NCBI GenBank assembly: GCA_020630615.1
Contig: JAHDBA010000012.1
Span: forward strand, 1-64,000
Reading direction: 5' to 3'
Source: Myxococcota bacterium
GTDB taxonomy: Bacteria; Myxococcota; UBA727; JAHDBA01
Length of the DNA: 64,000 bases
In this document: positions 1 through 64,000 of the stretch, piece by piece
Layout: each line of letters begins with the position of its first letter
Numbering within the stretch: position 1 is the stretch's first letter
The notes under the pieces: generated by a model
Told to the model about the DNA's origin: nothing
Database searches by the model: none
The model's input: the letters and a program-made list of their open reading frames with translations, nothing else
Program-made: the position numbers and the translations under genes

Positions 1-1
1 C

Positions 2-577
2 CAGAGTTTTCTTGAGAACCTGCGCAAGCGAGAGCTACCTTTTGAGCTCTTGTCCACGTCATCAATCACCTACACAAACGAAAATGATGTAGCGTCAAAG
101 GCTCGAGATCCGTTGATTGAAGTGTTCTCGAAAATGGGCACTTTGGTTTTGATGGGCCCTTCCGGTGTTGGGAAGTCCACGCTCACGAATCGGCTTTTTC
201 CCGACCTTGGTCAGCGTGTCGGTGCCTTAAGTTCGGCGACAGGGCGAGGGAAACACACAACCACCCATGCCTCACTTCATGATCACGCTGCTGGATTCTC
301 TCTTGTGGACACGCCTGGAATTCGGGACTTTGGTTTGACGCGTATTCGCCCCGAAGAGGTGAGCCGCTATTTCCCCGATTGGAGCGAAGCGCCCCCTTGT
401 CGTTTTCGTAACTGTGCACACGTGAACGAACCCGGGTGTGTTGTACTTGCGTGCCGTGATGCAGGCGAGATTTCATCGAGCACCTACAAAGTCTATTTGA
501 ATTTGCTCGATGAGGCAAAACGAGTCGAAGAACTTGCCATTGAACGAAAACGCAGCGACAACAATCGTAGACGCTAG
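2..577 (+). CDS. rsgA: RsgA, ribosome small-subunit GTPase (5' end outside window)
   Basis: This is the C-terminal part of the circularly permuted GTPase that assists late 30S subunit maturation. The frame is open from the window edge, so the true start lies upstream and the TTG at 50 is only an internal codon. Counting from that TTG, a P-loop GPSGVGKS is at residues 36-43 and DTPG at 87-90. The C-terminal zinc knuckle follows, with Cys117, Cys122, His124 and Cys130 in the C-x4-C-x-H-x5-C spacing typical of RsgA. The N-terminal OB-fold is not visible. The protein ends in a basic tail, as usual for the family. The next gene, cysE, begins 12 bp downstream on the same strand. Confidence 0.95.
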   Translation, partial: QSFLENLRKRELPFELLSTSSITYTNENDVASKARDPLIEVFSKMGTLVLMGPSGVGKSTLTNRLFPDLGQRVGALSSATGRGKHTTTHASLHDHAAGFSLVDTPGIRDFGLTRIRPEEVSRYFPDWSEAPPCRFRNCAHVNEPGCVVLACRDAGEISSSTYKVYLNLLDEAKRVEELAIERKRSDNNRRR

Positions 578-589
578 AACGGAAAGACC

Positions 590-1543
590 ATGACCATAGA
601 TTCGATTACAAAAGCTTTAGTTGACGGTTATCGAGAGGGCGGCGCAAATATTGGCGACCTTGATTTACCCTCAAGACAACAGGTCAGCACAATCTTGCGC
701 GAAGTTGAATCCATAATCTTTCCTGGGTTCTCACGCGACGAAGCTGTGAACGGCGAAAGCGTTCAGCATTTTGTCGCGCAAAGGCTGCACAGTTTAAAAT
801 CACTAATTGCGAGAGAAGCTCGGCGAGAGATTAAAGTAAGTGGCACTTCGCACCGTCAACCCATTACGCATGAAAATGCGAGTGAAGAGGCGAATCGCTT
901 TGCAGAAGAGTTTCTTGAAGGACTTCCCAAGTTGCGGGTTCAGGTTTTGAAGGATGTCGACGCTTTGTGTGCTGGGGACCCGGCGGTTCAATCGCGTGAA
1001 GAGGTGATGCTTGCCTACCCGGGTCTTGCTGCAACCCTTGTTTATCGGGTCGCAAATGCTTTTTGGAAGGGCGGTCTTCGTCTCATCGCGCGCATCATGT
1101 CTGAACTTTGCCATAGTCGTACCGGCATCGATATTCACCCCGCTGCAACCATTGGCGCATCTTTTTACATCGATCATGGAACCGGTGTGGTCATTGGAGA
1201 AACAACAACAATTGGGGACCGAGTCAAGATTTATCAAGGTGTCTCTTTGGGTGCATTAAGTGTCTCAAAGAAAGTGCAAGGCGTGAAACGTCACCCCACG
1301 ATTTGTGACGACGTCACGATTTATGCAGGGGCAACGATTCTTGGTGGTGAAACACTCGTTGGACATCATTCTGTGATCGGTGGCAACGTTTGGCTGATTA
1401 AGTCTGTACCCCCCTACTCTGTAGTGGAAAACGACGCAGCTGTGCGAATTCGAGAACGCGCTTCAGCGAAGTCCAACGATTCAGTCGAGAGCGAAAGTCG
1501 CTGCCTTGCATCACTACACCAAGTGGAGAATCAGCAGCGTTGA
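590..1543 (+). CDS. cysE: Serine O-acetyltransferase
   Basis: This enzyme acetylates L-serine with acetyl-CoA, the first committed step of cysteine synthesis in the cytosol. The 317-residue protein has a helical N-terminal half and a left-handed hexapeptide beta-helix from about residue 180. The signature stretch includes DIHPAA (His183) and IDHGTGVVIGE (His196), the usual catalytic region. Repeats such as TIGDRV and TILGGE follow. Length fits the longer EpsC/plant-like SAT form rather than the ~270-residue E. coli enzyme. A GGAAAG sequence sits just before the ATG. It lies 12 bp after rsgA and may be cotranscribed with it. No T-box or other leader is visible. Confidence 0.95.
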   Translation: MTIDSITKALVDGYREGGANIGDLDLPSRQQVSTILREVESIIFPGFSRDEAVNGESVQHFVAQRLHSLKSLIAREARREIKVSGTSHRQPITHENASEEANRFAEEFLEGLPKLRVQVLKDVDALCAGDPAVQSREEVMLAYPGLAATLVYRVANAFWKGGLRLIARIMSELCHSRTGIDIHPAATIGASFYIDHGTGVVIGETTTIGDRVKIYQGVSLGALSVSKKVQGVKRHPTICDDVTIYAGATILGGETLVGHHSVIGGNVWLIKSVPPYSVVENDAAVRIRERASAKSNDSVESESRCLASLHQVENQQR

Positions 1544-1582
1544 TCGTTTGAATGTTCTTTAAACGCTTTCGCCGGTTTACGC

Positions 1583-2527
1583 TTACATGATTAGAGCATG
1601 TGCGACACGATAGCCGAAAAGGATCATGAGTAGGAGATGCGAAATTCTCAGCAATGCCGCACGGAGTGGGCTACGCCGTGTGGGATAGCGCTTCCATATC
1701 TGCTCCAAGACAGTGCGAAAGAGCAACGCACTCGTGATTTGAGAGAGCTCAAGCGCAAGATGATAGGCAAGCACATCACGAGGGTTCACGAGCGTGGCCA
1801 GAGCCTCAGAAGAGAGTGCAAGGCCGTGAATTAATCCCCACAGCACAATCAAGAGTCGATGGGTGATTTGGAAAATCAAGGATCGCCTTTGATCGGGCTG
1901 AGGTCGCGAAAGTGCTAAAAGGCTCATGGCGATACCGGCTTCAATCCACGAACCGGGGATTTGAAAGGCAACATAGTTTTTGAACGCAAAGGCGCAGGCA
2001 TGACCGAAGGTAAAGCAAGTAATAACTCCAAGACACTCACGAAAAGAAAGTGCAATCAGTACAACCAGTAGCACAAAGCAAATGTGGTCGTAGCCCGAAT
2101 AAAAGTGGAGGAGCCCTTGTTGGATAAGTGTGTGAAGATCGCGGGTCCCCCCGTCCGCTTCAAGGTTAAGGACAAACCCCGGAATCGCGTCGATCTTCGG
2201 GGCAGGGTTCTTTTTTCGGAAGACACTTTCACTCGGACACCGAAAGCATTTGGCATCGCTCGGAAGACGCCCGGATTCACTTTCGAGAACATTCACACAT
2301 TGGCGTTCGGCTAGCCAGGTTACCATTTTGGGTTCAAGGCGTCCTTTGGGGACAACAATACGTCGGTGACGGACTCCCAAGTCCTCCTCTTTTGAAAGCG
2401 TATCGTGTGTGACAAGAATCGGATCACTGGCATGCGCATGCATGAGATTTGCCCAGCCAAGAACACAAAGAAGAAGCACGCAACTTAAAACCAGGGCGCC
2501 ACGCGATTGAATGCGATAAAGATTCAT
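1583..2527 (-). CDS. HupE/UreJ-like membrane protein
   Basis: Multi-pass inner-membrane protein of the HupE/UreJ type 2 group. The family is named after metal-transport-linked proteins, but the function of this branch is unknown. The chosen ATG at 2527 overlaps the stop of the upstream ORF as ATGA; an upstream in-frame start at 2569 would add 14 residues. The chain begins with a signal-like segment ending MHAHA, has a ~100-residue periplasmic part, then about six hydrophobic segments. Conserved-looking His residues lie in SGYDHICF, FTFGHACAF and LIHGLAL, as expected for the family. It is the last gene of a minus-strand coupled set with the DUF3604 protein, a recurrent pairing in other genomes. 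Confidence 0.8.
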   Translation of the reverse strand: MNLYRIQSRGALVLSCVLLLCVLGWANLMHAHASDPILVTHDTLSKEEDLGVRHRRIVVPKGRLEPKMVTWLAERQCVNVLESESGRLPSDAKCFRCPSESVFRKKNPAPKIDAIPGFVLNLEADGGTRDLHTLIQQGLLHFYSGYDHICFVLLVVLIALSFRECLGVITCFTFGHACAFAFKNYVAFQIPGSWIEAGIAMSLLALSRPQPDQRRSLIFQITHRLLIVLWGLIHGLALSSEALATLVNPRDVLAYHLALELSQITSALLFRTVLEQIWKRYPTRRSPLRAALLRISHLLLMILFGYRVAHALIM

Positions 2528-2943
2528 CGGCCCGGCACCGTGGTTGTTGTACTTGATTGGTGTCCGCAAATTTCATGGTGCCAAAACCAAGCTAAGTTTT
2601 CTTGATGGTGTGTGAGCACAAGGTCTCCCTTGAGATCGACTTCCGAGTTGGGCAGGTCAAATTTGTTTGCTAGATAGCGTTGTCGTTGAGCGATTGTCGG
2701 GTCGTGAGTCCACGGGGGATTGCGCGATGGGCTGCTCTCTATTGGTTTTGATAATGAAGAGCGTCTGCAGTCCAATGCAGTATTGCTGGGACTCGCAATA
2801 AAAATTGTTCGAACTAAAAAGCCAAAAACAAAGAGGAACAAACTTAAGCTTCGGCTACGACACACAAAAGATTGCAAAGCAGCAAAGATTTGTGCCCTTT
2901 GCATTTTGGATCGTTTCCCATCACAGAGGCGAGGGAACATCAT
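2524..2943 (-). CDS. Short membrane-anchored ORF, possibly a reduced PPIase-like protein
   Basis: A 139-residue ORF whose ATG overlaps the stop of the DUF3604 gene (ATGA) and whose stop overlaps the best start of the HupE-like gene (ATGA). That argues for a real, translationally coupled gene. It has one hydrophobic segment near residues 33-50 and a polar C-terminal part. DUF3604 and HupE genes are often found with a membrane-anchored parvulin-type PPIase. Here a short stretch (DPTIAQRQRYLANKF) faintly recalls the conserved region after the anchor in those proteins, while the catalytic PPIase domain is absent. The link to that family is an inference and weak. Other frames give no better continuation. 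Confidence 0.5.
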   Translation of the reverse strand: MMFPRLCDGKRSKMQRAQIFAALQSFVCRSRSLSLFLFVFGFLVRTIFIASPSNTALDCRRSSLSKPIESSPSRNPPWTHDPTIAQRQRYLANKFDLPNSEVDLKGDLVLTHHQENLAWFWHHEICGHQSSTTTTVPGR

Positions 2944-4874
2944 GGTTTGCGATGCACCCAGACTGGCGATGTCCAGGCGCGCTCTTGGATTGTTTTGGGG
3001 ACGTCTTCGCTACAACATGCGTGTTTCCAATCGCTTCGAGACTCGTTTGAACAATCAATTGCATTCTCAACACAAAGGTGCTGGGTCCAGCGGCAGGAGG
3101 GTTCTTCAAGGATACGCAAATAAATGGCAAAATCATCTTGATCGGTGGGTAAAGGAATCTCCACTTGCTCGAAGACATCATGTAGCGTGACATCGGGTGT
3201 TAAGCATGAACTCAAATCTGGCCTCGTTACCGATTTTCGCTCAAAAACTCTAGAAACACGTTCAAGGACGAGTCCATTTCGTGAACCAATTCGTATGACA
3301 TCAATCGCGGCAATGTTACGCCCCTTCTCTGCGCCATAGTCAGGAGCGGCATGGACAGTGGCATGGAGCGTCTTTGCATTCTTTGCTACTTCAAGAGTTT
3401 GCCCCATTGGGGTGCCGCCTTCTTGAGCACGTTGAAGACCATCGACAGTCGACAATAAAGGCAAAGGTGATGGTGCCCAATAGACCCGAGGGGCAATACG
3501 AGGCCCGCTGGTTGCAAACGATTCTCTTCGTTTGAGTGCACCAAAAATGCGGGCTCTGGAGTTCTCCTCTGCCCACACGCCTGTTAACCCGCCCGGGCTA
3601 TATTCAATCCGGTCAGGGACGCGCAATCCATTTTCCGAAGGGAATTTCCCCGCACCGCCATGGCCTTGAAAACCTTCTTCTTCAACTCCACCGGCTTTAC
3701 CAAAATGCGTGTCTGTCCCACCGACAAAGCCTAGCTTAAAGGGGTTCGGGCTTTCTTCTTTGTTTGTATTTTCACGCAGCCCTTTCTCTTGCAGCCCAAG
3801 ACCTAATTTCAGCGCGTGACGCACAAAGCTTTGTGGGTTTGGCTTGTCTCTCAGCAATACCGAGAACTGCCCGCTAAAACTTTGATAGGGTAACGCTTCA
3901 AACTCGCACGCTTCATCAACCTGTCCGGGCTGGAAGTAGCATTCCGATGCGCCTTTGTGTTGAATGATTTCAACGAGGCGTTCACGCTTCGCTCGCAGTT
4001 TGAGGTCGTGTCGGGTCGTTGTCTCTGGGAGCATAAACATGCGACCGTCTGAGAGATTGCTGTTATGCGGAATCGAAAGATAGTCGCAGCCTTCATCGAC
4101 GCGACACGTTGAGTCGAGTTTGTTGAGAAGTTCTTCAGGTGTTGAAGCATCGACATAGGACACAGGTTCACGCGGGACGTCAGGTGTCGCGAAAACAACA
4201 TTGCGATGGAGGTTTTCGCCTTGCGGGCTACCTGTCCATTCGTATGCAACAAAAGTGGTGAACGTACATTCGGAACTTTCATCGTTGTAGGTCTGTGCAG
4301 CCGAACGAATGTCGCGCCAGGGATAATAACTCGCAAAAAGACAATTGGCGCCATCTCTACCACAAAAACCAAAGCGTTCTGGATGTTCGGAGCTCAAATA
4401 GGTCGAATTAAAAAGAAAGAAGGCAGCCTTGGGGTTTTTCCTTAAGAGTTGGCAAAGATTGTTTTGGTAGGCAGGTCTACCTTTTTGGTTGCATAAGAGT
4501 ACCTCGCCTAGAAACTCAGCATGGTCTGTTACTGCGGCAAAATCGATGGGGCGCTTCAGCTGGCTCCTTCGGGTTGAAACACCGTCACTAGTGTAGGGCG
4601 GTAGGGAAATCGCTTCACCTCGACCAAAAGCATAAGCATCCGCTGGCGAAATACGAACGCCTTGGGTAGATGCATCAAGGGAGTATCGTGTGTGAACATG
4701 AAGATCGCCGAAGAAGACTTGTTTGGTTTTTGTATAATGCTTGCATTGCCCGGTAGAAGCTTGTGTGGGGGCTGGCAAATGGTCTTCTTGGGTTGCATAC
4801 ACACCACTCGAAAACGACACGAGCACCAGGCAGCATAGCCTAAAGACTTTTGACGTTGCGTGTGCCCAACTCAT
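2940..4874 (-). CDS. DUF3604 family secreted protein (PHP-like metal site)
   Basis: Large exported protein of the DUF3604 family, which has no firmly assigned reaction. After a signal peptide ending near SGVYA, the mature N terminus carries FFGDLHVHTRYSLDA, the HxH start of a PHP-phosphoesterase-like metal site. Further matches are AVTDHAEFLGE and, late in the chain, FVGGTDTHFGKAG, all typical of the family. The ATG at 4874 places the signal peptide well; an upstream in-frame GTG at 4913 would add 13 residues. Neither start has a convincing ribosome site. The stop overlaps the start of the next small ORF, and the HupE-like gene follows, so the three probably form one transcript. Confidence 0.88.
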   Translation of the reverse strand: MSWAHATSKVFRLCCLVLVSFSSGVYATQEDHLPAPTQASTGQCKHYTKTKQVFFGDLHVHTRYSLDASTQGVRISPADAYAFGRGEAISLPPYTSDGVSTRRSQLKRPIDFAAVTDHAEFLGEVLLCNQKGRPAYQNNLCQLLRKNPKAAFFLFNSTYLSSEHPERFGFCGRDGANCLFASYYPWRDIRSAAQTYNDESSECTFTTFVAYEWTGSPQGENLHRNVVFATPDVPREPVSYVDASTPEELLNKLDSTCRVDEGCDYLSIPHNSNLSDGRMFMLPETTTRHDLKLRAKRERLVEIIQHKGASECYFQPGQVDEACEFEALPYQSFSGQFSVLLRDKPNPQSFVRHALKLGLGLQEKGLRENTNKEESPNPFKLGFVGGTDTHFGKAGGVEEEGFQGHGGAGKFPSENGLRVPDRIEYSPGGLTGVWAEENSRARIFGALKRRESFATSGPRIAPRVYWAPSPLPLLSTVDGLQRAQEGGTPMGQTLEVAKNAKTLHATVHAAPDYGAEKGRNIAAIDVIRIGSRNGLVLERVSRVFERKSVTRPDLSSCLTPDVTLHDVFEQVEIPLPTDQDDFAIYLRILEEPSCRWTQHLCVENAIDCSNESRSDWKHACCSEDVPKTIQERAWTSPVWVHRKP

Positions 4875-4981
4875 CTGAAAACGCTTGCCCGTCGCCCCTA
4901 TAAAAACAAGCACCTCCGATGAGAAATCATCCTTCTTTCTTGATGCTGGGAGTCATTAACTCTTCTCGAGTAGATTCATGT

Positions 4982-5959
4982 TTAGAAGCGTTCGCGCATC
5001 GCTTCTAGGGTTTTCCGATCTTCCATCGAGATTGATTCTGGAACGTGTAGCATGAGCTCCACAATCATATTGCCGGCTCTGCCTTTCTTGGGGGCAAAGC
5101 CCTTGCCTTTGAAGCGAAAGCGTTTTCCACCCGAAGTCGATGCCGGGATTGTAATCTTAATACGGCCGCGGGGGGTCTCTACGTATTCCTCGTTGCCGAG
5201 GATTGCATCGAGAACTCCGACGTAGTGCCGGACAATAATATCGCGATCGTCGAGGGTGATGTTGGATGGACACTTGGCTTGAATATTGAGCAGGATGTCG
5301 CCAGCAGCACCACCGCCAATGCCAGGGCTGCCTTGGCCTTTGAGTCGAATACGGGAGCCCACCGTTGTTTCTGGTGGGATCTTGACTTCAAGGCGTTTAA
5401 CGTCCACGCGTCGTCCGCCCTGTGGGTCGTGTATTGGCAGACGAAAGTTGAGCGTTTTGATTGCGCCTTGCAAAAGATCGGCAAGGTTGAGCTCCAAATC
5501 GATGGTGTGGTCTTCACCGCGTTTTCCTTTTGGGCGGCCTTGGTGATCGTAGGCGTTTTGATAGCCTGCGTTAAAACCTTGGTTACGAGGCCCCCCCCCA
5601 CCAAAGATACTTTCAAAGAAGTCGGAGAAGCCCGACACCGAAGTATTGCCGCCTTGAAACCCGCTTTGCCCACCAAATCCTGAGCGAAAATTGAAATCTA
5701 CACCCTGCCACCCTGGTGGTGGACGAAAGTCTTGCCCCGCACGAAAACCTGCCCCAAGTTGATCGTAGCGTTGTCGCGCGTCGGGCTCGCCAAGCACCTG
5801 GTAAGCTTCATTAATTTCTTTAAAGCGCTCTTCGGCACCTGAATCCGTATTGTGATCGGGATGATACTTGAGTGAAAGCTTGCGAAATGCCTTTTTGATC
5901 TCGTGTTGAGAGGCACTTCGCTCGACACCTAGAGTCTTGTAATAATCACGGTATTGCAC
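4982..5959 (-). CDS. J-domain co-chaperone, CbpA-type DnaJ
   Basis: A DnaJ-class co-chaperone of about 325 residues that would stimulate a DnaK ATPase. The N-terminal J domain has YYKTLGV and the HPD motif (KYHPDHN). A Gly/Phe-rich linker follows (repeated GFGG, GFQGG), then the C-terminal beta-rich substrate-binding domains. The CxxCxGxG zinc repeats are missing, which marks the CbpA type rather than classical DnaJ. The GTG at 5959 gives the family-typical start [12 protein letters not shown]; a TTG at 5980 would add seven residues. The Gly-rich linker is encoded over a run of nine C (5591-5599 on the plus strand), a slippage-prone tract, but the frame is intact. Confidence 0.9.
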
Positions 5960-6172
5960 CCAAAGAGAGTAAGCATTCAAATCGGTCCGGCAAGTCCCTT
6001 CGATAGAACTCTACAAATCATGTGTTGGGCAAGACGAAGAGTGGGTTCGCAAAAGAGATCTGTTAAGGGAAGCAAGGTGGTTAAAGGTAGCAGGCTTTGT
6101 GGAGAAGTGTGTTAGTCCGAAACACTCGTGCTGCGGGCATGCATGTGTGACAACAAAGGGCTAAAATAATGT

Positions 6173-6871
6173 ATGGTTGTGATTTCGCTCAAGTTAAATG
6201 CTAATGAACCAGGTTTGGGTCTTTCCACACAAGCTTTCAGGTGGGCAGTGAACCTTACGATTGTATTTGCACTGCTTTTTTCAGGCGCGGGCTGCACAAA
6301 GTGGGAGGCTGATCCGGCAACACCAACAGGTTTTTCTCAAGGCGACAGCGTCTCTCCTTTTGGGGTGGGTGGTACGATTGAACCCTGCGAACCCTTCCTG
6401 CCGAGTGAAGCCAACCGTCAAACTTGTTTTGAAAACCTTCGAATCGCGGACAACTTTCAGATAGAAGACTTAGACCTTGATTCCAATGGCTTCGCCGATA
6501 GCAGCTGTCTGTCATGTCATAGTGGGAATAGCGCAGATGGACGTTTGATTAACTGGGGAGTGCCCAAAGCTCAAGAAAACGATAGTCGTGCCTGGTTTGA
6601 TTCGATTGTCGCATCGGTGGAGCGACAAGGTTTAACATCGATTGAATCCTATTTGGTCTACAAACATTTTACCTTGGGCACCGCCAACCACCCAGACAGA
6701 CCGGGGAGCGCGCAAGATCTCGCGTGCTGGCTTTGCTATTCATTTTCAGAGCAAATTATAGAGCCCAGCACTGGGACCTGCGAACTCGATCCCATTCTTT
6801 ATGATGACCCGCTTTGTGACCAATGCGATGGCTGTGGTCGTGCGCGTGAAAGTGTTGTGGATGAACTTTGA
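6173..6871 (+). CDS. Putative lipoprotein with one CxxCH motif
   Basis: Predicted lipoprotein of 232 residues: a hydrophobic segment at about 26-40 ends in the lipobox SGAGC. The mature part holds SCLSCHSG, a CxxCH heme-binding-type motif, but no second such motif and no clear distal Met ligand pattern, so heme attachment is only possible. Other cysteines are clustered (CWLCYS, and near the C terminus CDQCDGCG). The region before CLSC reads DLDLDSNGFADSS, a DxDxNG-like pattern reminiscent of calcium loops. I recognise no family. A diverged copy of its last 19 codons occurs 0.9 kb downstream, next to the symporter gene, inside a direct repeat. Originally the two genes may have been adjacent. 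Confidence 0.7.
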   Translation: MVVISLKLNANEPGLGLSTQAFRWAVNLTIVFALLFSGAGCTKWEADPATPTGFSQGDSVSPFGVGGTIEPCEPFLPSEANRQTCFENLRIADNFQIEDLDLDSNGFADSSCLSCHSGNSADGRLINWGVPKAQENDSRAWFDSIVASVERQGLTSIESYLVYKHFTLGTANHPDRPGSAQDLACWLCYSFSEQIIEPSTGTCELDPILYDDPLCDQCDGCGRARESVVDEL

Positions 6872-6949
6872 CAACGAAGCGTAAGGGAGCCCAGGCATGG
6901 GTCGTTGGCACTTTCTGAACACTTCGTTAAAGCGAAGCAATGTTCTCAA
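6806..6949. repeat. Direct repeat copy A (about 145 bp)
   Basis: First copy of an imperfect direct repeat. It covers the last codons and stop of the lipoprotein gene, the following spacer with a small CTTCG/CGAAG hairpin, and an ATG TTC TCA that matches the first codons of the symporter gene. The second copy is at 7724-7868. By eye the copies are about 85% identical with one indel, being near-identical at both ends and diverged in the middle. Confidence 0.9.
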
Positions 6950-6969
6950 GAGCGGACGGCAGCTCTTCT

Positions 6970-7197
6970 TCACATCCAATGATTTCGCAGAGTGTCAGGA
7001 CAAATGTCATATCCGCCCGGCCAAGCAAGACCGCCAAATGTTTCAATAAATAGCGAGTCGATTGAATCGGTAATTAGCTGTGCAGCTTTTCCTTTATTGT
7101 AGGCCTTTGTGAGATTGCGTTCGACCTGGAATCCGTCGTCGAAGACGACTTGAAAAGTTCCACTCTGAAGATACGAAATCTTAACAACTTTTGACAT
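6970..7197 (-). CDS. DUF2442 family protein
   Basis: Small cytosolic protein of about 75 residues with the DUF2442 pattern: MSKVVKISYLQSG, a beta-rich middle with FDDGF, and the C-terminal signature FGGLAWPGGYDICPDTLR. The ATG at 7197 is preceded by TTTGGAG at good spacing; an upstream in-frame start would overlap the preceding gene by about 55 bp. It begins 2 bp after the stop of the DUF4160 gene, and this two-gene order is common. The pair is often listed as toxin–antitoxin-like, usually with DUF2442 as the putative antitoxin, but no biochemical role is established. It lies inside the island flanked by the 145-bp repeats. Confidence 0.88.
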   Translation of the reverse strand: MSKVVKISYLQSGTFQVVFDDGFQVERNLTKAYNKGKAAQLITDSIDSLFIETFGGLAWPGGYDICPDTLRNHWM

Positions 7198-7199
7198 GG

Positions 7200-7460
7200 C
7201 TACTCCAAAGGATCGATGGGCTGGAGAGCCGAAGGTTCTTGAGCCCGATTCCAATTCGCAAGAAGCTCAGCGCGATGAAGCGTTGCCCATTCTAAAATCA
7301 GAACATGTGCTCTTCTCGGAACACAGCCATTTATAACTTCGAGCGTTCGAAGGTTATATTGTGCTTCTTGGCCTTGGTACGAAGCATGAAAATGCGGCGG
7401 CGTATGATCTTCGAAATACATTCGAATCGTGATTCCATAAAACCGACTAATTTCTGGCAT
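7200..7460 (-). CDS. DUF4160 family protein
   Basis: An 86-residue protein of the DUF4160 family: start MPEISRFYGITIRMYFEDH, then PPHFHASYQGQEA, and a C-terminal part with EWATLHRAELLANW and a final PIDPLE, all family-typical. The ATG at 7460 matches the usual family start; ten upstream in-frame residues are possible but not typical. It is the first gene of a two-gene minus-strand unit with the DUF2442 gene 2 bp downstream. A TATTAT box and a CACTTG/CAAGTG inverted repeat lie just upstream. The family is widespread on mobile and accessory DNA, and its placement between direct repeats next to a transposase fragment fits recent acquisition. Confidence 0.88.
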   Translation of the reverse strand: MPEISRFYGITIRMYFEDHTPPHFHASYQGQEAQYNLRTLEVINGCVPRRAHVLILEWATLHRAELLANWNRAQEPSALQPIDPLE

Positions 7461-7464
7461 AGTT

Positions 7465-7493
7465 CTATAATAGCACTTGAGAATGCGCAAGTG
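7465..7493 (-). promoter_or_regulatory. Candidate promoter and operator of the DUF4160–DUF2442 pair
   Basis: On the minus strand a TATTAT box (about 7467-7472) lies a few bases before the DUF4160 start. Immediately upstream is an inverted repeat, CACTTG at 7474-7479 and CAAGTG at 7488-7493 with an 8-base spacer, covering where RNA polymerase would contact the promoter. Such a site would suit self-repression by the encoded pair. This is inference; no -35 box at ideal spacing is visible. Confidence 0.35.
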
Positions 7494-7506
7494 AAGGGCT
7501 TAGCGA

Positions 7507-7722
7507 CCTGTCACATTTGAAACTAGCCCCCAATTCAGCCTGGAGTGGCCCCGTCAAACCCGACAGTGTACTCGTACCGCCCGAGGGCCATTACACTTCC
7601 CGAGGATCGTCCATCTTCAGCCCGACACCTACTAGGAGCTGAAGATGAAAGAAGAAAAAGAGAATAAAAGACGAATGCGTCGTTGTTTTACCATTGAGCA
7701 AAAAACGAAACATCCTTTTTGA
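7507..7722 (+). mobile_element. Insertion-sequence remnant with transposase start
   Basis: About 215 bp that encode no full gene. At 7645 an ATG, preceded by AGGAGCTGAAG, opens a 25-codon frame reading MKEEKENKRRMRRCFTIEQ before a stop at the junction with repeat copy B. Basic residues followed by RRxFTxEQK are the hallmark of the N terminus of IS3/IS66-type OrfA transposases. The upstream 140 bp has no coding features and could be the element's left end. The element is cut off abruptly where the direct repeat begins, so only the left part survives. Family assignment rests on this short motif and is tentative. Confidence 0.5.
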
Positions 7723-7723
7723 A

Positions 7724-7783
7724 GACCCGCTTTGTGACCAATGCGATGGATGTGGTCGTGCACTTGAAGTTGTTGTGGAATAA
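7724..7783 (+). pseudogene. Remnant of the lipoprotein 3' end
   Basis: Nineteen codons reading DPLCDQCDGCGRALEVVVE and a stop. They match the C terminus of the lipoprotein encoded at 6173-6871, with several substitutions. There is no start or upstream domain, since the frame joins the transposase fragment directly. It is therefore a gene tail carried by repeat copy B. It may derive from the same gene or from a lost paralogue that once preceded the symporter gene. Confidence 0.75.
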
Positions 7784-7868
7784 TGTTGGCGATGAAGTTT
7801 GAGGGAACCCATGGTATGGGTTGTTGGCACTTTCTGAACACTTCGGTAAAGCGAAGCAATGTTCTCAA
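7724..7868. repeat. Direct repeat copy B (about 145 bp)
   Basis: Second copy of the repeat at 6806-6949. It ends inside the first codons of the symporter gene, so the symporter start codon and its presumed leader (including the CTTCG/CGAAG mini-hairpin directly before the ATG) belong to the repeat. The left boundary coincides with the truncated transposase frame. Confidence 0.9.
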
Positions 7869-9508
7869 CCATCGACATTGTAATATTCATCACTTATGCA
7901 CTGGTTGCATTCGGGCTTGCATTCTGGTCGCGTCGACAGTCTAACGAGAGTCATGAAAATTCGAGCACGACACAAGAGTCAGAAGGAGTTGTACAAACCC
8001 GGGAGCTCTTCCTTGGTGGGCGCAACCTTGGATGGTTTGCCGCGGGCACATCCATGGTCGCAACAACTTTCGCGGCGGATACACCGATTTGGGTTGCGGG
8101 TGTTGTCGCCGCAAAAGGAATCGCAGCAAACTGGGTGTGGTGGAATGTCGCCATTGCACACGTGATTGCAGCGGTCTGGTTTAGTCGTCGCTGGCAGCGT
8201 TCAGGAGTCGTCACCGACGCTGAACTCACAGAGCTTCGATACAGTGGGCCGTGGGCATTACGACTTCGTGTCTTTAAGGCACTTTTCTTTGGTGTGATCT
8301 TAAATGTAATGACGATGGCTTGGGTCATTAAAGCGATGGTCAAAATCTCGGAAGGTCTTTTCCCCAGCATCAACTCGCTAGGGGTCGTGACGCTATGTGT
8401 TCTTTTTTCCGCAACCTACACCAGTGTCGGTGGATTCCGGAGCGTCGTGCGTACCGACGGGATTCAATTCGCACTTGGGATGTCGGGCTCTTTGGCGCTT
8501 GCATTCTTTTGTGTTCGGCACTTGAGCACAACCGAGCAAAGCTTTCTGATCAAGGTTGAATCGGCGCTCCGCGAAAGCGGTCATCCATCTGAACTTTGGT
8601 TTGAGTTTTTCCCGACACATGAACAATCGGGTCTCACGTGGATCTATTTCTGTGTGTTGATGAGTGTGGGTTGGTGGCGCTATGCAGAAGGCAACGGCTA
8701 CATGGTTCAACGCCTAAGTGCATGTCGAAGCCCAGAAGATGCGGACAAGGCAAGCCTATGGTTTGCCATTGCACACAATGCACTACGCCCATGGCCGTGG
8801 ATCGTAGTGGGACTCGGGCTCATTGTTTTATATCCCAATCTTGAGGACAAAGAATTGGGGTATTCATTGGCCATGGCAGAGTTGTTACCCGCAGGCTGGC
8901 TCGGTGTCGCTTCGGTGTCCTTGGTTGCCGCTTTCATGTCAACGATGGACACCCATACGAACTGGGGTGCATCGTATTTGATCAATGATATTGTGCTTCG
9001 TGTGCTCAAACCGGATGCCTCCAATCGGCAGATCAAATTTTTGTCTCGCGTCTTCATCTTCGCATTGGCGACCGGTGCGGGGCTCGCATCAACCCAAATT
9101 GATTCCATCGCAGAGGTCTGGAAAATCTTCTTGGCAATAGGCGCAGGGCTGGGTTCTGTCAGTGCAATACGTTGGTTTTGGCGTCGAGTGAATGTTTTTG
9201 CGGAGTTGGGTGCGATGGTCGTAACCTTGGTTCTCACACTGGCCCTGCAAATTTTGCAAGGGTATGCGATCGTCAAATTTGAAGCGTGGCAGACAATGCT
9301 GCTGATTGCGCTTGGCTCGCTTGTGACTTGGGTCAGTTTGAGTCTTACGTTGCCAGGTGAGAGCGAAGAACATTGGGAACGCTTTCAGCAGCGGACCCGA
9401 GATGAACGCACCATTTCGACTCGCTTTGCCAAAACTCTCTTCGGTATTATAGTCGTTTACGTTTCGATTTTTGCAATCGGTAGCCTGACGCTTAAGCTTC
9501 TCAGTTGA
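7859..9508 (+). CDS. SSF-family sodium:solute symporter
   Basis: A 549-residue integral membrane transporter of the SSF family, expected to couple sodium entry to uptake of an unidentified solute. About 13 hydrophobic segments can be traced, beginning with one at residues 4-23. The region ELFLGGRNLGWFAAGTSMVATTFAADTP is the family's helix 1 signature, with the broken helix and small residues used for sodium binding. The C terminus ends in a final helix (FGIIVVYVSIFAIG). The ATG lies in the repeat shared with sequence downstream of the lipoprotein gene, and it has no strong ribosome site. Substrate cannot be assigned from sequence. Confidence 0.9.
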   Translation: MFSTIDIVIFITYALVAFGLAFWSRRQSNESHENSSTTQESEGVVQTRELFLGGRNLGWFAAGTSMVATTFAADTPIWVAGVVAAKGIAANWVWWNVAIAHVIAAVWFSRRWQRSGVVTDAELTELRYSGPWALRLRVFKALFFGVILNVMTMAWVIKAMVKISEGLFPSINSLGVVTLCVLFSATYTSVGGFRSVVRTDGIQFALGMSGSLALAFFCVRHLSTTEQSFLIKVESALRESGHPSELWFEFFPTHEQSGLTWIYFCVLMSVGWWRYAEGNGYMVQRLSACRSPEDADKASLWFAIAHNALRPWPWIVVGLGLIVLYPNLEDKELGYSLAMAELLPAGWLGVASVSLVAAFMSTMDTHTNWGASYLINDIVLRVLKPDASNRQIKFLSRVFIFALATGAGLASTQIDSIAEVWKIFLAIGAGLGSVSAIRWFWRRVNVFAELGAMVVTLVLTLALQILQGYAIVKFEAWQTMLLIALGSLVTWVSLSLTLPGESEEHWERFQQRTRDERTISTRFAKTLFGIIVVYVSIFAIGSLTLKLLS

Positions 9509-9531
9509 ACACGTTGCGAAGGTGAAAGTCG

Positions 9532-10314
9532 ATGTTTTGCGATGCGTTATGTGCTTTGAAAGCCAGTGAACTTGGCGACGAGCACCTCTTAAGGGGGCAA
9601 GGGAAAATACGACTTGCATCGACATGTCCTGCCGACTCAATGTTCGATGCAGTCCTTTGTAGTGAACATCGAGAACGCTTCGATGTATTGGTTGGTTTGC
9701 ACCCGATGCATGCGTGTCAAGAAGGTTTAGCGAGGTTGCTCGATGATTTTCGCGAACTTGCACACCATGAGGGCATTTGGGGGCTTGGAGAAATCGGTAT
9801 CGATGGGCGCATAGGGCAAGCACCTCTGCATCACCAAGTTGCGCTTTTTTGTGACGCACTGGCCATTGCGCGAGAGGTCGACAAGCCCATCGTTCTTCAC
9901 GTTGTGCGGGAGCACGGTCAAGCACTCAAATGCTTACGCAGCATTCGAAGACAATGGTCCGGTTACGTGCACGGGTTTTCCGGTTCCGTGCAACTTGCGA
10001 AAGAGTATGCTGAACTTGGCTTGGGTGTTTCGATTCATCCACGAGTGTTGTTTTCAATGCCGCAAAAAGTGGAGCTCTATCTCGATGCTCTGCCTCACGA
10101 GTTGCTTTTCTTTGAAAGCTCCTATCCGAGTTTCATTCGAGAAGGAGCTGTCTTTACACCCGCGATGCTCGCACAAAGGTTACGAGTTCTAGGCCTAGCT
10201 TCGGGCGGGTACGATAACCTTCGATACTATCCCAACAAGAATGGCGGAGCTGATCAGGAGTGCAAGCAGCCACGCTGCGCTCATATTTATGGGAGCACCT
10301 TGGGTGAAACTTGA
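9532..10314 (+). CDS. TatD-like protein lacking metal ligands
   Basis: A 260-residue relative of TatD metal-dependent nucleases, with the right order of landmarks: GLHPMHA, GLGEIGID, PIVLHVV and VHGFSGS. The N-terminal HxH of TatD (normally DTHCHL) is replaced here by DALCAL, and the late Asp motif (ETDAP-like) reads FESSYP. The two-metal centre therefore cannot form normally and nuclease activity is doubtful. AAGGTGA precedes the ATG. The last ~40 codons run 120 bp into the convergent lnt gene and do not look like a TatD C terminus, so an ancestral stop near 10200 may have been lost. It starts 23 bp after the symporter gene. Confidence 0.75.
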   Translation: MFCDALCALKASELGDEHLLRGQGKIRLASTCPADSMFDAVLCSEHRERFDVLVGLHPMHACQEGLARLLDDFRELAHHEGIWGLGEIGIDGRIGQAPLHHQVALFCDALAIAREVDKPIVLHVVREHGQALKCLRSIRRQWSGYVHGFSGSVQLAKEYAELGLGVSIHPRVLFSMPQKVELYLDALPHELLFFESSYPSFIREGAVFTPAMLAQRLRVLGLASGGYDNLRYYPNKNGGADQECKQPRCAHIYGSTLGET

Positions 10315-12243
10315 AACGATGTTGGACGTACCACTTGCGAGTGTGAGACCAAGTACCAAGAGGGTCGAAAAGAGAAAAGCAAGTCTTTTTCGTCGTGTGG
10401 GTTCAAGGTTTGCGATGGCAAGCCACCACAGCGCGATTGCGCCCATTTGGCGTTTTGCTGTTGCTGGGTCGCTCCATTGAACGATAAAGTGCGAGGCGAA
10501 AATGAGTGCGACAAGAAGCACCAACAACAACGATACCTTTCGTTGTCGATGTGTTGCTCGAAGCCATCGTCCATTTTTGGTTAGCAATGCCCATGTCCAT
10601 AAGATCCAATAGAGTAAGAGCAAGGTCAATGGAATAACATCACCAAGGGTTGTATACATTGTATCTCGCGTGATAATCGGAACATCGACAATATGTGCCA
10701 ATGTTTCATACATTGGAGTTAAATCATGAAGCTCCCCGTAGATATCGACCCAGCCTGAGATGCCGGTATTGGCGACTCGAACCACTGGCCGCCCAGACTC
10801 GACAGCACGCATCGCGTACATGTAAAGGTGTTGTGTTGCAGCCGAAGAGACACCATACCAGCCATCGTTGGTGACATTGACGAAAAGCTCCGCTCCACGC
10901 TTGGTGTAGTGACGCGTAATCTCTGGGAAGATCCCTTCGTAGCACACCGTACCCGCCACACGGACTTCATCATCACCAATGGTTAGGTTAATGGGGTCTT
11001 CGAGCATTCCCGATGCGAGCATACCGGGTACAAGTTTACCGGCGATCCAACTTGCGGGCCAAGGCGTGAATTCCCCGAAGGGAACGAGATGTGATTTATC
11101 AAAACGCTTTAGGATATTGAGGTTGGAATCCGTCACGAAGATCGTGTTGTATTTTGATGGTTTTTGATGCGGGTTTCGTTCACGCGCCTCCGCCGGAGTC
11201 TGTTTTGCAAGACCCCCAATCAATGCAGGCGGCATCACGCGGGTCGAGCTTTCATCCCAGCCATTTACCTTTTTTGCAGGGAGTTGTTTGGCTTCGGATG
11301 AAAAACGATAAGGGAGTGACGCCTCGGGCCAAACGATAAGTTCTGCACCATCATCAATCGCCTGATTCTGCAAAGCATGAAAACGATCCCGTATTTCGGA
11401 ACCGTACAGCGCAACTTTATTTTTAATACCTTGATCAATGTTGCCCTGCAAAAGGCCGATACGCACGACGCGATTGCCTTGCTCTTGATTGCTCAAGGTC
11501 TCGCTTTGTGCCGCAGCATCAACATGGGTTTTTCTTGGGCTATATGTTTGGGTGAGCCCATACGCGAGCCAAGTTACGAGTCCCACTGCAATAATGATCT
11601 GAAAGCTTCGATGACCACTTCGCTCAAAAGCATCCTCTTCAAACCATGACGCAATAAAGCCATTGCACATCATCCCGAGCCACGCGAGGCCGTAAACACC
11701 AACGACTGCCGCACCCTGTAAAAGGATCGGAATTGTCACGAAGGACATACCCACGTTGCCCCAGGGGTATCCGCCGGCAGGTGCAAAATTGAGAAGGAAC
11801 TCCATGCAGGCAAAGCCGGTTGGTAGACAAAGCCATAAAGGCCAGTTGAAACGGTCTGCAATAATTTTGCCGACCACGAATCCGCCTGCTGTGAAGCAGG
11901 CCAAGAAGCCGGTCAAGAGCAATAGAAAGAAGATTGCAATGGGTAGTGGTATCCCGCCAAAGACCGACATCGCTACCAATAGCCAATACATGACGATGGA
12001 GCGTTGAATGGTGATAACAAAAACCGAACGCCAAAAAATTTGTTTGAGTGAGGTGCTTTGTTTGAAAGTGAGTAAGAGCGGCAACCAGCCCACGAGCGCA
12101 AAGAGCCCAGTGAGGCCCGAGGAATCGATTGGTTTTTCACCGAAGGTTTCATGAACGAAAGGCTGAGAAAACCCAAGGCAAATCGCGCCCAAGAATAGGG
12201 AGAGCCAGCGAAGGCCGGAAAGACGCTGATCTTTCATAAACAT
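10195..12243 (-). CDS. lnt: Apolipoprotein N-acyltransferase with C-terminal membrane extension
   Basis: Lnt transfers the third acyl chain to the N-terminal Cys of lipoproteins at the inner membrane. The N-terminal half has about seven membrane segments, followed by the nitrilase-like domain. The catalytic triad is readable: Glu307 in VWPEASLPY, Lys383 in DKSHLVPFGEF and Cys434 in TVCYEGIFPE. The usual last helix comes at about 530. At 682 residues it is roughly 170 longer than E. coli Lnt; the extra part holds several more hydrophobic segments ending in KVIVPARS. The downstream end overlaps the convergent TatD-like gene by 120 bp. Many lipoproteins in this window would be its substrates. 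Confidence 0.95.
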   Translation of the reverse strand: MFMKDQRLSGLRWLSLFLGAICLGFSQPFVHETFGEKPIDSSGLTGLFALVGWLPLLLTFKQSTSLKQIFWRSVFVITIQRSIVMYWLLVAMSVFGGIPLPIAIFFLLLLTGFLACFTAGGFVVGKIIADRFNWPLWLCLPTGFACMEFLLNFAPAGGYPWGNVGMSFVTIPILLQGAAVVGVYGLAWLGMMCNGFIASWFEEDAFERSGHRSFQIIIAVGLVTWLAYGLTQTYSPRKTHVDAAAQSETLSNQEQGNRVVRIGLLQGNIDQGIKNKVALYGSEIRDRFHALQNQAIDDGAELIVWPEASLPYRFSSEAKQLPAKKVNGWDESSTRVMPPALIGGLAKQTPAEARERNPHQKPSKYNTIFVTDSNLNILKRFDKSHLVPFGEFTPWPASWIAGKLVPGMLASGMLEDPINLTIGDDEVRVAGTVCYEGIFPEITRHYTKRGAELFVNVTNDGWYGVSSAATQHLYMYAMRAVESGRPVVRVANTGISGWVDIYGELHDLTPMYETLAHIVDVPIITRDTMYTTLGDVIPLTLLLLYWILWTWALLTKNGRWLRATHRQRKVSLLLVLLVALIFASHFIVQWSDPATAKRQMGAIALWWLAIANLEPTRRKRLAFLFSTLLVLGLTLASGTSNIVSSFTQGAPINMSAAWLLALLISSAILVGIVSKVIVPARS

Positions 12244-12366
12244 AAAAAGATAGTGAAGACTTTTATCAAAAGATCAAAGGGTCGTATTCGCGGCGCAGCG
12301 ATAAACACTTATTATTTCAGTTATTTGAGAGAGAGAGCTTGCTCTTAGCGGGGTGAAGATGCATAA

Positions 12367-13404
12367 ATGCGTCCTATGACACGCTATTTATCAGGAATTC
12401 AGCCCACTGGAAAACCGCACCTCGGCAATTATTTTGGTGCTATTAAAGAGCATATTGAATGTGCAAAAAGTGCCCAGCCTGGCGAAGCCTTTTATTTTGT
12501 GGCGGACTACCATGCGCTGACAAACCCGAATGTGAACTCGGACGAACTTGAGCAAAATATTCGAGCGATTGCGGCAACCTATTTGGCACTGGGGCTTGAC
12601 CCGAATCGTGCAGTGCTTTTTCGTCAGAGCGATGTGCCGGAAGTGACTGAGCTTGCATGGATTCTCGCAACTTCGACAGGGATGGGACTCTTGGAGCGTG
12701 CCCACAGTTATAAAGACAAGGTCGCAAAAGGGATGAAGCCCAATGTAGGGCTCTTCACATACCCGCTTTTGATGGCCGCCGACATTTTGATTTACGACCC
12801 GGATATCGTCCCTGTGGGCAAAGATCAGATTCAACATATTGAAATGACGCAGGACATGGTGACCTACATCGACACCCGTTTTGGCCAGCAGGACGAATCA
12901 ATCTTAAAACGTCCCGAATGGAAACTCTCACAAACACCCAAAGTCGTCGGAATCGACGGTGAGAAAATGTCTTCATCCTATGGGAACGACATCTGGATCT
13001 TTGAGTCCGGGAAGGCTTTGAAGAAACGTGTGAACAAGATCGTGACAGACTCAAAAGCCCCGGAGGAGGCAAAGAACCCTGACGAGGTTATTCCTTTGCA
13101 GCTCTTGAAGCTTTTTGTTGAAGACGCCACGTACCAAGAATGGGCCACAAAGGTTAAGTCTGGAGGCGAGGGGGCTCCCGGGTATGGCCATATTAAAAAG
13201 GCCCTCATGGACGCCATGGATACAACCTTTGAAGACGCTCGCCTAGAATATCAGCGCCTGATGGAAAGAGACGAAGGAAAACGCGAGCTTGACCAGATCC
13301 TCACTGACGGGGGGAAAAAAGCCCGAAGCGTCGCACAATCGGTTCTTTTGAGGGTCATGCAGCGTGTAGGGTTGGGACATGTGACACAGCGATTGAGCTC
13401 GTGA
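12367..13404 (+). CDS. trpS: Tryptophanyl-tRNA synthetase
   Basis: Class I aminoacyl-tRNA synthetase that charges tRNA-Trp. The 345-residue length fits the bacterial enzyme. The HIGH-equivalent PHLGN follows GIQPTGK at residues 10-21, and the KMSSS motif (GEKMSSSYGN) is near residue 200. GMGLLERAHSYKDK and the sequence around DPDIVPVGKDQIQHIEMTQD are also typical. Two ATGs are possible, at 12367 and 12376; a GGGGTGA stretch suits the first better. Upstream, a short AGAGC/GCTCT hairpin lies in the leader, but no tryptophan-rich leader peptide or T-box was found. It is divergent from lnt. Confidence 0.96.
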   Translation: MRPMTRYLSGIQPTGKPHLGNYFGAIKEHIECAKSAQPGEAFYFVADYHALTNPNVNSDELEQNIRAIAATYLALGLDPNRAVLFRQSDVPEVTELAWILATSTGMGLLERAHSYKDKVAKGMKPNVGLFTYPLLMAADILIYDPDIVPVGKDQIQHIEMTQDMVTYIDTRFGQQDESILKRPEWKLSQTPKVVGIDGEKMSSSYGNDIWIFESGKALKKRVNKIVTDSKAPEEAKNPDEVIPLQLLKLFVEDATYQEWATKVKSGGEGAPGYGHIKKALMDAMDTTFEDARLEYQRLMERDEGKRELDQILTDGGKKARSVAQSVLLRVMQRVGLGHVTQRLSS

Positions 13405-13494
13405 GGGAGGAACCTCTCTTCCGAGGGCTTTTCTACATATCGAAACACATCATCCTAAACTTGCGTCCATCGCTGGTAGTGTGCAAAATGAGCT

Positions 13495-14667
13495 GTGGCA
13501 AATGCGAACTCAACCGGATCAAAACTCACAGAGGCTATCGTAGAGTCTTTACTCAAAGGGGGGAAGACGCGCGAGTGCGACCATGTTCTGGTGATTGGCT
13601 CTCGTGAGTTACCCAAGCTAAAACCACTGAAAACGAAATTGATTTATGCTTCGTCGGACGCCCATGCCGCCGGTGCCTTTCGAGGGAAGGGCTATCAGGT
13701 CGTCGATATTCCCGAATATATTGGCCGTCGCAGCGATCGAGTGAAAACTGCTATTTTGAGTGCGATGTCTCAGGGCTTGGTTCAAAACGGTGAGACCTTG
13801 CTTTGTGCACTGGGTAAAAAAGAGAATTTAGCTGTCGATACGGTGATGTTGGTTCCGGCCAAAAATTTTGGTTCGGGCTCAAGAAAAGGTGTGCTTGCCT
13901 CGTTGCCCGAAGAGATGCCTGCGGAGCTCTTTGAAGTTTGTGTTCAAGTTGCTTTGCGACTTGCGCGAGAGGGCTATGAAGGTCGAGCGTTGGGTTTGAT
14001 GATTATCTTGGGGGATTCAACGACAGTGATGGAGCATTCGCGCCCCCTCATGATGAACCCCTTTCAGGGGTATGCAGAAAGCCAGCGTAACATTTTTGAT
14101 ATGCCGGTTCGTGAGGCCATCCGCGCCTTCGCAATGTTGGATGGCGCCTTCATTGTTCGAAATGACGGAACCGTCTTGGCGGCAGGTCGCCATATTCAAG
14201 TTGGCGAACAAAAGCTCAATGTACCCTTTGGCTTGGGGGCTCGACACACTGCGGCAGCCGCAGCAACGAGTGAAAGCAATGCCATTGCAATCGCCGTCAG
14301 TCAGTCGACGGGAACCGTTCGTGTTTTTCGCGGCGGTTCGATTGCGTTAGAGCTTGAGCCGAGTGGTCGTCGTGAAAACTTTGCGCCCAAGGAGAGTGTT
14401 CCGGGTGAGCACGTGGTGAAGCAAACACGAAAGGCTCTGAAGAAAACATCGTCACAGAAATCGAAGGGGACAAGTGCAGCGCTCAAGAAAAAAAGCACTC
14501 CTTCAAAAGTCAAGAAGAAGGCGGGAAAACGAGTCGCCAAAAAAGCTGTAAAAAAAGCGACATCGAAAGCTGAGGGGCAGCAAGCATCGAAGAAAAGAAG
14601 TACACCACCACGAGATTCAGTCGCGACTGCATCGAAAACGCGCCGGATCAAAAGTTCAAAAAAGTAA
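13495..14667 (+). CDS. Diadenylate cyclase-domain protein with histone-H1-like tail
   Basis: The central part (about residues 190-300) is a DisA_N-type diadenylate cyclase domain that would make c-di-AMP from two ATP. DGAFIV (about 216) is the DGA motif, and FGLGARHTAAAA is the RHR-type motif with Thr in place of the second Arg, followed by the typical VSQSTGTVRVF. The N-terminal ~190 residues form an accessory domain I do not recognise. From about 305 the chain becomes a Lys/Ala/Ser-rich tail with KKAGKR, KKAVKKA and KTRRIKSSKK, resembling histone H1 or AlgP tails and likely to bind nucleic acid. The only start is GTG at 13495, directly after a stop, with a poor ribosome site. Confidence 0.85.
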   Translation: MANANSTGSKLTEAIVESLLKGGKTRECDHVLVIGSRELPKLKPLKTKLIYASSDAHAAGAFRGKGYQVVDIPEYIGRRSDRVKTAILSAMSQGLVQNGETLLCALGKKENLAVDTVMLVPAKNFGSGSRKGVLASLPEEMPAELFEVCVQVALRLAREGYEGRALGLMIILGDSTTVMEHSRPLMMNPFQGYAESQRNIFDMPVREAIRAFAMLDGAFIVRNDGTVLAAGRHIQVGEQKLNVPFGLGARHTAAAAATSESNAIAIAVSQSTGTVRVFRGGSIALELEPSGRRENFAPKESVPGEHVVKQTRKALKKTSSQKSKGTSAALKKKSTPSKVKKKAGKRVAKKAVKKATSKAEGQQASKKRSTPPRDSVATASKTRRIKSSKK

Positions 14668-14676
14668 GGAGTCAAA

Positions 14677-15030
14677 ATGACGATATTAATTCTATTTTGG
14701 GTTGTTTTCTTAATGGTCTTAGCGCCGTTTCTGAGCGCGACGATCATGCAGTTGAAAGGTTCGTGGGGCAAGGCAGCCTTGGTTGCGATACCCTTGTTCG
14801 GTCTGATGCAGATCTTTGGAATGATTTCGCAGCATTTGGGACCTTTGGGTGACAATCTATCGTTAATGATGACTTTGGCAGCATGGTTTCAGTTGGTACG
14901 CGTGGTGTATGGGACAGACCGGGCGTCGACTTTCGTGTTTCTATTTTGGCATCTCTTCTTCTTGTTGTTGGCCATCTCTTTGACAGCACTTTTCTTCAGT
15001 CAAAATCTCTTCTGGGTCTTTGGACTTTAG
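14677..15030 (+). CDS. Small four-helix membrane protein
   Basis: A 117-residue protein with four hydrophobic segments (about 2-22, 33-52, 62-77 and 85-108). No family is recognised. A strong AAGGAG site precedes the ATG, and the gene begins 9 bp after the cyclase stop, so both are probably expressed together. Its placement raises the possibility of a membrane partner for the c-di-AMP protein, but nothing in the sequence tests that. Confidence 0.7.
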   Translation: MTILILFWVVFLMVLAPFLSATIMQLKGSWGKAALVAIPLFGLMQIFGMISQHLGPLGDNLSLMMTLAAWFQLVRVVYGTDRASTFVFLFWHLFFLLLAISLTALFFSQNLFWVFGL

Positions 15031-15098
15031 ACGTTGTCACGATTTTTGAGAGATGGAAAAACTCAAAGTTCATGTCTCTTTCTTTTTGGTGAGCAAGA

Positions 15099-16757
15099 AT
15101 GACAAATCACGAACGATTTTCTAAAATTCCAACCCGAGTCTTTGAAGGTGCAGGGTTTTCGCGTCGTCCTGAGGTCGAGCTCTCGCGGCGTATTTTCGCG
15201 AATCGAGATCTCGAATTATCGAAAGTTGAGATGATTGGTTTTGACATGGATTATACGCTTGCGGTGTACAACAAAGAGCCGATGGAGCGCCTCCAATACG
15301 ACCTCACCCTTCAACGCATGATTGAGAACCTCGGGTATCCCAAGGCGATCGGGGCTTTAAATTACGACCCGGACTTCGTTCTACGTGGATTAACAATCGA
15401 TAAACGCAATGGAAACATCTTTAAAAGCGATGCATACAACCATGTAACCCGGGCGTACCACGGTCGTGCGGCCTTAAGTGCTGAACAGATTCAAGAAGAA
15501 TATCACGATACGGTCGTCAAAATTACATCGGATGATTTTGCTTCGCTCGACACACTCTTCGCGTTACCGGAAGCGAGTCTTTTCACAAATCTTGTCGACT
15601 ACTTTAGTCAACGCCTTGCAGAGGACAAGAGTGTTGAGCCCGTACAGTTGCCCTTGCATCACGAAACGGAGAACCGAACTCGAATTAATACGTGGAAGAT
15701 TGCACACGATGTCCGGACAGCGATTGATAGTATCCATAAGGACGGAAGTCTAAAGGGGATCATTGTAGCAGACTTGCCCACGTATATTTTACCCGATGAA
15801 GGATTGGCTTTGGCCCTCCATAAGTTACGTTCAGCCGGTAAGAAACTTTTTCTATTGACCAACTCCCACTGGCCTTACACCCAGTCGGTCATGAGTTACC
15901 TTTTGGACAATCGCCTTGAGGCTTACCCCGACTGGCGTCGCTATTTTGATTATGTTCTCGTTGCGGGTCGCAAACCAGCATTTTTTACGGAGCGTCAACC
16001 CTTTGATGAGCTCGTGGTCGACGGACGGGACTTTAAGTCTCAAACCTTTGATACCCTCGAGCTGCGTCGCGAACACGTCTACCACAAAGGGAATATCAAA
16101 GACTTTGAACGCCTGACCGGGTATTCGGCAGGGCAGATTCTCTACGTTGGCGATCATATCTTTGGTGACATTATGAGAAGCCGTAAAGATAGCCGTTGGC
16201 GTACATGTCTTGTTGTTGAAGAGCTCGAGAGGGAACTGGGGCTTTTCGTCAAACATCGTGAGGAAATTCACGAGCTTGCCCTTGTGGATGAGAAGCGGCA
16301 TGTACTCGACCGCGAGATTGCGGAGCGGCGTTCACAAATTGATCAACTCGAACTCTTGCTCGAAGAGGGGGCTCAGCCAAAGGTGGGCGTCGAAATACTC
16401 AAAGACGCGCTGGCACCAGCAGAGGAAATCGCAGAACTTTTAAAAACGTACAACAAGGAAGTTGACCAAGCGAAACGCGAACTGCGTCAACTGGATGAAG
16501 AGTCCCGCAAACTTCAAGACACGCTTGAAGATTACTTTAGCCCGACATGGGGCATGCTTTTTCGTGAAAACAATGAGCTCTCGCGTTTCGGTGCAGAAGT
16601 TCGGCAATATGCATGCGTTTATACGAGTCGAGTTTCAAATATGCTTCAGTACAGTCCGATGCATTTTTTCAGGGCGCCGCGAGAGTTGATGAGTCACGAC
16701 TATGCCGTGGCGGACAGTCGTGGGCTCTCAAATGTTCTTCGAATTGAAGAGCTTTGA
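15099..16757 (+). CDS. HAD-superfamily 5'-nucleotidase (cN-II-like)
   Basis: A 552-residue cytosolic protein of the HAD-IG 5'-nucleotidase family, related to eukaryotic purine nucleotidase cN-II. Motif I is GFDMDYTLAVY (Asp49, Asp51). The next stretch, RLQYDLTLQRMIENLGYP, is family-typical. Motif II is in LFLLTNSHWPYT and the late motif in ILYVGDHIFGDIMRSRKD. The C-terminal third (about 395-475) is rich in Glu, Leu and Lys heptads and is probably a coiled coil. It would dephosphorylate nucleoside monophosphates, IMP/GMP being the family precedent. The neighbouring MATE gene is convergent, with 16 bp between stops. Confidence 0.9.
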   Translation: MTNHERFSKIPTRVFEGAGFSRRPEVELSRRIFANRDLELSKVEMIGFDMDYTLAVYNKEPMERLQYDLTLQRMIENLGYPKAIGALNYDPDFVLRGLTIDKRNGNIFKSDAYNHVTRAYHGRAALSAEQIQEEYHDTVVKITSDDFASLDTLFALPEASLFTNLVDYFSQRLAEDKSVEPVQLPLHHETENRTRINTWKIAHDVRTAIDSIHKDGSLKGIIVADLPTYILPDEGLALALHKLRSAGKKLFLLTNSHWPYTQSVMSYLLDNRLEAYPDWRRYFDYVLVAGRKPAFFTERQPFDELVVDGRDFKSQTFDTLELRREHVYHKGNIKDFERLTGYSAGQILYVGDHIFGDIMRSRKDSRWRTCLVVEELERELGLFVKHREEIHELALVDEKRHVLDREIAERRSQIDQLELLLEEGAQPKVGVEILKDALAPAEEIAELLKTYNKEVDQAKRELRQLDEESRKLQDTLEDYFSPTWGMLFRENNELSRFGAEVRQYACVYTSRVSNMLQYSPMHFFRAPRELMSHDYAVADSRGLSNVLRIEEL

Positions 16758-16773
16758 GCGAGAGGCGAAGTCT

Positions 16774-18162
16774 TTAGCGCTGAAGCGCGCTGGCTCGCCA
16801 TCGTTGCCCATGCCAGAGCATTGCCATAATTGAAGCGGATACGAGTCGATAGATAATTTGTGTAACCCAAACTTCGTTGAGACCCCAGCCAAAGGTTTTC
16901 ACGCCGACATATTGAATTGGGATCGCAAGGGCCCATTGTGTTAGTATCGAGGCAATTGCGACGTGGGTTTGGAATCCAACCGGAATCAAAGCACTGAGCA
17001 GTACGACTCCAATGGCGTCACCCGCCAGTACAAAAAGCGTCAGTCGGAGAGGTAGCAACGCGGTCTCAAGCACCGATTCCTCTTGCGTGAAAATACGAAG
17101 AATGAAGGGCGCTCCAAGGACAATAAGAACGCCAACTCCCAAAAGTGCCATAAGCGAGACTTTGACAACCTCGTTACCCCACATATAGGCCTCATCAAGA
17201 TTTTGACGGCCTATCGACTGACCGACCAATGACATTCCCGCAATTCCCAATGCAATCCCGGGTAAAATACTAACAAGCATGATGTTGATGACCACCTGTG
17301 CGCTTGCAACTTCAGTCGTGCCAACCATACCAATGATCATGAAGAGTGTGCTGAGCCCAAAAGCGAAAAAACTTTGTTGGATACCTGAAGGGATGGAGGT
17401 TACCAAAACGTTGCGGAAGTTCCCTTCACCCCAAAATGAGATTTCCAATGGAGCTTTACCGGGGCTGATTGGAAACTTTTTTGTGAGGAATGCGTAGTGT
17501 TGGGTGTGGCGAAGCCCCAATGCAATGTAACTGAATACTCCCACCCATAACGAAAGTGTGGTGCCCAGTGCCGCACCTTCAACCCCAAGCTTTGGAAATG
17601 GCCCAATGCCAAAGATGAGTACACTGGAGACAACAATATTGACCACGTGCATCGTGATAAGGGTTCGCATGTAAAAATGGGAGAGGTTGATGGCGTTCCA
17701 GTATCCGCGAAAGCAGAAATTGAGCACGACCGCGGGGATCGCCCAAGCGCGTATTTGGATGTATGCTCCACCAAGCTTTTGAACTGCGCCATCATCGATC
17801 ATAAAACTCAAAACAATGTCGGCTTTCCACATCACAAAACATGCAATCGGGATCGAACCCAAGAGTCCAAGCGTAAGTCCAACATGCAGCGGACGCGCGA
17901 TTTGACGCCACTCTTTTGCTCCATAGAGCTTTGCAGTTGTACTTTGCACGCCAGTCGAAAGCTGGGTTAAGGCCGCACTCAGGGCGAAAAGGAGAAAACC
18001 GGACATCCCGACCGCCGCCAAAGCGGTCTCTCCCAGCTGCCCAACCATCGCGGTATCCGCAAGATTCATGACATTCTGCGAAAGCATCCCAAGCACGATT
18101 GGCCCAGCAAGGGTCATGATGGTGCGTCGTTTCTCGCTCGCGCTACGATCGGGTTGGGTCAT
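16774..18162 (-). CDS. MATE-family efflux transporter
   Basis: A 462-residue multidrug/toxin exporter with twelve hydrophobic segments. The N-terminal signature LAGPIVLGMLSQNVMNLADT and VGQLGETALAAVGMS is typical of the NorM/DinF-like MATE group. A second half-repeat contains GIAGMSLVGQSIGRQN. The ATG at 18162 has AGGAG at good spacing. Transport would be driven by Na+ or H+; the substrate cannot be assigned. It is divergent from the lipoprotein chaperone genes, with 65 bp between the starts, too short for much regulation beyond back-to-back promoters. Confidence 0.93.
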   Translation of the reverse strand: MTQPDRSASEKRRTIMTLAGPIVLGMLSQNVMNLADTAMVGQLGETALAAVGMSGFLLFALSAALTQLSTGVQSTTAKLYGAKEWRQIARPLHVGLTLGLLGSIPIACFVMWKADIVLSFMIDDGAVQKLGGAYIQIRAWAIPAVVLNFCFRGYWNAINLSHFYMRTLITMHVVNIVVSSVLIFGIGPFPKLGVEGAALGTTLSLWVGVFSYIALGLRHTQHYAFLTKKFPISPGKAPLEISFWGEGNFRNVLVTSIPSGIQQSFFAFGLSTLFMIIGMVGTTEVASAQVVINIMLVSILPGIALGIAGMSLVGQSIGRQNLDEAYMWGNEVVKVSLMALLGVGVLIVLGAPFILRIFTQEESVLETALLPLRLTLFVLAGDAIGVVLLSALIPVGFQTHVAIASILTQWALAIPIQYVGVKTFGWGLNEVWVTQIIYRLVSASIMAMLWHGQRWRASALQR

Positions 18163-18227
18163 GAAATGCTCCTCAGAAAGCTCGTACCTGCCCTTGCGAG
18201 AGGCACTAGGGGAGTTAGCATGATCCT

Positions 18228-19022
18228 ATGGTGATTCCGACAACAATAAAATCGCAAAAACAAAAACGAGCACGAAAGGTGCTAGAACTTCGCATCGCTT
18301 TCGGGCTGAATGCTCTCGCGTTATCGATGATGATGCTTGTGAGCGCGTGCAAGGTTGAGGGGCCAAAGAGCGAAGCCCATGATGGTGCGCATGCCAAAGT
18401 TGCTCACTCGGTTCCCCGTACGCCTCCCGTGAAGGTTGCGTTTGAGATCGGTGGACGCGTGACGTCCGCCGATGCGATCGATGCCCAGAAACTGGAGTAT
18501 CTGTCTTCAGTAAGCCCATCGAAACAGACCTGGGATCACTTCAAAGCGTACACCCTCGATCGGGCCACCCTTTTGGCCTATGCCGACGCAAAAGGACTTG
18601 CAGAAAGTGCAAACTTGAAAAGAAAAATCGATTCGCTTTTAGCGAGGGAAGCGGCGCTACGAATTCGTAGAGAGATCTCTACGACAATTAAAGTCGACGA
18701 CAAAGAGATTGAGCGAGAGTTTGAAAAACGAAGCGCTTCGAAAGGTGCACCCGTAAGCAAAAAAGCAATTCGAAGTGAGCTCTCAACTCAAGCGCTCAAA
18801 GCTGCACTGGAAAAAGAAATGGTCAAAATACGCGCTGAGCTCGGCTACAGTGAAAACACAAAGGTCATGAATGCGCTTGAAAAATCAATAAAAGATTCGA
18901 TGCGGCCAGGGATTGCTCCTGATGGGGGCCATTCTCACGGCGATGGGCATGGACACGGGCAAGGGCACGGTCATGCACATGGGAGTCATGACCATCATGA
19001 CCATCATGGGCATGCACATTAG
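18228..19022 (+). CDS. Putative lipoprotein with SurA-like N region and His-rich tail
   Basis: A 264-residue predicted lipoprotein: basic N terminus, hydrophobic stretch LALSMMMLVSAC with the lipobox Cys at about 41. The middle (residues 85-215) is a charged, helical region resembling the N-terminal chaperone part of SurA/PrsA-type proteins, without a PPIase domain. The last 32 residues are an extreme His/Gly run with many HGHGHG and HDHHDH units, a likely Zn/Ni/Cu-binding tail. It is the first of three co-directional genes encoding secreted folding-type proteins, so a role in periplasmic protein folding or metal buffering is inferred. No catalytic domain is visible. Confidence 0.75.
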   Translation: MVIPTTIKSQKQKRARKVLELRIAFGLNALALSMMMLVSACKVEGPKSEAHDGAHAKVAHSVPRTPPVKVAFEIGGRVTSADAIDAQKLEYLSSVSPSKQTWDHFKAYTLDRATLLAYADAKGLAESANLKRKIDSLLAREAALRIRREISTTIKVDDKEIEREFEKRSASKGAPVSKKAIRSELSTQALKAALEKEMVKIRAELGYSENTKVMNALEKSIKDSMRPGIAPDGGHSHGDGHGHGQGHGHAHGSHDHHDHHGHAH

Positions 19023-19052
19023 GTATTCGTACTGAAGGAATTGCGCAAAAGT

Positions 19053-20024
19053 ATGGTCCACGTATTCAAAGTCTTACTCTTGGTTGGAGCGTTAAGCTCC
19101 CCTTCTTTTCTTATGGGGTGCAGAGAAAACATGCCATCCGACAACGTGGCGACAATCTCCAAAGATGTCTCGCTGCACCGGGTCGATTTGCTGAAGAAAA
19201 TGCTTCGAAACGGTGCGGAATCATCGATGTCAAAGGAACAACTCGATAGGCTTGCGCGACCTTTGATTCAGGAATGGGCTCTTCAAGAACAAGTACGACT
19301 GGGCTTCGAAGCTCTAAGCTTGAAAGAAAACGAGGACTCGAGCGATGACCCAAATAAAATAGGTGTCGACCCTTTGAGCATTCAGCGTAACGACTACTTT
19401 ACCTTGGACTTTGATACCATGTTGGAGCGGCATCAGCTTACAGAGGCTGAGTTAAGAGAGCATGAAGCGCGTCAAGGTGAATGGCATCAATTTTGGTCCC
19501 GTTCGCTTCTCGGTGATGTGAAAAACACAAAGGCTAGTGTGAGCAATGACACAAGCGGGAAGCTTGCCGCCCAAGTGAAACATTACTCCTACAAGCTTTT
19601 TTCACATCGGCGTGCGGCAGAGCGATTTTTATCAAGCCTCGAAAAGAGTCAAGATTGGGAACGTGACTTGGAAGAAGCCGGTGCTCTATATTTCTCGGCG
19701 CATGCATCCGAGACAATGTTGCCTTGGCTTGAAGCAGAAAAGAGTGAACTCGAAAAGAATAGCGATAACGAAGCGCCAAAGGTGTTGCGTCGTAGCAAGC
19801 TTCGAAAAGGTGCTGAGGTTAGGCTCATCGAAAATCATTTGGGTGCGTTCGTGGTCACGAGTCAAGAACGCGAAAGTTCTGAAGACGCGGGTGATGCAGA
19901 GCGTGCATTTCGCCGCTATCACGAGATTCGAAAGGAATTGGCTTCCACGTATCCGGTGAAAGTCAATGAGGAATCTCTTCGAAGCGCCATTACTCAACTT
20001 CTTGAACTCATGAGGAATTCATAA
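19053..20024 (+). CDS. Putative lipoprotein, SurA/PrsA-like without clear PPIase core
   Basis: About 323 residues with a signal peptide ending in the lipobox FLMGC, so probably outer-membrane or periplasmic. The body is highly charged and helical, with an early DRLARPLIQEWALQEQ region like the chaperone helices of parvulin-type folding factors. There is no clear parvulin signature (no GGDLG-like loop). A TTG at 19041 would add four residues; the ATG at 19053 has AAGGAA about 13 bases upstream. Its stop overlaps the ATG of the next gene as TAATG, so the two are translationally coupled. It is probably a non-catalytic partner of the SurA-like PPIase. Confidence 0.7.
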   Translation: MVHVFKVLLLVGALSSPSFLMGCRENMPSDNVATISKDVSLHRVDLLKKMLRNGAESSMSKEQLDRLARPLIQEWALQEQVRLGFEALSLKENEDSSDDPNKIGVDPLSIQRNDYFTLDFDTMLERHQLTEAELREHEARQGEWHQFWSRSLLGDVKNTKASVSNDTSGKLAAQVKHYSYKLFSHRRAAERFLSSLEKSQDWERDLEEAGALYFSAHASETMLPWLEAEKSELEKNSDNEAPKVLRRSKLRKGAEVRLIENHLGAFVVTSQERESSEDAGDAERAFRRYHEIRKELASTYPVKVNEESLRSAITQLLELMRNS

Positions 20025-21019
20025 TGACTCTTTTTAGATCTCTATTCCTGGGCACGATTGGTGAACACAAAATGAAGTGCACATCGATGCTTGCATTGAC
20101 AGTGTCCATGTTTGCTTTAGAGCTTTCTGCAGCACAAGGCCGCCTTGTTGAGGGGATAGCGGTGCGTGTCGGACGTGATATTATTCTTGAAAGTGAAGTT
20201 CACCAAACGCTTCAAAAGCAGTTAAGCGCCCAGAAACGCAGCGAGGCTACGGATGCCGATCGCACACAGGTCCTCGAATCCTTGATTCGCGATAAGCTGA
20301 TTCGAAAAGAAGCACGGAAGCTTTCCATCAAAATTGAAGACGCAGAAATCGAAAATATTATCTTGCGTATGAAAGACGAGCGCGGCTTAACCGACATGCA
20401 GTTGAACCAAGCATTGTTGCAACAGGGGATGACTCTCGGAGAATATAAAAAGACCCTTGAAAAACAATTGCTGCAATCCAAAGTGCTTCAGTTTCGTGTA
20501 CGCGATCGTGTCCATATTCGAGATGAAGACGTCGATGCGGCAATGGCGCGAGAAGCCGAAAATACAGTACCGATTAAAGCAGTGCGCGCGCGGCATATAC
20601 TCTTTTCTGCGAAAAACCACGGGGATGAAGAAGCTCGTGCTTTAGCAGAGAAAGCAATAGAGCGACTGAGAGAAGAGAAAATCCCTTTTGATGAACTCGC
20701 GCGTAAAATTTCTGAAGGCCCGTCGGCCCCACGGGGAGGCGACTTGGGTCTTTTTGAGCGCGGCCAAATGGTTCCGGCCTTTGAGCGTGCTGCTTTTGGT
20801 GCGGATATTGAACGTGTTGTTGGGCCCGTGAAAACTTCCTTTGGTGTCCATTTAATTTGGGTTGAAGAAAAAGTTGAAGGTGAGGGGCCTAGCGTCAAAG
20901 AGCGACGCGAGTTGGTCCGAAACCAGCTTTACCAAGTTCGAGCAGAGGCAGCCTTTGAATCCTTTATGATGGATTTAAGAAACAAGGCCTACGTCGAGAT
21001 TTTGCCACGCCCGAAATGA
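20024..21019 (+). CDS. SurA-like periplasmic peptidyl-prolyl isomerase
   Basis: A 331-residue exported folding factor. After a signal sequence ending near ELSAAQG come SurA-type chaperone helices (VRVGRDIILESEVHQTLQ, then DKLIRKEARKL). One parvulin domain lies at about 185-285 with RARHILF, GPSAPRGGDLGLFERGQMVPAFERAAF and TSFGVHLIWVEEK, all hallmark segments. SurA of E. coli has two parvulin domains, so this is a one-domain form. The ATG at 20024 has GAGGAATTC upstream and overlaps the preceding stop (TAATG). It likely helps outer-membrane proteins fold, for example the OmpA-like porin in this window. Confidence 0.92.
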   Translation: MTLFRSLFLGTIGEHKMKCTSMLALTVSMFALELSAAQGRLVEGIAVRVGRDIILESEVHQTLQKQLSAQKRSEATDADRTQVLESLIRDKLIRKEARKLSIKIEDAEIENIILRMKDERGLTDMQLNQALLQQGMTLGEYKKTLEKQLLQSKVLQFRVRDRVHIRDEDVDAAMAREAENTVPIKAVRARHILFSAKNHGDEEARALAEKAIERLREEKIPFDELARKISEGPSAPRGGDLGLFERGQMVPAFERAAFGADIERVVGPVKTSFGVHLIWVEEKVEGEGPSVKERRELVRNQLYQVRAEAAFESFMMDLRNKAYVEILPRPK

Positions 21020-21067
21020 TTACCGTTGTCGAGCGTTACCCGAATAGGATCTCATCCGAAGATGGCT

Positions 21068-22222
21068 TTATACGAATAGAGCTTGATGCTTTTTAAGATT
21101 TTTCAATGCGCCTTGAATGGTCTTCTCATCTTTGCAAAAGGCAAAGCGAAGTGTTTGAGGGCAACCCAAGGGGTCGATATAAAATGAGTTGCAAGGGATC
21201 GCGACCACCTTTGCTTTTTCTGCCAAAATAGAGGCTGCCCGACGCGCACCAATTTTTTTGACCCATGGATTTGTGGCAAGCGCAAAGTACGCGCCATTGA
21301 CCTGGGGCACATCAAAGCCAAGCTCACGCAAACCGTCACACAGAGTTTTCCGACGCTGATTGTAACCGGTGACGAAGCTTTGAAGGTAGTCTGGGCTTTG
21401 AAGCGAATTGAGGGCATGCGCGGCGCCCTCTTGAAGAATTTTGGGTTGGCAAAACGTTAAAAACTGATGCGCTGCGCGGACAGAGGTCATGAGCGAACTC
21501 GGGCCACTTGCCCAGCCAATCTTCCATCCGGTCATCGAGAAGGTTTTTCCAAAGCTTCCGAGCGATACCGTACGATCGTTTGCGTTTGCGAGCGAAGCAA
21601 TAGGGCGATGTTGACGTCCTTCGAATGTTAAGTGTTCATACACCTCGTCTGCGCAGATCCAGAAATCATATTTCGCAGCACATTCTGCAATGAAGTTGAG
21701 CTCGTCTTCGTCAAAGACCTTCCCGGTCGGGTTGTGTGGCGTATTTAGAATCAACCCGTCGCATCCCGCTTCACATGCGTTTAAGAATGCTTCTCGATCA
21801 AGTTCGTACCGCGGGGCACGCAAGCGAAGACCTTGAAAGTGCGCGCCAGCCCTCGAAACCAAAGCCGGGTAACACTCATAAAAAGGCTCAAAAGCGCAGA
21901 TTCGGTCTCCGGGTTTTGCAAGCCCTAGAATCGTTGCGGCCAAGCCCTCGGTCGCGCCAGCGGTGACACATATATGTTCACCGGCATTGAGCTCGAGTCC
22001 GTAAAAGTTTTTTTGATGGCTCGCGATGGCTTCGCATAAAGGCAGGTGTCCTGCCATGCGCACGTATTGTTGATGCCCGTCTTCGACAAGAAGCCTGGCG
22101 GCAGCCTCCTTAATTGCTGCAGGCCCTTCAAAGCTTGGAAACCCTTGACCGAGATTGAGTGCGTCGTGCTCGAGTGCGAGCTTACTCATTTCTGCGAAAA
22201 TACTGGGCTGTGTGGGAAACAT
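21068..22222 (-). CDS. Class I/II aminotransferase (methionine/kynurenine type)
   Basis: PLP-dependent aminotransferase of fold type I, of the YbdL/kynurenine aminotransferase group. Landmarks: NLGQGFPSFEGP near the N terminus, NTPHNPTGKVFDEDEL, the aspartate of CADEVYEH, and the PLP lysine in GSFGKTFSMTGWKIGWA. The ATG at 22222 has ACGAGGT upstream and yields MFPTQPSIFAEMS, a normal family start. An upstream in-frame start at 22327 would overlap the end of the protease gene by 50 bp and adds no recognisable sequence. The probable role is amino-acid transamination (methionine, glutamine or aromatic), with exact substrate unknown. Confidence 0.92.
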   Translation of the reverse strand: MFPTQPSIFAEMSKLALEHDALNLGQGFPSFEGPAAIKEAAARLLVEDGHQQYVRMAGHLPLCEAIASHQKNFYGLELNAGEHICVTAGATEGLAATILGLAKPGDRICAFEPFYECYPALVSRAGAHFQGLRLRAPRYELDREAFLNACEAGCDGLILNTPHNPTGKVFDEDELNFIAECAAKYDFWICADEVYEHLTFEGRQHRPIASLANANDRTVSLGSFGKTFSMTGWKIGWASGPSSLMTSVRAAHQFLTFCQPKILQEGAAHALNSLQSPDYLQSFVTGYNQRRKTLCDGLRELGFDVPQVNGAYFALATNPWVKKIGARRAASILAEKAKVVAIPCNSFYIDPLGCPQTLRFAFCKDEKTIQGALKNLKKHQALFV

Positions 22223-22277
22223 ATTAAGCCATACCTCGTTTAGGTTTCGATAGCATTGAGTTCGTGGGTCAAGAAGC

Positions 22278-23861
22278 TCAAGAAGAGTGAATAGAAACTT
22301 TCCGCCTGTGGTGCATGAGAAAGGCAAGAGCCATCAGGGCAAGGAGGCTTTGCATTTCATTCCCTGAGCATGCGCAGGAGCTTTGCTCCTCTTCGAGCAG
22401 ATCGCTGCCTTCATTGTTGACATCGTCATCTGCATCATGGGTGTCACCACTATCGTTCGTATCGCTTTCTTCGTCTCCATTGTAGTTCGCGTTGTTTTCA
22501 AGGTTGGTGTCCGGCGCGACCCCCTCACGGAAATGGAGTTGCATTGTGCCGTCTGCCGCGACTTCTTCGATCTCGACATACCATCCTGTCGAACCACGGT
22601 TGTCGAAGCCAGGGTCGGCAGATGTGGCGTGTGAATGAATTAGGTCACGGGTACTGCCGCGGGTTCCCAAGACACATGGTTCTGCTGCGCGGTTCCCAGT
22701 GGTTGAACAACCCAGAGGCATGCTGATATTGAGATACGGGGAGCTATCATTCGGTAAGTAGATATCGGCGCCATTAAAGCTGATATCAAGAAATCCCGTT
22801 TCGCCCTCGGGAAGAGCATCTTCGTCCACCGAATAAATATTAAGGCCGCGTGGGGTGCCTTCAATCGCTTCATGAATCGCGCCGCTTCGATTTTCAATCA
22901 AAAGATAACGTGGTCCGCTTCCAATCCTTAAGACCCGACCGCTATCGTAAACAGGTTCAAGCTGGATAATGCCAGGCTCTTCAACGACGTCTTCCATTCC
23001 CCAGCCAATCTGTGTTCTTGAGAATGCACTGATACCGCGAACTTCATCATTGGGTCGTTCGCCCATCAGGTCGTTCACCCGGTCACCACCCAAGGGGTCG
23101 TTGGCGCCCGGGTAGAGATCAACAAAGCCCAAGATGTGACCAAATTCATGAAGCGCGGGTGGCATCAATGCAACGACACCCATCTCGAGTTCGCGGTCGA
23201 TGACGCTCGCATCCGCGCCTGCGGGTTTCGTATTCACACGCACCAAATTCCCGAGTGCAGCATTTGGAAAGGCAACACCGGAAGCGACATCCGTATAGAG
23301 AATAACCCCATCAAAGTGTCCATCCGGGCACTCCATGTCGTTTTCACAATTGGGACCATTGATATCAAAGTCTGCAAGATTGATCCCTTGCTCGTCGCGA
23401 ACCGTTGTGAGCAGGAGCTCCATCATGTCTGCGATCTTACCCTCAGTAATTAAAGAAATGTTCGTGAAGTCAAATGTACATGTTTCTATGGACAGGCCTT
23501 CAATCGGGCAGGAGTCAAACGTGACTTGTTCCGTAAACGTTGGAATCGGATCGTAAGCACCTATCGAAAGCGCTTGCCAGTATTCACGAAAGCTCCCGGG
23601 GCCACCTTCGCTCGCAAAGAAGGTTCGTAGTCTCTCCATTCGGGCTTCATTGATGGGTGCACCCACAGTGGTCGGAATCACGAGAATATTCGAGGTTCCC
23701 TTATTGGGAACTTTGTTAAGACCAATGTCGTGGGGTTCATTGAAGTGATCGATAGACCATGCGCTTGAGGGAAGAGCCAACATGAGCATCGCGAACCCGA
23801 GTAGAAGGGTGTGATGCACAGGGCTACGTGTCGAACGTGGGATTTGATGTCTAGCGTGCAT
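22278..23861 (-). CDS. M6-like secreted metalloprotease with MYXO-CTERM-like tail
   Basis: A 527-residue exported zincin. A signal peptide (LLLGFAMLMLALPSSAWS) precedes a catalytic domain with HEFGHILGFVD near residue 238, the HExxHxxGxxD zinc signature of immune-inhibitor-A-like M6 peptidases. A later beta-rich part follows. The C terminus has an Asp/Asn/Glu-rich linker (about 450-490), then SSCACSGNEMQ, a hydrophobic helix and HHRRK. That Cys-helix-Arg arrangement is the MYXO-CTERM sorting signal, implying surface anchoring or release after processing. It is upstream of the aminotransferase with 55 bp between, but is unlikely to be functionally linked. Confidence 0.88.
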   Translation of the reverse strand: MHARHQIPRSTRSPVHHTLLLGFAMLMLALPSSAWSIDHFNEPHDIGLNKVPNKGTSNILVIPTTVGAPINEARMERLRTFFASEGGPGSFREYWQALSIGAYDPIPTFTEQVTFDSCPIEGLSIETCTFDFTNISLITEGKIADMMELLLTTVRDEQGINLADFDINGPNCENDMECPDGHFDGVILYTDVASGVAFPNAALGNLVRVNTKPAGADASVIDRELEMGVVALMPPALHEFGHILGFVDLYPGANDPLGGDRVNDLMGERPNDEVRGISAFSRTQIGWGMEDVVEEPGIIQLEPVYDSGRVLRIGSGPRYLLIENRSGAIHEAIEGTPRGLNIYSVDEDALPEGETGFLDISFNGADIYLPNDSSPYLNISMPLGCSTTGNRAAEPCVLGTRGSTRDLIHSHATSADPGFDNRGSTGWYVEIEEVAADGTMQLHFREGVAPDTNLENNANYNGDEESDTNDSGDTHDADDDVNNEGSDLLEEEQSSCACSGNEMQSLLALMALAFLMHHRRKVSIHSS

Positions 23862-23899
23862 AAAGAAAGCCTAGCAGTTTTGTCTCGTGCGCACATTAG

Positions 23900-23945
23900 A
23901 AAGCACCGCGCTGGGCAGTGCTTTGAGCTTTAGGGCGGTAGCCCT
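23900..23945 (-). terminator. Two hairpins downstream of the transketolase genes
   Basis: An AAAGCAC/GTGCTTT stem (23900-23924, 11-base loop) and an AGGGC/GCCCT stem (23932-23945, 4-base loop) occupy the gap after the transketolase unit. Neither has a long T-run on the minus strand (only TTTCTAA), so termination is plausible but not secure. Confidence 0.35.
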
Positions 23946-23983
23946 GCAGGCGTATAGAAAGGAATACGTATGGAAACAAGCGA

Positions 23984-24937
23984 TTACGAAAGAATCTGTT
24001 GTGCCTTCGCTACGATGCCCGCTGCATCGAGACCATGTTTTGCATAAAGTTCTGCGGGCTCACCCGACTCACCAAACTCATCTTGAACGCCATGACGAAC
24101 AACGCGACAGGGGGCATGTTCCGCAACCCATTCCGCGACGGCACCACCAAGGCCACCGAGCACGTTGTGATCTTCCACCGTTAGGATGGTCCCACACTTT
24201 GAGGCTTCTGCAAGTGCTTCACCATCGAGAGGCTTGATTGACTAAGAATTGTAGACCGACACACTTTTACCGTGCTCACTGAGTGTTGTTGCTGCTTCGA
24301 GCGCGTTCGCGACACAACCGCCCGTTGCAACAATCGCGAGATCTGAGCCCGCCATCAGTTTCGAAAAACGACCGGGCTGAAACTCGTAATCGTCACTGTG
24401 AACACGAGGTAGACCTTGGCGTGTCATTCGAACGTAGGCCGGTCGGTCACGGTTTTCACAAAGATAGCGAATCATTTGTTCCGTTTCGATATCGTCAGCG
24501 GGTTGAAAGACATCGACAAGAGGCAAGGTTCGCATCAGTGCCAAGTCTTCAAGACCTTGTTGCGAATACCCATCGGGGCCAATTCCTACACCGGCATGCG
24601 TACCAATCATACGCACGGGGGCTTCTGAGTATGCAACACTCATTTTAATCTGATCAAAACGCCCAGTGAGAAAACATGCGAAAGAGCAACAAAAGGGCGT
24701 GTAGCCGCTTAAGGCAAGACCTGCAGCAGTGCCGATCATATTCGCTTCTTGGATTCCCATTTCGACAAAGCGTTCCGGGTGTGCTTCAGCGAAATGTTTT
24801 GACATTGTGCTTTTCGAGAGGTCCGCATCCAGAACGACAACTTTGTCATTCGGGCCACCGAAACGTACGAGAGCATCGCCAAAAGTTTTGCGAGAGGCGA
24901 CTGTTGTTGGTTCACTTGGAATCATTAATAGCGTCAT
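23984..24937 (-). pseudogene. Transketolase C-terminal subunit, interrupted by in-frame TAG
   Basis: The pyrimidine-binding and C-terminal domains of a two-subunit transketolase (or DXS-like) enzyme. The first 231 codons are intact, with MGIQEANMIGTAAGLA, GTHAGVGIGPDGYSQQGLEDLALMR and QPADDIETEQM. Reading stops at TAG (24242-24244) after SVYNS. The same frame then continues without error as SIKPLDGEALAEASK and VEDHNVLGGLGGAVAEW to TAA at 23984, completing a normal ~318-codon length. The stop falls within the conserved V-x-N-x-H-[ST]-I-K-P-L-D motif. A single base change (CAG, TGG, TAC/TAT or similar to TAG) explains it. It could be a recent null allele, a sequencing error or readthrough. Confidence 0.88.
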
Positions 24938-24949
24938 ACTTTTTACCTC

Positions 24950-25795
24950 TTATGCCGAAACTTCTTCAACTGCTTGTATCATTTCTTCGTGTGTCGGTGC
25001 GCGACCATGCCAGCCCACTAAGTTGGACTCCATGAAACTTACGCCTTTACCTTTAATGGTGTCGGCAATGATGACCGTTGGTGCGCTTGTGTTTTCACGC
25101 GCACCTTTCAACGCGTCGCGAATCGCAGGGATATCATGACCATCGATACGTATCGTGTGCCAACCAAAACTTTGCCACTTGGCTTCGAGATCACCCAAGG
25201 CCATCACGTCTTCAACCAGACCATCGATTTGTGCTTTGTTCCAATCAATGATTGCGGTGAGGTTATCAAGTTTCAAGTGTGGCGCTGACATTGCTGCTTC
25301 CCAAACTTGGCCTTCCTGAATTTCACCGTCACCGAGCATGCAGTACACGCGAAACTCTCGACGCCCAGACTTGGCATTCAGCTTTGCTGCGATTGCCATT
25401 CCGTGTGCAACACTCAAACCCTGCCCAAGCGAACCGGTGGATGCCTCAATGCCGTCTAAAATTGCATTGGCAGGGTGGCCTTGAAGTTTTGATCCCATTT
25501 TTCGCAGGCTCAAGAGGTCCCCACGAGGGAAAAACCCTTTGTTGGCCATCACGGCATAGAGTGCGGGTACGCCATGACCTTTTGACAAAACGAAGCGGTC
25601 ACGATCGTCCCATTTGGGTTCGTTCGCACGGTACTCCATTTCGCCCGAGTAGAGGGCCATGATGATATCGACGGCCGAGAGCGAGCCGCCCGGGTGACCG
25701 CTCCCCGCTTCGGTAATCATTTTTAAGATGTCTGCACGAAGTTCTTTGAGTTCGTTTTGCATCTCACTTTCATTCATTGGTGTTGCCATCATCAT
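24950..25795 (-). CDS. Transketolase N-terminal (thiamine-binding) subunit
   Basis: A 281-residue protein corresponding to the first domain of transketolase, found as a separate subunit in many bacteria. Landmarks: AGSGHPGGSLSAVDI, LSKGHGVPALYAV, QGHPANAILDGIEASTGSLGQGLS, and the ThDP motif GDGEIQEGQVWEAAMSAPH ending near IIDWNKAQIDG. With its partner it would move two-carbon units in the non-oxidative pentose phosphate pathway. The ATG at 25795 has AAGGTAA upstream; two more ATGs follow at once. The partner gene starts 12 bp downstream but carries a nonsense codon, so the holoenzyme may be missing unless another copy exists. Confidence 0.93.
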   Translation of the reverse strand: MMMATPMNESEMQNELKELRADILKMITEAGSGHPGGSLSAVDIIMALYSGEMEYRANEPKWDDRDRFVLSKGHGVPALYAVMANKGFFPRGDLLSLRKMGSKLQGHPANAILDGIEASTGSLGQGLSVAHGMAIAAKLNAKSGRREFRVYCMLGDGEIQEGQVWEAAMSAPHLKLDNLTAIIDWNKAQIDGLVEDVMALGDLEAKWQSFGWHTIRIDGHDIPAIRDALKGARENTSAPTVIIADTIKGKGVSFMESNLVGWHGRAPTHEEMIQAVEEVSA

Positions 25796-25844
25796 TTACC
25801 TTGTTTTGAACCTACATTTCGTCTTAGAAAATATCGAAAAACGA

Positions 25845-26606
25845 TTACTTCCAAAAGTTCGGTTTACGTTTTTCAAAAAAAGCACCCATGGCTTCTTGCG
25901 CCTCAGGGCCGTTGAGTTTTTTCATGAAAATCTCACCCTCTTCTGACATCACGCTCTTCATTGCGTCTCGAAAGCGATGTCGCATCAGGCGTTTTGTCAC
26001 CCGAATCGAGTCGGGAGCCGCACTCGCAATCATGGTCGCGCGTTTTATTACACTTTCTTCAAAAGAGTCATCATCAAAGACGTCCGAAAGTAGACCTGAC
26101 TCGAGGGCTTCTGTGGCTGTAATTTTTCGACCGGTCATGAGCCAGTCGCCTGCTTTTGCTGAGCCCACCATTTCGGCAAGCCAATGTGTTGCACCCGCTT
26201 CAGGGACAAGGCCCAGGTTCACAAAGGGCAGCTGGAACCAAGAGCTTGTGGTTGCGTATGCGGCATCGCAATGCCCAATAATTGTAGCACCGATACCGAC
26301 TGCGGGGCCGTTCACAGCTGCGACCAAGGGCTTATCAATCGCAATCAGTGTATGTAAGAAGCGACCGACGGGGCTGTCCAACGAAGTAGGTGGTTCTTGC
26401 ATAAAGTCCATCAAATCGTTACCGCTCGTAAAGCTGCCACCCGAACCGGTTATAAGTGTCAATGCGATATCGTTTTTCTCGTCTGCATCTCGAAGCAGTG
26501 CACAAAGTTCATCATACATCGCTCGTGTCAGCGCATTTTTTTTATCAGCACGATTGAGGGTAATCTTTTGAATACGGTCTTTTACTTCTATTCGAATATC
26601 GGACAT
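25845..26606 (-). CDS. Enoyl-CoA hydratase/isomerase family protein
   Basis: A 253-residue crotonase-fold protein. The CoA-binding and oxyanion region is visible: LTLITGSGGSFTSGNDL (first oxyanion loop) and AAVNGPAVGIGATIIGHCDAAYA (second). The acid/base region VNLGLVPEAGATHWL resembles the isomerase or PaaG/FadB-like members, with Glu in PEAG; the hydratase Glu164 equivalent sits there. Probable role in fatty-acid or aromatic acyl-CoA metabolism. AAGGTGG lies before the ATG. It lies 49 bp upstream of the transketolase genes, likely independent in function. Confidence 0.93.
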   Translation of the reverse strand: MSDIRIEVKDRIQKITLNRADKKNALTRAMYDELCALLRDADEKNDIALTLITGSGGSFTSGNDLMDFMQEPPTSLDSPVGRFLHTLIAIDKPLVAAVNGPAVGIGATIIGHCDAAYATTSSWFQLPFVNLGLVPEAGATHWLAEMVGSAKAGDWLMTGRKITATEALESGLLSDVFDDDSFEESVIKRATMIASAAPDSIRVTKRLMRHRFRDAMKSVMSEEGEIFMKKLNGPEAQEAMGAFFEKRKPNFWK

Positions 26607-26736
26607 TCAACCACCTTTTCTCTACCCTCGCTGGGCTTTGATTTCGTGTCGCAACACGGGTCAATCTGAAAGACGCTAGTCGAGCTTGAAGCGAATTACC
26701 AGGCAGAAGGCGAAAGCTTTACGGGAGTGTCAGGCC

Positions 26737-27720
26737 CTAAGAGCGTGCTCGATCGCGTTTCTGCGGTTCATCCGGTGCAATTGACATCAGCGGTTTCGCA
26801 ATCGTATTAACGACAGCACTCGCGACGGCAAAACCCATCGCGCCGGTCACGTGCATGACTGAACCGTCGATAAGCTGGCGCGCATCGCAGTTATGTTCAG
26901 GGTTGTAATTGGGGCAAACACATTTAAAGCCTTGGCCTTCATCGTAATCGAGCGCCTTGGGCCACACACGCTGCTCTGCCGAATAGGCTGCGGTGATTCC
27001 CAATGGCCCAGAGGCAGGGAAGCCGTAGTCTTTGCGAAGTTTGCGCCGAACTTCACGCGCGAGAGGGCAGCCCTTGCTTTCACTCAGATCCGCAATTCGG
27101 ATTTGGGTTGGGTCGGTTTTCCCGGCAGCACCCATTGAGGAAACAATTGGAATTTCGCGCTTCACGCATGTTGAAAGCAAGTGTACTTTTGATGCGAGGT
27201 GATCAATGCAATCGATGACAAAGTCGTAGTCTTGAGTTCGTCCCGGCCATGGGCATTCAAGCAATCGCTCCGATCGGGCAGCATTGTAAAAGATACTCTC
27301 AACCACAACCTCAGTATTTGGGTTGATACGCCTGAGACGTTCAGCAAGAAGCTCTGCTTTGTCTTTGCCGACCGTGCCCTTGAGTGCTTGAATCTGGCGA
27401 TTAACATTGGTGATACAAACTTCATCGAAGTCGACAAGCTTAATATGCCCAATAGCGGAACGTGCCAAAGCCTCTGCGACGAGGCCACCAACACCGCCAA
27501 CTCCAAAGATAACAACGCGCGACTCCATCAATGCTCTGACTGCCGGATCACCATAGAGTCTTGCAAGTCGATCAAAGCGTCGATGCAATTTGTAACGTGT
27601 GTCGTGATCCATCAAGTCGCGCCGTTTCATCGCGGGCGACAGTGCTCCCGTATTCTCTGAAAGAATGGGAGACTCTTTGGAGGGTGTCGCGACTTTGGTG
27701 CCGAGTTGAATCTGGGTCAT
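26737..27720 (-). CDS. tcdA: tRNA cyclic N6-threonylcarbamoyladenosine synthase TcdA
   Basis: An E1/ThiF-type ATP-dependent enzyme that dehydrates t6A37 of tRNA to cyclic t6A. The first ~40 residues are a variable extension, then HRRFDRLARLYG, the usual TcdA start. The nucleotide loop FGVGGVGGLVAEAL, DFDEVCITNVNRQIQA and the later SSMGAAGKTDPTQI match the family. The C-terminal part has KCVCPNYNPEHNCDARQL and a final membrane-leaning helix (AMGFAVASAVVNTI) as in E. coli TcdA. The distant YrdC/Sua5-like gene in this window belongs to the family that starts t6A synthesis, although it looks closer to the YciO type. Confidence 0.9.
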   Translation of the reverse strand: MTQIQLGTKVATPSKESPILSENTGALSPAMKRRDLMDHDTRYKLHRRFDRLARLYGDPAVRALMESRVVIFGVGGVGGLVAEALARSAIGHIKLVDFDEVCITNVNRQIQALKGTVGKDKAELLAERLRRINPNTEVVVESIFYNAARSERLLECPWPGRTQDYDFVIDCIDHLASKVHLLSTCVKREIPIVSSMGAAGKTDPTQIRIADLSESKGCPLAREVRRKLRKDYGFPASGPLGITAAYSAEQRVWPKALDYDEGQGFKCVCPNYNPEHNCDARQLIDGSVMHVTGAMGFAVASAVVNTIAKPLMSIAPDEPQKRDRARS

Positions 27721-27820
27721 AGGTTAGCCTAACTTGTTTGTTTCATAGAGCTAGTGGTTGATTGGATACCGAGGTACTTCTAACACGATACTATGTTTTG
27801 GTAGGAATCACGGAGTACAA

Positions 27821-27946
27821 ATGAACGATGAAATAGACAAAAAACTACGGAAGTTGATAGGTTTAGCCCTATGGTTACAACCGTTCAACCAACGCGCTAC
27901 TTGGCGCGTTTTTTATTGCCAAAGTTATGGGGGCTGCGAAAAATGA
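27821..27946 (+). CDS. Possible 41-residue peptide
   Basis: A short frame starting at an ATG with CGGAG seven bases upstream, reading MNDEIDKKLRKLIGLALWL and ending CQSYGGCEK. There is one amphipathic or hydrophobic helix and a Cys-x6-Cys end. A terminator-like hairpin lies inside the frame, which argues against full translation; the region might instead be a small RNA. The gap between tcdA and the membrane-protein array is otherwise empty. Confidence 0.25.
   Translation: MNDEIDKKLRKLIGLALWLQPFNQRATWRVFYCQSYGGCEK
27891..27914 (+). terminator. Rho-independent terminator-like hairpin
   Basis: Perfect 7-bp stem AACGCGC/GCGCGTT with a 6-base loop, followed directly by a run of Ts on the plus strand (six counting the stem end). 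No annotated plus-strand gene ends here, since both neighbours are on the minus strand. It would therefore terminate an unannotated short plus-strand transcript starting after about 27750. Confidence 0.6.
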
Positions 27947-28001
27947 TTAAGCTTGGTGTCTCAAAAGTGAAAGCGAAACATTTTTAAGGTGTTGTGGAAC
28001 A

Positions 28002-28655
28002 CTACTCAGAAGCGGATTGAGTATCAGGGCTTTTAGAGTTTTGGACCGGAGTACTCGGTACTGCGACAGGTGACGTATCGCTTGAACCGAGCGCACGCAA
28101 ATGCAGGCCTTCGGCTTTTTGAACTCCTAGAAATGTGGTCGCCTCTTTCAGCACGCTTTCAAGCTCTAGGGAAAAATATAAAAAAGGAGCACTTCTTAGC
28201 ATCAAAACCCGATTGATGGCGGTGGTCTGTGAGCTTACGATTTGCTTAGTAGCTAAAAATGCAACTGCACTTGCAAGTAAGATTGTAAGCCATTCAGGAA
28301 CGTGAAAGACATGTCGCAAGGTTGCAAGTATAAAGTAGGTAACGAATACACCACCAAATACCCAAACGAAGTCTTTGGCTGCGTTCAATGAGAGAAGTCT
28401 GAGACTCTTAATTTCTTTACGCATTTCAACATCGATAGGGGGCACTTTATGGGGCAATGGGTGCTCTTCTCGGCGCCACTCTTTTGGGACTCTTTTACCG
28501 TGAAAAACTTGTGCGTCATGAAAAGCTTGTGCAAATCGCTTAGCAATATTTTTGGGTAACTTGTGCATATTGACTGCGACGTTTTCGAGCTGAAGTATTT
28601 GCTCTTTAGTGAGCGCTGTCGCTTCTTTTCCGCGTGTGCGTTTTGCAAAAAACAT
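28002..28655 (-). CDS. Tandem paralogue 3 of an unrecognised membrane-protein family
   Basis: A 217-residue protein. The N-terminal ~60 residues are helical and charged, with the shared pattern KEQILQLENVAVNMHKLPKN. Two hydrophobic segments follow (about 95-117 and 122-140), then PFLYFSLELESVLKEATTF. The C-terminal tail is Ser/Pro-rich and contains SPVAVPSTP. It is closest to the middle paralogue; its ATG lies 2 bp after that gene's stop. Both termini would face the cytosol if the hairpin is a simple pair. No catalytic motif or known domain is recognised. It is the last gene of a three-gene unit. Confidence 0.75.
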   Translation of the reverse strand: MFFAKRTRGKEATALTKEQILQLENVAVNMHKLPKNIAKRFAQAFHDAQVFHGKRVPKEWRREEHPLPHKVPPIDVEMRKEIKSLRLLSLNAAKDFVWVFGGVFVTYFILATLRHVFHVPEWLTILLASAVAFLATKQIVSSQTTAINRVLMLRSAPFLYFSLELESVLKEATTFLGVQKAEGLHLRALGSSDTSPVAVPSTPVQNSKSPDTQSASE

Positions 28656-28657
28656 TT

Positions 28658-29308
28658 TTAGGTATTGAATCTTTCGCTGGCATTGCTCGAGTGGGCCGGC
28701 GTTTTTAATGGGGTTGAGGGTACTGCGACAGGGGAGTGGTTGTTGCTACCCGAATTTTTCGCGACCGATATAGGCACTCTCGGGCTTTTAATTGCAGTTG
28801 TAGCTTCTGTAATCAGTGATTCAAGTTCAGGCGACATACGAAGGAAGGGGTAACGTCGCAACTGCATAGCCAACTTAATTGCATTCGAATTACTTCGGGT
28901 GATAATCACCATCATAAGATATGTTTGCAGTGCAATTTGGAGTGGCAATGTCATCAATGACGAAATATTCGTAAAAAGGACGAAAGCAAGTAACATCGCG
29001 TTAAATAGAAGTATTAAGACGATCAAGTGCCAGTGCAGTGCTAAGAGTTTGAGTTTGGTTGCTTTCAGTGATTGGACCTCTCGAACCATTTCATCGTCAA
29101 CTTCTGGCAGTATCTCTGGTGTCGGGTGTGCTTGACGCGAGAACTTTTTATTTATCCATCTGCCATGAAATAGGCATGACGATACAAAGGTCTTCACGAA
29201 CTTTTTGCGTAGTTTCTTTGGGAGCTTATCAAGGTTGAATGCAATATTTTCAAGCTCGAGAATTTGCTCGGCTGTAAGAGGAATCGCTTTGGGTTTTTTG
29301 AAAAACAT
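28658..29308 (-). CDS. Tandem paralogue 2 of an unrecognised membrane-protein family
   Basis: A 216-residue protein with the same plan as its neighbours: helical start with AEQILELENIAFNLDKLPKKLRKKF, a Pro-rich link (HPTPEILPE), two hydrophobic segments (about 93-115 and 118-140), then LRRYPFLRMSPELESLITEAT, and a Ser/Pro tail with HSPVAVPSTP. The shared segments lie at matching positions in all three proteins, so they are duplicated genes rather than chance. It sits 6 bp after paralogue 1 and 2 bp before paralogue 3. The function is unknown, and I know of no named family with this layout. Confidence 0.75.
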   Translation of the reverse strand: MFFKKPKAIPLTAEQILELENIAFNLDKLPKKLRKKFVKTFVSSCLFHGRWINKKFSRQAHPTPEILPEVDDEMVREVQSLKATKLKLLALHWHLIVLILLFNAMLLAFVLFTNISSLMTLPLQIALQTYLMMVIITRSNSNAIKLAMQLRRYPFLRMSPELESLITEATTAIKSPRVPISVAKNSGSNNHSPVAVPSTPLKTPAHSSNASERFNT

Positions 29309-29314
29309 GAATAT

Positions 29315-29905
29315 CTACTTTTTTTCTAACTCGTGGCTAACAACATGCGGCACTGCGACCGGGTCACTTGAGAGTGTTCCTGCGCCCCGTGATTGACCGT
29401 CACCGACTCGACCACCATTGCGCTTCCATAATTCTATAGCTCCAAGTGCAGGGAGGAGTGACGGGTGCATTTTCAAATAAGGCGTCTTGCGAAGTCTTGA
29501 AATGATTGTGATTGCACCATGCTCTTTTAAATGTCTCCCGAAAAATAATGATAAGGCAGTAACCAAAGATGTCATTGTTATGAGAAGATAATCAGGAAGC
29601 ACCGTTATCATAAGGGCGTATAACACAGGCAGAAGCAATAGAATCGAAAACGAGTAGTCCAGATTTATTTTTGTGTGTCCATATCGCCGAACATAACTTC
29701 GACCAAAAGTAGTGGGGTGTCTAAACCGAGTAGGCTTTTGCGAATCGGGAAATATCGTCCAAGTTTTACGGAGTCGAATAGCCTTAATGAATCTGTTCCG
29801 CAGCTCTTTCGGTAGATCTTGAAGATGCGAGCCGGCATCTTCTAAGCGTAGTATGAGTTCATCATCGATGCCGGTCTTTTTCGCAAAAAGTGAACGCCAT
29901 GCCAT
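29315..29905 (-). CDS. Tandem paralogue 1 of an unrecognised membrane-protein family
   Basis: A 196-residue, most diverged member and first gene of the three. It keeps ELILRLEDAGSHLQDLPKELRNRF, a basic stretch, two hydrophobic segments (about 84-103 and 107-122), LRKTPYLKMHPSLLPAL and a tail ending DPVAVPHVV. A strong AGAGAGG lies before the ATG. The promoter must be in the ~135-bp gap shared with divergent prfB. Base composition looks somewhat more AT-rich than the flanking housekeeping genes, which fits acquired DNA but was not computed. Confidence 0.72.
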   Translation of the reverse strand: MAWRSLFAKKTGIDDELILRLEDAGSHLQDLPKELRNRFIKAIRLRKTWTIFPDSQKPTRFRHPTTFGRSYVRRYGHTKINLDYSFSILLLLPVLYALMITVLPDYLLITMTSLVTALSLFFGRHLKEHGAITIISRLRKTPYLKMHPSLLPALGAIELWKRNGGRVGDGQSRGAGTLSSDPVAVPHVVSHELEKK

Positions 29906-29991
29906 AAACGAAGCCTCTCTTTACGTACTCTAACAATATCTTCTGCCTGAAAGCGACCGTGTCTCATTATGTAAAGGGTTTAAGTAAGAAT

Positions 29992-30000
29992 GGGGGGGGG
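29992..30000. repeat. Run of nine G in a divergent promoter region
   Basis: A homopolymer G9, followed by CCC, in the gap between prfB and the membrane-protein array, about 40 bp before the prfB start. Such tracts slip during replication and can alter promoter spacing, and they are also frequent assembly error sites. Confidence 0.6.
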
Positions 30001-30040
30001 CCCAACTGGTCACGAGAGGTAAATTTGGCTAGCGTTCGGC

Positions 30041-31156
30041 ATGTCTAAAGATTTGATGCAGCAAAGTGGTGAACTGAAACGTAAGCTTGAAGACTTAAGT
30101 GAACGCCTAGCCGCACTTGCTGGCCCACTGGCGGTCGAAGAGAAGATGCGACGAGTGGAAGATTTGGATGCCATGGCTCAGTCCGAAGGCTTTTGGGAGG
30201 ACGCCGAGCGAGCGAGTGCTGTCCAGCAAGAACGTAGTAAGCTCATAAAAGTGCTTGAGCAATTTCAAAATGCGCGAGCAATCGCTGATGATAGTATTGA
30301 GCTTCTCGCAATGGTTGAAGACGATGCAGAGAGCCTTCAGGCCATAGCGCTCGAAGTTGAGACCCTAGACAACCTGGTACGCGCGATGGAAATGCGCCGG
30401 ATGTTTAGCGGTGAGCAAGACGATTGCGATGCCATTATTGAGCTTTCTGCAGGCGCAGGCGGGGTTGAGGCGTGCGACTGGACAGAGATGCTTGTTCGAA
30501 TGTATGTGCGTTTTGCAGAGCGAAACGGTTTTAGTGTTGAGCTTGTCGATAAAAGGGCGGGTGAAGAGGCGGGTACGAAGAGTGCAACATTGATTGTACG
30601 CGGCGATCTCGCATATGGTTCATTACGTTCAGAGCAAGGCGTGCATCGACTTGTTCGCATCTCTCCATTTGATTCAAATGCGCGAAGGCATACCTCGTTC
30701 TCAGCTGTTGCTGTGACTCCAGAGATTGATGACTCGATTGAGATTGAGGTGAAGAAAGAAGACTTAAGAGTGGAAACAATGCGGGCCGGTGGCGCAGGTG
30801 GTCAGCATGTGAATAAAACGGACTCCGCGGTTCGATTCACACATTTACCAACAGGAATCTCAGTACACTGTGCACAAGAACGAAGTCAGCAAAAGAACCG
30901 AAATTTGGCAATGAAGCTTCTGAAGTCAAAACTTTACGAACTGGAACTCCGCAAACAAATGGCCGAAAAAGACAAGCTTGAAGCCGCAAAAATGGAGAAC
31001 TCTTTTGGTTCTCAAATTCGCAATTATGTCATGGCACCTTATCGCCTCGTGAAAGACCTTCGAACCTCGCATGAAACTTCACAGGTTGACAACGTTCTCG
31101 ATGGTGAACTGCAACCTTTTATTGAGGCCTATTTGTTGAACCAAGCCGCGTCGTAA
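30041..31156 (+). CDS. prfB: Peptide chain release factor 2
   Basis: RF2 ends translation at UGA and UAA. The 371-residue protein has a coiled-coil domain 1, the RF2 stop-recognition motif SPF at about 208-210, and the catalytic GGQ at about 252-254 (GGAGGQHVNKTDSAVRFTH). In most bacteria prfB needs a programmed +1 frameshift near codon 25. Here the frame is continuous through LAGPLAVEEKMRRVEDLD and no CTTTGA site is seen, so autoregulation by frameshifting is absent. A GAGAGGT lies too far upstream (about 24 bases) to serve the ATG well; the ATG at 30056 is an alternative start. Confidence 0.95.
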   Translation: MSKDLMQQSGELKRKLEDLSERLAALAGPLAVEEKMRRVEDLDAMAQSEGFWEDAERASAVQQERSKLIKVLEQFQNARAIADDSIELLAMVEDDAESLQAIALEVETLDNLVRAMEMRRMFSGEQDDCDAIIELSAGAGGVEACDWTEMLVRMYVRFAERNGFSVELVDKRAGEEAGTKSATLIVRGDLAYGSLRSEQGVHRLVRISPFDSNARRHTSFSAVAVTPEIDDSIEIEVKKEDLRVETMRAGGAGGQHVNKTDSAVRFTHLPTGISVHCAQERSQQKNRNLAMKLLKSKLYELELRKQMAEKDKLEAAKMENSFGSQIRNYVMAPYRLVKDLRTSHETSQVDNVLDGELQPFIEAYLLNQAAS

Positions 31157-31298
31157 GGGCATTGCACTCCACTTTTACCTGAGCGGGGAAATGCATCTTT
31201 GGATGTGGCACTGAGCGTAACTCCCATCATGGCGCTTTTTCCTCTTGGTGGAGGGTCAATTTTTTGCGTCACCGCACACGACGTGTTGAACTTGGGTC

Positions 31299-31901
31299 AT
31301 GGCAAAAGAAGAACGACAAAAGCGCGCAACGCGAGTCAATGCACACGATTGGGTTGGTTACGTATCGGATCATCGTGTGTGTGTGACCGCATATGGAAAC
31401 GTGAGCATGACCGGCGCCTTCGTTGAAACCACCACACCGGATTCTATCGGAACACGTGCGGAGCTTGAGCTCTTTTTAGGGGCAGAGAGCATGAGTATTC
31501 CTGTAGAGGTGGCGCGTATTAATTTGTTCTCGTGCGAACGCCAGCGCGGCCTAGGCATGGGCTTGCGTTTTGAGTCGCTCTCAGCAGAAGCTGAAAACTT
31601 TCTGAAGATTTATATTGAATACGCGAAGGAGCAGCGCGACGAGTCGATGACATTGAAGCCCTCGGTCGCGCAAGTTCTTGAAGAGAGCATGAACACTTCA
31701 ACAATTCTGACCTTGTTGCCTCGTCTGAGTTATGATGAAGAGGGCGAAGAGTCGACGCGAGATGATGCTACACTTGAATCGAGACCGATTCCGAAACGTG
31801 AGCACGACGATTCAAGAAATCTCGAGTTTATGACAATCCCACCGAGTGTACGGGATTCTTCTCGTGGATTGGGGGTGGCCAGTCTATCGACCGGGTCTTA
31901 G
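31299..31901 (+). CDS. PilZ-domain protein with acidic tail
   Basis: A 200-residue cytosolic protein. Residues 1-110 are a PilZ domain of the gliding-motility subtype: basic start RQKRATRVN, then GNVSMTGAFVETTTP as the [DN]xSxxG loop, and GMGLRFESLSAEAENFLKIYIE at the end. The first RxxxR arginine pair is present as KRATR, so c-di-GMP binding is possible but not certain. The tail (110-200) is Glu/Ser-rich and probably disordered. It stands alone between prfB and the convergent truA. The 142 bp upstream show no clear promoter, and the ATG has a weak ribosome site. Confidence 0.82.
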   Translation: MAKEERQKRATRVNAHDWVGYVSDHRVCVTAYGNVSMTGAFVETTTPDSIGTRAELELFLGAESMSIPVEVARINLFSCERQRGLGMGLRFESLSAEAENFLKIYIEYAKEQRDESMTLKPSVAQVLEESMNTSTILTLLPRLSYDEEGEESTRDDATLESRPIPKREHDDSRNLEFMTIPPSVRDSSRGLGVASLSTGS

Positions 31902-31911
31902 ATTTTTGCGA

Positions 31912-32766
31912 TTAAGACCGCAGCGGGTCTCGAGTTTGCTCGGCTCGTGGGGCTTTGAGTAAATACCTCCCATCGTCAGGGTATTCAAAGCCCACAGCCA
32001 TTAGCGTTAAGCCAGAGCCGGGTGCCATGATGCCTGCGGCTTGACGGCTTTTTGCAGCCAATATGCCAGGGATATCTTCGAGGCGTCTCCAGCCGCTCCC
32101 AATTTCGACGAGTAGACCGACCAGGTTTCGAATCATATAGCGAAGGAAGGCGCTGCCATGAACATCGACAACAATACGCTTCGAGTCTGTGGGGCACGTC
32201 GTGACTTGAATCGAGTAGAGGTTTTTGATCGTTGATTTGGCATTGCATTTGCGCCCCCGAAAAGAGGCAAAGTCGTGTTCACCCTCAAGCATCGATGCAG
32301 CACTTTGCATGTGCTTGCAATCAAGCGTTGGTGCAACCTGCCACTCGTTCAAATCTTTAGTGGGGGATTTCACACCGGCACGAACGAGATAGCGGTAGTG
32401 CTTGCCGGCAGAGCATGCTCTTGCATGGACATGCTTTGGGACTTCGAGAACACGTTCCACGATTAAACCATCATCGCGTTGGCGCATGACATCCTTTGCC
32501 CATTCTTCATGATCAAAGCGATCGCTAAAGTAACACGTTGCAAAATTACGCCGCGCATGAACACCACGGTCTGTGCGCGCAGAGAATGCCAGGGATTTTG
32601 CACGAAAACCGTGCAGCGATTCAAGCCGCTTTCGTAGCGCCTGACCCGCGCTCGGGACATCTTTTTGAGGCTGCAAGCCGTAAAAACGACTTCCGTCGTA
32701 GCCAAAAACGACTAGGGCGTTCTTCCGATACTTAAAAAAATGTTCTGAAATTAGGCGTTTAGACAT
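31912..32766 (-). CDS. truA: tRNA pseudouridine38-40 synthase
   Basis: TruA converts uridines 38-40 in the anticodon arm of tRNA to pseudouridine. Length 284 is normal. The catalytic motif ARTDRGVHA places the nucleophile Asp66. FGYDGSRFYGLQPQ at the start, the basic middle part ACSAGKHYRYLVRAG, EGEHDFASFRGR and the late RYMIRNLVGLLVEIG are family landmarks. The ATG at 32766 has AGG seven bases upstream. It is convergent with the PilZ gene (10 bp between stops) and divergent from the AgmX-like gene. Confidence 0.95.
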   Translation of the reverse strand: MSKRLISEHFFKYRKNALVVFGYDGSRFYGLQPQKDVPSAGQALRKRLESLHGFRAKSLAFSARTDRGVHARRNFATCYFSDRFDHEEWAKDVMRQRDDGLIVERVLEVPKHVHARACSAGKHYRYLVRAGVKSPTKDLNEWQVAPTLDCKHMQSAASMLEGEHDFASFRGRKCNAKSTIKNLYSIQVTTCPTDSKRIVVDVHGSAFLRYMIRNLVGLLVEIGSGWRRLEDIPGILAAKSRQAAGIMAPGSGLTLMAVGFEYPDDGRYLLKAPRAEQTRDPLRS

Positions 32767-32857
32767 GGGTCAACCTGTGAGTTTTTATGGACTTGATGCT
32801 ATTCTAACGAGGATGCTCAATCTTTTTGCACTTGCCAAGGGTTGATCTCTTTCGCGT

Positions 32858-34363
32858 TTGGGGGTGACTGTGGCGAACGATGACTTCGAAGGAATATCAA
32901 CGCAAGTTTTTCAGGACGTATTGGCGGACTTGGATCAAGGCTCAGGACAAACCTTTGACGAAGATTCACTTGTGGGCGATGTAAAAACACACAATCAAGA
33001 CTGGCTTTATCGACATGACGATCGCGTCCATGGCCCAGTGAGTGCCTCTGTTCTTGCTTCCTTTTTAGACGAAGGGCGATTCGCAGATGATCTCAGCATT
33101 GCGAGACCCAACGGGACTTGGCGTTTTGTGAGCGATGTCCCCCAGTTTCACAAAGTTGTGAATACGCGCAAGGCTCGCCTCTCAGCACTCGCAGCAGAGC
33201 GAAGCCAACGTCGGAAAAATAATTTCTTTGCACTCGTTCGCGGAATTCTAGCCGCTGCAATACTCGCATTGGGCGGACTCTTGGGATTTGTGGGTGTGAA
33301 CACGATTTTAGAATCAAAACTTTTGAATGACAAAGAGATTTGGTTGGCTGAAGTCCCTGCATTGCCAAGGGTTGCCCCCAAACCAGCCGAGACCATAAAG
33401 CCCATTCAAAGGGTCGAGGACCTTGATTCGAATCGAGGCGCGCTTGCACAGAGCCCGAAGGGTCGAGAGCTCTTGGCCATGAGCAAAACCGGTCAGCAAC
33501 TTTTGGAGACACAAGACGGCACAAAGGAAGAAGTAAGGGCAAATACCTTGAGGACTATCGACTCGCCTCAACCAGGCACACACGATCGTAGTGGAGAAGA
33601 AGAACTAAGCGCAGACGACGCAACACAAAAGGTCCTTGAAGAAGCCGCGCGCGAAGCTGAGGCGCGTCGGAATAATTCTGCAAGTGTGGACGGGGGACAA
33701 GCAAAAAGCGTGGGGTCTGGTGATGTGAAAATTGTAAAAACAAATCTCCAGGAGAAACCAAAGACTCCAGCATCAAAAGTGCGATCTTCAAAAGGGAAAG
33801 TCTCAAAAGCGAAGGCGTCGAAGGCGAAGTCTTCACTCGCTACGAGTACACCTTCGAAGACGGTGATCAAGGAAACACCCGAGAAGAGAAGCGACACTGT
33901 TGCGCAGAGCGCAAAGGCAAGTACGATTTCAGGTCGTGCACCCGACTCGGAGAAAGGCGAGAACTCAAAAAGCGATGTGGAGGAAAAATCGCCAAAGGAA
34001 GCGGAGACCAAAACCGTCGTTGTGAAGAAGATTGAAGCGAAAAAGGTAGAACCCAAGAAAGATGTGATTCTCGATGAACTCAAATCATCGGACATGAAAA
34101 AAGGTTTTATGAAGTCGGCACGCTATGTGAAAAAATGTATTGAGCGCCAAATGGAACAAGACGAAGAAGTACCCGAGAGGATTACCATTTCATTTTGTGT
34201 GTCCAATGACGGTAAGCCGACGGGTGTTTCGATACTTGAACGTGCTGCTCAGGACAGCCCATTGGGTAAATGCATTCGAGCAGCAGTTCGCAAGAAAGCG
34301 CGTTGGCCCAAATATCGGGGTGAAGAGCAGTGTCCTGATTATCCAATTCAGATTGGCCAGTAG
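32858..34363 (+). CDS. AgmX/PglI-like TonB-type protein with GYF_2-like domain
   Basis: A 501-residue membrane protein. The N-terminal cytosolic part (about 48-95) is GYF_2-like: WLYRHDDRVHGPVSASVL and RPNGTWRFVSD. One membrane helix lies near 128-150. A long Lys/Ala/Ser/Glu-rich, probably extended region spans about 160-410, with repeated KAKASKAK units. The C-terminal ~90 residues (MKKGFMKSARYVKKCIERQM, ITISFCVSNDGKPTGVSIL, ARWPKY) match the TonB-like C domain of AgmX/PglI proteins of myxobacterial gliding machinery. Such proteins reach across the periplasm and work with TolQ/TolR-type motors; a set of those is at the right end of this window. The start is uncertain by a few codons. Confidence 0.82.
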   Translation: MGVTVANDDFEGISTQVFQDVLADLDQGSGQTFDEDSLVGDVKTHNQDWLYRHDDRVHGPVSASVLASFLDEGRFADDLSIARPNGTWRFVSDVPQFHKVVNTRKARLSALAAERSQRRKNNFFALVRGILAAAILALGGLLGFVGVNTILESKLLNDKEIWLAEVPALPRVAPKPAETIKPIQRVEDLDSNRGALAQSPKGRELLAMSKTGQQLLETQDGTKEEVRANTLRTIDSPQPGTHDRSGEEELSADDATQKVLEEAAREAEARRNNSASVDGGQAKSVGSGDVKIVKTNLQEKPKTPASKVRSSKGKVSKAKASKAKSSLATSTPSKTVIKETPEKRSDTVAQSAKASTISGRAPDSEKGENSKSDVEEKSPKEAETKTVVVKKIEAKKVEPKKDVILDELKSSDMKKGFMKSARYVKKCIERQMEQDEEVPERITISFCVSNDGKPTGVSILERAAQDSPLGKCIRAAVRKKARWPKYRGEEQCPDYPIQIGQ

Positions 34364-34402
34364 CTCTAGGAGTTATATCGAAAGCTCCCGCGTTGCTTGA
34401 AA

Positions 34403-34433
34403 CTCTCTTGCAAGAGAGCTCCCCTCGGGGGCT
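34403..34433. terminator. Palindrome and hairpin between convergent genes
   Basis: A perfect 16-base palindrome CTCTCTTGCAAGAGAG (34403-34418) is followed by a GC-rich hairpin CTCCCC–GGGGG (34419-34431). They lie in the ~100-bp gap between the convergent AgmX-like and YrdC-type genes. No proper T-run follows on either strand, so the role in termination is tentative. Confidence 0.3.
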
Positions 34434-34464
34434 TGTCATCTCAACACCATGTTGAAATGCGATC

Positions 34465-35091
34465 TTAAACTTTCATCCAGTCGATTGAGCCTGCACCCTC
34501 CCTGAGGACTTCAGGATAGGGGCCCGACAGGTCCACGATCGTGGAGTTTTGAGCCGGCATCTGACCTGCATCAAGGATCATGTCCAGGCCATGTCCGAGA
34601 TGCAAATCAATGTCTTGCCCATCGTTGAGTGCGTTCCCCTCAAAGCTTGCCGACGTTGAGACAAGAGGTTTGACGTGCTCGCGTGCAAGGGCCAATGTGA
34701 CGGGGTGGTCTGGGACACGAATACCCACCGTACGGCGCTTTGACTGAAACATTTTTGGAACCTCAGGAGTCGCCCGTAAAATGAAAGTATAGGGGCCTGG
34801 CAAAAGTCTACGCATGATGCGGTACGCCTCATTCTCAACCAAGGCATAGCGCGCAATATCGGAAAGGTCCGGGCAGATAATTGAAAAGAGGTGATCTTTC
34901 TTAAGTTGTTTGAGCCGGATAATTCGGTCGATTGATTTCTTCTCAAAAATACTGGAACCGATGCCGTAGTTGGTATCGGTAGGGTACGCGATGACTCCCC
35001 CCCGTCGCAACACTTCGACAGCACGCGCAATCTTACGCGGCTCGGGATAATCAGGGTTCACATGGATCCGTGTTACGCTGGAATGTGCCAT
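34465..35091 (-). CDS. YrdC/Sua5/YciO family protein
   Basis: About 208 residues of the YrdC fold, which in TsaC/Sua5 makes threonylcarbamoyl-AMP for tRNA t6A37. Visible landmarks: RRGGVIAYPTDTNYGIGS, IIRLKQLKKDHLFSIIC, LLPGPYTFILRAT, RRTVGIRVPDHP and LVSTSASFEGN. The sequence looks closer to the YciO-type branch, whose role is less clear. The ATG at 35091 has TTGAGG at good spacing; a TTG at 35103 would add four residues. It stands alone between two plus-strand genes. Confidence 0.88.
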   Translation of the reverse strand: MAHSSVTRIHVNPDYPEPRKIARAVEVLRRGGVIAYPTDTNYGIGSSIFEKKSIDRIIRLKQLKKDHLFSIICPDLSDIARYALVENEAYRIMRRLLPGPYTFILRATPEVPKMFQSKRRTVGIRVPDHPVTLALAREHVKPLVSTSASFEGNALNDGQDIDLHLGHGLDMILDAGQMPAQNSTIVDLSGPYPEVLREGAGSIDWMKV

Positions 35092-35252
35092 ACAGTGCCT
35101 CAACTTCGTGTCTTCACAATACCCGAGTTTGACTACGCGTGTCTACGTACGACTGCAAATGATTGTCCTTCGTTTTATTTTCGTTCTTTCCTTTGTTTGA
35201 AGGGCGCTTATGCGTGTTAGTGTGAGGAGGAACCGAGCCAGAGGAAGGCCAC

Positions 35253-35843
35253 ATGGAAGATCGCGAAATCGAAAAAGACGCGGATAACGCAAAGAAGAAG
35301 GCAAGGGATGACACACGATTTCGAGTTGATTTTGACCCAAGTCGACCGGGCGATGCATTGGATGCCATTAAGGAGCGAGTTCGCGGCCTGCTCGCACAAG
35401 GACGCTATCAGAAAGTGCGCGTGAAGTGGCGCGGGCGACAGATTGGTCCAGACATTCCGATTGCAGGCATGCTCGCGATGGAGGCAGCGACATTTTTTGG
35501 CGCGGGGATTTTGCGAGGACTTTTTGTCAACGTGATTGGGCGCGCCTTTTTTGAGGTTGAGGTCATCGATGAGTCGGAGAACTTTTACAAAACTGGAATG
35601 CGTCTCTTTATGCAGGGCGACTTGGATGAAAGTCGCGACAATCTCATCACAGCCTTGGATATCAATCCACGTTTTGCCCGAGCCTGGCTGCAGCTTGCTG
35701 TGATCTCCACAATCGATGGTAACTTTGATGAGGCTCTGAGTTCACTGGACAAAGCAGAGTCGTGCCCGCTTGATGTCAAAACGCAAAAGCGCATCCTAGG
35801 ACAACGTAAAATTGTGGAAGAACGAATAGCCAATCTTTCGTAG
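35253..35843 (+). CDS. TPR protein with DUF4342-like N domain
   Basis: A 196-residue protein. The N-terminal 100 residues resemble a DUF4342-like fold: VRVKWRGRQIGPDIPI then a weakly hydrophobic stretch (LAMEAATFFGAGILRGLFVNVIG in part) and FFEVEVI. Residues 105-185 hold two TPR-like helix pairs (NFYKTGMRLFMQGDLDESRDN and ARAWLQLAVISTIDGNFDEA). A strong GAGGAAGG precedes the ATG. Likely a cytosolic scaffold; the partner is unknown. It is convergent with the cyclic-nucleotide-binding-like gene, with 2 bp between them. Confidence 0.72.
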   Translation: MEDREIEKDADNAKKKARDDTRFRVDFDPSRPGDALDAIKERVRGLLAQGRYQKVRVKWRGRQIGPDIPIAGMLAMEAATFFGAGILRGLFVNVIGRAFFEVEVIDESENFYKTGMRLFMQGDLDESRDNLITALDINPRFARAWLQLAVISTIDGNFDEALSSLDKAESCPLDVKTQKRILGQRKIVEERIANLS

Positions 35844-35845
35844 TT

Positions 35846-36253
35846 TCAAGGGTGGTGTGTGTGGGTGCCTTTGGCCATTTGATTGAGGCTCAATAGGATC
35901 CCAAAATGTAGATCGTGATTGGACCGCATCAATGCTAAGAGATCTTTTCGTTCAAGTTGGATAATACGTCCGCCTTTTCGAAAACGAATGTCAAACTTTG
36001 GCATGCTTGGCTCCAAAACATCGTGAATGCCAAAGTAGCTTACTTCTTGTTTAGTGTCTCGTGTCGACTCTAAAGTGGCATCGATCGGAATCGTGAGGGT
36101 TGAGTTCTCAACCTCTTGGCTCACTAAAAGTTCACCTGATAAACCATCGCGCTCACTCATGACATTCACGATCAGCAAAAGGTCTTGCGCATCGACAGCG
36201 TTAAATATCGGAAGTGCGCGAAGTTTGAGAACAAGGTCGATCGTTGAAAGCAT
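35846..36253 (-). CDS. Cyclic-nucleotide-binding-like domain protein
   Basis: About 135 residues with an opening typical of cNMP-binding domains fused to ATP/ADP-translocase-like proteins (MLSTIDLVLKLRALPIFNAVDAQDLL), but the phosphate-binding cassette is not clearly conserved. In related proteins this domain is normally the C-terminal end of the large membrane protein encoded just upstream. Here it is separate, in another frame, 47 bp past that stop (17 bp if the TTG at 36283 is used). It may be a split by frameshift or a normal gene in this lineage. The ribosome site is poor at either start, which suggests translational coupling. Confidence 0.55.
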   Translation of the reverse strand: MLSTIDLVLKLRALPIFNAVDAQDLLLIVNVMSERDGLSGELLVSQEVENSTLTIPIDATLESTRDTKQEVSYFGIHDVLEPSMPKFDIRFRKGGRIIQLERKDLLALMRSNHDLHFGILLSLNQMAKGTHTHHP

Positions 36254-36299
36254 CGTGTCGAGATTATGCAAGAGAACACTCAAGGGTCAAGTTGCGGCT

Positions 36300-39038
36300 T
36301 CACGGATATTGAGCATTTAGTGCTGCGCGTACCCGAGGAGACGACTCAAAACGCATCGCATGTGTACGCTGGTCCTGAAGTGCATTTGGCTGAAAGGTAT
36401 TCATTGTACGCCAAGCCAATTCTCGAACGTTTGGACTTCGGTGTTCGAGTAATTCGACAAAGAGTGCCTCGGGGAGCTCAATGCCGGCGTCTTGATAGGC
36501 ATATAGGGTGCACAAGAGCGTCCAGTGATCTCCAAACTTCAAGACATGTACAATCCACCCTTCATACACATCTCCTCTTAACTCGGGCGGAAGACTTTCT
36601 TCTCGCTCTGAATGCTCGGGACGACCGGTCAATTTCAAAGACGCTTCAACCCTATTGAAATCCTCTCTGGGAAGAAGGTGTGCAATCGCCTCCAATGCAT
36701 TTTGAAGGTCTCGACGGGAGTCTTGAACCAGAGAAGACATGATGTCTTTGAGAAAAGGTTGTGGTTTTGCATTGCGAATGTTCGTGAAAAGATGATCACG
36801 GAGGTGTTTCATATGGCGTGCTTTGCCTTCGACCCAAAGATTTTGAATGTCAGTACTTTTTGGGTGGACCTCTAAAGTGCTTAGAATGTCGTGTGCTCTT
36901 TTTAAGGGCTGAAACTCTAAACGGATTCTTTCTTCGCCCTCACTCAGAAAGTTTGTGCTTTCAGCTCCCTCTTTGGACTCTTCATAAAGGCGCTCAAATA
37001 AAATGGCTGCTTCATAGCGAAGTCGTAGACTTCGTGACGTCGTTAAGGTCCTAAGCAAATTCAAAAGCTCGATATCGCTAAGACCTTGTCCATTTCTATT
37101 CTGAGTTCTTCGCAAATGTTCAAAGGTGTAGTTGAGGAGTCGCACCCGGATATCAAGCCGTTCATCTTTTCGAAGAATTATCTTGGGAAGGACTTGCGCG
37201 AGAGACTCTGCGTTAAATTGGTGTAAGGCCTGCGTCGCTGCACCGGCCAAGCGTGGATCGACAAGCATATGCAAGATTGGAACGAGATGTGAGATGTCGA
37301 GTGTTGTTTGGGTGTCTGTTAAACGACGAACATCGTCCTCTAAAACAACTTCTTCATGAAGCGCCACCCATAATTGCGTAGTGCCGTAAACTTTTCGACT
37401 CTGGTGACGGCTTCGCTCTGATTTTAATGTGCCATCCGGTGTTTCGTTTTTAGTGAAGTGAAAGCGTTTTTGGCGCTGCATTTGTTGCTGAACAATTTCT
37501 CTCGCATGTGTTTTTGCAAAGCTCTCGATTGGCTGTGGGAGTCTCATGTCACGATTTTGCGCTAAAATTTCAACCAAGAATCCCCGTGCCTCAGGCGTAC
37601 CTCTTTTGAGTAATTCGAAGAGGTCGTCTTCACTAAAAGTATTGACCTTTGCGGGGTGGGTACGTTTTGAAAGGTCGTCCTTCTGAACGCTTGCAATCAA
37701 TGCGCTGAGATAACTCGAGCGGGCCCGGTACAGAATGGTGCAGAGGCTTAACGAGGCCAAAGTCACGATCGTCAAAAGTACCTTGGGCCCCACCATCTGA
37801 AACAATGAAAGCAGCGAAAGGACAACACCCGAGAGTCCGATTGCAAAGGGCTTAACGACACCATCGATAGCTGCTTTGGCTCGCCCTCGGCGTATGTCCG
37901 AGAGTGGTGCATAGAGCAATTGCACGGTGGTATCGAATATCGAGTAGCGAAATACATTTTCGTTTATTTTGTTCGCGAAGGCTGAAGCGGAAAACCACGA
38001 GAGGGTAAGAAATGCGGGACCAAGTAAAAGGGGAGCCAGCCCTATCATCATACCCATACCGAGCAAAAAGGATGAAGGTAGGATCACAAGTGTTCCGGCG
38101 ACGCCCAATTTTTTGGACAAGGGCGTTGCAATAAAAAGCTGAATCAAAGCTGCAATCATCGCGCAGCCTGTAAAGAGCAAGCCGAGGAGCCAGGCCAAGT
38201 CTTCCGCGTGATTTCCATGGGTTGGGTAAAGCTCCTGAAGCGCAACTTTAAAATGGAAATCGATAAAGGGCATCGTGAAGGCGGTGAGCCCTACAATGGC
38301 GGCAACAACCCGAATGTGAGGTGTCCAGAATATTTGTAGGCGTCGGGTTGAGTTCTGAGGCGAAGCGCAAACCTTTTGTTTGCGGACACGAAAGAGTACT
38401 TGGATTAGGGTTGCGCGTCGGTTTCGACCAATGGTGGTATTCAAGAGTATAAAAAAGACGAGGTCGATTGCGAGGATGCCCAAGGCACCTTCAATGCCAA
38501 AGTGTTTTGCACTCAGTCCTGCTAAACCTCCTCCCACAATGCCGGCGACGATGCCGCCCAAACTAATTCGAGGGAAAAGTGATTTTCCTTCAAAAGAAGA
38601 AAACAGATCGGTTATCATCGTCCAGCCGTGCAAGATCAAGATTGCCCCGCTGATTTCAACCCATAGGTAAAGTGCGATTGGTGCCGCCTGAGCCCCTGAG
38701 AAAAGAAAAGGCGTTAAAGCCACGAGGGTAAGGAGCAAGAGGATTGAAAGGATATTCCCAAGAATATCACGCCGGATCCGTGATCCCATCCAGGCATAGA
38801 CCAAGGCAGGTCCGGGTATTAAGATGGCAGTGGCCAAATACATTCTCGATAGAAAACTTGCCTCAATCATGGACAAAAAGAGCGCATCGCGAATGACTCG
38901 ACCGGCAACAAGTAGGAATACCGCTGAGAAAATAAATGCACCCAGCATCAAGGTGTTCAACTTCTCATGCGCAAAGACCGATCCTTTCCGAATCCGTGTC
39001 TTTTTCGTTGGGTCATGTTCTGTGCGTTGGCCTTGCAA
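36300..39038 (-). CDS. ATP/ADP-translocase-like membrane protein with helical-repeat tail
   Basis: A 912-residue protein. The N-terminal ~430 residues contain about twelve hydrophobic segments in the style of nucleotide-translocase/MFS proteins (VFLLVAGRVIRDALFLSM, then GWTMITDLFSSFEGKSLFPRISLGG, and NENVFRYSIFDTTVQLLYAPL). The C-terminal ~480 residues are soluble, Arg/Leu-rich and HEAT-like (for example VPILHMLVDPRLAGAATQALHQF). The TTG start at 39038 is supported by AGGAG five bases away. Relatives carry a cNMP-binding domain at the end; here that domain is a separate downstream gene. Transport of nucleotides is not shown for such free-living bacterial members. Confidence 0.8.
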   Translation of the reverse strand: MQGQRTEHDPTKKTRIRKGSVFAHEKLNTLMLGAFIFSAVFLLVAGRVIRDALFLSMIEASFLSRMYLATAILIPGPALVYAWMGSRIRRDILGNILSILLLLTLVALTPFLFSGAQAAPIALYLWVEISGAILILHGWTMITDLFSSFEGKSLFPRISLGGIVAGIVGGGLAGLSAKHFGIEGALGILAIDLVFFILLNTTIGRNRRATLIQVLFRVRKQKVCASPQNSTRRLQIFWTPHIRVVAAIVGLTAFTMPFIDFHFKVALQELYPTHGNHAEDLAWLLGLLFTGCAMIAALIQLFIATPLSKKLGVAGTLVILPSSFLLGMGMMIGLAPLLLGPAFLTLSWFSASAFANKINENVFRYSIFDTTVQLLYAPLSDIRRGRAKAAIDGVVKPFAIGLSGVVLSLLSLFQMVGPKVLLTIVTLASLSLCTILYRARSSYLSALIASVQKDDLSKRTHPAKVNTFSEDDLFELLKRGTPEARGFLVEILAQNRDMRLPQPIESFAKTHAREIVQQQMQRQKRFHFTKNETPDGTLKSERSRHQSRKVYGTTQLWVALHEEVVLEDDVRRLTDTQTTLDISHLVPILHMLVDPRLAGAATQALHQFNAESLAQVLPKIILRKDERLDIRVRLLNYTFEHLRRTQNRNGQGLSDIELLNLLRTLTTSRSLRLRYEAAILFERLYEESKEGAESTNFLSEGEERIRLEFQPLKRAHDILSTLEVHPKSTDIQNLWVEGKARHMKHLRDHLFTNIRNAKPQPFLKDIMSSLVQDSRRDLQNALEAIAHLLPREDFNRVEASLKLTGRPEHSEREESLPPELRGDVYEGWIVHVLKFGDHWTLLCTLYAYQDAGIELPEALFVELLEHRSPNVRELAWRTMNTFQPNALQDQRTHAMRFESSPRVRAALNAQYP

Positions 39039-39324
39039 AGAAACTCCTGAATCTCATGCGAAAATGCGAATATCCTTTGTTTGCCTGGCTCAGTGGTATC
39101 CACGTGTGCTTCCACTCGAGTGACCACCGATCGGCATTCTGGATGACAGTTTAGTTTTCTTCTAAAAACGAGGTCAAACTGGAAAAGCTCTAAACAAAAT
39201 AGGGTGAATGATTTGGAGCCGTCCCGCATGGAGGGTATGGTTCGGTTGGGGGTCGCCATTGACACGCAAAGAGAATCCGATTCAGGCACGAAGGCATCTG
39301 CTCCGATGTTTCGAGAAGGTTTGG

Positions 39325-40398
39325 ATGCCAAAACCCAAGCTTCAAGGTGGATTACTGGTCAGCCACTTTTATACCCTTCTTCTTGGCATGAGTCTTCTTG
39401 GCAGTAGTCCTGTTGGGTTAAATGCAGCCTTGAACGCGCAAAATATTGGGCAACGTGGTTCAAAGCGATACGTGGTGCGAGAAGGCGACACGTTGTGGAG
39501 TATTTCACAAGCCTTGTACCAAGACCCGTGGCGATGGCCAAAACTGTGGTCGTATAATCCACACATTCGGAATCCGAATTGGATCTATCCTGGAACTCTT
39601 ATTCTTCTCGGCCCCGATGATACCGGTGCACCTCGGGTGACGCGTGAAGAGAGCCAAGCTATTTCTGCAGGAATTGGGGCTCAAATGGCTGGTGCAGGGG
39701 TGATCGATTTCTGGGGGAATCGCTATGCGACGCCCATGCGACTGCGCCCCACACTGCTTCTGAGCAGTGAAGCACTCCAAGGTGTCGGTCGGGTTAAGTA
39801 TTCTCCCGAGGAACGACTCTTGTTGAGCACGGGCGATCGGATTTATTTGGAGTTGGGTGAAGGGCAGAGTGCAAGTGTCGATGAAGTGTTCCAGATTTAT
39901 GCTCAATCAAAAGTTTTCCGCCACCCCAAAAAGCGTGAGAAGGTAGGGCAAGTCGTCAAACTGGTCGGCGAGGCGCAAGTGATCAAGAGCGACGGTGATG
40001 GGCAACCCGTGGCTCGAATCACCAGGACCTTGGATATTATCGAACGTGGGCAATACGTGCTGAAAGAGGACTCGGTGATGAACTTCCATAATATTGTTCC
40101 GAAGAATGCCAATCCAAGTTTACGCGGAATGGTACTCGGGGCAGCATCGAACTCTACGCGTTCGTATGCTCAAGAGCATTTCATCATTACGGATCTTGGG
40201 CGTTCGGAGGGAGCAGAAGCCGGCGACATTTTTCACATCATGCGAGGCTACGATCCCGTGAAGAAAAAGCGTAAGAACTTAAATCGTCAAGCGATCGGTG
40301 TTGTCATGCTTGTCGATGTTTACGATGAAGCCTCCGTCGGAATCATTCGTCGTTCGGTGCAAGAGATCAATGCGGGCGACTTCGTCGTCGTGAACTAA
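39325..40398 (+). CDS. LysM-domain secreted protein
   Basis: About 357 residues. The ATG at 39325 has AGAAGG upstream and gives a signal peptide (residues 8-40). Using the far upstream start would add 39 residues without known features. A LysM domain follows at 49-95 (RYVVREGDTLWSISQALYQDP, then NPHIRNPNWIYPG), which binds peptidoglycan. The remaining ~250 residues contain beta-rich segments like LVGEAQVIKSDGDGQPVARI and a late SEGAEAGDIFHIMRG, typical of LysM proteins of deltaproteobacteria. It probably sits in the periplasm. It stands alone between oppositely oriented genes. Confidence 0.85.
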   Translation: MPKPKLQGGLLVSHFYTLLLGMSLLGSSPVGLNAALNAQNIGQRGSKRYVVREGDTLWSISQALYQDPWRWPKLWSYNPHIRNPNWIYPGTLILLGPDDTGAPRVTREESQAISAGIGAQMAGAGVIDFWGNRYATPMRLRPTLLLSSEALQGVGRVKYSPEERLLLSTGDRIYLELGEGQSASVDEVFQIYAQSKVFRHPKKREKVGQVVKLVGEAQVIKSDGDGQPVARITRTLDIIERGQYVLKEDSVMNFHNIVPKNANPSLRGMVLGAASNSTRSYAQEHFIITDLGRSEGAEAGDIFHIMRGYDPVKKKRKNLNRQAIGVVMLVDVYDEASVGIIRRSVQEINAGDFVVVN

Positions 40399-40446
40399 GA
40401 TTCCATAGAGGAGTGATCGAATACCGCTTTTTGATCGCAAACCATC

Positions 40447-42390
40447 TTAGGAACGATCCGCTTCAATGCGTTGGAGCAGGGACGCAAAGTATTCACGAAG
40501 TGCAGGGTTCACACCAAAACGCACTTCTTGACGAATCGGCTGAAGCATTCTCTCCCCAAGGCCTTCAAGAAGGGCTTCTTTCGCCTTCTGCACTTCATCG
40601 GAGCTCCCCGAGTGAATGACATCAATCAGGAACTCCGCAGCGCGTGCCGTTCCGATTCGAGCACTTGCGCGCAAAAGTGTGTGTCGGATGTCAACAGCAC
40701 TTTCATTTTCATAAAGTTCAATGAGTGGATTGAGCATATCCGTTCGACTGTGGGTTAGACATAGTTTGAGTGTGTCCTCACGAAGTGCGTCATCATGGAG
40801 GAGATTGGAAAGTGCGCGAACCACAGAGCGCCCTGTCTCTTCAACCACATTGATGTTCGGGCTCTTCATGACACCTTCCAAAATCTGAAAAGCCTCCTTT
40901 GAAGTAATTCGTTTTGTATTTCGTAGTACCGCGTCTGTTAAATGGGAGTGCTCGACCTTGGTTAACGCAATTCGCCATTCAAAGGGCATTTCCAAAGAAA
41001 TAGCGTTGGCGGTACTGGGCTCCCTATCCTTTTCGGTTTTTTTGGGGGCATCGCTCTGCGTATTGGGCTGAGTCCTGTCCTTATTTTTTGAGTCGCGGAC
41101 ACGTGAACATTCAAGTGCGCAAAGGACAATTAATGCAAAGCGACGGTTCGCACGGAATACATTTTGATAATCACCAAGCATCTGCAAGCACGTATCTTCC
41201 ACATCATGCTTGGATTCATGTGCGATAAGCCAGTCTCTCACTCGAGGCACATGTGTTGTCGTTGAAGAGAAAAATGCGGGAAGCGCACGTTGGCGTTTCA
41301 AAAGTTCAAGGTCGTCGATACGATCTTCAAGCTCTGCCGCGAGTTCTTGATAGGAATCAAATTTATGTGAAAGCGCATCGACACTGAGCAGAAATTCGTA
41401 GCATTGATAGGCAGGTTGCCAGGCCCCAACATTGAGATATGTTCTCGCCGCGGCGGTCATGCATTGCTCGACCAAGTGGGCGCGAGCAGGATCGGATGCC
41501 TGATCGTGCCCGGACTTCTTCCATGCTTCGGCTGCGAGGTGAAAAAAGTAAGGGTAAAAGTTAAAGGCGTTCTTTTCAGCATAGCGTGCATTTTCATCGA
41601 GGACTTGGGCACGTGCATACTCTTCGTTTTGACGTGCGCATCCATCGGAAAAGCAGGCGTACCAACGCAGCGTCTCATAACGACGCTTTTGAGCGTCAGA
41701 CGCACGTATTGCATTTGTAAAACCTTCCGCGAAAAGCTCATAACGCCCGAGGAGTTCTCCAAGCTCGGCGAGCGCCAAATAGCATAACTTCGCAGCATCG
41801 TTTTGACCCTGACGTGTGAGTTCGTAACCGCAGAGTTCAATCGAACGAATCACACGGGCCACATCTTCAGTCGTCGATTCTTCGGACTCGATGCGAAGGG
41901 TCACGAGCGCAACATGTGAGAAAATGGCATAGAGTTGGGCGTTCACATCCAATTGCCGTGACAGTTGTGGTTTTTGAAACTCAAGTCTGCGTTCACTAAG
42001 TTGCTCCAACATCACGAAATGTTTTGTGGCTTGAGAAGTGTCGCCTCGGTCCCATGCGAGGTAGGCGGCACGGGCATAGGACTTGCTTTTGATAAAAGAG
42101 CGCAAGGCCTTTTCATGAAAACCTTTTCGTAGATAGATATCCCCAAGCGTACCTGCCGCGCCCGCCGCCTCATAGGTTGCTACGATTTTTTCTGGGTTTT
42201 GAACCGAGTAGTCATGAATATAGGCTTGCACCAATGGGTGACTGGAACCGAGCTCGTCAAGGATTGCATTGAGATTGTCGAGGTACGTTGTCTCCGGGAG
42301 ATGCAGTGCCACAAGATCGTCCAAGAGCTTGCTTGGGACAAACTCAAGCACATCACGCAAAACTTGGGTCATGCTCCCCGGAATCTTCAT
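40447..42390 (-). CDS. TPR/HEAT-like helical repeat protein
   Basis: A 647-residue soluble protein with no signal peptide. The first ~370 residues contain TPR-like helix pairs (GTLGDIYLRKGFHEKALRSF, KSYARAAYLAWDRGDTSQA). A central charged low-complexity stretch lies near 450-475. The last ~170 residues are HEAT-like (TLLRASARIGTARAAEFLIDVIHS, ending EYFASLLQRIEADRS). The ATG at 42390 has AAGGTCAGG upstream. No enzyme motif is visible; it is probably a cytosolic scaffold. It is divergent from the gene that leads to the Mla-type transporter. Confidence 0.65.
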   Translation of the reverse strand: MKIPGSMTQVLRDVLEFVPSKLLDDLVALHLPETTYLDNLNAILDELGSSHPLVQAYIHDYSVQNPEKIVATYEAAGAAGTLGDIYLRKGFHEKALRSFIKSKSYARAAYLAWDRGDTSQATKHFVMLEQLSERRLEFQKPQLSRQLDVNAQLYAIFSHVALVTLRIESEESTTEDVARVIRSIELCGYELTRQGQNDAAKLCYLALAELGELLGRYELFAEGFTNAIRASDAQKRRYETLRWYACFSDGCARQNEEYARAQVLDENARYAEKNAFNFYPYFFHLAAEAWKKSGHDQASDPARAHLVEQCMTAAARTYLNVGAWQPAYQCYEFLLSVDALSHKFDSYQELAAELEDRIDDLELLKRQRALPAFFSSTTTHVPRVRDWLIAHESKHDVEDTCLQMLGDYQNVFRANRRFALIVLCALECSRVRDSKNKDRTQPNTQSDAPKKTEKDREPSTANAISLEMPFEWRIALTKVEHSHLTDAVLRNTKRITSKEAFQILEGVMKSPNINVVEETGRSVVRALSNLLHDDALREDTLKLCLTHSRTDMLNPLIELYENESAVDIRHTLLRASARIGTARAAEFLIDVIHSGSSDEVQKAKEALLEGLGERMLQPIRQEVRFGVNPALREYFASLLQRIEADRS

Positions 42391-42640
42391 AACCTGACCT
42401 TAGGGTGTCGTATGCAGCCATGCAATTGTCCCATCCCTAAATTCATCAAGGCCCTAAAAGTGAATTCGAGGCTTGGGCTGACTTTAAAAATGTGTGAGTG
42501 TAAAAAAGGGAAGTGGAATGGTGATTGTGATCCGGGCCGGGTTTGGGACCTGCCACTTCAGAAGTTGGAAGGGGATTTTCTTGACTACGATTAGAGATGG
42601 CTTTGTGCTGAAAGAATGTCTCGCGCGTTCGTTACGACCA

Positions 42641-43468
42641 ATGTCTAAAGTTCTGTTGAGCGGCTACCGCCGTCAGGAGTTGGGTGAACAACTTCGTGTT
42701 TGGATCGAAGAAAAACTAAAGAGTTCATGTATTGGGGAAGTCTCGATAGTACCGCCCGAGCCAGAAGATGAAGAGGGGCGTAAGCTTCGTAAAAAAAATC
42801 AATGGCAATGCCGTATTCACACCGCACCCATGTCCACGGAAAGTATCGCAAATGGGTGTGCGAAGGGCTGGCACCGGTTCACAGACGAAGGCTTAAAAAG
42901 ATGGCTGGTCGACTCTGATCTTGATGTGTTGGTTGCACGAAGGACAAACGCTGGCTTAGCGACACTGCTTTTTGAACTTGATTTTGCAGGGAGCATCGTA
43001 TGGGTTGAGGGTGGGGCTCTATCCGCCCGAGTTGTGCGGGAAATGCAAGAGATGAGTCCCAATCCCTTGGTTGATGTATGGCTTTCGACCTCACTCGATC
43101 GAGACGAACCCTTGCTCTTACAACGTCTAGAGTCTGAAGAACGAGCACCAGATCGTCGAGCCAAGGTGAACGCTGCGACAGTAGATTCTTTTAGGGGGCT
43201 TGAGCCTTTGGTTAAAGTCGCATCGGCAGAAACGCGTGTTCGACAATCAGCACCCGGTGAACTCAGCACAGCCAGTCACCCGGTGGCCAAGAGCGTTGCT
43301 CGGGCTGAAACTTCAAAAAATCGACGTTCAATGACTCCGAGTGCAGGAACGCACGCAGTTGAGAGCAGTGAATCCAACCTTTCACCCTTAGGGCCACCAC
43401 CCGAGTTGCCTTGGTTGACTAAAATTTCGATACACGATCAAAGCCCAGGCTGGGAGCTTGATACATGA
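42641..43468 (+). CDS. Unrecognised protein coupled to MlaF
   Basis: About 275 residues. The N-terminal half looks globular and cytosolic (MSKVLLSGYRRQELGEQLRVW to about 180); the last ~90 residues are Ser/Ala/Glu-rich and probably disordered. The start is uncertain: ATG 42641 gives the most protein-like N terminus but has no ribosome site, whereas ATG 42518 has GGGAAGTGGA upstream and GTG 42494 is possible. The stop overlaps the MlaF ATG (ATGA), so it is translationally coupled to a lipid-transport ATPase in the slot where an MlaE permease would often be. It has no membrane segments, so it is not that permease. Confidence 0.55.
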   Translation: MSKVLLSGYRRQELGEQLRVWIEEKLKSSCIGEVSIVPPEPEDEEGRKLRKKNQWQCRIHTAPMSTESIANGCAKGWHRFTDEGLKRWLVDSDLDVLVARRTNAGLATLLFELDFAGSIVWVEGGALSARVVREMQEMSPNPLVDVWLSTSLDRDEPLLLQRLESEERAPDRRAKVNAATVDSFRGLEPLVKVASAETRVRQSAPGELSTASHPVAKSVARAETSKNRRSMTPSAGTHAVESSESNLSPLGPPPELPWLTKISIHDQSPGWELDT

Positions 43469-44220
43469 ACCCAATCGTACGAATGCAGGGCGTGCAAAAG
43501 GCCTTTGGCAAGCAAGTGATTTATCGTGATCTAAGTTTTGATGTGCGACCGGGTGAAACACTTTGCGTAATTGGCCCTTCAGGGGTTGGAAAGAGTGTCA
43601 TGTTAAAGCTTATGATAGGCTTACTCGAAGCGGATGGCGGCGAGCTTGAGGTGTGTGGTCAGAACATCGCAACCCTTAAAAGCGATGACGCATTTCTGAA
43701 GATCCGCCAGCGCGTTGCAATGGTCTTTCAGGGCGCTGCACTCTTTGATTCGATGACGGTCTTCGATAATATCGCATATCCTCTACGGGAACATGGACTG
43801 CTACCCGAAAGTGAGTTGCATGCACATGTCGCTCAAAAGCTCGAATGGGTTGGTTTGCCTGGGATTGAGCACAAAAGACCCGCAGAGCTTTCAGGGGGCA
43901 TGAAGAAACGGGTGGGTCTTGCACGCTCGATTGCGAGTGACCCTGAAGTGGTTCTTTATGATGAGCCGACAACCGGCCTTGACCCGGTCAATTCTCGGCG
44001 CATTGGAGACTTGATACAAGGGCTGAAATCCCGGCTTTCCTGTACGAGTATAGTGGTCACCCATGATATGGCTCTAGTGCGGCAGGTGTCGGATCGGGTT
44101 GCGATGGTTTATGGTGGTGGGATAGTGGCGATTGGACCTTACGACGAGTTGATGAATTCGGGGCCCAAAATAGTTAAGGATTTTGTCACCGGTGCTGCTG
44201 GAGCAATGAAAATCGCTTGA
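43465..44220 (+). CDS. mlaF: MlaF-type ABC transporter ATPase
   Basis: A 251-residue ABC ATPase of the MCE-linked MlaF group, which powers phospholipid movement between the inner and outer membranes. Walker A GPSGVGKS is at 37-44, the signature AELSGGMKKRVGLARSI near 139-155, Walker B VVLYDEPTTGLDP just after, and the switch His in VVTHD. The Q-loop is in VAMVFQGAALFDSMTVFDNI, a run characteristic of MlaF. It overlaps the upstream gene (ATGA), and the MCE-domain gene follows 30 bp downstream. No permease gene (MlaE) is next to it; one must be elsewhere for a full transporter. Confidence 0.92.
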   Translation: MNPIVRMQGVQKAFGKQVIYRDLSFDVRPGETLCVIGPSGVGKSVMLKLMIGLLEADGGELEVCGQNIATLKSDDAFLKIRQRVAMVFQGAALFDSMTVFDNIAYPLREHGLLPESELHAHVAQKLEWVGLPGIEHKRPAELSGGMKKRVGLARSIASDPEVVLYDEPTTGLDPVNSRRIGDLIQGLKSRLSCTSIVVTHDMALVRQVSDRVAMVYGGGIVAIGPYDELMNSGPKIVKDFVTGAAGAMKIA

Positions 44221-44250
44221 TGTCAACATTAGAAATAGGTAACGAGTGAC

Positions 44251-45405
44251 ATGAGAGCTGAAGACAAGCGCAGTGTATTTCGAGTTGGCGTCTTTTTAAT
44301 CGTCGCATTGGGCTTGCTACTTATGACAGTCTTCATTTTGGGGCAGGAGCGTAACCTTTTTCAGAAATCGGTGAGACTGAATACACACTTTGAGAACGTG
44401 AACGGTCTTGTTGAAGGCTCAATTGTTATGGTTTCGGGCTTGAATGTCGGGCAGGTTACGAAAATAGAATTTCCTGGAGAACGCGATCTCTCAAAAGTTC
44501 CAAATGCCAAAGCGATTTCCAAGCGAATGGTGGTTGAACTTTTGATAGGTCGCGATGCACTCAAGCAAATTCGCAGCGATAGCGAGGCGGTTGTTGGAAC
44601 CATCGGTCTCCTGGGCGATAAGATTGTTGATATTACTTTAGGATCGCCTGAAGCCCAGGCGCTGGAAGATGGTGCTTGGATTCAGCCGAGTAACGCTGGC
44701 GGTATTGCTGGCGTCATGACCCAAGCTGAGGCTGCGGTTGCGGAACTGACTGCGGCGACCCAACAAACTCAGGCTATTTTAAAAAGTTTTGAAGAGGCTG
44801 GAGGTGGAGCCTCTCTAGCTCGAATGATCGATTCGGTGGCAGATTTGGGGGCGGCGATTAACAAAGAAGACGGTCTTTTCCATCAGCTGATTTATTCGAA
44901 AGATGGTAAAGAGCAGTATAATATGCTCATGAACGATGTGCATGTTGCTCTCTCGACAGGCACAAAAACTTTGAAAGATTTGGACACACTGTTGAACAAA
45001 GTCCGCTCGAGTGAGTCTCTTGTCAATGAATTGTTGTTTGGGAACGAGGGTAAGGACACACTGGCGAAGGTCAACGCCTTGGTCAGTGATTTGAACAAAA
45101 CCATGGGGGATGCATCCGGGCAAGAAGGTACATTGCTTCACGCCTTACTCTATGATCAAGAGGGTGCAGAGACCCTCAACGATGCGCAAGAAGCGGTGAA
45201 GGATCTCAAAATTACGATGTCAGAAATGAAGTCAATTGTCGCAGCAATTGATGAAGGGCAAGGCTCTTTAGGCGCCTTGATCAAAGATCCAAGTGTTTAT
45301 GAGGATCTAAAGCTTTTGCTCGGTAATGCTCAGCGCAATGTGGTGTTGAGAACCCTTGTTCGCTATGCCGTGGCGCGCGGTGAAGCAAAGCCGAAGGCGA
45401 ATTAA
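44251..45405 (+). CDS. mlaD: MlaD/MCE-domain lipid-transport protein
   Basis: A 384-residue protein with one N-terminal membrane helix (about 10-30) and an MCE domain at about 40-135 (NVNGLVEGSIVMVSGLNVGQVTKIEF, then VVGTIGLLGDKIVDITLG in part). The long C-terminal half is helical with repeating D/K/L patterns, consistent with the coiled-coil or tube region of MCE proteins; ASLARMIDSVADLG and GSLGALIKDPSVYEDLKLLL are typical. It would form the periplasmic lipid channel for the MlaF ATPase just upstream. It is 30 bp after mlaF and shares its operon. Confidence 0.92.
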   Translation: MRAEDKRSVFRVGVFLIVALGLLLMTVFILGQERNLFQKSVRLNTHFENVNGLVEGSIVMVSGLNVGQVTKIEFPGERDLSKVPNAKAISKRMVVELLIGRDALKQIRSDSEAVVGTIGLLGDKIVDITLGSPEAQALEDGAWIQPSNAGGIAGVMTQAEAAVAELTAATQQTQAILKSFEEAGGGASLARMIDSVADLGAAINKEDGLFHQLIYSKDGKEQYNMLMNDVHVALSTGTKTLKDLDTLLNKVRSSESLVNELLFGNEGKDTLAKVNALVSDLNKTMGDASGQEGTLLHALLYDQEGAETLNDAQEAVKDLKITMSEMKSIVAAIDEGQGSLGALIKDPSVYEDLKLLLGNAQRNVVLRTLVRYAVARGEAKPKAN

Positions 45406-45489
45406 CGGGTTTGAGAGTCACCTCAACGTGTGAACGTGTAAATCTTAGGTTTTTAAATGGCGTTTGATCACGCTTTTATGTAAGGCTGA

Positions 45490-45510
45490 TCGTGTATTTT
45501 TAACACGAGG
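45490..45510 (+). promoter_or_regulatory. Inverted repeat overlapping the ompA-like ribosome site
   Basis: TCGTGT and ACACGA (45490-45495 and 45503-45508) form a 6-bp stem with a 7-base AT-rich loop. Its last bases are the start of the GAGG ribosome site used by the ATG at 45517. In the mRNA the stem would cover that site, or it could be a dimeric repressor site. Function is inferred from position only. Confidence 0.35.
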
Positions 45511-45516
45511 AATAAT

Positions 45517-47352
45517 ATGTCAAACTTGAGAATTGGGACACGAGTCAGTTCGAGCGCCAAGTCGAAGTTGAGAACCGCAATCTTTGTATGTCTTGCAACA
45601 TTGATGTCATCGACTTCTCTCTTCGCGATATCCAACGGAGAAGGTACCTTTCCTGTGGAGCGTTTGCGTTTGGCAATGGACCGTGAAGGTATTATCGATG
45701 TCGATTGGGCAGCAGTTCGACCGCATTTGAGCTACGATGTGACACTGGCTTTGGGATGGCAGCTAAACCCTCTGAACGTTGCGTTGCGTCAAGCCGATGG
45801 CAGCTATTCACGGCCTGCTCACTTGGTACATCATCGGGTCACCGCACATCTTCTGGGGGCGATATCGCTCTGGGATCGCTTGCAGCTTGGCGTCGAGTTG
45901 CCGATTGTTCTGTTTCAAAATCGTGACTTACAAGGTAACGCTTTTTCAGGGTTATCGACTTCAACAGAACTCGGCGGTGTGGGTGTCGGTGATCTTCGCC
46001 TCTCCCCCAAAGTCGGTATTCTCAACCAAGCAAAACATTTTGTGAATTTGGGTTTTACACCCCACATTACTCTGCCTACGAACTATGGTTTCGATGATGG
46101 CCGGATTGCGGCCAAAGAGCAGTATCTGGGCGAGTCCGGGAGTTGGGGGGATAGCAACACGACTTCTCCGTGGCTTGCCTTTACGGTGACACCTGAGATT
46201 CTTCTTTCGAGAGCATTCGGAGATTTTCGTGTTGCGACAAACTTGGGTTATAAGTTTCGACCGCGAACTGAAGTTGTTGACCTAGAGGTTGATGACGAGA
46301 TTCTGTATCGTTTGGGTCTTGCGTATCGTCTTCACGACCTTGCACCGATTGAGCTCGGCGTATCGTTGGGCGGCACCCTGGGGGCAAACGATGACTCATT
46401 CTTCAAAGAGGTCAATGAGCATCAAATGGAGATTCTGGCGATGATTACCGCTGACATCGGTTCAAATGCACAGGTCTTCCTCGGCGGTGGTGGAGGGCTC
46501 ATCGAAGGTTATGGTACGCCGGACTATCGTGCTTTTGCCGGTTTCCGTTGGGCGCCTAAAGATGACGACCGTGATGGTGACGGTATTCGTGACGACGATG
46601 ATGCTTGCCCCGACGATCCAGAAGACTTTGATGAGTTTGAAGACGATGATGGGTGTCCGGACCCGGATAACGATCAAGATGGTGTATTGGACGTTGACGA
46701 CAAATGCCCAATGACACCAGGTGTTGTGGAAAACCAAGGCTGTCCGAAAAATGATGACCGCGATGGTGATGGTATCCTTAACGCGATTGATGAATGCCCA
46801 GATGAGCCCGGAACTCTTCGAGCCGGCGGGTGCCCGGACCGTGATAATGACGGTATTCCTGATAACATTGATAAGTGCCCGGATGAGCCAGAGGTTATCA
46901 ATGGTGTTGACGATGAAGACGGGTGTCCGGATGAAGGTGAAGTCAAAGCGAAGCTTGCGGACGGGCGTATCGATATCCTTGAGAAGGTGTACTTTGATAC
47001 CGACAAAGATGTTATTAAAGAACGCTCTTACAACCTCTTAGAGCAGGTTGCTGCGATTATGAAAACGCATCATGAGATTACCTTGCTTGACGTTGCTGGG
47101 CATACCGATTCGGATGCTTCGCATGATTATAATATGGATCTCTCAAGGCGGCGTGCAGCAGCAGTGCGAGCGTTCTTAATTCGCAATGGCGTTGAGGCAA
47201 CACGCTTGGAGTCCCATGGCTTTGGTGAAGAGCGTCCGATTGCAAGCAATGCGACTTCGGAAGGCAAGGCCAAGAATCGTCGTGTTGAATTTCTCGTTGT
47301 TGAAATGAATGGCAGCCGTATCGAAGGAACGACGACGATTCGAAGCAACTGA
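45517..47352 (+). CDS. OmpA-family outer-membrane protein with TSP3 repeats
   Basis: A 611-residue outer-membrane protein. A signal peptide (to about SLFA) precedes a beta-barrel-like region (40-345). At about 348-480, thrombospondin type-3 Ca2+ repeats follow (DRDGDGIRDDDDACPDDPEDF, NDQDGVLDVDDKCP and similar). The OmpA C domain at 500-600 has YFDTDKDVI, AGHTDSDASHDYNMDLSRRRAAAVR and RRVEFLV, which bind peptidoglycan. GAGGAATAAT precedes the ATG. It is probably a major porin or anchor, and a plausible client of the SurA-like PPIase. A strong terminator follows. Confidence 0.92.
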   Translation: MSNLRIGTRVSSSAKSKLRTAIFVCLATLMSSTSLFAISNGEGTFPVERLRLAMDREGIIDVDWAAVRPHLSYDVTLALGWQLNPLNVALRQADGSYSRPAHLVHHRVTAHLLGAISLWDRLQLGVELPIVLFQNRDLQGNAFSGLSTSTELGGVGVGDLRLSPKVGILNQAKHFVNLGFTPHITLPTNYGFDDGRIAAKEQYLGESGSWGDSNTTSPWLAFTVTPEILLSRAFGDFRVATNLGYKFRPRTEVVDLEVDDEILYRLGLAYRLHDLAPIELGVSLGGTLGANDDSFFKEVNEHQMEILAMITADIGSNAQVFLGGGGGLIEGYGTPDYRAFAGFRWAPKDDDRDGDGIRDDDDACPDDPEDFDEFEDDDGCPDPDNDQDGVLDVDDKCPMTPGVVENQGCPKNDDRDGDGILNAIDECPDEPGTLRAGGCPDRDNDGIPDNIDKCPDEPEVINGVDDEDGCPDEGEVKAKLADGRIDILEKVYFDTDKDVIKERSYNLLEQVAAIMKTHHEITLLDVAGHTDSDASHDYNMDLSRRRAAAVRAFLIRNGVEATRLESHGFGEERPIASNATSEGKAKNRRVEFLVVEMNGSRIEGTTTIRSN

Positions 47353-47374
47353 TAACAACGCAGTGATGAAATGA

Positions 47375-47405
47375 AAAGAGACTCCGATAGGGGTCTCTTT
47401 CTTTA
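47375..47405. terminator. Bidirectional rho-independent terminator
   Basis: An 11-bp stem AAAGAGACTCC / GGGGTCTCTTT (one T·G pair) with a GATA loop, followed by CTTTA on the plus strand. On the minus strand the stem is followed by TTTTCAT. It lies between the convergent ompA-like and metH genes, so it can stop both transcripts. Confidence 0.85.
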
Positions 47406-47455
47406 TCACGAATGTTGATGCGTTTGCGTCTTCATACCGCAAAGACCCATTTGAG

Positions 47456-50400
47456 CTAAAGCTCCGATTCGGAAGCGTAACCAAGATTTTCACGCAGAGC
47501 CTTCTCAGCTTTGACAAATGGAACGCCACGGGCCTTGGCGTAGTGGGTGACCTGGTCCAAACCCACTTTGCCGAGATTGAAGTACTTGGCTTGGGGGTGC
47601 AGAAAGATGAGGCCGCACACAGCCGCCGGTGGCCAAATCGCGAAACTTTCAGTGAGCCGAATCCCAAGTTCGTCTGCGCGAAGAAGGTCAAAGAGAGGCT
47701 TTTTCAATTCATGATCGGGACAAGCCGGGTAGCCAAAGGCTGGACGAATTCCCTGGTATTCTTCTTTGAGCAACGCGTCGTACGAAATATCGTTTGCGCT
47801 TTCAAGCCCTACAGCGACACGACACTCATGATGGATTTTTTCGGCTGCGGCCTCCGCAAGTCGATCACAAAGCGCTTGCAATAAGATCGCATCATAATCG
47901 TTGTCTTCACCTTTGAACCTTTCAATTTGCTCCTCTAGAGCAGACCCAAAATCAACGACAAAGGCACCCAAGTGATCATCATCACAAACATAATCTGCGA
48001 GCGATCGGTACACATCGTGTTTACGGGCTAAACTTTGCTGTTGGCGCAACATCGGGAAATCATAGCGAGTAGCGTTGTGACGCAGTGTGATTGTTTCTGC
48101 ATCCCTTGATGCTTCTGTGACAACCAGGCGAGCGTTGCCAAAGGCATTCGGATTCTCTTCCAATTGATCGAGCATATTTTGCGCAGCGTGATAGAGATCA
48201 CGTGCGGCATTGCCATGTGTAGGGTCCTCCAAGAGTTGCGGGAAACGACCTTTAATACCCCACGTGTAGAAAAAGAATCGCCAGTCAATAAAGGGTCTTA
48301 AATCCTGAACCGACCAGCGATAACTTTTCTCGCCAAGCCAGTCGGGAGACACTTTACCCTCAATTTCAAGTGGAAAGGGTTTCGAACAGGACTCAACATA
48401 ACTTGTTAGTTTCAGTGCTTTCTTTTGAGCATGAAGTTCGCGATGCGATTCCTGACTTTTTGAGTTTTCAAGAACGTAGGCGTCACGACTTTCCGGGTTC
48501 AACAACGAAGAGACTGTAGCGACTGCTCTGGATGCATCTTTGACATGAACGACGGGCGAATCAAGTTCTGGCGCAATTCGAACAGAAGTGTGTCGCGCGG
48601 ATGTTGTTGCACCACCAATGAGTAGAGGAAGCACAAGCTTTCGCCGTTTCATTTCTTGAGCCACTGAAACCATTTCATCAAGGGATGGTGTGATTAAACC
48701 AGAAAGGCCAACGGCGACTGCGTCATGTTCGACTGCTGCGTCCAATATCTTTTCTTTGGGCACCATCACGCCGAGATCTACGATAGTGTAGTTGTTGCAT
48801 GCAAGAACAACAGACACGATATTTTTACCGATATCATGAACATCACCCTTCACGGTTGCCATGACGATCGTGTTCTTTGATTTCTCGAGTTCGTCTTGTT
48901 GCTGGGCTTCCATGAGTGGTGTGAGGTATGCGACTGCCTTTTTCATGGCACGTGCACTTTTCACAACTTGAGGCAAGAACATCTTCCCGGCGCCGAAGAG
49001 ATCTCCGACAACACCCATTGCTTGCATCAGCGGGCCTTCGATGACATGCATCGGTGCTTGAAGCTCTGCCAAGGACTCTTTAACATCTTCAAGGATAAAG
49101 TCATCGACACCATTCACCAACGCATGTTCAATGCGTTGATTAACTTCAAGCTCTCTCCACTTGTTTTCGTTGACCTGCAACTGAGCACCGCTTGAAGCAT
49201 CAATGCGTGTTGCAAGTTCAAGGAGTGTCTCTGTGGCGGAATCGTTTTGATTGAAGATTAAAGCTTCGCATGCAGCCCGCAACTCTGGATCCAAAGTGTC
49301 GAAAAGCGCGAGCTGCCCTGCATTGACGATCGCCATGTTCAAACCAGCTTCGATTGCATGATAGAGAAAGACGGCATGCATTGCTTCTCGGATGCGGTTC
49401 TTGCCACGAAATGCAAAAGAAAGGTTTGAGATGCCGCCCGAGATGTTGGCGCCCGGGCAAGCCTTTTTGATGGCTCGAGTCCCTTCTATAAAGTTGATAC
49501 CAAATGCGTTGTGTTCTGGGATGCCGGTGCCGATTGCAAGCACATTGGGGTCGAATACAATATCAGTGGGCTCAAAACCGACCTGGTCGACGAGAATACG
49601 ATATGCGCGAGAACATATTTCAAGCTTGCGCTCAAGGGTCTCTGCCTGGCCTTCTTCGTCGAAAGCCATGACGATTACAGAGGCACCATAGGCGCGAACA
49701 CGCGCCGCGCGTTTGATGAATTGTTCTTCGCCATCCTTGAGCGAGAGGCTGTTGACGAGGGCTCTGCCTTGAACGTGTTGGAGTCCGGCCTCCAAAATAT
49801 CCCATCGTGACGAGTCGATCACAACAGGGACACGCGCAATATCCGGTTCGGCAGCGATCCAGTTTAGAAAGGTTTGCATCGCCTCCACGCCATCGATAAG
49901 ACCGTCGTCAACATTGATATCGATGAGATTTGCACCACGATGAACCTGTTGCCGAGCGATTCGAAGCGCTTCGTCGTAAGCCCCCGCACGAATCAGGCGG
50001 GCGAATTTCCGCGAACCTGCAACATTGGTGCGCTCACCAATCATTGCGAGACTCACTTCAGGTGTAACGCTAAAGGTCTCAAGCCCCGAATACACTGCAT
50101 GTTCTCTTGCTTTCGCATTGGAATCGAGCGCGCGCGGCGCAATACCTTTTATGCTTTCAGCAATGGCTCGGATGTGTTCCGGTGTTGTTCCGCAGCAGCC
50201 ACCCACTGCATTCAACCAACCCTTTTCTGCGTACTCTGCAATGTAAGAAGCCGTGATCGATGGGCTTTCGTCATACTCTCCGAGCGGATTCGGCAGTCCT
50301 GCATTGGGGTAAATACAAAGAGGAAACTTGGAATGCGCGTGAAATGTCTCAAGTGAAGGACGCATTGCATCACCACCGGTTCCACAGTTTAAACCAAGAT

Positions 50401-51112
50401 GAAAAGGTGAGGCGTGACGAACCGATTCGTAAAAGGCATCCATCGTTTGCCCCGAAAGGGTTCGCCCACTCGCATCACTGACTGTCACCGAAAGCGCCAA
50501 GGGAATTGTACTTCGCTGCTGTAGACAAAAATCATGATGCGCAAGAATGCAGGCTTTGGCATTGAGCGTATCAAAGATTGTTTCGGCGATGAGATAGTCA
50601 ACTTTTCCTTGCACCAAGGCTTCAATTTGCTCAAAGTATGCTCGGTAAACTTCATCAAAGCTTACAGCGCGATATTCGGGTCTCTCAACATCGGGAGAAA
50701 GCGAGAGGGTTCGATTGAGTGGTCCGAGAGAACCGGCGACGAAACGAGGCTGTGTGGGATCCGATTTGGTGAAGTCATCCGCGGCGCGTCGTGCAATCTT
50801 CGCTGCTGCAAGATTGAGTTCGGCCGAAAGACTTGAAAGGCCGTAGTCTGCTTGACTAATTGCGTTCGCATTAAATGTATTCGTTTCAATCACATCCGAG
50901 CCAGCATCCAAAAAGCCACGGTGGATCGACTCAATAATTTCGGGTTGTGTGAGCACAAGAAGGTCGTTGTTGCCTTTGAGGTCCTGTTCATAGTCCGCAA
51001 AGCGACTCGCACGAAAGTCCTTCTCAGAAAGTTGGTGCTTTTGCACCATGGTACCCATTGCTCCATCGAGAATTAGAATTTTTGACTGCAGCGCTTCACG
51101 AAGTGATTTCAT
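47456..51112 (-). CDS. metH: Cobalamin-dependent methionine synthase
   Basis: A 1218-residue four-module enzyme that methylates homocysteine from methyl-tetrahydrofolate. The homocysteine module has the zinc ligands Cys243, Cys306 and Cys307 ([16 protein letters not shown]). The folate module includes [14 protein letters not shown] and MAFDEEGQA. The cap and B12 domains contain [10 protein letters not shown] (near 756-762), whose His binds cobalt, followed by VDLGVMVP. The C-terminal reactivation domain holds [12 protein letters not shown]. It follows uvrC by 9 bp. No cobalamin or SAM riboswitch is visible ahead of it, as the gene pair leaves no leader. Confidence 0.97.
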
Positions 51113-51121
51113 GATGCGAGC

Positions 51122-53011
51122 CTAACATGCTTTGGGGTGAAGAGAATCGTGGATTTCCTTGGCAAGGCGTGGGCCGATACCTGGGCAGGTTTCCAAGGTC
51201 TCACGATTGGCGTTTTGGATCGATGCTAGTGAACCAAAATGCTTCAAGAGGGCTTTTCGTTTTGCGGGACCCAAGCCTTGAATTGAATCAAGAAGGCTTT
51301 TTTGACTCGACTTTGCGCGAGCTCTTCGATGTTGATGGATCGCAAAACGGTGCGCTTCATCACGAATGCGTTCGATAAGATATCGAACTTTCGAACGCTG
51401 CTTGAGAGGGTACGTGCAATCGGGATTTAAGCTCACCAGTCGTTCGTCTGTCCCCAAATGTTTTCGGGCTTTGGCGATACCAATAACGTGAGTGCCAACC
51501 GCACTCATCTCGATTCGCTGCTCTTCAAAAATGGTAAGTACGGCACGCATCTGGGGTCTACCCCCATCAATTAGGAAAAGATCGGGAAAGGAGTCTTCCT
51601 TCAATGCACGTTGAATACGGCGACGTAGGACTTCTTTGAGTGAAGAAAAATCGTCACCTGCGTTGTGTGTCGAAATCGTGTACGAACGATAGTCGTTTTT
51701 GGCTGGGATGCCTTCGACGAATACAACCTGACTCGCTTTTGTATCTCGACCTTGAAAGGTTGAGATGTCGTAACATTCAATACGTCTTGGAACGCGATCC
51801 AAATGGAGCAACTCTTGAAGCTCTTGCAGCGTTTGTTCCCTTTCGTTTTGTTTGGCTTCGTTTTGTTGGAGTGCGAGCACTGCATTGCGATGCGCAAGAT
51901 CCAGGATGCGTTTTTGTGGGCCACGCTTGGGCACCTTAAATTTAAGTTTCTGTGACCTTGAGTGCTCACTTTTGATAAAGCGTTGGTCTTCTTGGGAAAG
52001 CTCGAAAGGCAAGAGAACCCACTGCGGAGCGTCGTCTGAGTTGGCTTTACACCAGGACTCCACAACCATCGAAAGAAGACGGGTTTTAGGTAAAGGACTG
52101 TCCTCGATCGAAACATGTTCGGTATGCACGACTGTGCCTGATCGCATTGAGAGAATCACGACATGAACACGACCGGCATTGCGTGCAAAACCGAAGACAT
52201 CTGCATGCTGAGTCCCATGAACGTCCAAAGTTCTTTTGTCGCGAAAGAGAGATTGAAGTGCTTCGATTTGATCTCGAAGCTTGGCCGCTCTCTCATAGCG
52301 TTCTTCATTCGCAGCCTGCCACATGTCTTGAGTAAGTTTCTCCAACAAGGGTTTTGACTCTCGACGAAGAAACATTGTGAGGTCGCGAACCTGATCTGCA
52401 TAATCATCGATATCGCGCACACAGGGCGCTGCACACCGTCCGATTTGCGCTTGCAAGCATGGCCGCGTTCGGTTCTCTAAAACATGGTCCCGGCATGTCC
52501 TCAGGAGGAATGTCCTGTTCGCAAACTCCAAGGTCCTTCGCAGTGCTCTGGCATTCGGGAAGGGGCCAAAATAGAGTGCACCGTCGGATTTCGGCCGACG
52601 CACAACTTCAAGGCGCGGGTATACATCTCGTTTCCGCGTTGCATTCGTATTCGCTTTTGCGAGGCGCAGATGAATATAATTTGAATCGTCTTTGAGGCGA
52701 ACATTAAATTTGGGTTTGTGCTGTTGAATCAGCGATCGTTCTAAGATGAGTGCATCGTGCGGCGTCGAGGTCTCAAGGTATTCGATATCTGCGAGCAGAT
52801 CATCCAGCCTCTGGACAAAGGCACGCGTATCGCTACCTGAAAAATAGGAGCGCACGCGCTCTTTGAGACGCGTTGCTTTACCAATGTAAAATATTGTCCC
52901 GTCGCGTGAGCGCATTAAATAGCACCCGGGACTCAAGGGCAATGCTTCAACACGTTCCCGGATGTTTCGTAACCGGGTCTCGCGGTCTTGTGGGCTTTCT
53001 AGAGGAGTCAT
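51122..53011 (-). CDS. uvrC: UvrABC endonuclease subunit C
   Basis: UvrC makes both cuts around DNA lesions during nucleotide excision repair. The GIY-YIG nuclease is at about 30-80 (GCYLMRSRDGTIFYIGKATRL). A Cys-rich region follows (LQAQIGRCAAPC), then the UvrB-binding UVR segment (ANEERYERAAKLRDQIEAL). The second nuclease half has RIECYDISTFQG and DLFLIDGGRPQ. Two C-terminal helix-hairpin-helix motifs end the protein (GLGPAKRKALLKHFGS, CPGIGPRLAKEI). The ATG at 53011 has AAAGGTGAG upstream; a GTG at 53017 would add two residues. It is divergent from recR. Confidence 0.97.
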   Translation of the reverse strand: MTPLESPQDRETRLRNIRERVEALPLSPGCYLMRSRDGTIFYIGKATRLKERVRSYFSGSDTRAFVQRLDDLLADIEYLETSTPHDALILERSLIQQHKPKFNVRLKDDSNYIHLRLAKANTNATRKRDVYPRLEVVRRPKSDGALYFGPFPNARALRRTLEFANRTFLLRTCRDHVLENRTRPCLQAQIGRCAAPCVRDIDDYADQVRDLTMFLRRESKPLLEKLTQDMWQAANEERYERAAKLRDQIEALQSLFRDKRTLDVHGTQHADVFGFARNAGRVHVVILSMRSGTVVHTEHVSIEDSPLPKTRLLSMVVESWCKANSDDAPQWVLLPFELSQEDQRFIKSEHSRSQKLKFKVPKRGPQKRILDLAHRNAVLALQQNEAKQNEREQTLQELQELLHLDRVPRRIECYDISTFQGRDTKASQVVFVEGIPAKNDYRSYTISTHNAGDDFSSLKEVLRRRIQRALKEDSFPDLFLIDGGRPQMRAVLTIFEEQRIEMSAVGTHVIGIAKARKHLGTDERLVSLNPDCTYPLKQRSKVRYLIERIRDEAHRFAIHQHRRARAKSSQKSLLDSIQGLGPAKRKALLKHFGSLASIQNANRETLETCPGIGPRLAKEIHDSLHPKAC

Positions 53012-53101
53012 TCTCACCTTTCATAACACATCGCGTCTCGGAGCCAGTAGCGGGTGTGCTTCTTTGCTATTCGAAGTGGGGCGAATAGGTTAACGATAGT
53101 T

Positions 53102-53710
53102 ATGACGAAGGCCAACGACCCAGTAGAAATGTGTGCGAAACTGATGTCGCGACTCCCAGGTATCGGGACTCGTAGTGCGAGACGACTCATCTATCATATG
53201 CTTGAACGTGACCGCACGACCATGCGCGAACTGGGCGTGATGCTCCAAAGTGCAGCAAACGATGTCGAAGAGTGTGGTGTTTGTGGAATTTGGCGTACAC
53301 CGAACACGCCTTGCATTTCGTGTGACAACACCAAACGCGATGCAAGCATTATTTGTGTTGTAGCGACGGTTCAGGACATGCAGGCAATCGATGGTTCTGG
53401 CGCATCTCCGTGGTCCTTTCACATCCTTCACGGACTTCTATCGCCATTGGATGGAATTGGCCCCGATGATCTACGCGTCCATACACTTTTGCAAAGGATC
53501 CACACGATGAAGGATGAGCTTCAAGAAGTGGTGCTCGCAACTCCACCCAACAGTGGTGGTGAAGCCACCGCGATGTATCTTAGTGGATTATTGAAAAATC
53601 TTAATATTCGGGTTACGCGGATCGCCTCTGGAATCCCTGTAGGAGAGGAGCTACACTTTGTTGACAGGCTAACATTATCGAGTGCTTTGAGTGCAAGACG
53701 AGAGTGTTAG
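53102..53710 (+). CDS. recR: Recombination mediator RecR
   Basis: A 202-residue protein that, with RecF/RecO, loads RecA on gapped DNA. The ATG at 53102 gives the standard start; the upstream in-frame region is not family-like. The helix-hairpin-helix is at 16-30 (SRLPGIGTRSARRL). The zinc finger is Cys58, Cys61, Cys71 and Cys74. The Toprim domain starts with IICVVATVQDMQAIDGSG, where the usual acidic E is replaced by T. The C-terminal part has LKNLNIRVTRIASGIPVGEELHFVDRLTLSSAL. No dnaX or YbaB gene is adjacent, unlike in many genomes. Confidence 0.93.
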   Translation: MTKANDPVEMCAKLMSRLPGIGTRSARRLIYHMLERDRTTMRELGVMLQSAANDVEECGVCGIWRTPNTPCISCDNTKRDASIICVVATVQDMQAIDGSGASPWSFHILHGLLSPLDGIGPDDLRVHTLLQRIHTMKDELQEVVLATPPNSGGEATAMYLSGLLKNLNIRVTRIASGIPVGEELHFVDRLTLSSALSARREC

Positions 53711-53964
53711 TGTGTTGTAAACATCTGGGAGAGGGGCTGCATAAAACATGTTTTCGCTCGCCAGTGACGTCCCTTGTGTGTTCATAGCGGGCAATGTTGG
53801 GTTGAATCTTTATATGGTTTTTGTGTGATCCTTTGAGGTGCTGCGTCGAATTCTAAAATAACCTAGTAAAATACTTGCAAAACCTTGTTCCAGGTAGGCA
53901 TTCTTTCGCTGAAATAGAACAAGTGTGCAGTTGAAATATCACTGCGCAATTTTGGAGACTCCGC

Positions 53965-54795
53965 ATGTTCAACAAAATTACGTTAGCGAAACATCTAGTG
54001 GTGGGGATGTATCTTACAACGATGCTGTCATTAAACCTGAGTGCTCAAAACCTTGGTGAAAGCGAGTCGAGTACGATTGGTAATGCCGCGGACGCTGTGG
54101 CTAACGTCGTCGACGAGGCTGTTGGTGCAACAGAGCAAAGTGATGACACACGGTCCTCAAGTGCAGGCAGTGAAAATTTGCCGGGTGACCAAGAGTTGGT
54201 GAACCTTTCCAAAAATGCATCTCAACCCAAAGATGAGAAAAATGAATACGATTTGCGAATTCGAGAACTTGAAGGTCGTGTCAATGACCTCAAAGAGCGA
54301 ATCTTCCGTTCCAAGGCAAAGTTAACTCTTCTTACAGCTGCGTTGACCGGTGGTTCATTGGGTGAAGGTGCGTCGTTGACGATTGTTCATCAAAACCAAA
54401 TGGGCGGTTCCTATAAACTGACAGAAGTGAACTACTTCCTCGACGGTGCACCCTTATGGCAAATGGCGGACGAAGAAGGGCAGCGCCTTGAAGAAAAAGA
54501 TCGTCATGTGGTTTGGGATGGAAATATCGTAGAAGGGAGCCACACACTCTCAGTTGAGATGGTCTATAAGGGAACCGGTTTTAGACTCTTCAACTACCAT
54601 GAGGACTACTCCTTCACACTGAGAGACTCCTACACCTTCACTTTGGAAGCGGGACAAGCGCTACGCGTTGATGCCATTGGTTTCGAACGAGGAAACTTGA
54701 CACTCGAGCCCGAAGACCGACCTGCAATACGTTTTGACACGAAGCTTAACGAGCAAGGTGCGACAGAATCTGTCGATGCTTCGGAGCCCAAGTAG
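53965..54795 (+). CDS. Periplasmic coiled-coil protein of the TPR–TolQR cluster
   Basis: A 276-residue exported protein with a signal peptide ending near NLSAQ. A low-complexity Ser/Asp/Ala stretch leads to a coiled coil at about 92-120 (YDLRIRELEGRVNDLKERIF), then a beta-rich C domain (VNYFLDGAPLWQM, HTLSVEMVYKGTGFRLF, SYTFTLEAGQALRVDAIGF). Homologues with this layout precede the TPR genes of such clusters in deltaproteobacteria and are often mislabelled as enzymes. GGAGACTCCGC precedes the ATG. The 254-bp gap upstream should hold the operon promoter, but no clear -35/-10 pair could be assigned. Confidence 0.75.
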   Translation: MFNKITLAKHLVVGMYLTTMLSLNLSAQNLGESESSTIGNAADAVANVVDEAVGATEQSDDTRSSSAGSENLPGDQELVNLSKNASQPKDEKNEYDLRIRELEGRVNDLKERIFRSKAKLTLLTAALTGGSLGEGASLTIVHQNQMGGSYKLTEVNYFLDGAPLWQMADEEGQRLEEKDRHVVWDGNIVEGSHTLSVEMVYKGTGFRLFNYHEDYSFTLRDSYTFTLEAGQALRVDAIGFERGNLTLEPEDRPAIRFDTKLNEQGATESVDASEPK

Positions 54796-54903
54796 CGTTT
54801 AAGAAAACGAGCCCCCCGACCAGGCGAAGTTAAACGCGATTAAAAGCAGGTGGCCGGGAATTCGCGCATCGTTGGACATTGAGAGTATGGAAGCGGGAGC
54901 AAT

Positions 54904-57360
54904 ATGAGAAGGACTGAAGGCAACGTGAGGGGTACCCAAAAAAGCCTCGTTGGACTCGAGATGCGCATCATTACCCAAAAGGTTAAGTCTTGGTCTCGTG
55001 CTCTGGGTGCGTTCACGCTGATTACCAGTGCACTACCGCTGAGTGCACAAAGTCAGAATGCAACGCGCCCCACGTCGTTGAGTAACGATGTCAAAGGGGT
55101 CTCCGACGACCTCAACGCACTTGAGAATGACTTTGAAACCCTACCCAAAATCTTTGATCGCTTGGAACCAGAGGTCTGGGCACGAAGGGCACAAATTGCC
55201 CGTGCGTCTGGCCAGTACGATGCAGCGAGCATGCTCTATTTTGCTGCGGTTGAAGCCCCTGAACAAATAACAACCCGTAAAAGTTCAGGTGAAGAATATG
55301 CTGCAAGCGTTTATGGACTTGCCCAGTCGCTTTTTGAAAACCAGAACTGGAAGGCATCCCAAACCTATTTTGACGTGCTACTCAACTCAAAAAATCATCA
55401 ACATCACGATGAAGCTTTGATGCGTCTTGTTGAAATAGCACTAAAACTTCAAGAGTTTAAGAACGTTGTACACTACTACAAAACCTACAAGCGTGTCGTT
55501 GGCAGACCCATGCCGGCTGAAGTTGGCTATGCGATTGGACGCTCTCTCTTTTTAGATAAAAGAGACAAGCAAGCACGTTCGAGACTGCAAAAAATTCCGC
55601 AAGGCAATGCGTTTTACTTGAGAGCACAGTATATTCTCGCCTCGATTATGTTGCGTTCTGGCGATGTCAAGGGTGCACTTGAACACTTCACTCGCCTCTT
55701 GAATGAAGAAAAAACGATTGCCGATGAAGATGTTGAGGTGCGAGAGCTAATTACCTTAGCTGTCGCTCGATTGCGTTATGAATTGGGTGATATTGATTCC
55801 GCACTGGACATGTATCAAGACATCGGTATCGACTCAAAGTACCTGTCAGAAATGCTCTATGAGTCGGTTTGGGCTCAGGTGCACCGCGCAGGAGAAATCC
55901 AACGCGATGAATCAATTTCGTTGGGCGAGCGAGAGCGATTGGCGTCACTCGAATACAGTCAAGCCATTGAGCGCTTGGGGTATCTAAAGTATCTGGAAGA
56001 AGATCCAATTCGAAGTGCAGAAAACGAAGTTCTTCGTGGAAACCTTCAGGTCATGCAAGGAGACACCGATGGAGCGCGACAGTCGTACACTGCAGTCATC
56101 GACACGTACCGAAATGCGACGGACTCCTTAAAGAAAATTCTCGCAAACAGTGCGAGTCAAGCTCGTGTTCTCGATGAGATTCTGGCATTGGAAAGCAACA
56201 GTGCCGGTGGACTTGGGCAAACGAGCTTGCCGCCGGTCGCGGCAAAATTTGCCATGGCCAATCCTGAAGTCAGCAAGGCAGTTGCGATTTATCGCCAACT
56301 TCAGAACGCGGAAACTGAAATTGAAGATGCGCAGTCGGCTTGGGGACGTATCGCTTCTTTGTTGGAGCGCGACGACCGCGGGCAGCTCTTCCCGGGTATT
56401 GGCTCTGCCTACCAGGGGGCATTTGCCATCGACATGCGCTTGGTCATTTTAGAGGGTAATCTTCTATCGGAGCTTCGTAAAAGCGCACGTGCCAAAGTGC
56501 CCGATGGCAAACGCTCAGAAGCATCAAAGCTAAAAGCAGCAACAGAAGGGCTACGCCAAGAGATGCAAGCAAACCTTTTGACAGGGGATGCTCTCAAAAA
56601 CGCACTCGAGGGATGGAATTCAGAACTAACCAACCTCGACCAAGACCTTGCAAAGCTTCGACTTGAATTGAAGAACTTCGAACAAACGATTCGTGTATTG
56701 GATGAAGAGCTGCATTACCAACGCGAAAAGCTCGCACGCGATCCGGTGATGGTTGAGAAGATTCGACGAGAGATTCAATACTGGGCGGAGCAACATCAGA
56801 TGATGGAGTGGGCGCAAGAAGAACTCAACGAGCAAATCCGTTGGGAACGACAAACGCTACGCGTGAATGAAGGCCGTGGAAGTTATCAGCAAAAGTTGCG
56901 CAATCGCTATCGAATTGCTCTTGAGGCGGAAGAGTCGTTCCTGAAGCAGTATGGTGTTTTACCAAGCAATCTTGAGTCAAAGCGTCGAGAACTCCGCGCG
57001 TTGCGTGATCGGAATATCGCGTTTCGCAATAAGGTTGATGGTTTGGTGAACCAGCAGCTATCTGGCTTCTCTGACGTTCTCAATACCGAGAAAGACAATA
57101 TTGAGAGCTACCGAAAAGGACTCGCAAAAGTACATGCGGAGACCGACCAATTTAAGCGTGAAACAACGCGAGTCGCTTTGACCTATATCCAAACCCATCT
57201 TGAAGATATGATCATTCGCGGTGATGCAGGGATGCTCGAAGTTTTATGGCGCGAAAAGCAGAAGAATACAGAGCAGATTTCTGAACTGCAACGTTCGCAA
57301 TCGAATGCCATGATGCTGCTGGAGCAGACGTATCAAGAGTTGTCTTCGGAGGATATCTAA
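54904..57360 (+). CDS. Large TPR and coiled-coil envelope protein
   Basis: An 818-residue exported protein. A hydrophobic stretch near 35-48 ends ALPLSAQ. TPR-like pairs run from about 80 to 430 (YDAASMLYFAAVEAP, NAFYLRAQYILASIMLRSG, GDIDSALDMYQDIGID). The last ~300 residues are a strongly charged coiled coil (ELTNLDQDLAKLRLELKNFE; YWAEQHQMMEWAQEELNEQI). GGGAGC before the ATG at 54904 supports that start; the ATG at 54961 would give a shorter signal peptide. Its stop overlaps the next ATG (TAATG), so it is coupled to the larger TPR gene. Probably a structural partner of a Tol-type motor. Confidence 0.78.
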   Translation: MRRTEGNVRGTQKSLVGLEMRIITQKVKSWSRALGAFTLITSALPLSAQSQNATRPTSLSNDVKGVSDDLNALENDFETLPKIFDRLEPEVWARRAQIARASGQYDAASMLYFAAVEAPEQITTRKSSGEEYAASVYGLAQSLFENQNWKASQTYFDVLLNSKNHQHHDEALMRLVEIALKLQEFKNVVHYYKTYKRVVGRPMPAEVGYAIGRSLFLDKRDKQARSRLQKIPQGNAFYLRAQYILASIMLRSGDVKGALEHFTRLLNEEKTIADEDVEVRELITLAVARLRYELGDIDSALDMYQDIGIDSKYLSEMLYESVWAQVHRAGEIQRDESISLGERERLASLEYSQAIERLGYLKYLEEDPIRSAENEVLRGNLQVMQGDTDGARQSYTAVIDTYRNATDSLKKILANSASQARVLDEILALESNSAGGLGQTSLPPVAAKFAMANPEVSKAVAIYRQLQNAETEIEDAQSAWGRIASLLERDDRGQLFPGIGSAYQGAFAIDMRLVILEGNLLSELRKSARAKVPDGKRSEASKLKAATEGLRQEMQANLLTGDALKNALEGWNSELTNLDQDLAKLRLELKNFEQTIRVLDEELHYQREKLARDPVMVEKIRREIQYWAEQHQMMEWAQEELNEQIRWERQTLRVNEGRGSYQQKLRNRYRIALEAEESFLKQYGVLPSNLESKRRELRALRDRNIAFRNKVDGLVNQQLSGFSDVLNTEKDNIESYRKGLAKVHAETDQFKRETTRVALTYIQTHLEDMIIRGDAGMLEVLWREKQKNTEQISELQRSQSNAMMLLEQTYQELSSEDI

Positions 57361-60300
57361 TGTTAACGTATAGTTCATATCGTCTCCGAGCAACATTGTT
57401 GATTGCTATTACGGCTGCAAGCACGCCTGGATTTGCACAGAATGAAAGCGAGATAAGCAGCGGGGATATCGGTGCCCGCGGAACTTTGGCGGGCAAGACA
57501 GAACAGAGCGACCCGGCACAAGCAAAAAATACCGACGACACAAATAGCTTAACTGCGGATTCTGGTGACGTTGCGCCTTCACTCACTGCAGGTTCGCAAT
57601 CGAGCGATGGGGCCGCTACGAGTAGCATGAGCGCTGGAACGCAGTCTGGCTCCTCCGCACCGGAGCTCACCCCCGAAGAACGAAAGACGCGCATGGCGCA
57701 GTTGCGTGAATACATTTCAAAGTTTCAGGGCGAAGCTGAAGAGTATGAGTCCACTCTCAAAATGAGAGTAGACCAACAATACCGACGAGAAAAAAGACGC
57801 TTGCAAAAGAATTATGACCTGGTGGTCAGTCCTGTGATTGAGGCTGAAAGACTGGAGCGCTTAAAGGCGATCGATGGTTATGAAGCCTTTGTTGCTCGCT
57901 ACCCAAACAATGCAGGCGCAACCCCGGATGCCATGTTCCGACTTGCGGAATTGCACTTTGAAAAATCAGAAGACAGTTATCAAGAAGCCAAGCGGAACTA
58001 CGATCAGGCTTTCGATGCGTGGGTCGCCAACGATGGCAAAGGCGAGGAGCCCTATGAACCCGAGCGAGAGCTGAAGCGCACAATCGAAGTCTACCAAACC
58101 CTCGTCCAGCGCTTTCCGGACTACAAGTATGGGGATGCAGTACACTATCTTCTGGGATATTCACTTCTCTCAACGGACAAGGAAGAACAAGCGCTCAAAA
58201 CATGGCGCCGGCTTGCCAAAAAGTACCCCGAAAGTCCTTTCAAACAGGAAGTCAGCTTTCGAATGGGAGATTTTTACTTCGAACAAGAGGAATGGGCACG
58301 AGCCAAGAAAGAATTCTCTTCTATCGTTGCCAATAAAGATTCAAAATTTTACGATAAGGCCCTCTACAAGCTTGCATGGACGAACTATTTAACGTCTGAT
58401 TTTGACACCGCCGTGGATCAGTTCTTTGACCTGCTGATTTATTCTGAACGACTCAAAAAAGAAGCCGAAGAGCGAGGAGAGCTCTCGGATAACAGTGGTT
58501 CTGTTCTCGAAGATGAGGCACTTCAGTATATTGCGATTTCGATGTCGGACGACAACTGGGTGCGCCCGCGTCGCTATATGAAAGCGACGAGTGACGATGA
58601 ATTTGCGGACTATGATATTGATTATGTCGGTCATGCAAAATCACTCTTTAAAGACAACGAAGAACGAAAGCCTATCGAACGTGAAATTGCATACCGTCTT
58701 GGAGACATCCTTTTTGCCCAATCAAAGAATCAACAAGCCATTGAAGGATTTCGCTGGGCACAATCGGTGGATCCTTTACACAGAGATGGGCCAAAGATTC
58801 AAGACCTGATTGTACAAGCGTACGAGCGCGAACGGGACTTTGAGGCTGCATCAATAGAGCGGGACAAACTTATAACCGAGTATGGTGTTAAAAGTGCTTG
58901 GGGACAACAATACATCAATGATGGTGACGCACGTCGAGAAGCAGATGAACTCGCAAAGATCGGACTCTACAAGGCGGCTGTATTTTATCATCAGCAAGGC
59001 AATAAATTTTCTGAGAACGGTGAGTCGGAACAAGCCGGACAACTCTTCTCGGCAGCAGCAGACAACTACCAGCGGTACTTGGACTTGTATCCGCGTGATA
59101 AAGACGCATACGATCTTCGTTTTTACCTTGCTGAGACCTACTATTATTCCGAGAACTACGAACGTGCCGCTCGTGAATACGCAAAAGTCCGAGACAGTTC
59201 CCTGGGGAAGACCTATCGTGGCGATGCAGCGGTAAACCTTGTCTACAGTGTGGAAAAAATTGATGAGTTGCGTCTTGCTTCTGGAAAAATCTCTCCGATT
59301 CCTGGTGCAACGGAGAGTGAGGACACCCAAGCGCATGGCGAAGCGACTACGAGTCCAAAACTCATCAAGGAAATGCCGCTCCTAAGGGAAGCATACGTGG
59401 CGGCAATTGACCGATACGCGCAGTTTACACCCGATCATGAACAAGTGCCTGCATTTCGTTATAAGGCTGCAGCGCTTGTGAACGCTTATGGTGATCAGGC
59501 TGGTGCAACTCAACGCTTCAAGTCAATCATTGCAGACTATCCCCAACATGAAGCGGCAAAGTTCGCAGCCTATCAAATCATGGATCAACTTCTTGCCGCA
59601 CAGGAATGGGAGAAGCTTCGTGATTTCGCTGCGACAATGCAGGGCACAATGTCTGATGACAGCGGCAAGTTTGCGGAACTTTTCAGTGGTGCTGAATTTA
59701 AGCTTGCACAGCAGATGTTAGAACAAGGCGGGAAACTATTGGATGAAGGCAAGATCACAGACGGCCTCACCATGCTTGAAAAGGGCGCCAATGAATATGT
59801 GCGCTTGCTTGACGAAAATCCAAATCGAGAGTTTGCGGATGCGATGGCATACAATGCAGCGCTTTCCTATGAAAAGGCGCGTCGACCCCTGAAAGCAGCG
59901 GCACTATATGAGCGCTTGTATCAGACCTATCCCGATAGTGAATACGCACCTGAAGGTTTATTTCGCGTTGCGACCAAGTCCGAGCAGGCGTTTGAGTTTG
60001 AGAGAGCCATTGATGCCTATCAACTTTTGGTTAAAAAATACCCCGATCACGAACGACGTGTTGACGCTCAGATCAATGCAGCATTAGCCTTGGAAGGATT
60101 GCAGCAATACGATGCTGCAGCACGCGAGTTTGAACGATTTGCGACACTTTTCCCGGACCGTGATGACGCACCCGCGGTGTTTTACCGGGCTGCGATTGTT
60201 CAGAAGAAGCGTGAAAAACCCATGGAGGAGATCAAAACGTTGAATCGCTTCATTGCGAAGTATCGCTCAAATGGCTCGCAAGCGCCACGTATTGTTGAGG

Positions 60301-61196
60301 CATACTCACGCATCGGTGATATCCACACGGAACGCGCAAAGAAATTTAAAGGTGCTTCGAGTCGCCGTGCAGCTGAGCGCGATGCGAAGCAGGCTTGGGA
60401 GAATGCACTAAGCTACTTTAAAAAAGCACCAAACAACCCGAATGCACGATACTACGCAGCGAAATCGGACTTTCTGCTCGTCAACCGTGATTTTGTGACC
60501 TACCAAAACATGGCGATCAAAGCGCGAAGCGACAAAAAGCAAGTTGAAGAGCTCATTGCAAAAAGCCAGGAGCTTAAAGTTGTCGAGAACAAACTCAAAG
60601 GCATCATAAACAAGTACAAACAAGCAGAATGGAGCCTTGCCGCCCTGTACCGCATTGGTGGCCTCTACGATGATCTTCAACAGAAGCTTTTTGGCGCGCC
60701 ATGCCCAGACAATATCAAAAAGATCGCAGAGTTTGCTTGTGATGAGTACGCTGGAGCACTCGAGGATAAAGGTTATGTCATTGAAGATAAGGCGGTTGAA
60801 GCGTATCGAGTGGCCTATGAGAAAGCCAATGAGTTCAAGCTAAAGAATGAATGGACAAAGAAAACAGTTGAGGCTCTCAATCTCTTACGATCCGGTGAGT
60901 ACTCGATTGAGAAAGAGGCCTTGACCAATCTTGACCTCGGTGAACGCTACAACGTTGGCGTGATCATGAGGGATGGCGGTAGCCAAGAACTCGAGCTTGT
61001 TAATGCGGCAGCACGCGAAGAAATTGTGAATGATGCCGAGGGTGAGAGTGAATCCAGTGAGCAAGTGACAGAGGTTGAGAACGATGATTTGGATTCAAAC
61101 ACAGAGGCCGAGGGTACTTCAGCACGTACCGACACGAGTGACACTGAAAAACTCGATGCTGCACTGAATGAAGCCGACAGTGAAGGAGGCGAGTAA
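57360..61196 (+). CDS. Very large TPR periplasmic protein
   Basis: A 1278-residue exported protein and the largest in the window. A signal peptide (LLIAITAASTPGFAQ) precedes a low-complexity Ser/Asp/Ala stretch, then a dense array of TPR-like repeats from about 155 to 1090 (FMRYPNN-like, YQTLVQRFPDYKYGDAVHYL, YERLYQTYPDSEYAPEGLF, FERFATLFPDRDDAPAVFY). The last ~90 residues are acidic and probably disordered. Its ATG and stop both overlap neighbours as TAATG, so three TPR genes are translationally linked. Repeats of the outer-membrane-lipoprotein-assembly type suggest a scaffold spanning the periplasm. Confidence 0.82.
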   Translation: MLTYSSYRLRATLLIAITAASTPGFAQNESEISSGDIGARGTLAGKTEQSDPAQAKNTDDTNSLTADSGDVAPSLTAGSQSSDGAATSSMSAGTQSGSSAPELTPEERKTRMAQLREYISKFQGEAEEYESTLKMRVDQQYRREKRRLQKNYDLVVSPVIEAERLERLKAIDGYEAFVARYPNNAGATPDAMFRLAELHFEKSEDSYQEAKRNYDQAFDAWVANDGKGEEPYEPERELKRTIEVYQTLVQRFPDYKYGDAVHYLLGYSLLSTDKEEQALKTWRRLAKKYPESPFKQEVSFRMGDFYFEQEEWARAKKEFSSIVANKDSKFYDKALYKLAWTNYLTSDFDTAVDQFFDLLIYSERLKKEAEERGELSDNSGSVLEDEALQYIAISMSDDNWVRPRRYMKATSDDEFADYDIDYVGHAKSLFKDNEERKPIEREIAYRLGDILFAQSKNQQAIEGFRWAQSVDPLHRDGPKIQDLIVQAYERERDFEAASIERDKLITEYGVKSAWGQQYINDGDARREADELAKIGLYKAAVFYHQQGNKFSENGESEQAGQLFSAAADNYQRYLDLYPRDKDAYDLRFYLAETYYYSENYERAAREYAKVRDSSLGKTYRGDAAVNLVYSVEKIDELRLASGKISPIPGATESEDTQAHGEATTSPKLIKEMPLLREAYVAAIDRYAQFTPDHEQVPAFRYKAAALVNAYGDQAGATQRFKSIIADYPQHEAAKFAAYQIMDQLLAAQEWEKLRDFAATMQGTMSDDSGKFAELFSGAEFKLAQQMLEQGGKLLDEGKITDGLTMLEKGANEYVRLLDENPNREFADAMAYNAALSYEKARRPLKAAALYERLYQTYPDSEYAPEGLFRVATKSEQAFEFERAIDAYQLLVKKYPDHERRVDAQINAALALEGLQQYDAAAREFERFATLFPDRDDAPAVFYRAAIVQKKREKPMEEIKTLNRFIAKYRSNGSQAPRIVEAYSRIGDIHTERAKKFKGASSRRAAERDAKQAWENALSYFKKAPNNPNARYYAAKSDFLLVNRDFVTYQNMAIKARSDKKQVEELIAKSQELKVVENKLKGIINKYKQAEWSLAALYRIGGLYDDLQQKLFGAPCPDNIKKIAEFACDEYAGALEDKGYVIEDKAVEAYRVAYEKANEFKLKNEWTKKTVEALNLLRSGEYSIEKEALTNLDLGERYNVGVIMRDGGSQELELVNAAAREEIVNDAEGESESSEQVTEVENDDLDSNTEAEGTSARTDTSDTEKLDAALNEADSEGGE

Positions 61197-62761
61197 TGCC
61201 GAACAAGGCCATAAGGTATTTTCTAGGTTTGATTTGTCTTGCCAACGCAATTGGCTGTTCTACGACAAAGAGCGCCACGCAGCCAACAGTACAAAGGCAA
61301 GAGATCGCTCAAGCCGCCCCAACTAATAACGTAAGTGAAGCTATCCAAGATCAAGGGGTGGACAACGAGGATGCTCCTCAGGATGTCCCCACGGGTGATG
61401 TTGGTGACGTGACCGACGCAAACCCAATCCCCCCTGAAGAAAGTGTTGCAGGGATGCATTTTGCGAGTGGTAGTCAAGCCTTTCGTAAGGGCGACTATGC
61501 AATGGCAGCTGCGTCGTTTCAGAGTGCCGTAGACTCTCAACCAGCGTTCTATATCGCACAGTACAACCACGCTCTTGCCAAGCTCGCGTCTAGAGATATT
61601 GATTCAGGCATCCAATCGCTTGAGAGAACACTGCAAATTCGACCCTACCATACACATGCGCTTGTACTTTTGTACCAAACGTTGAAGTCGCAAGGACGCC
61701 AAAGCGAGGCTGAGCAGTTGGTCACGAAGGCTTTACGCGACCACTCAGACCGTGCCGGTTCACATGTGTTGGCTGCTCATCAGGCTCTCGATCGGAATGA
61801 CATGCGTAAAGTTGAGCAGGAGTCCCGCTCAGCAATCCGTTTCAACGAGCGCGAAGTTGAGGCAATGCGTTTAATGGGAATCGTATTCTATCGTAAAGCA
61901 CAGTATGAGACGGCGAAGTTTGCTTTTGAAAACGCGATTGTTTTGGAGCCAGGCAATGCACTTCTTCATCTTGAACTTTCAAGAACATACTTGAAACTGA
62001 AGGACGATGAGAAAGCAAGACAATCTGCGGGGCGTGCAAGAAGTCTTAGGAGCGATTTGGGCGATGCACATGAAATATTCGGTGTGTTGTCCCTCAAGCG
62101 TGGCGATAAGGAGCTTGCACTCAATGCACTCAAAAGTGCAGAAGATCTTAAACCCACCAACCCTCAAACCATTATTCATGCAGCCAATGCATATCGCGCC
62201 AATGGTAAGCTTAACGATGCGCTTGAACGTTACAACAAAGCCTTAGAGCTCAATTCGAGTCTGCGCCAAGTGTATTTCAACCGAGGGATTCTCTATTTGG
62301 ATGGAAATTTTCCGGATATGGATCTGATCGTAAGGCTTGATAAGGCTCAATCTGAATTTGATCTCTTCAAAGGCTCTGGCGAGGTTGAAGGGGACCTGAA
62401 GCAACGTCTGACAGACTATGAATCCGCATTGGCAAAGTCACGTAAACGGGAAGTTCGAAAACGAGAACGAGCAGCATCGAAAGCTCGCGAGGATGATGAC
62501 GATGACGGTTTGGGCGACCCCAGTGAAGAGGATGATGACGATGGTCTTGAAGATCCCAATGACACCGACGATGAAGATGGACTCGAAGACCCAAATGAAG
62601 CCGATGATGACGACGGTCTTGAGGATCCGAATGACACGGGCGATGATGACGGCGGTCTCGAAGATCCGAACGATGCTGATGCGGATAATGATGACAGTCT
62701 CGAAGATCCAAACGACACAGCAGCATTAGCTGACGAACTTGATGCGCTTGACGAGGAATAG
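61196..62761 (+). CDS. TPR lipoprotein with acidic tandem-repeat tail
   Basis: A 521-residue predicted lipoprotein with lipobox LANAIGC near 17-23. TPR repeats cover about 85-390 (MHFASGSQAFRKGDYAMAAASF, AEDLKPTNPQTIIHAANAYRANGKLNDA, ELNSSLRQVYFNRGILYLDG). After a basic stretch (KSRKREVRKRERAASK) the C terminus is six near-copies of a DDDDGLEDPNDT-like unit, then ALADELDALDEE. The start overlaps the previous stop (TAATG). The acid repeats resemble Ca2+-binding linkers. The outer-membrane or inner-membrane side cannot be told from residue +2 (Ser), which favours the outer membrane. Confidence 0.82.
   Translation: MPNKAIRYFLGLICLANAIGCSTTKSATQPTVQRQEIAQAAPTNNVSEAIQDQGVDNEDAPQDVPTGDVGDVTDANPIPPEESVAGMHFASGSQAFRKGDYAMAAASFQSAVDSQPAFYIAQYNHALAKLASRDIDSGIQSLERTLQIRPYHTHALVLLYQTLKSQGRQSEAEQLVTKALRDHSDRAGSHVLAAHQALDRNDMRKVEQESRSAIRFNEREVEAMRLMGIVFYRKAQYETAKFAFENAIVLEPGNALLHLELSRTYLKLKDDEKARQSAGRARSLRSDLGDAHEIFGVLSLKRGDKELALNALKSAEDLKPTNPQTIIHAANAYRANGKLNDALERYNKALELNSSLRQVYFNRGILYLDGNFPDMDLIVRLDKAQSEFDLFKGSGEVEGDLKQRLTDYESALAKSRKREVRKRERAASKAREDDDDDGLGDPSEEDDDDGLEDPNDTDDEDGLEDPNEADDDDGLEDPNDTGDDDGGLEDPNDADADNDDSLEDPNDTAALADELDALDEE
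62491..62724 (+). repeat. In-gene tandem repeat encoding acidic units
   Basis: Six diverged units of 36-42 bp, each reading roughly GAT-GAT-GAC-GAT-GGT-CTT-GAA-GAT-CC-AAT-GA. They encode D-rich motifs ending in EDPN[DE] at the C terminus of the TPR lipoprotein. Unit lengths differ by multiples of 3, so the frame is kept when copy number changes. Confidence 0.85.
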
Positions 62762-62783
62762 CGTGATAGAAAAAGGAACACGA

Positions 62784-63029
62784 ATGAACTTGTCCCAAAA
62801 TAACACATTCCCAAAATGTATCAAAGTCATTTTATTGGCGTCACTAGGGCTCTCGTTTTCGGCAAGCGCTGAAACCATTTCTATCGATGAGATGGTGATT
62901 GAGGGCACGATTCAAAAGCCTGAAGCATTCTTTATTTTACCGCGTGCGTCGTTAAGTCTCGACGATCTTGACCGTCGGGCGGACTTAAAGCGACGAATCA
63001 TTAATGCCGTAAAAAATTCTCCATTCTAA
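62784..63029 (+). CDS. Small secreted protein upstream of TolQ
   Basis: An 81-residue exported protein. The ATG at 62784 has AAAAGGAACACG upstream; extra upstream in-frame residues overlap the previous gene and are unlikely. After a signal peptide ending FSASA, the mature ~50 residues read TISIDEMVIEGTIQKPEAFF and end in basic helical RRADLKRRIINAVKNS. Short proteins with this IDEMVIEG–KPEAF pattern sit next to TolQ/TolR genes in related bacteria, suggesting a subunit of the same complex. Role unknown. Confidence 0.72.
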   Translation: MNLSQNNTFPKCIKVILLASLGLSFSASAETISIDEMVIEGTIQKPEAFFILPRASLSLDDLDRRADLKRRIINAVKNSPF

Positions 63030-63115
63030 GTTTTGCATCAAAGTAAAAATATGTGGGAAAGTTCTTAAGCGATCAAAGTTTCTTGTAAAAAACTGACAAA
63101 GTTCAGGAGGTAGAC

Positions 63116-63754
63116 ATGTCAAATATAGCAGCGTTCTTTCTAGAAGGTGGACCATGGATGATCCCGATTGCGATCGTTTCAGCAGCAGTGCTGGCAATTG
63201 CGATTGAGCGTGTGGTGTTCCTCTTCTTTAAATACAATATTAACGGTTCAGCATTTTGGGCACAGATCAAAAAGTTAGTAATGGCAAATAACATTGACCG
63301 TGGTGTTAAGCTTTGTAACGCAGCACCGAATGCAGCCTTACCCAAAATCATTAAGGCTGGCCTCACGCGAGCTAACAAAGGTGAAATCGAAATTCAGAAT
63401 GCTGTTGAAGAGGCATCACTCGAGGTGATTCCATTGCTTCAAAAGCGTACCGGTTCACTTGCGACTTTAGCATCACTTGCGACCCTACTAGGCCTTCTCG
63501 GCACCGTCATGGGACTGATTGAGGCCTTCAAAGTTGTTGCTGAAGCGCCTGCTGACCAACGTCCAGCGCTATTGAATAAAGCAATTTCAGCCGCGATGGG
63601 TACCACCGGTTTTGGCCTGATGGTCGCGATTCCAGCCCTATTTATCCATATGTTGCTTACGGGTGTCACTAAGAAGATTGTTGATGATATCGACATGTAT
63701 TCTGTGAAGCTAGAGAATCTACTAATTTCGCGTGGCAAGGGCGCTGAAAAATAG
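63116..63754 (+). CDS. TolQ/ExbB/MotA-type proton-channel subunit
   Basis: A 212-residue inner-membrane protein with three helices: GPWMIPIAIVSAAVLAIAIERVVF in part (near 11-38), then LATLASLATLLGLLGTVMGLIEAF (about 118-141) and a third at about 160-190 (AISAAMGTTGFGLMVAIPALF). The GLLGTVMGL and TTGFGLMVAIPAL segments are the hallmark pore regions. It would use the proton gradient to drive a periplasmic partner. A strong AGGAGG lies before the ATG. It belongs to the TPR cluster upstream and pairs with the TolR-like gene 52 bp downstream. Confidence 0.93.
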   Translation: MSNIAAFFLEGGPWMIPIAIVSAAVLAIAIERVVFLFFKYNINGSAFWAQIKKLVMANNIDRGVKLCNAAPNAALPKIIKAGLTRANKGEIEIQNAVEEASLEVIPLLQKRTGSLATLASLATLLGLLGTVMGLIEAFKVVAEAPADQRPALLNKAISAAMGTTGFGLMVAIPALFIHMLLTGVTKKIVDDIDMYSVKLENLLISRGKGAEK

Positions 63755-63806
63755 AGTCTGATTTTATTGATAAGCGTACAAACAGCTCAGTCTTTGGAGT
63801 GCAATC

Positions 63807-64000
63807 ATGGCACGTAGAAAACCTTCAGAACGTCGTAACACGGGTGACGATAAGGTCGCAGAGCCGGACCTAACGCCAATCATGAATTTGACCTTCATGT
63901 TGATTCTGGCACTGCTTACCACAATTTCACTTGTACCCCTCGGCTTTATTTCAGTTCAAGCCCCCAAGGTTGGCGGCAGCGGTTCCGGAGCAGCTGAGAA
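63807..64000 (+). CDS. TolR/ExbD-type protein (3' end outside window)
   Basis: The first 64 codons of a TolR/ExbD-like gene, cut by the window edge. A basic start (MARRKPSERRN) leads to EPDLTPIMNLTFMLILALL, which aligns with the DxTPxxDVxFxLL helix of TolR/ExbD. The proton-carrying Asp of that helix is Asn here (PIMN), a change that would block normal proton relay unless a second TolR-like subunit supplies it. TTGGAGTGCAATC precedes the ATG. More TolR-like genes are likely just beyond the window. Confidence 0.85.
   Translation, partial: MARRKPSERRNTGDDKVAEPDLTPIMNLTFMLILALLTTISLVPLGFISVQAPKVGGSGSGAAE

Follow-up and report, generated by a model that had tools for sequence, protein, structure and literature searches.

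Three tandem paralogous genes for probable membrane proteins sharing a PVAVP tail motif in a Myxococcota bacterium

The SLATT domain group is an example of two-helix membrane proteins with cytoplasmic tails, and small two-segment membrane proteins in general are common effectors. Its plan, a small hydrophobic hairpin flanked by helices, resembles that of the three proteins described here, although the comparison was made only through Pfam and PADLOC scans, in which the trio had no match at cut-off. A second point of comparison is provided by proteins processed by sortases or PEP-CTERM-type systems, as such processing requires a motif ahead of a C-terminal membrane helix, whereas the motif shared by the trio lies after its membrane segments. 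A third is provided by ECF-type sigma factors, in which region 4, together with the extension that follows it, resembled the N-terminus of the trio over 60 columns; the trio differed in having membrane segments and in having neither region 2 nor the sigma group's RARIK residues. The locus lies in a window of 64,000 nucleotides, the whole stretch of DNA that was analysed, and comprises three genes:

28002-28655, minus strand, P1 (P0001, 217 aa), last gene of the array; open reading frame with fitting codon usage
28658-29308, minus strand, P2 (P0002, 216 aa), middle gene; open reading frame, 36% identity with P1 over 211 aa (BLASTP)
29315-29905, minus strand, P3 (P0003, 196 aa), first gene and most divergent copy; open reading frame with fitting codon usage, homologous to P1 and P2

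The original prediction of three minus-strand paralogues of 196-217 aa, separated by gaps of 2 and 6 bp, was confirmed. P1, P2 and P3 are coding and homologous: measured against codon usage in the rest of the window's genes, the own frame of each was the best fit of six, and the local-alignment z-scores of the three pairs were 53, 9.6 and 14, with none of 500 shuffles reaching the observed score. The two lower z-scores belonged to P3 against P1 and P2, with which it shared 25-28% identity in alignments and gave weak BLASTP matches. P1 and P2 had 75 residues in common, and the four-fold degenerate sites of shared residues were identical at 8 of 32 positions, which is the level of saturation and indicated that the P1/P2 duplication was old and that the shared residues were kept by selection. 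The retention of so many identities at this level of synonymous agreement argues for constraint on the copies at the protein level. The three genes are related by old duplications, and the family was confined to this locus, as no fourth copy was found in its own assembly (2.83 Mb, 93% complete). The genes are read in the order P3, P2, P1, with 6 bp between the first two and 2 bp between the last two, and this spacing makes a single transcript likely; promoter prediction for the trio yielded no candidate that stood out.

The N-terminal motif ExILxLE...LPK...F, as originally described, was carried by all three proteins. Of the segment proposed to follow the membrane region, LR..P[FY]L was common to P1, P2 and P3, but SxELESxxxEAT was present in P1 and P2 only, P3 having MHPSLLPALGAIE in its place. 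The invariant residues of the trio were concentrated in the N-terminal helix, in LR..P[FY]L and in PVAVP. The claim of two membrane segments was upheld in part, as the hydrophobic segments of all three proteins were compatible with two membrane helices, but P2 and P3 showed a single long stretch without two clean peaks. AlphaFold models, built from the three-member alignment, were of low confidence for both P1 (mean pLDDT 53.8, pTM 0.29) and P2 (mean pLDDT 55.7, pTM 0.23); within that limit they agreed on helices at approximately 13-28 and 31-51, long helices across the hydrophobic region, one short helix at approximately 160-176 and a disordered tail. The membrane region was modelled as a helical hairpin in P1 and as one continuous helix in P2, so that the two models imply different numbers of membrane passes. 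The proteins are small and probably membrane-anchored. A Foldseek search of the PDB with the low-confidence P1 model returned nothing meaningful (best E 0.88).

The trio matched no family at curated cut-offs in Pfam, NCBIfam, PHROGs or PADLOC and had no relative in a sequence search of the PDB, in agreement with the earlier statement that no named family has this layout. The best Pfam match reached E=0.044 and 14.6 bits, where the cut-off is 29.7, and the other libraries did no better; PHROGs gave nothing beyond an equally weak hit (E=0.044) on a family without known function. A full-length profile search of the family, the order, the class and the phylum, the last covering 195 genomes, returned the trio itself only, the weak extra hits being rejected as chance matches of the membrane segments. 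Searches by tblastn with P1 and P2 gave nothing better than E of 3 to 10 in phages and no hit in plasmids. Scans by pattern and tblastn found a relative neither in GTDB contigs nor in IMG/VR contigs, meaning none at the sensitivity of these searches; both scans rely on peptide patterns whose conservation was judged from one to three sequences, and distant relatives may therefore be missed. These results supported an unrecognised family, which is most likely specific to its lineage and of an ordinary, unstudied sort. Effectors of the SLATT type were rejected, as the trio had neither a match to the family profiles nor a nucleotide-sensing partner, its neighbours being housekeeping genes.

The tail motif was encoded at three positions:

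28057-28070, minus strand, PVAVP codons of P1, CCTGTCGCAGTACC, a 14-mer identical in P2
28719-28732, minus strand, PVAVP codons of P2, CCTGTCGCAGTACC
29349-29362, minus strand, PVAVP codons of P3, CCGGTCGCAGTGCC, with 2 mismatches to the 14-mer of P1 and P2

The presence of PVAVP in all three tails was confirmed, and its conservation exceeds the shuffled-tail expectation, as none of 200,000 shuffled sets gave any 5-mer common to all three tails. A full-text literature search for PVAVP found no paper. It is plausible that PVAVP is a short binding or processing motif, as had been proposed. Processing of the sortase or PEP-CTERM type was rejected because PVAVP is not followed by the C-terminal membrane helix and basic residues that mark such substrates. 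Proline-rich peptides are ligands of GYF domains, and a gene on the plus strand of the window (32858-34363) encodes a protein that combines a weak GYF-type domain at its N-terminus with a C-terminus resembling AgmX/GltJ (TonB-like); this protein is a conceivable partner of the PVAVP tails.

Building on the observed genes, their homology, the shared motifs and PVAVP, we infer a lineage-restricted, co-expressed inner-membrane complex with a PVAVP docking motif, a composite reading to which we would assign a probability of roughly 40%. Two old tandem duplications, in which P3 would have diverged first and P1 and P2 later, may have been kept as a three-gene operon. Each protein would have a cytoplasmic N-terminal helical segment and a hydrophobic hairpin passing through the membrane, so that both ends would be cytoplasmic, and the hairpin would be followed by a short conserved helix and a disordered Ser/Pro tail. 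P1, P2 and P3 would assemble through their N-terminal helices into a single complex, and a partner common to them would dock at PVAVP, a short site in the exposed tail. Counting against the complex were the lack of an orthologue beyond the trio, the poor models, the failure to find a fixed partner gene and the lack of a standout promoter. In addition, PVAVP appeared to be conserved partly at the DNA level, which is more than a purely protein-level docking motif needs. If the family is real beyond its own genome, it would represent one more lineage-specific paralogous membrane family with a possible docking motif. Under-sampled bacteria commonly have families of this kind, and the trio alone changes no open question.

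The likeness at the DNA level bears on an alternative that we regard as unlikely though still credible, namely that PVAVP is the translation of a DNA or RNA feature, such as a gene-conversion tract or a binding site within the genes, and that the tails themselves are unconstrained. The motif is written CCT GTC GCA GTA CCG in P1, CCT GTC GCA GTA CCC in P2 and CCG GTC GCA GTG CCG in P3. Within PVAVP, 9 of 15 pairwise comparisons of synonymous third positions agreed, whereas the figure for four-fold sites elsewhere was 13 of 72 (Fisher p=0.0018, from a post hoc test on five codons with pairs that are not independent), while at least 9/15 agreement was reached in 1.7% of random codon draws, and P1 and P2 shared a 17-nt repeat with one mismatch. 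Because the test was post hoc and its pairs non-independent, the codon likeness was counted only as a hint of some contribution from a constraint on the nucleic acid or from a short tract of gene conversion. Against a feature of the nucleic acid, P3 differed at synonymous sites with the protein unchanged, and the degenerate PVAVP-coding pattern occurred at six sites genome-wide, three of them within the trio, which did not exceed the reversed control. The absence of genome-wide enrichment ruled out PVAVP as a dispersed element.

The resemblance to sigma factors arose from a profile of the N-terminal 80 residues of the trio, for which the top match in the order was region 4 of an ECF-type sigma factor, with E=9.8e-4 and 1.4e-3 per genome in two genomes. 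This sigma factor carries Pfam Sigma70_r2 and r4 and was present in 14 of the 16 genomes of the order, including the trio's own (contig C16, 35594-36253). In hhalign, the trio N-terminus aligned with region 4 and its extension (a profile of 14 orthologues) end-to-end with one gap, at a score of 31.3 and 83%, compared with at most 22 among 600 column-shuffled decoys. Such a match would fit a trio N-terminus that is a displaced, degenerate ECF sigma region 4 with its extension, tethered to the membrane, the proteins being membrane-bound regulators or decoys of that sigma factor. However, a natural control in the same search, glyQ (glycyl-tRNA synthetase alpha), which is surely a chance match, reached 27.2 and 63%, and the C-terminal profile of the trio matched an aroA-like protein equally well (E=1.45e-3 per genome); its aroA-like and CheB-like hits, named by eye from the translations, were due to chance. 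Searched back against the trio's own genome, the 14-member profile returned the sigma factor and not the trio at E<=10, no Sigma70_r2 hit was obtained in P1-P3, and, besides the missing RARIK residues, a proline interrupts the helix. With natural controls nearly as good and a reciprocal search that failed, the link was not accepted, and we retain it as a doubtful reading of low probability. A more elaborate version, in which a membrane family derived from the C-terminus of an ECF sigma factor forms three co-expressed paralogues that capture a PVAVP partner and tie transcription control to the membrane, is scarcely probable. The trio would gain more significance only if this weak resemblance were confirmed.

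The sigma factor locus had features of its own. At L086, the sigma factor (3442-4263, plus strand) carries a conserved PxPRWxR C-terminal extension, and a further gene (7998-8774, plus strand) encodes a Lys/Arg/Ala-rich repeat protein with KKATRKKVAKKKTTKKK units, a histone H1-like composition and no NCBIfam hit. In the trio's own genome, the sigma gene is flanked by a TIGR04551 family gene on one side and by serine-hydrolase-like and LD-carboxypeptidase-like genes on the other.

It is also improbable that the trio are chance-level orphans, duplicated homologous genes whose shared selected function goes no further than insertion into the membrane. The lack of a relative in any search and of a confident fold in AlphaFold would suit such genes, but motifs kept despite saturated synonymous sites argue for selection on the proteins.

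The original prediction had also placed the array in a gap-rich stretch consistent with accessory DNA, which was not borne out by its surroundings. The spacers flanking the trio measured 281 bp on the thiF side and 135 bp on the prfB side, and neighbours with family hits were mostly housekeeping genes: split transketolase, enoyl-CoA hydratase and ThiF-like genes on the former side, prfB, PilZ and truA on the latter, and lnt, trpS, a SurA-like gene, uvrC and recR further off. The G+C content of the trio was nevertheless lower (43-45%, compared with 49%), the sole hint of a different origin. A terminator-like hairpin was found nearby, at 27891-27910, as described earlier, but it is terminator-like on the plus strand only and so does not end the minus-strand transcript of the trio. 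Membrane-perturbing effectors of the defence or toxin-antitoxin type, triggered by a partner, are highly unlikely, for although the small two-segment plan and a G+C content below that of the flanks would fit them, PADLOC gave no match and PHROGs only the weak one mentioned above, the ThiF-like and prfB flanks offered no adjoining sensor, nuclease or antitoxin gene, and three old tandem paralogues would be an unusual effector layout.

The G9 tract noted near the array was located at 29992-30000, between the trio and prfB; only one further homopolymer run in the window, at 5591, reached the limits of the search. Rfam and tRNA scans of the window returned nothing. In the nearest relative (G001), prfB is preceded by three tandem genes that were named by eye as thioredoxin-like (L032, 4825-6945, plus strand), another tandem triplication at the same position; as these genes occupy the spot, the trio was rejected as a syntenic, highly diverged gene set in that genome.

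Elsewhere in the window, a diadenylate cyclase is encoded at 13495-14667 (plus strand), its best NCBIfam match being neither CdaA nor DisA but the archaeal-type DacZ (E=4.9e-40, below cut-off). The 912-aa product of a gene at 36300-39038 (minus strand) weakly resembles NTP/NDP exchange transporters of the TLC family, and a HEAT-repeat protein is encoded near it at 40447-42390 (minus strand). The order contains genomes of only 0.3-0.5 Mb (G005 and G007), and a relative of nucleotide transporters may therefore be of interest.
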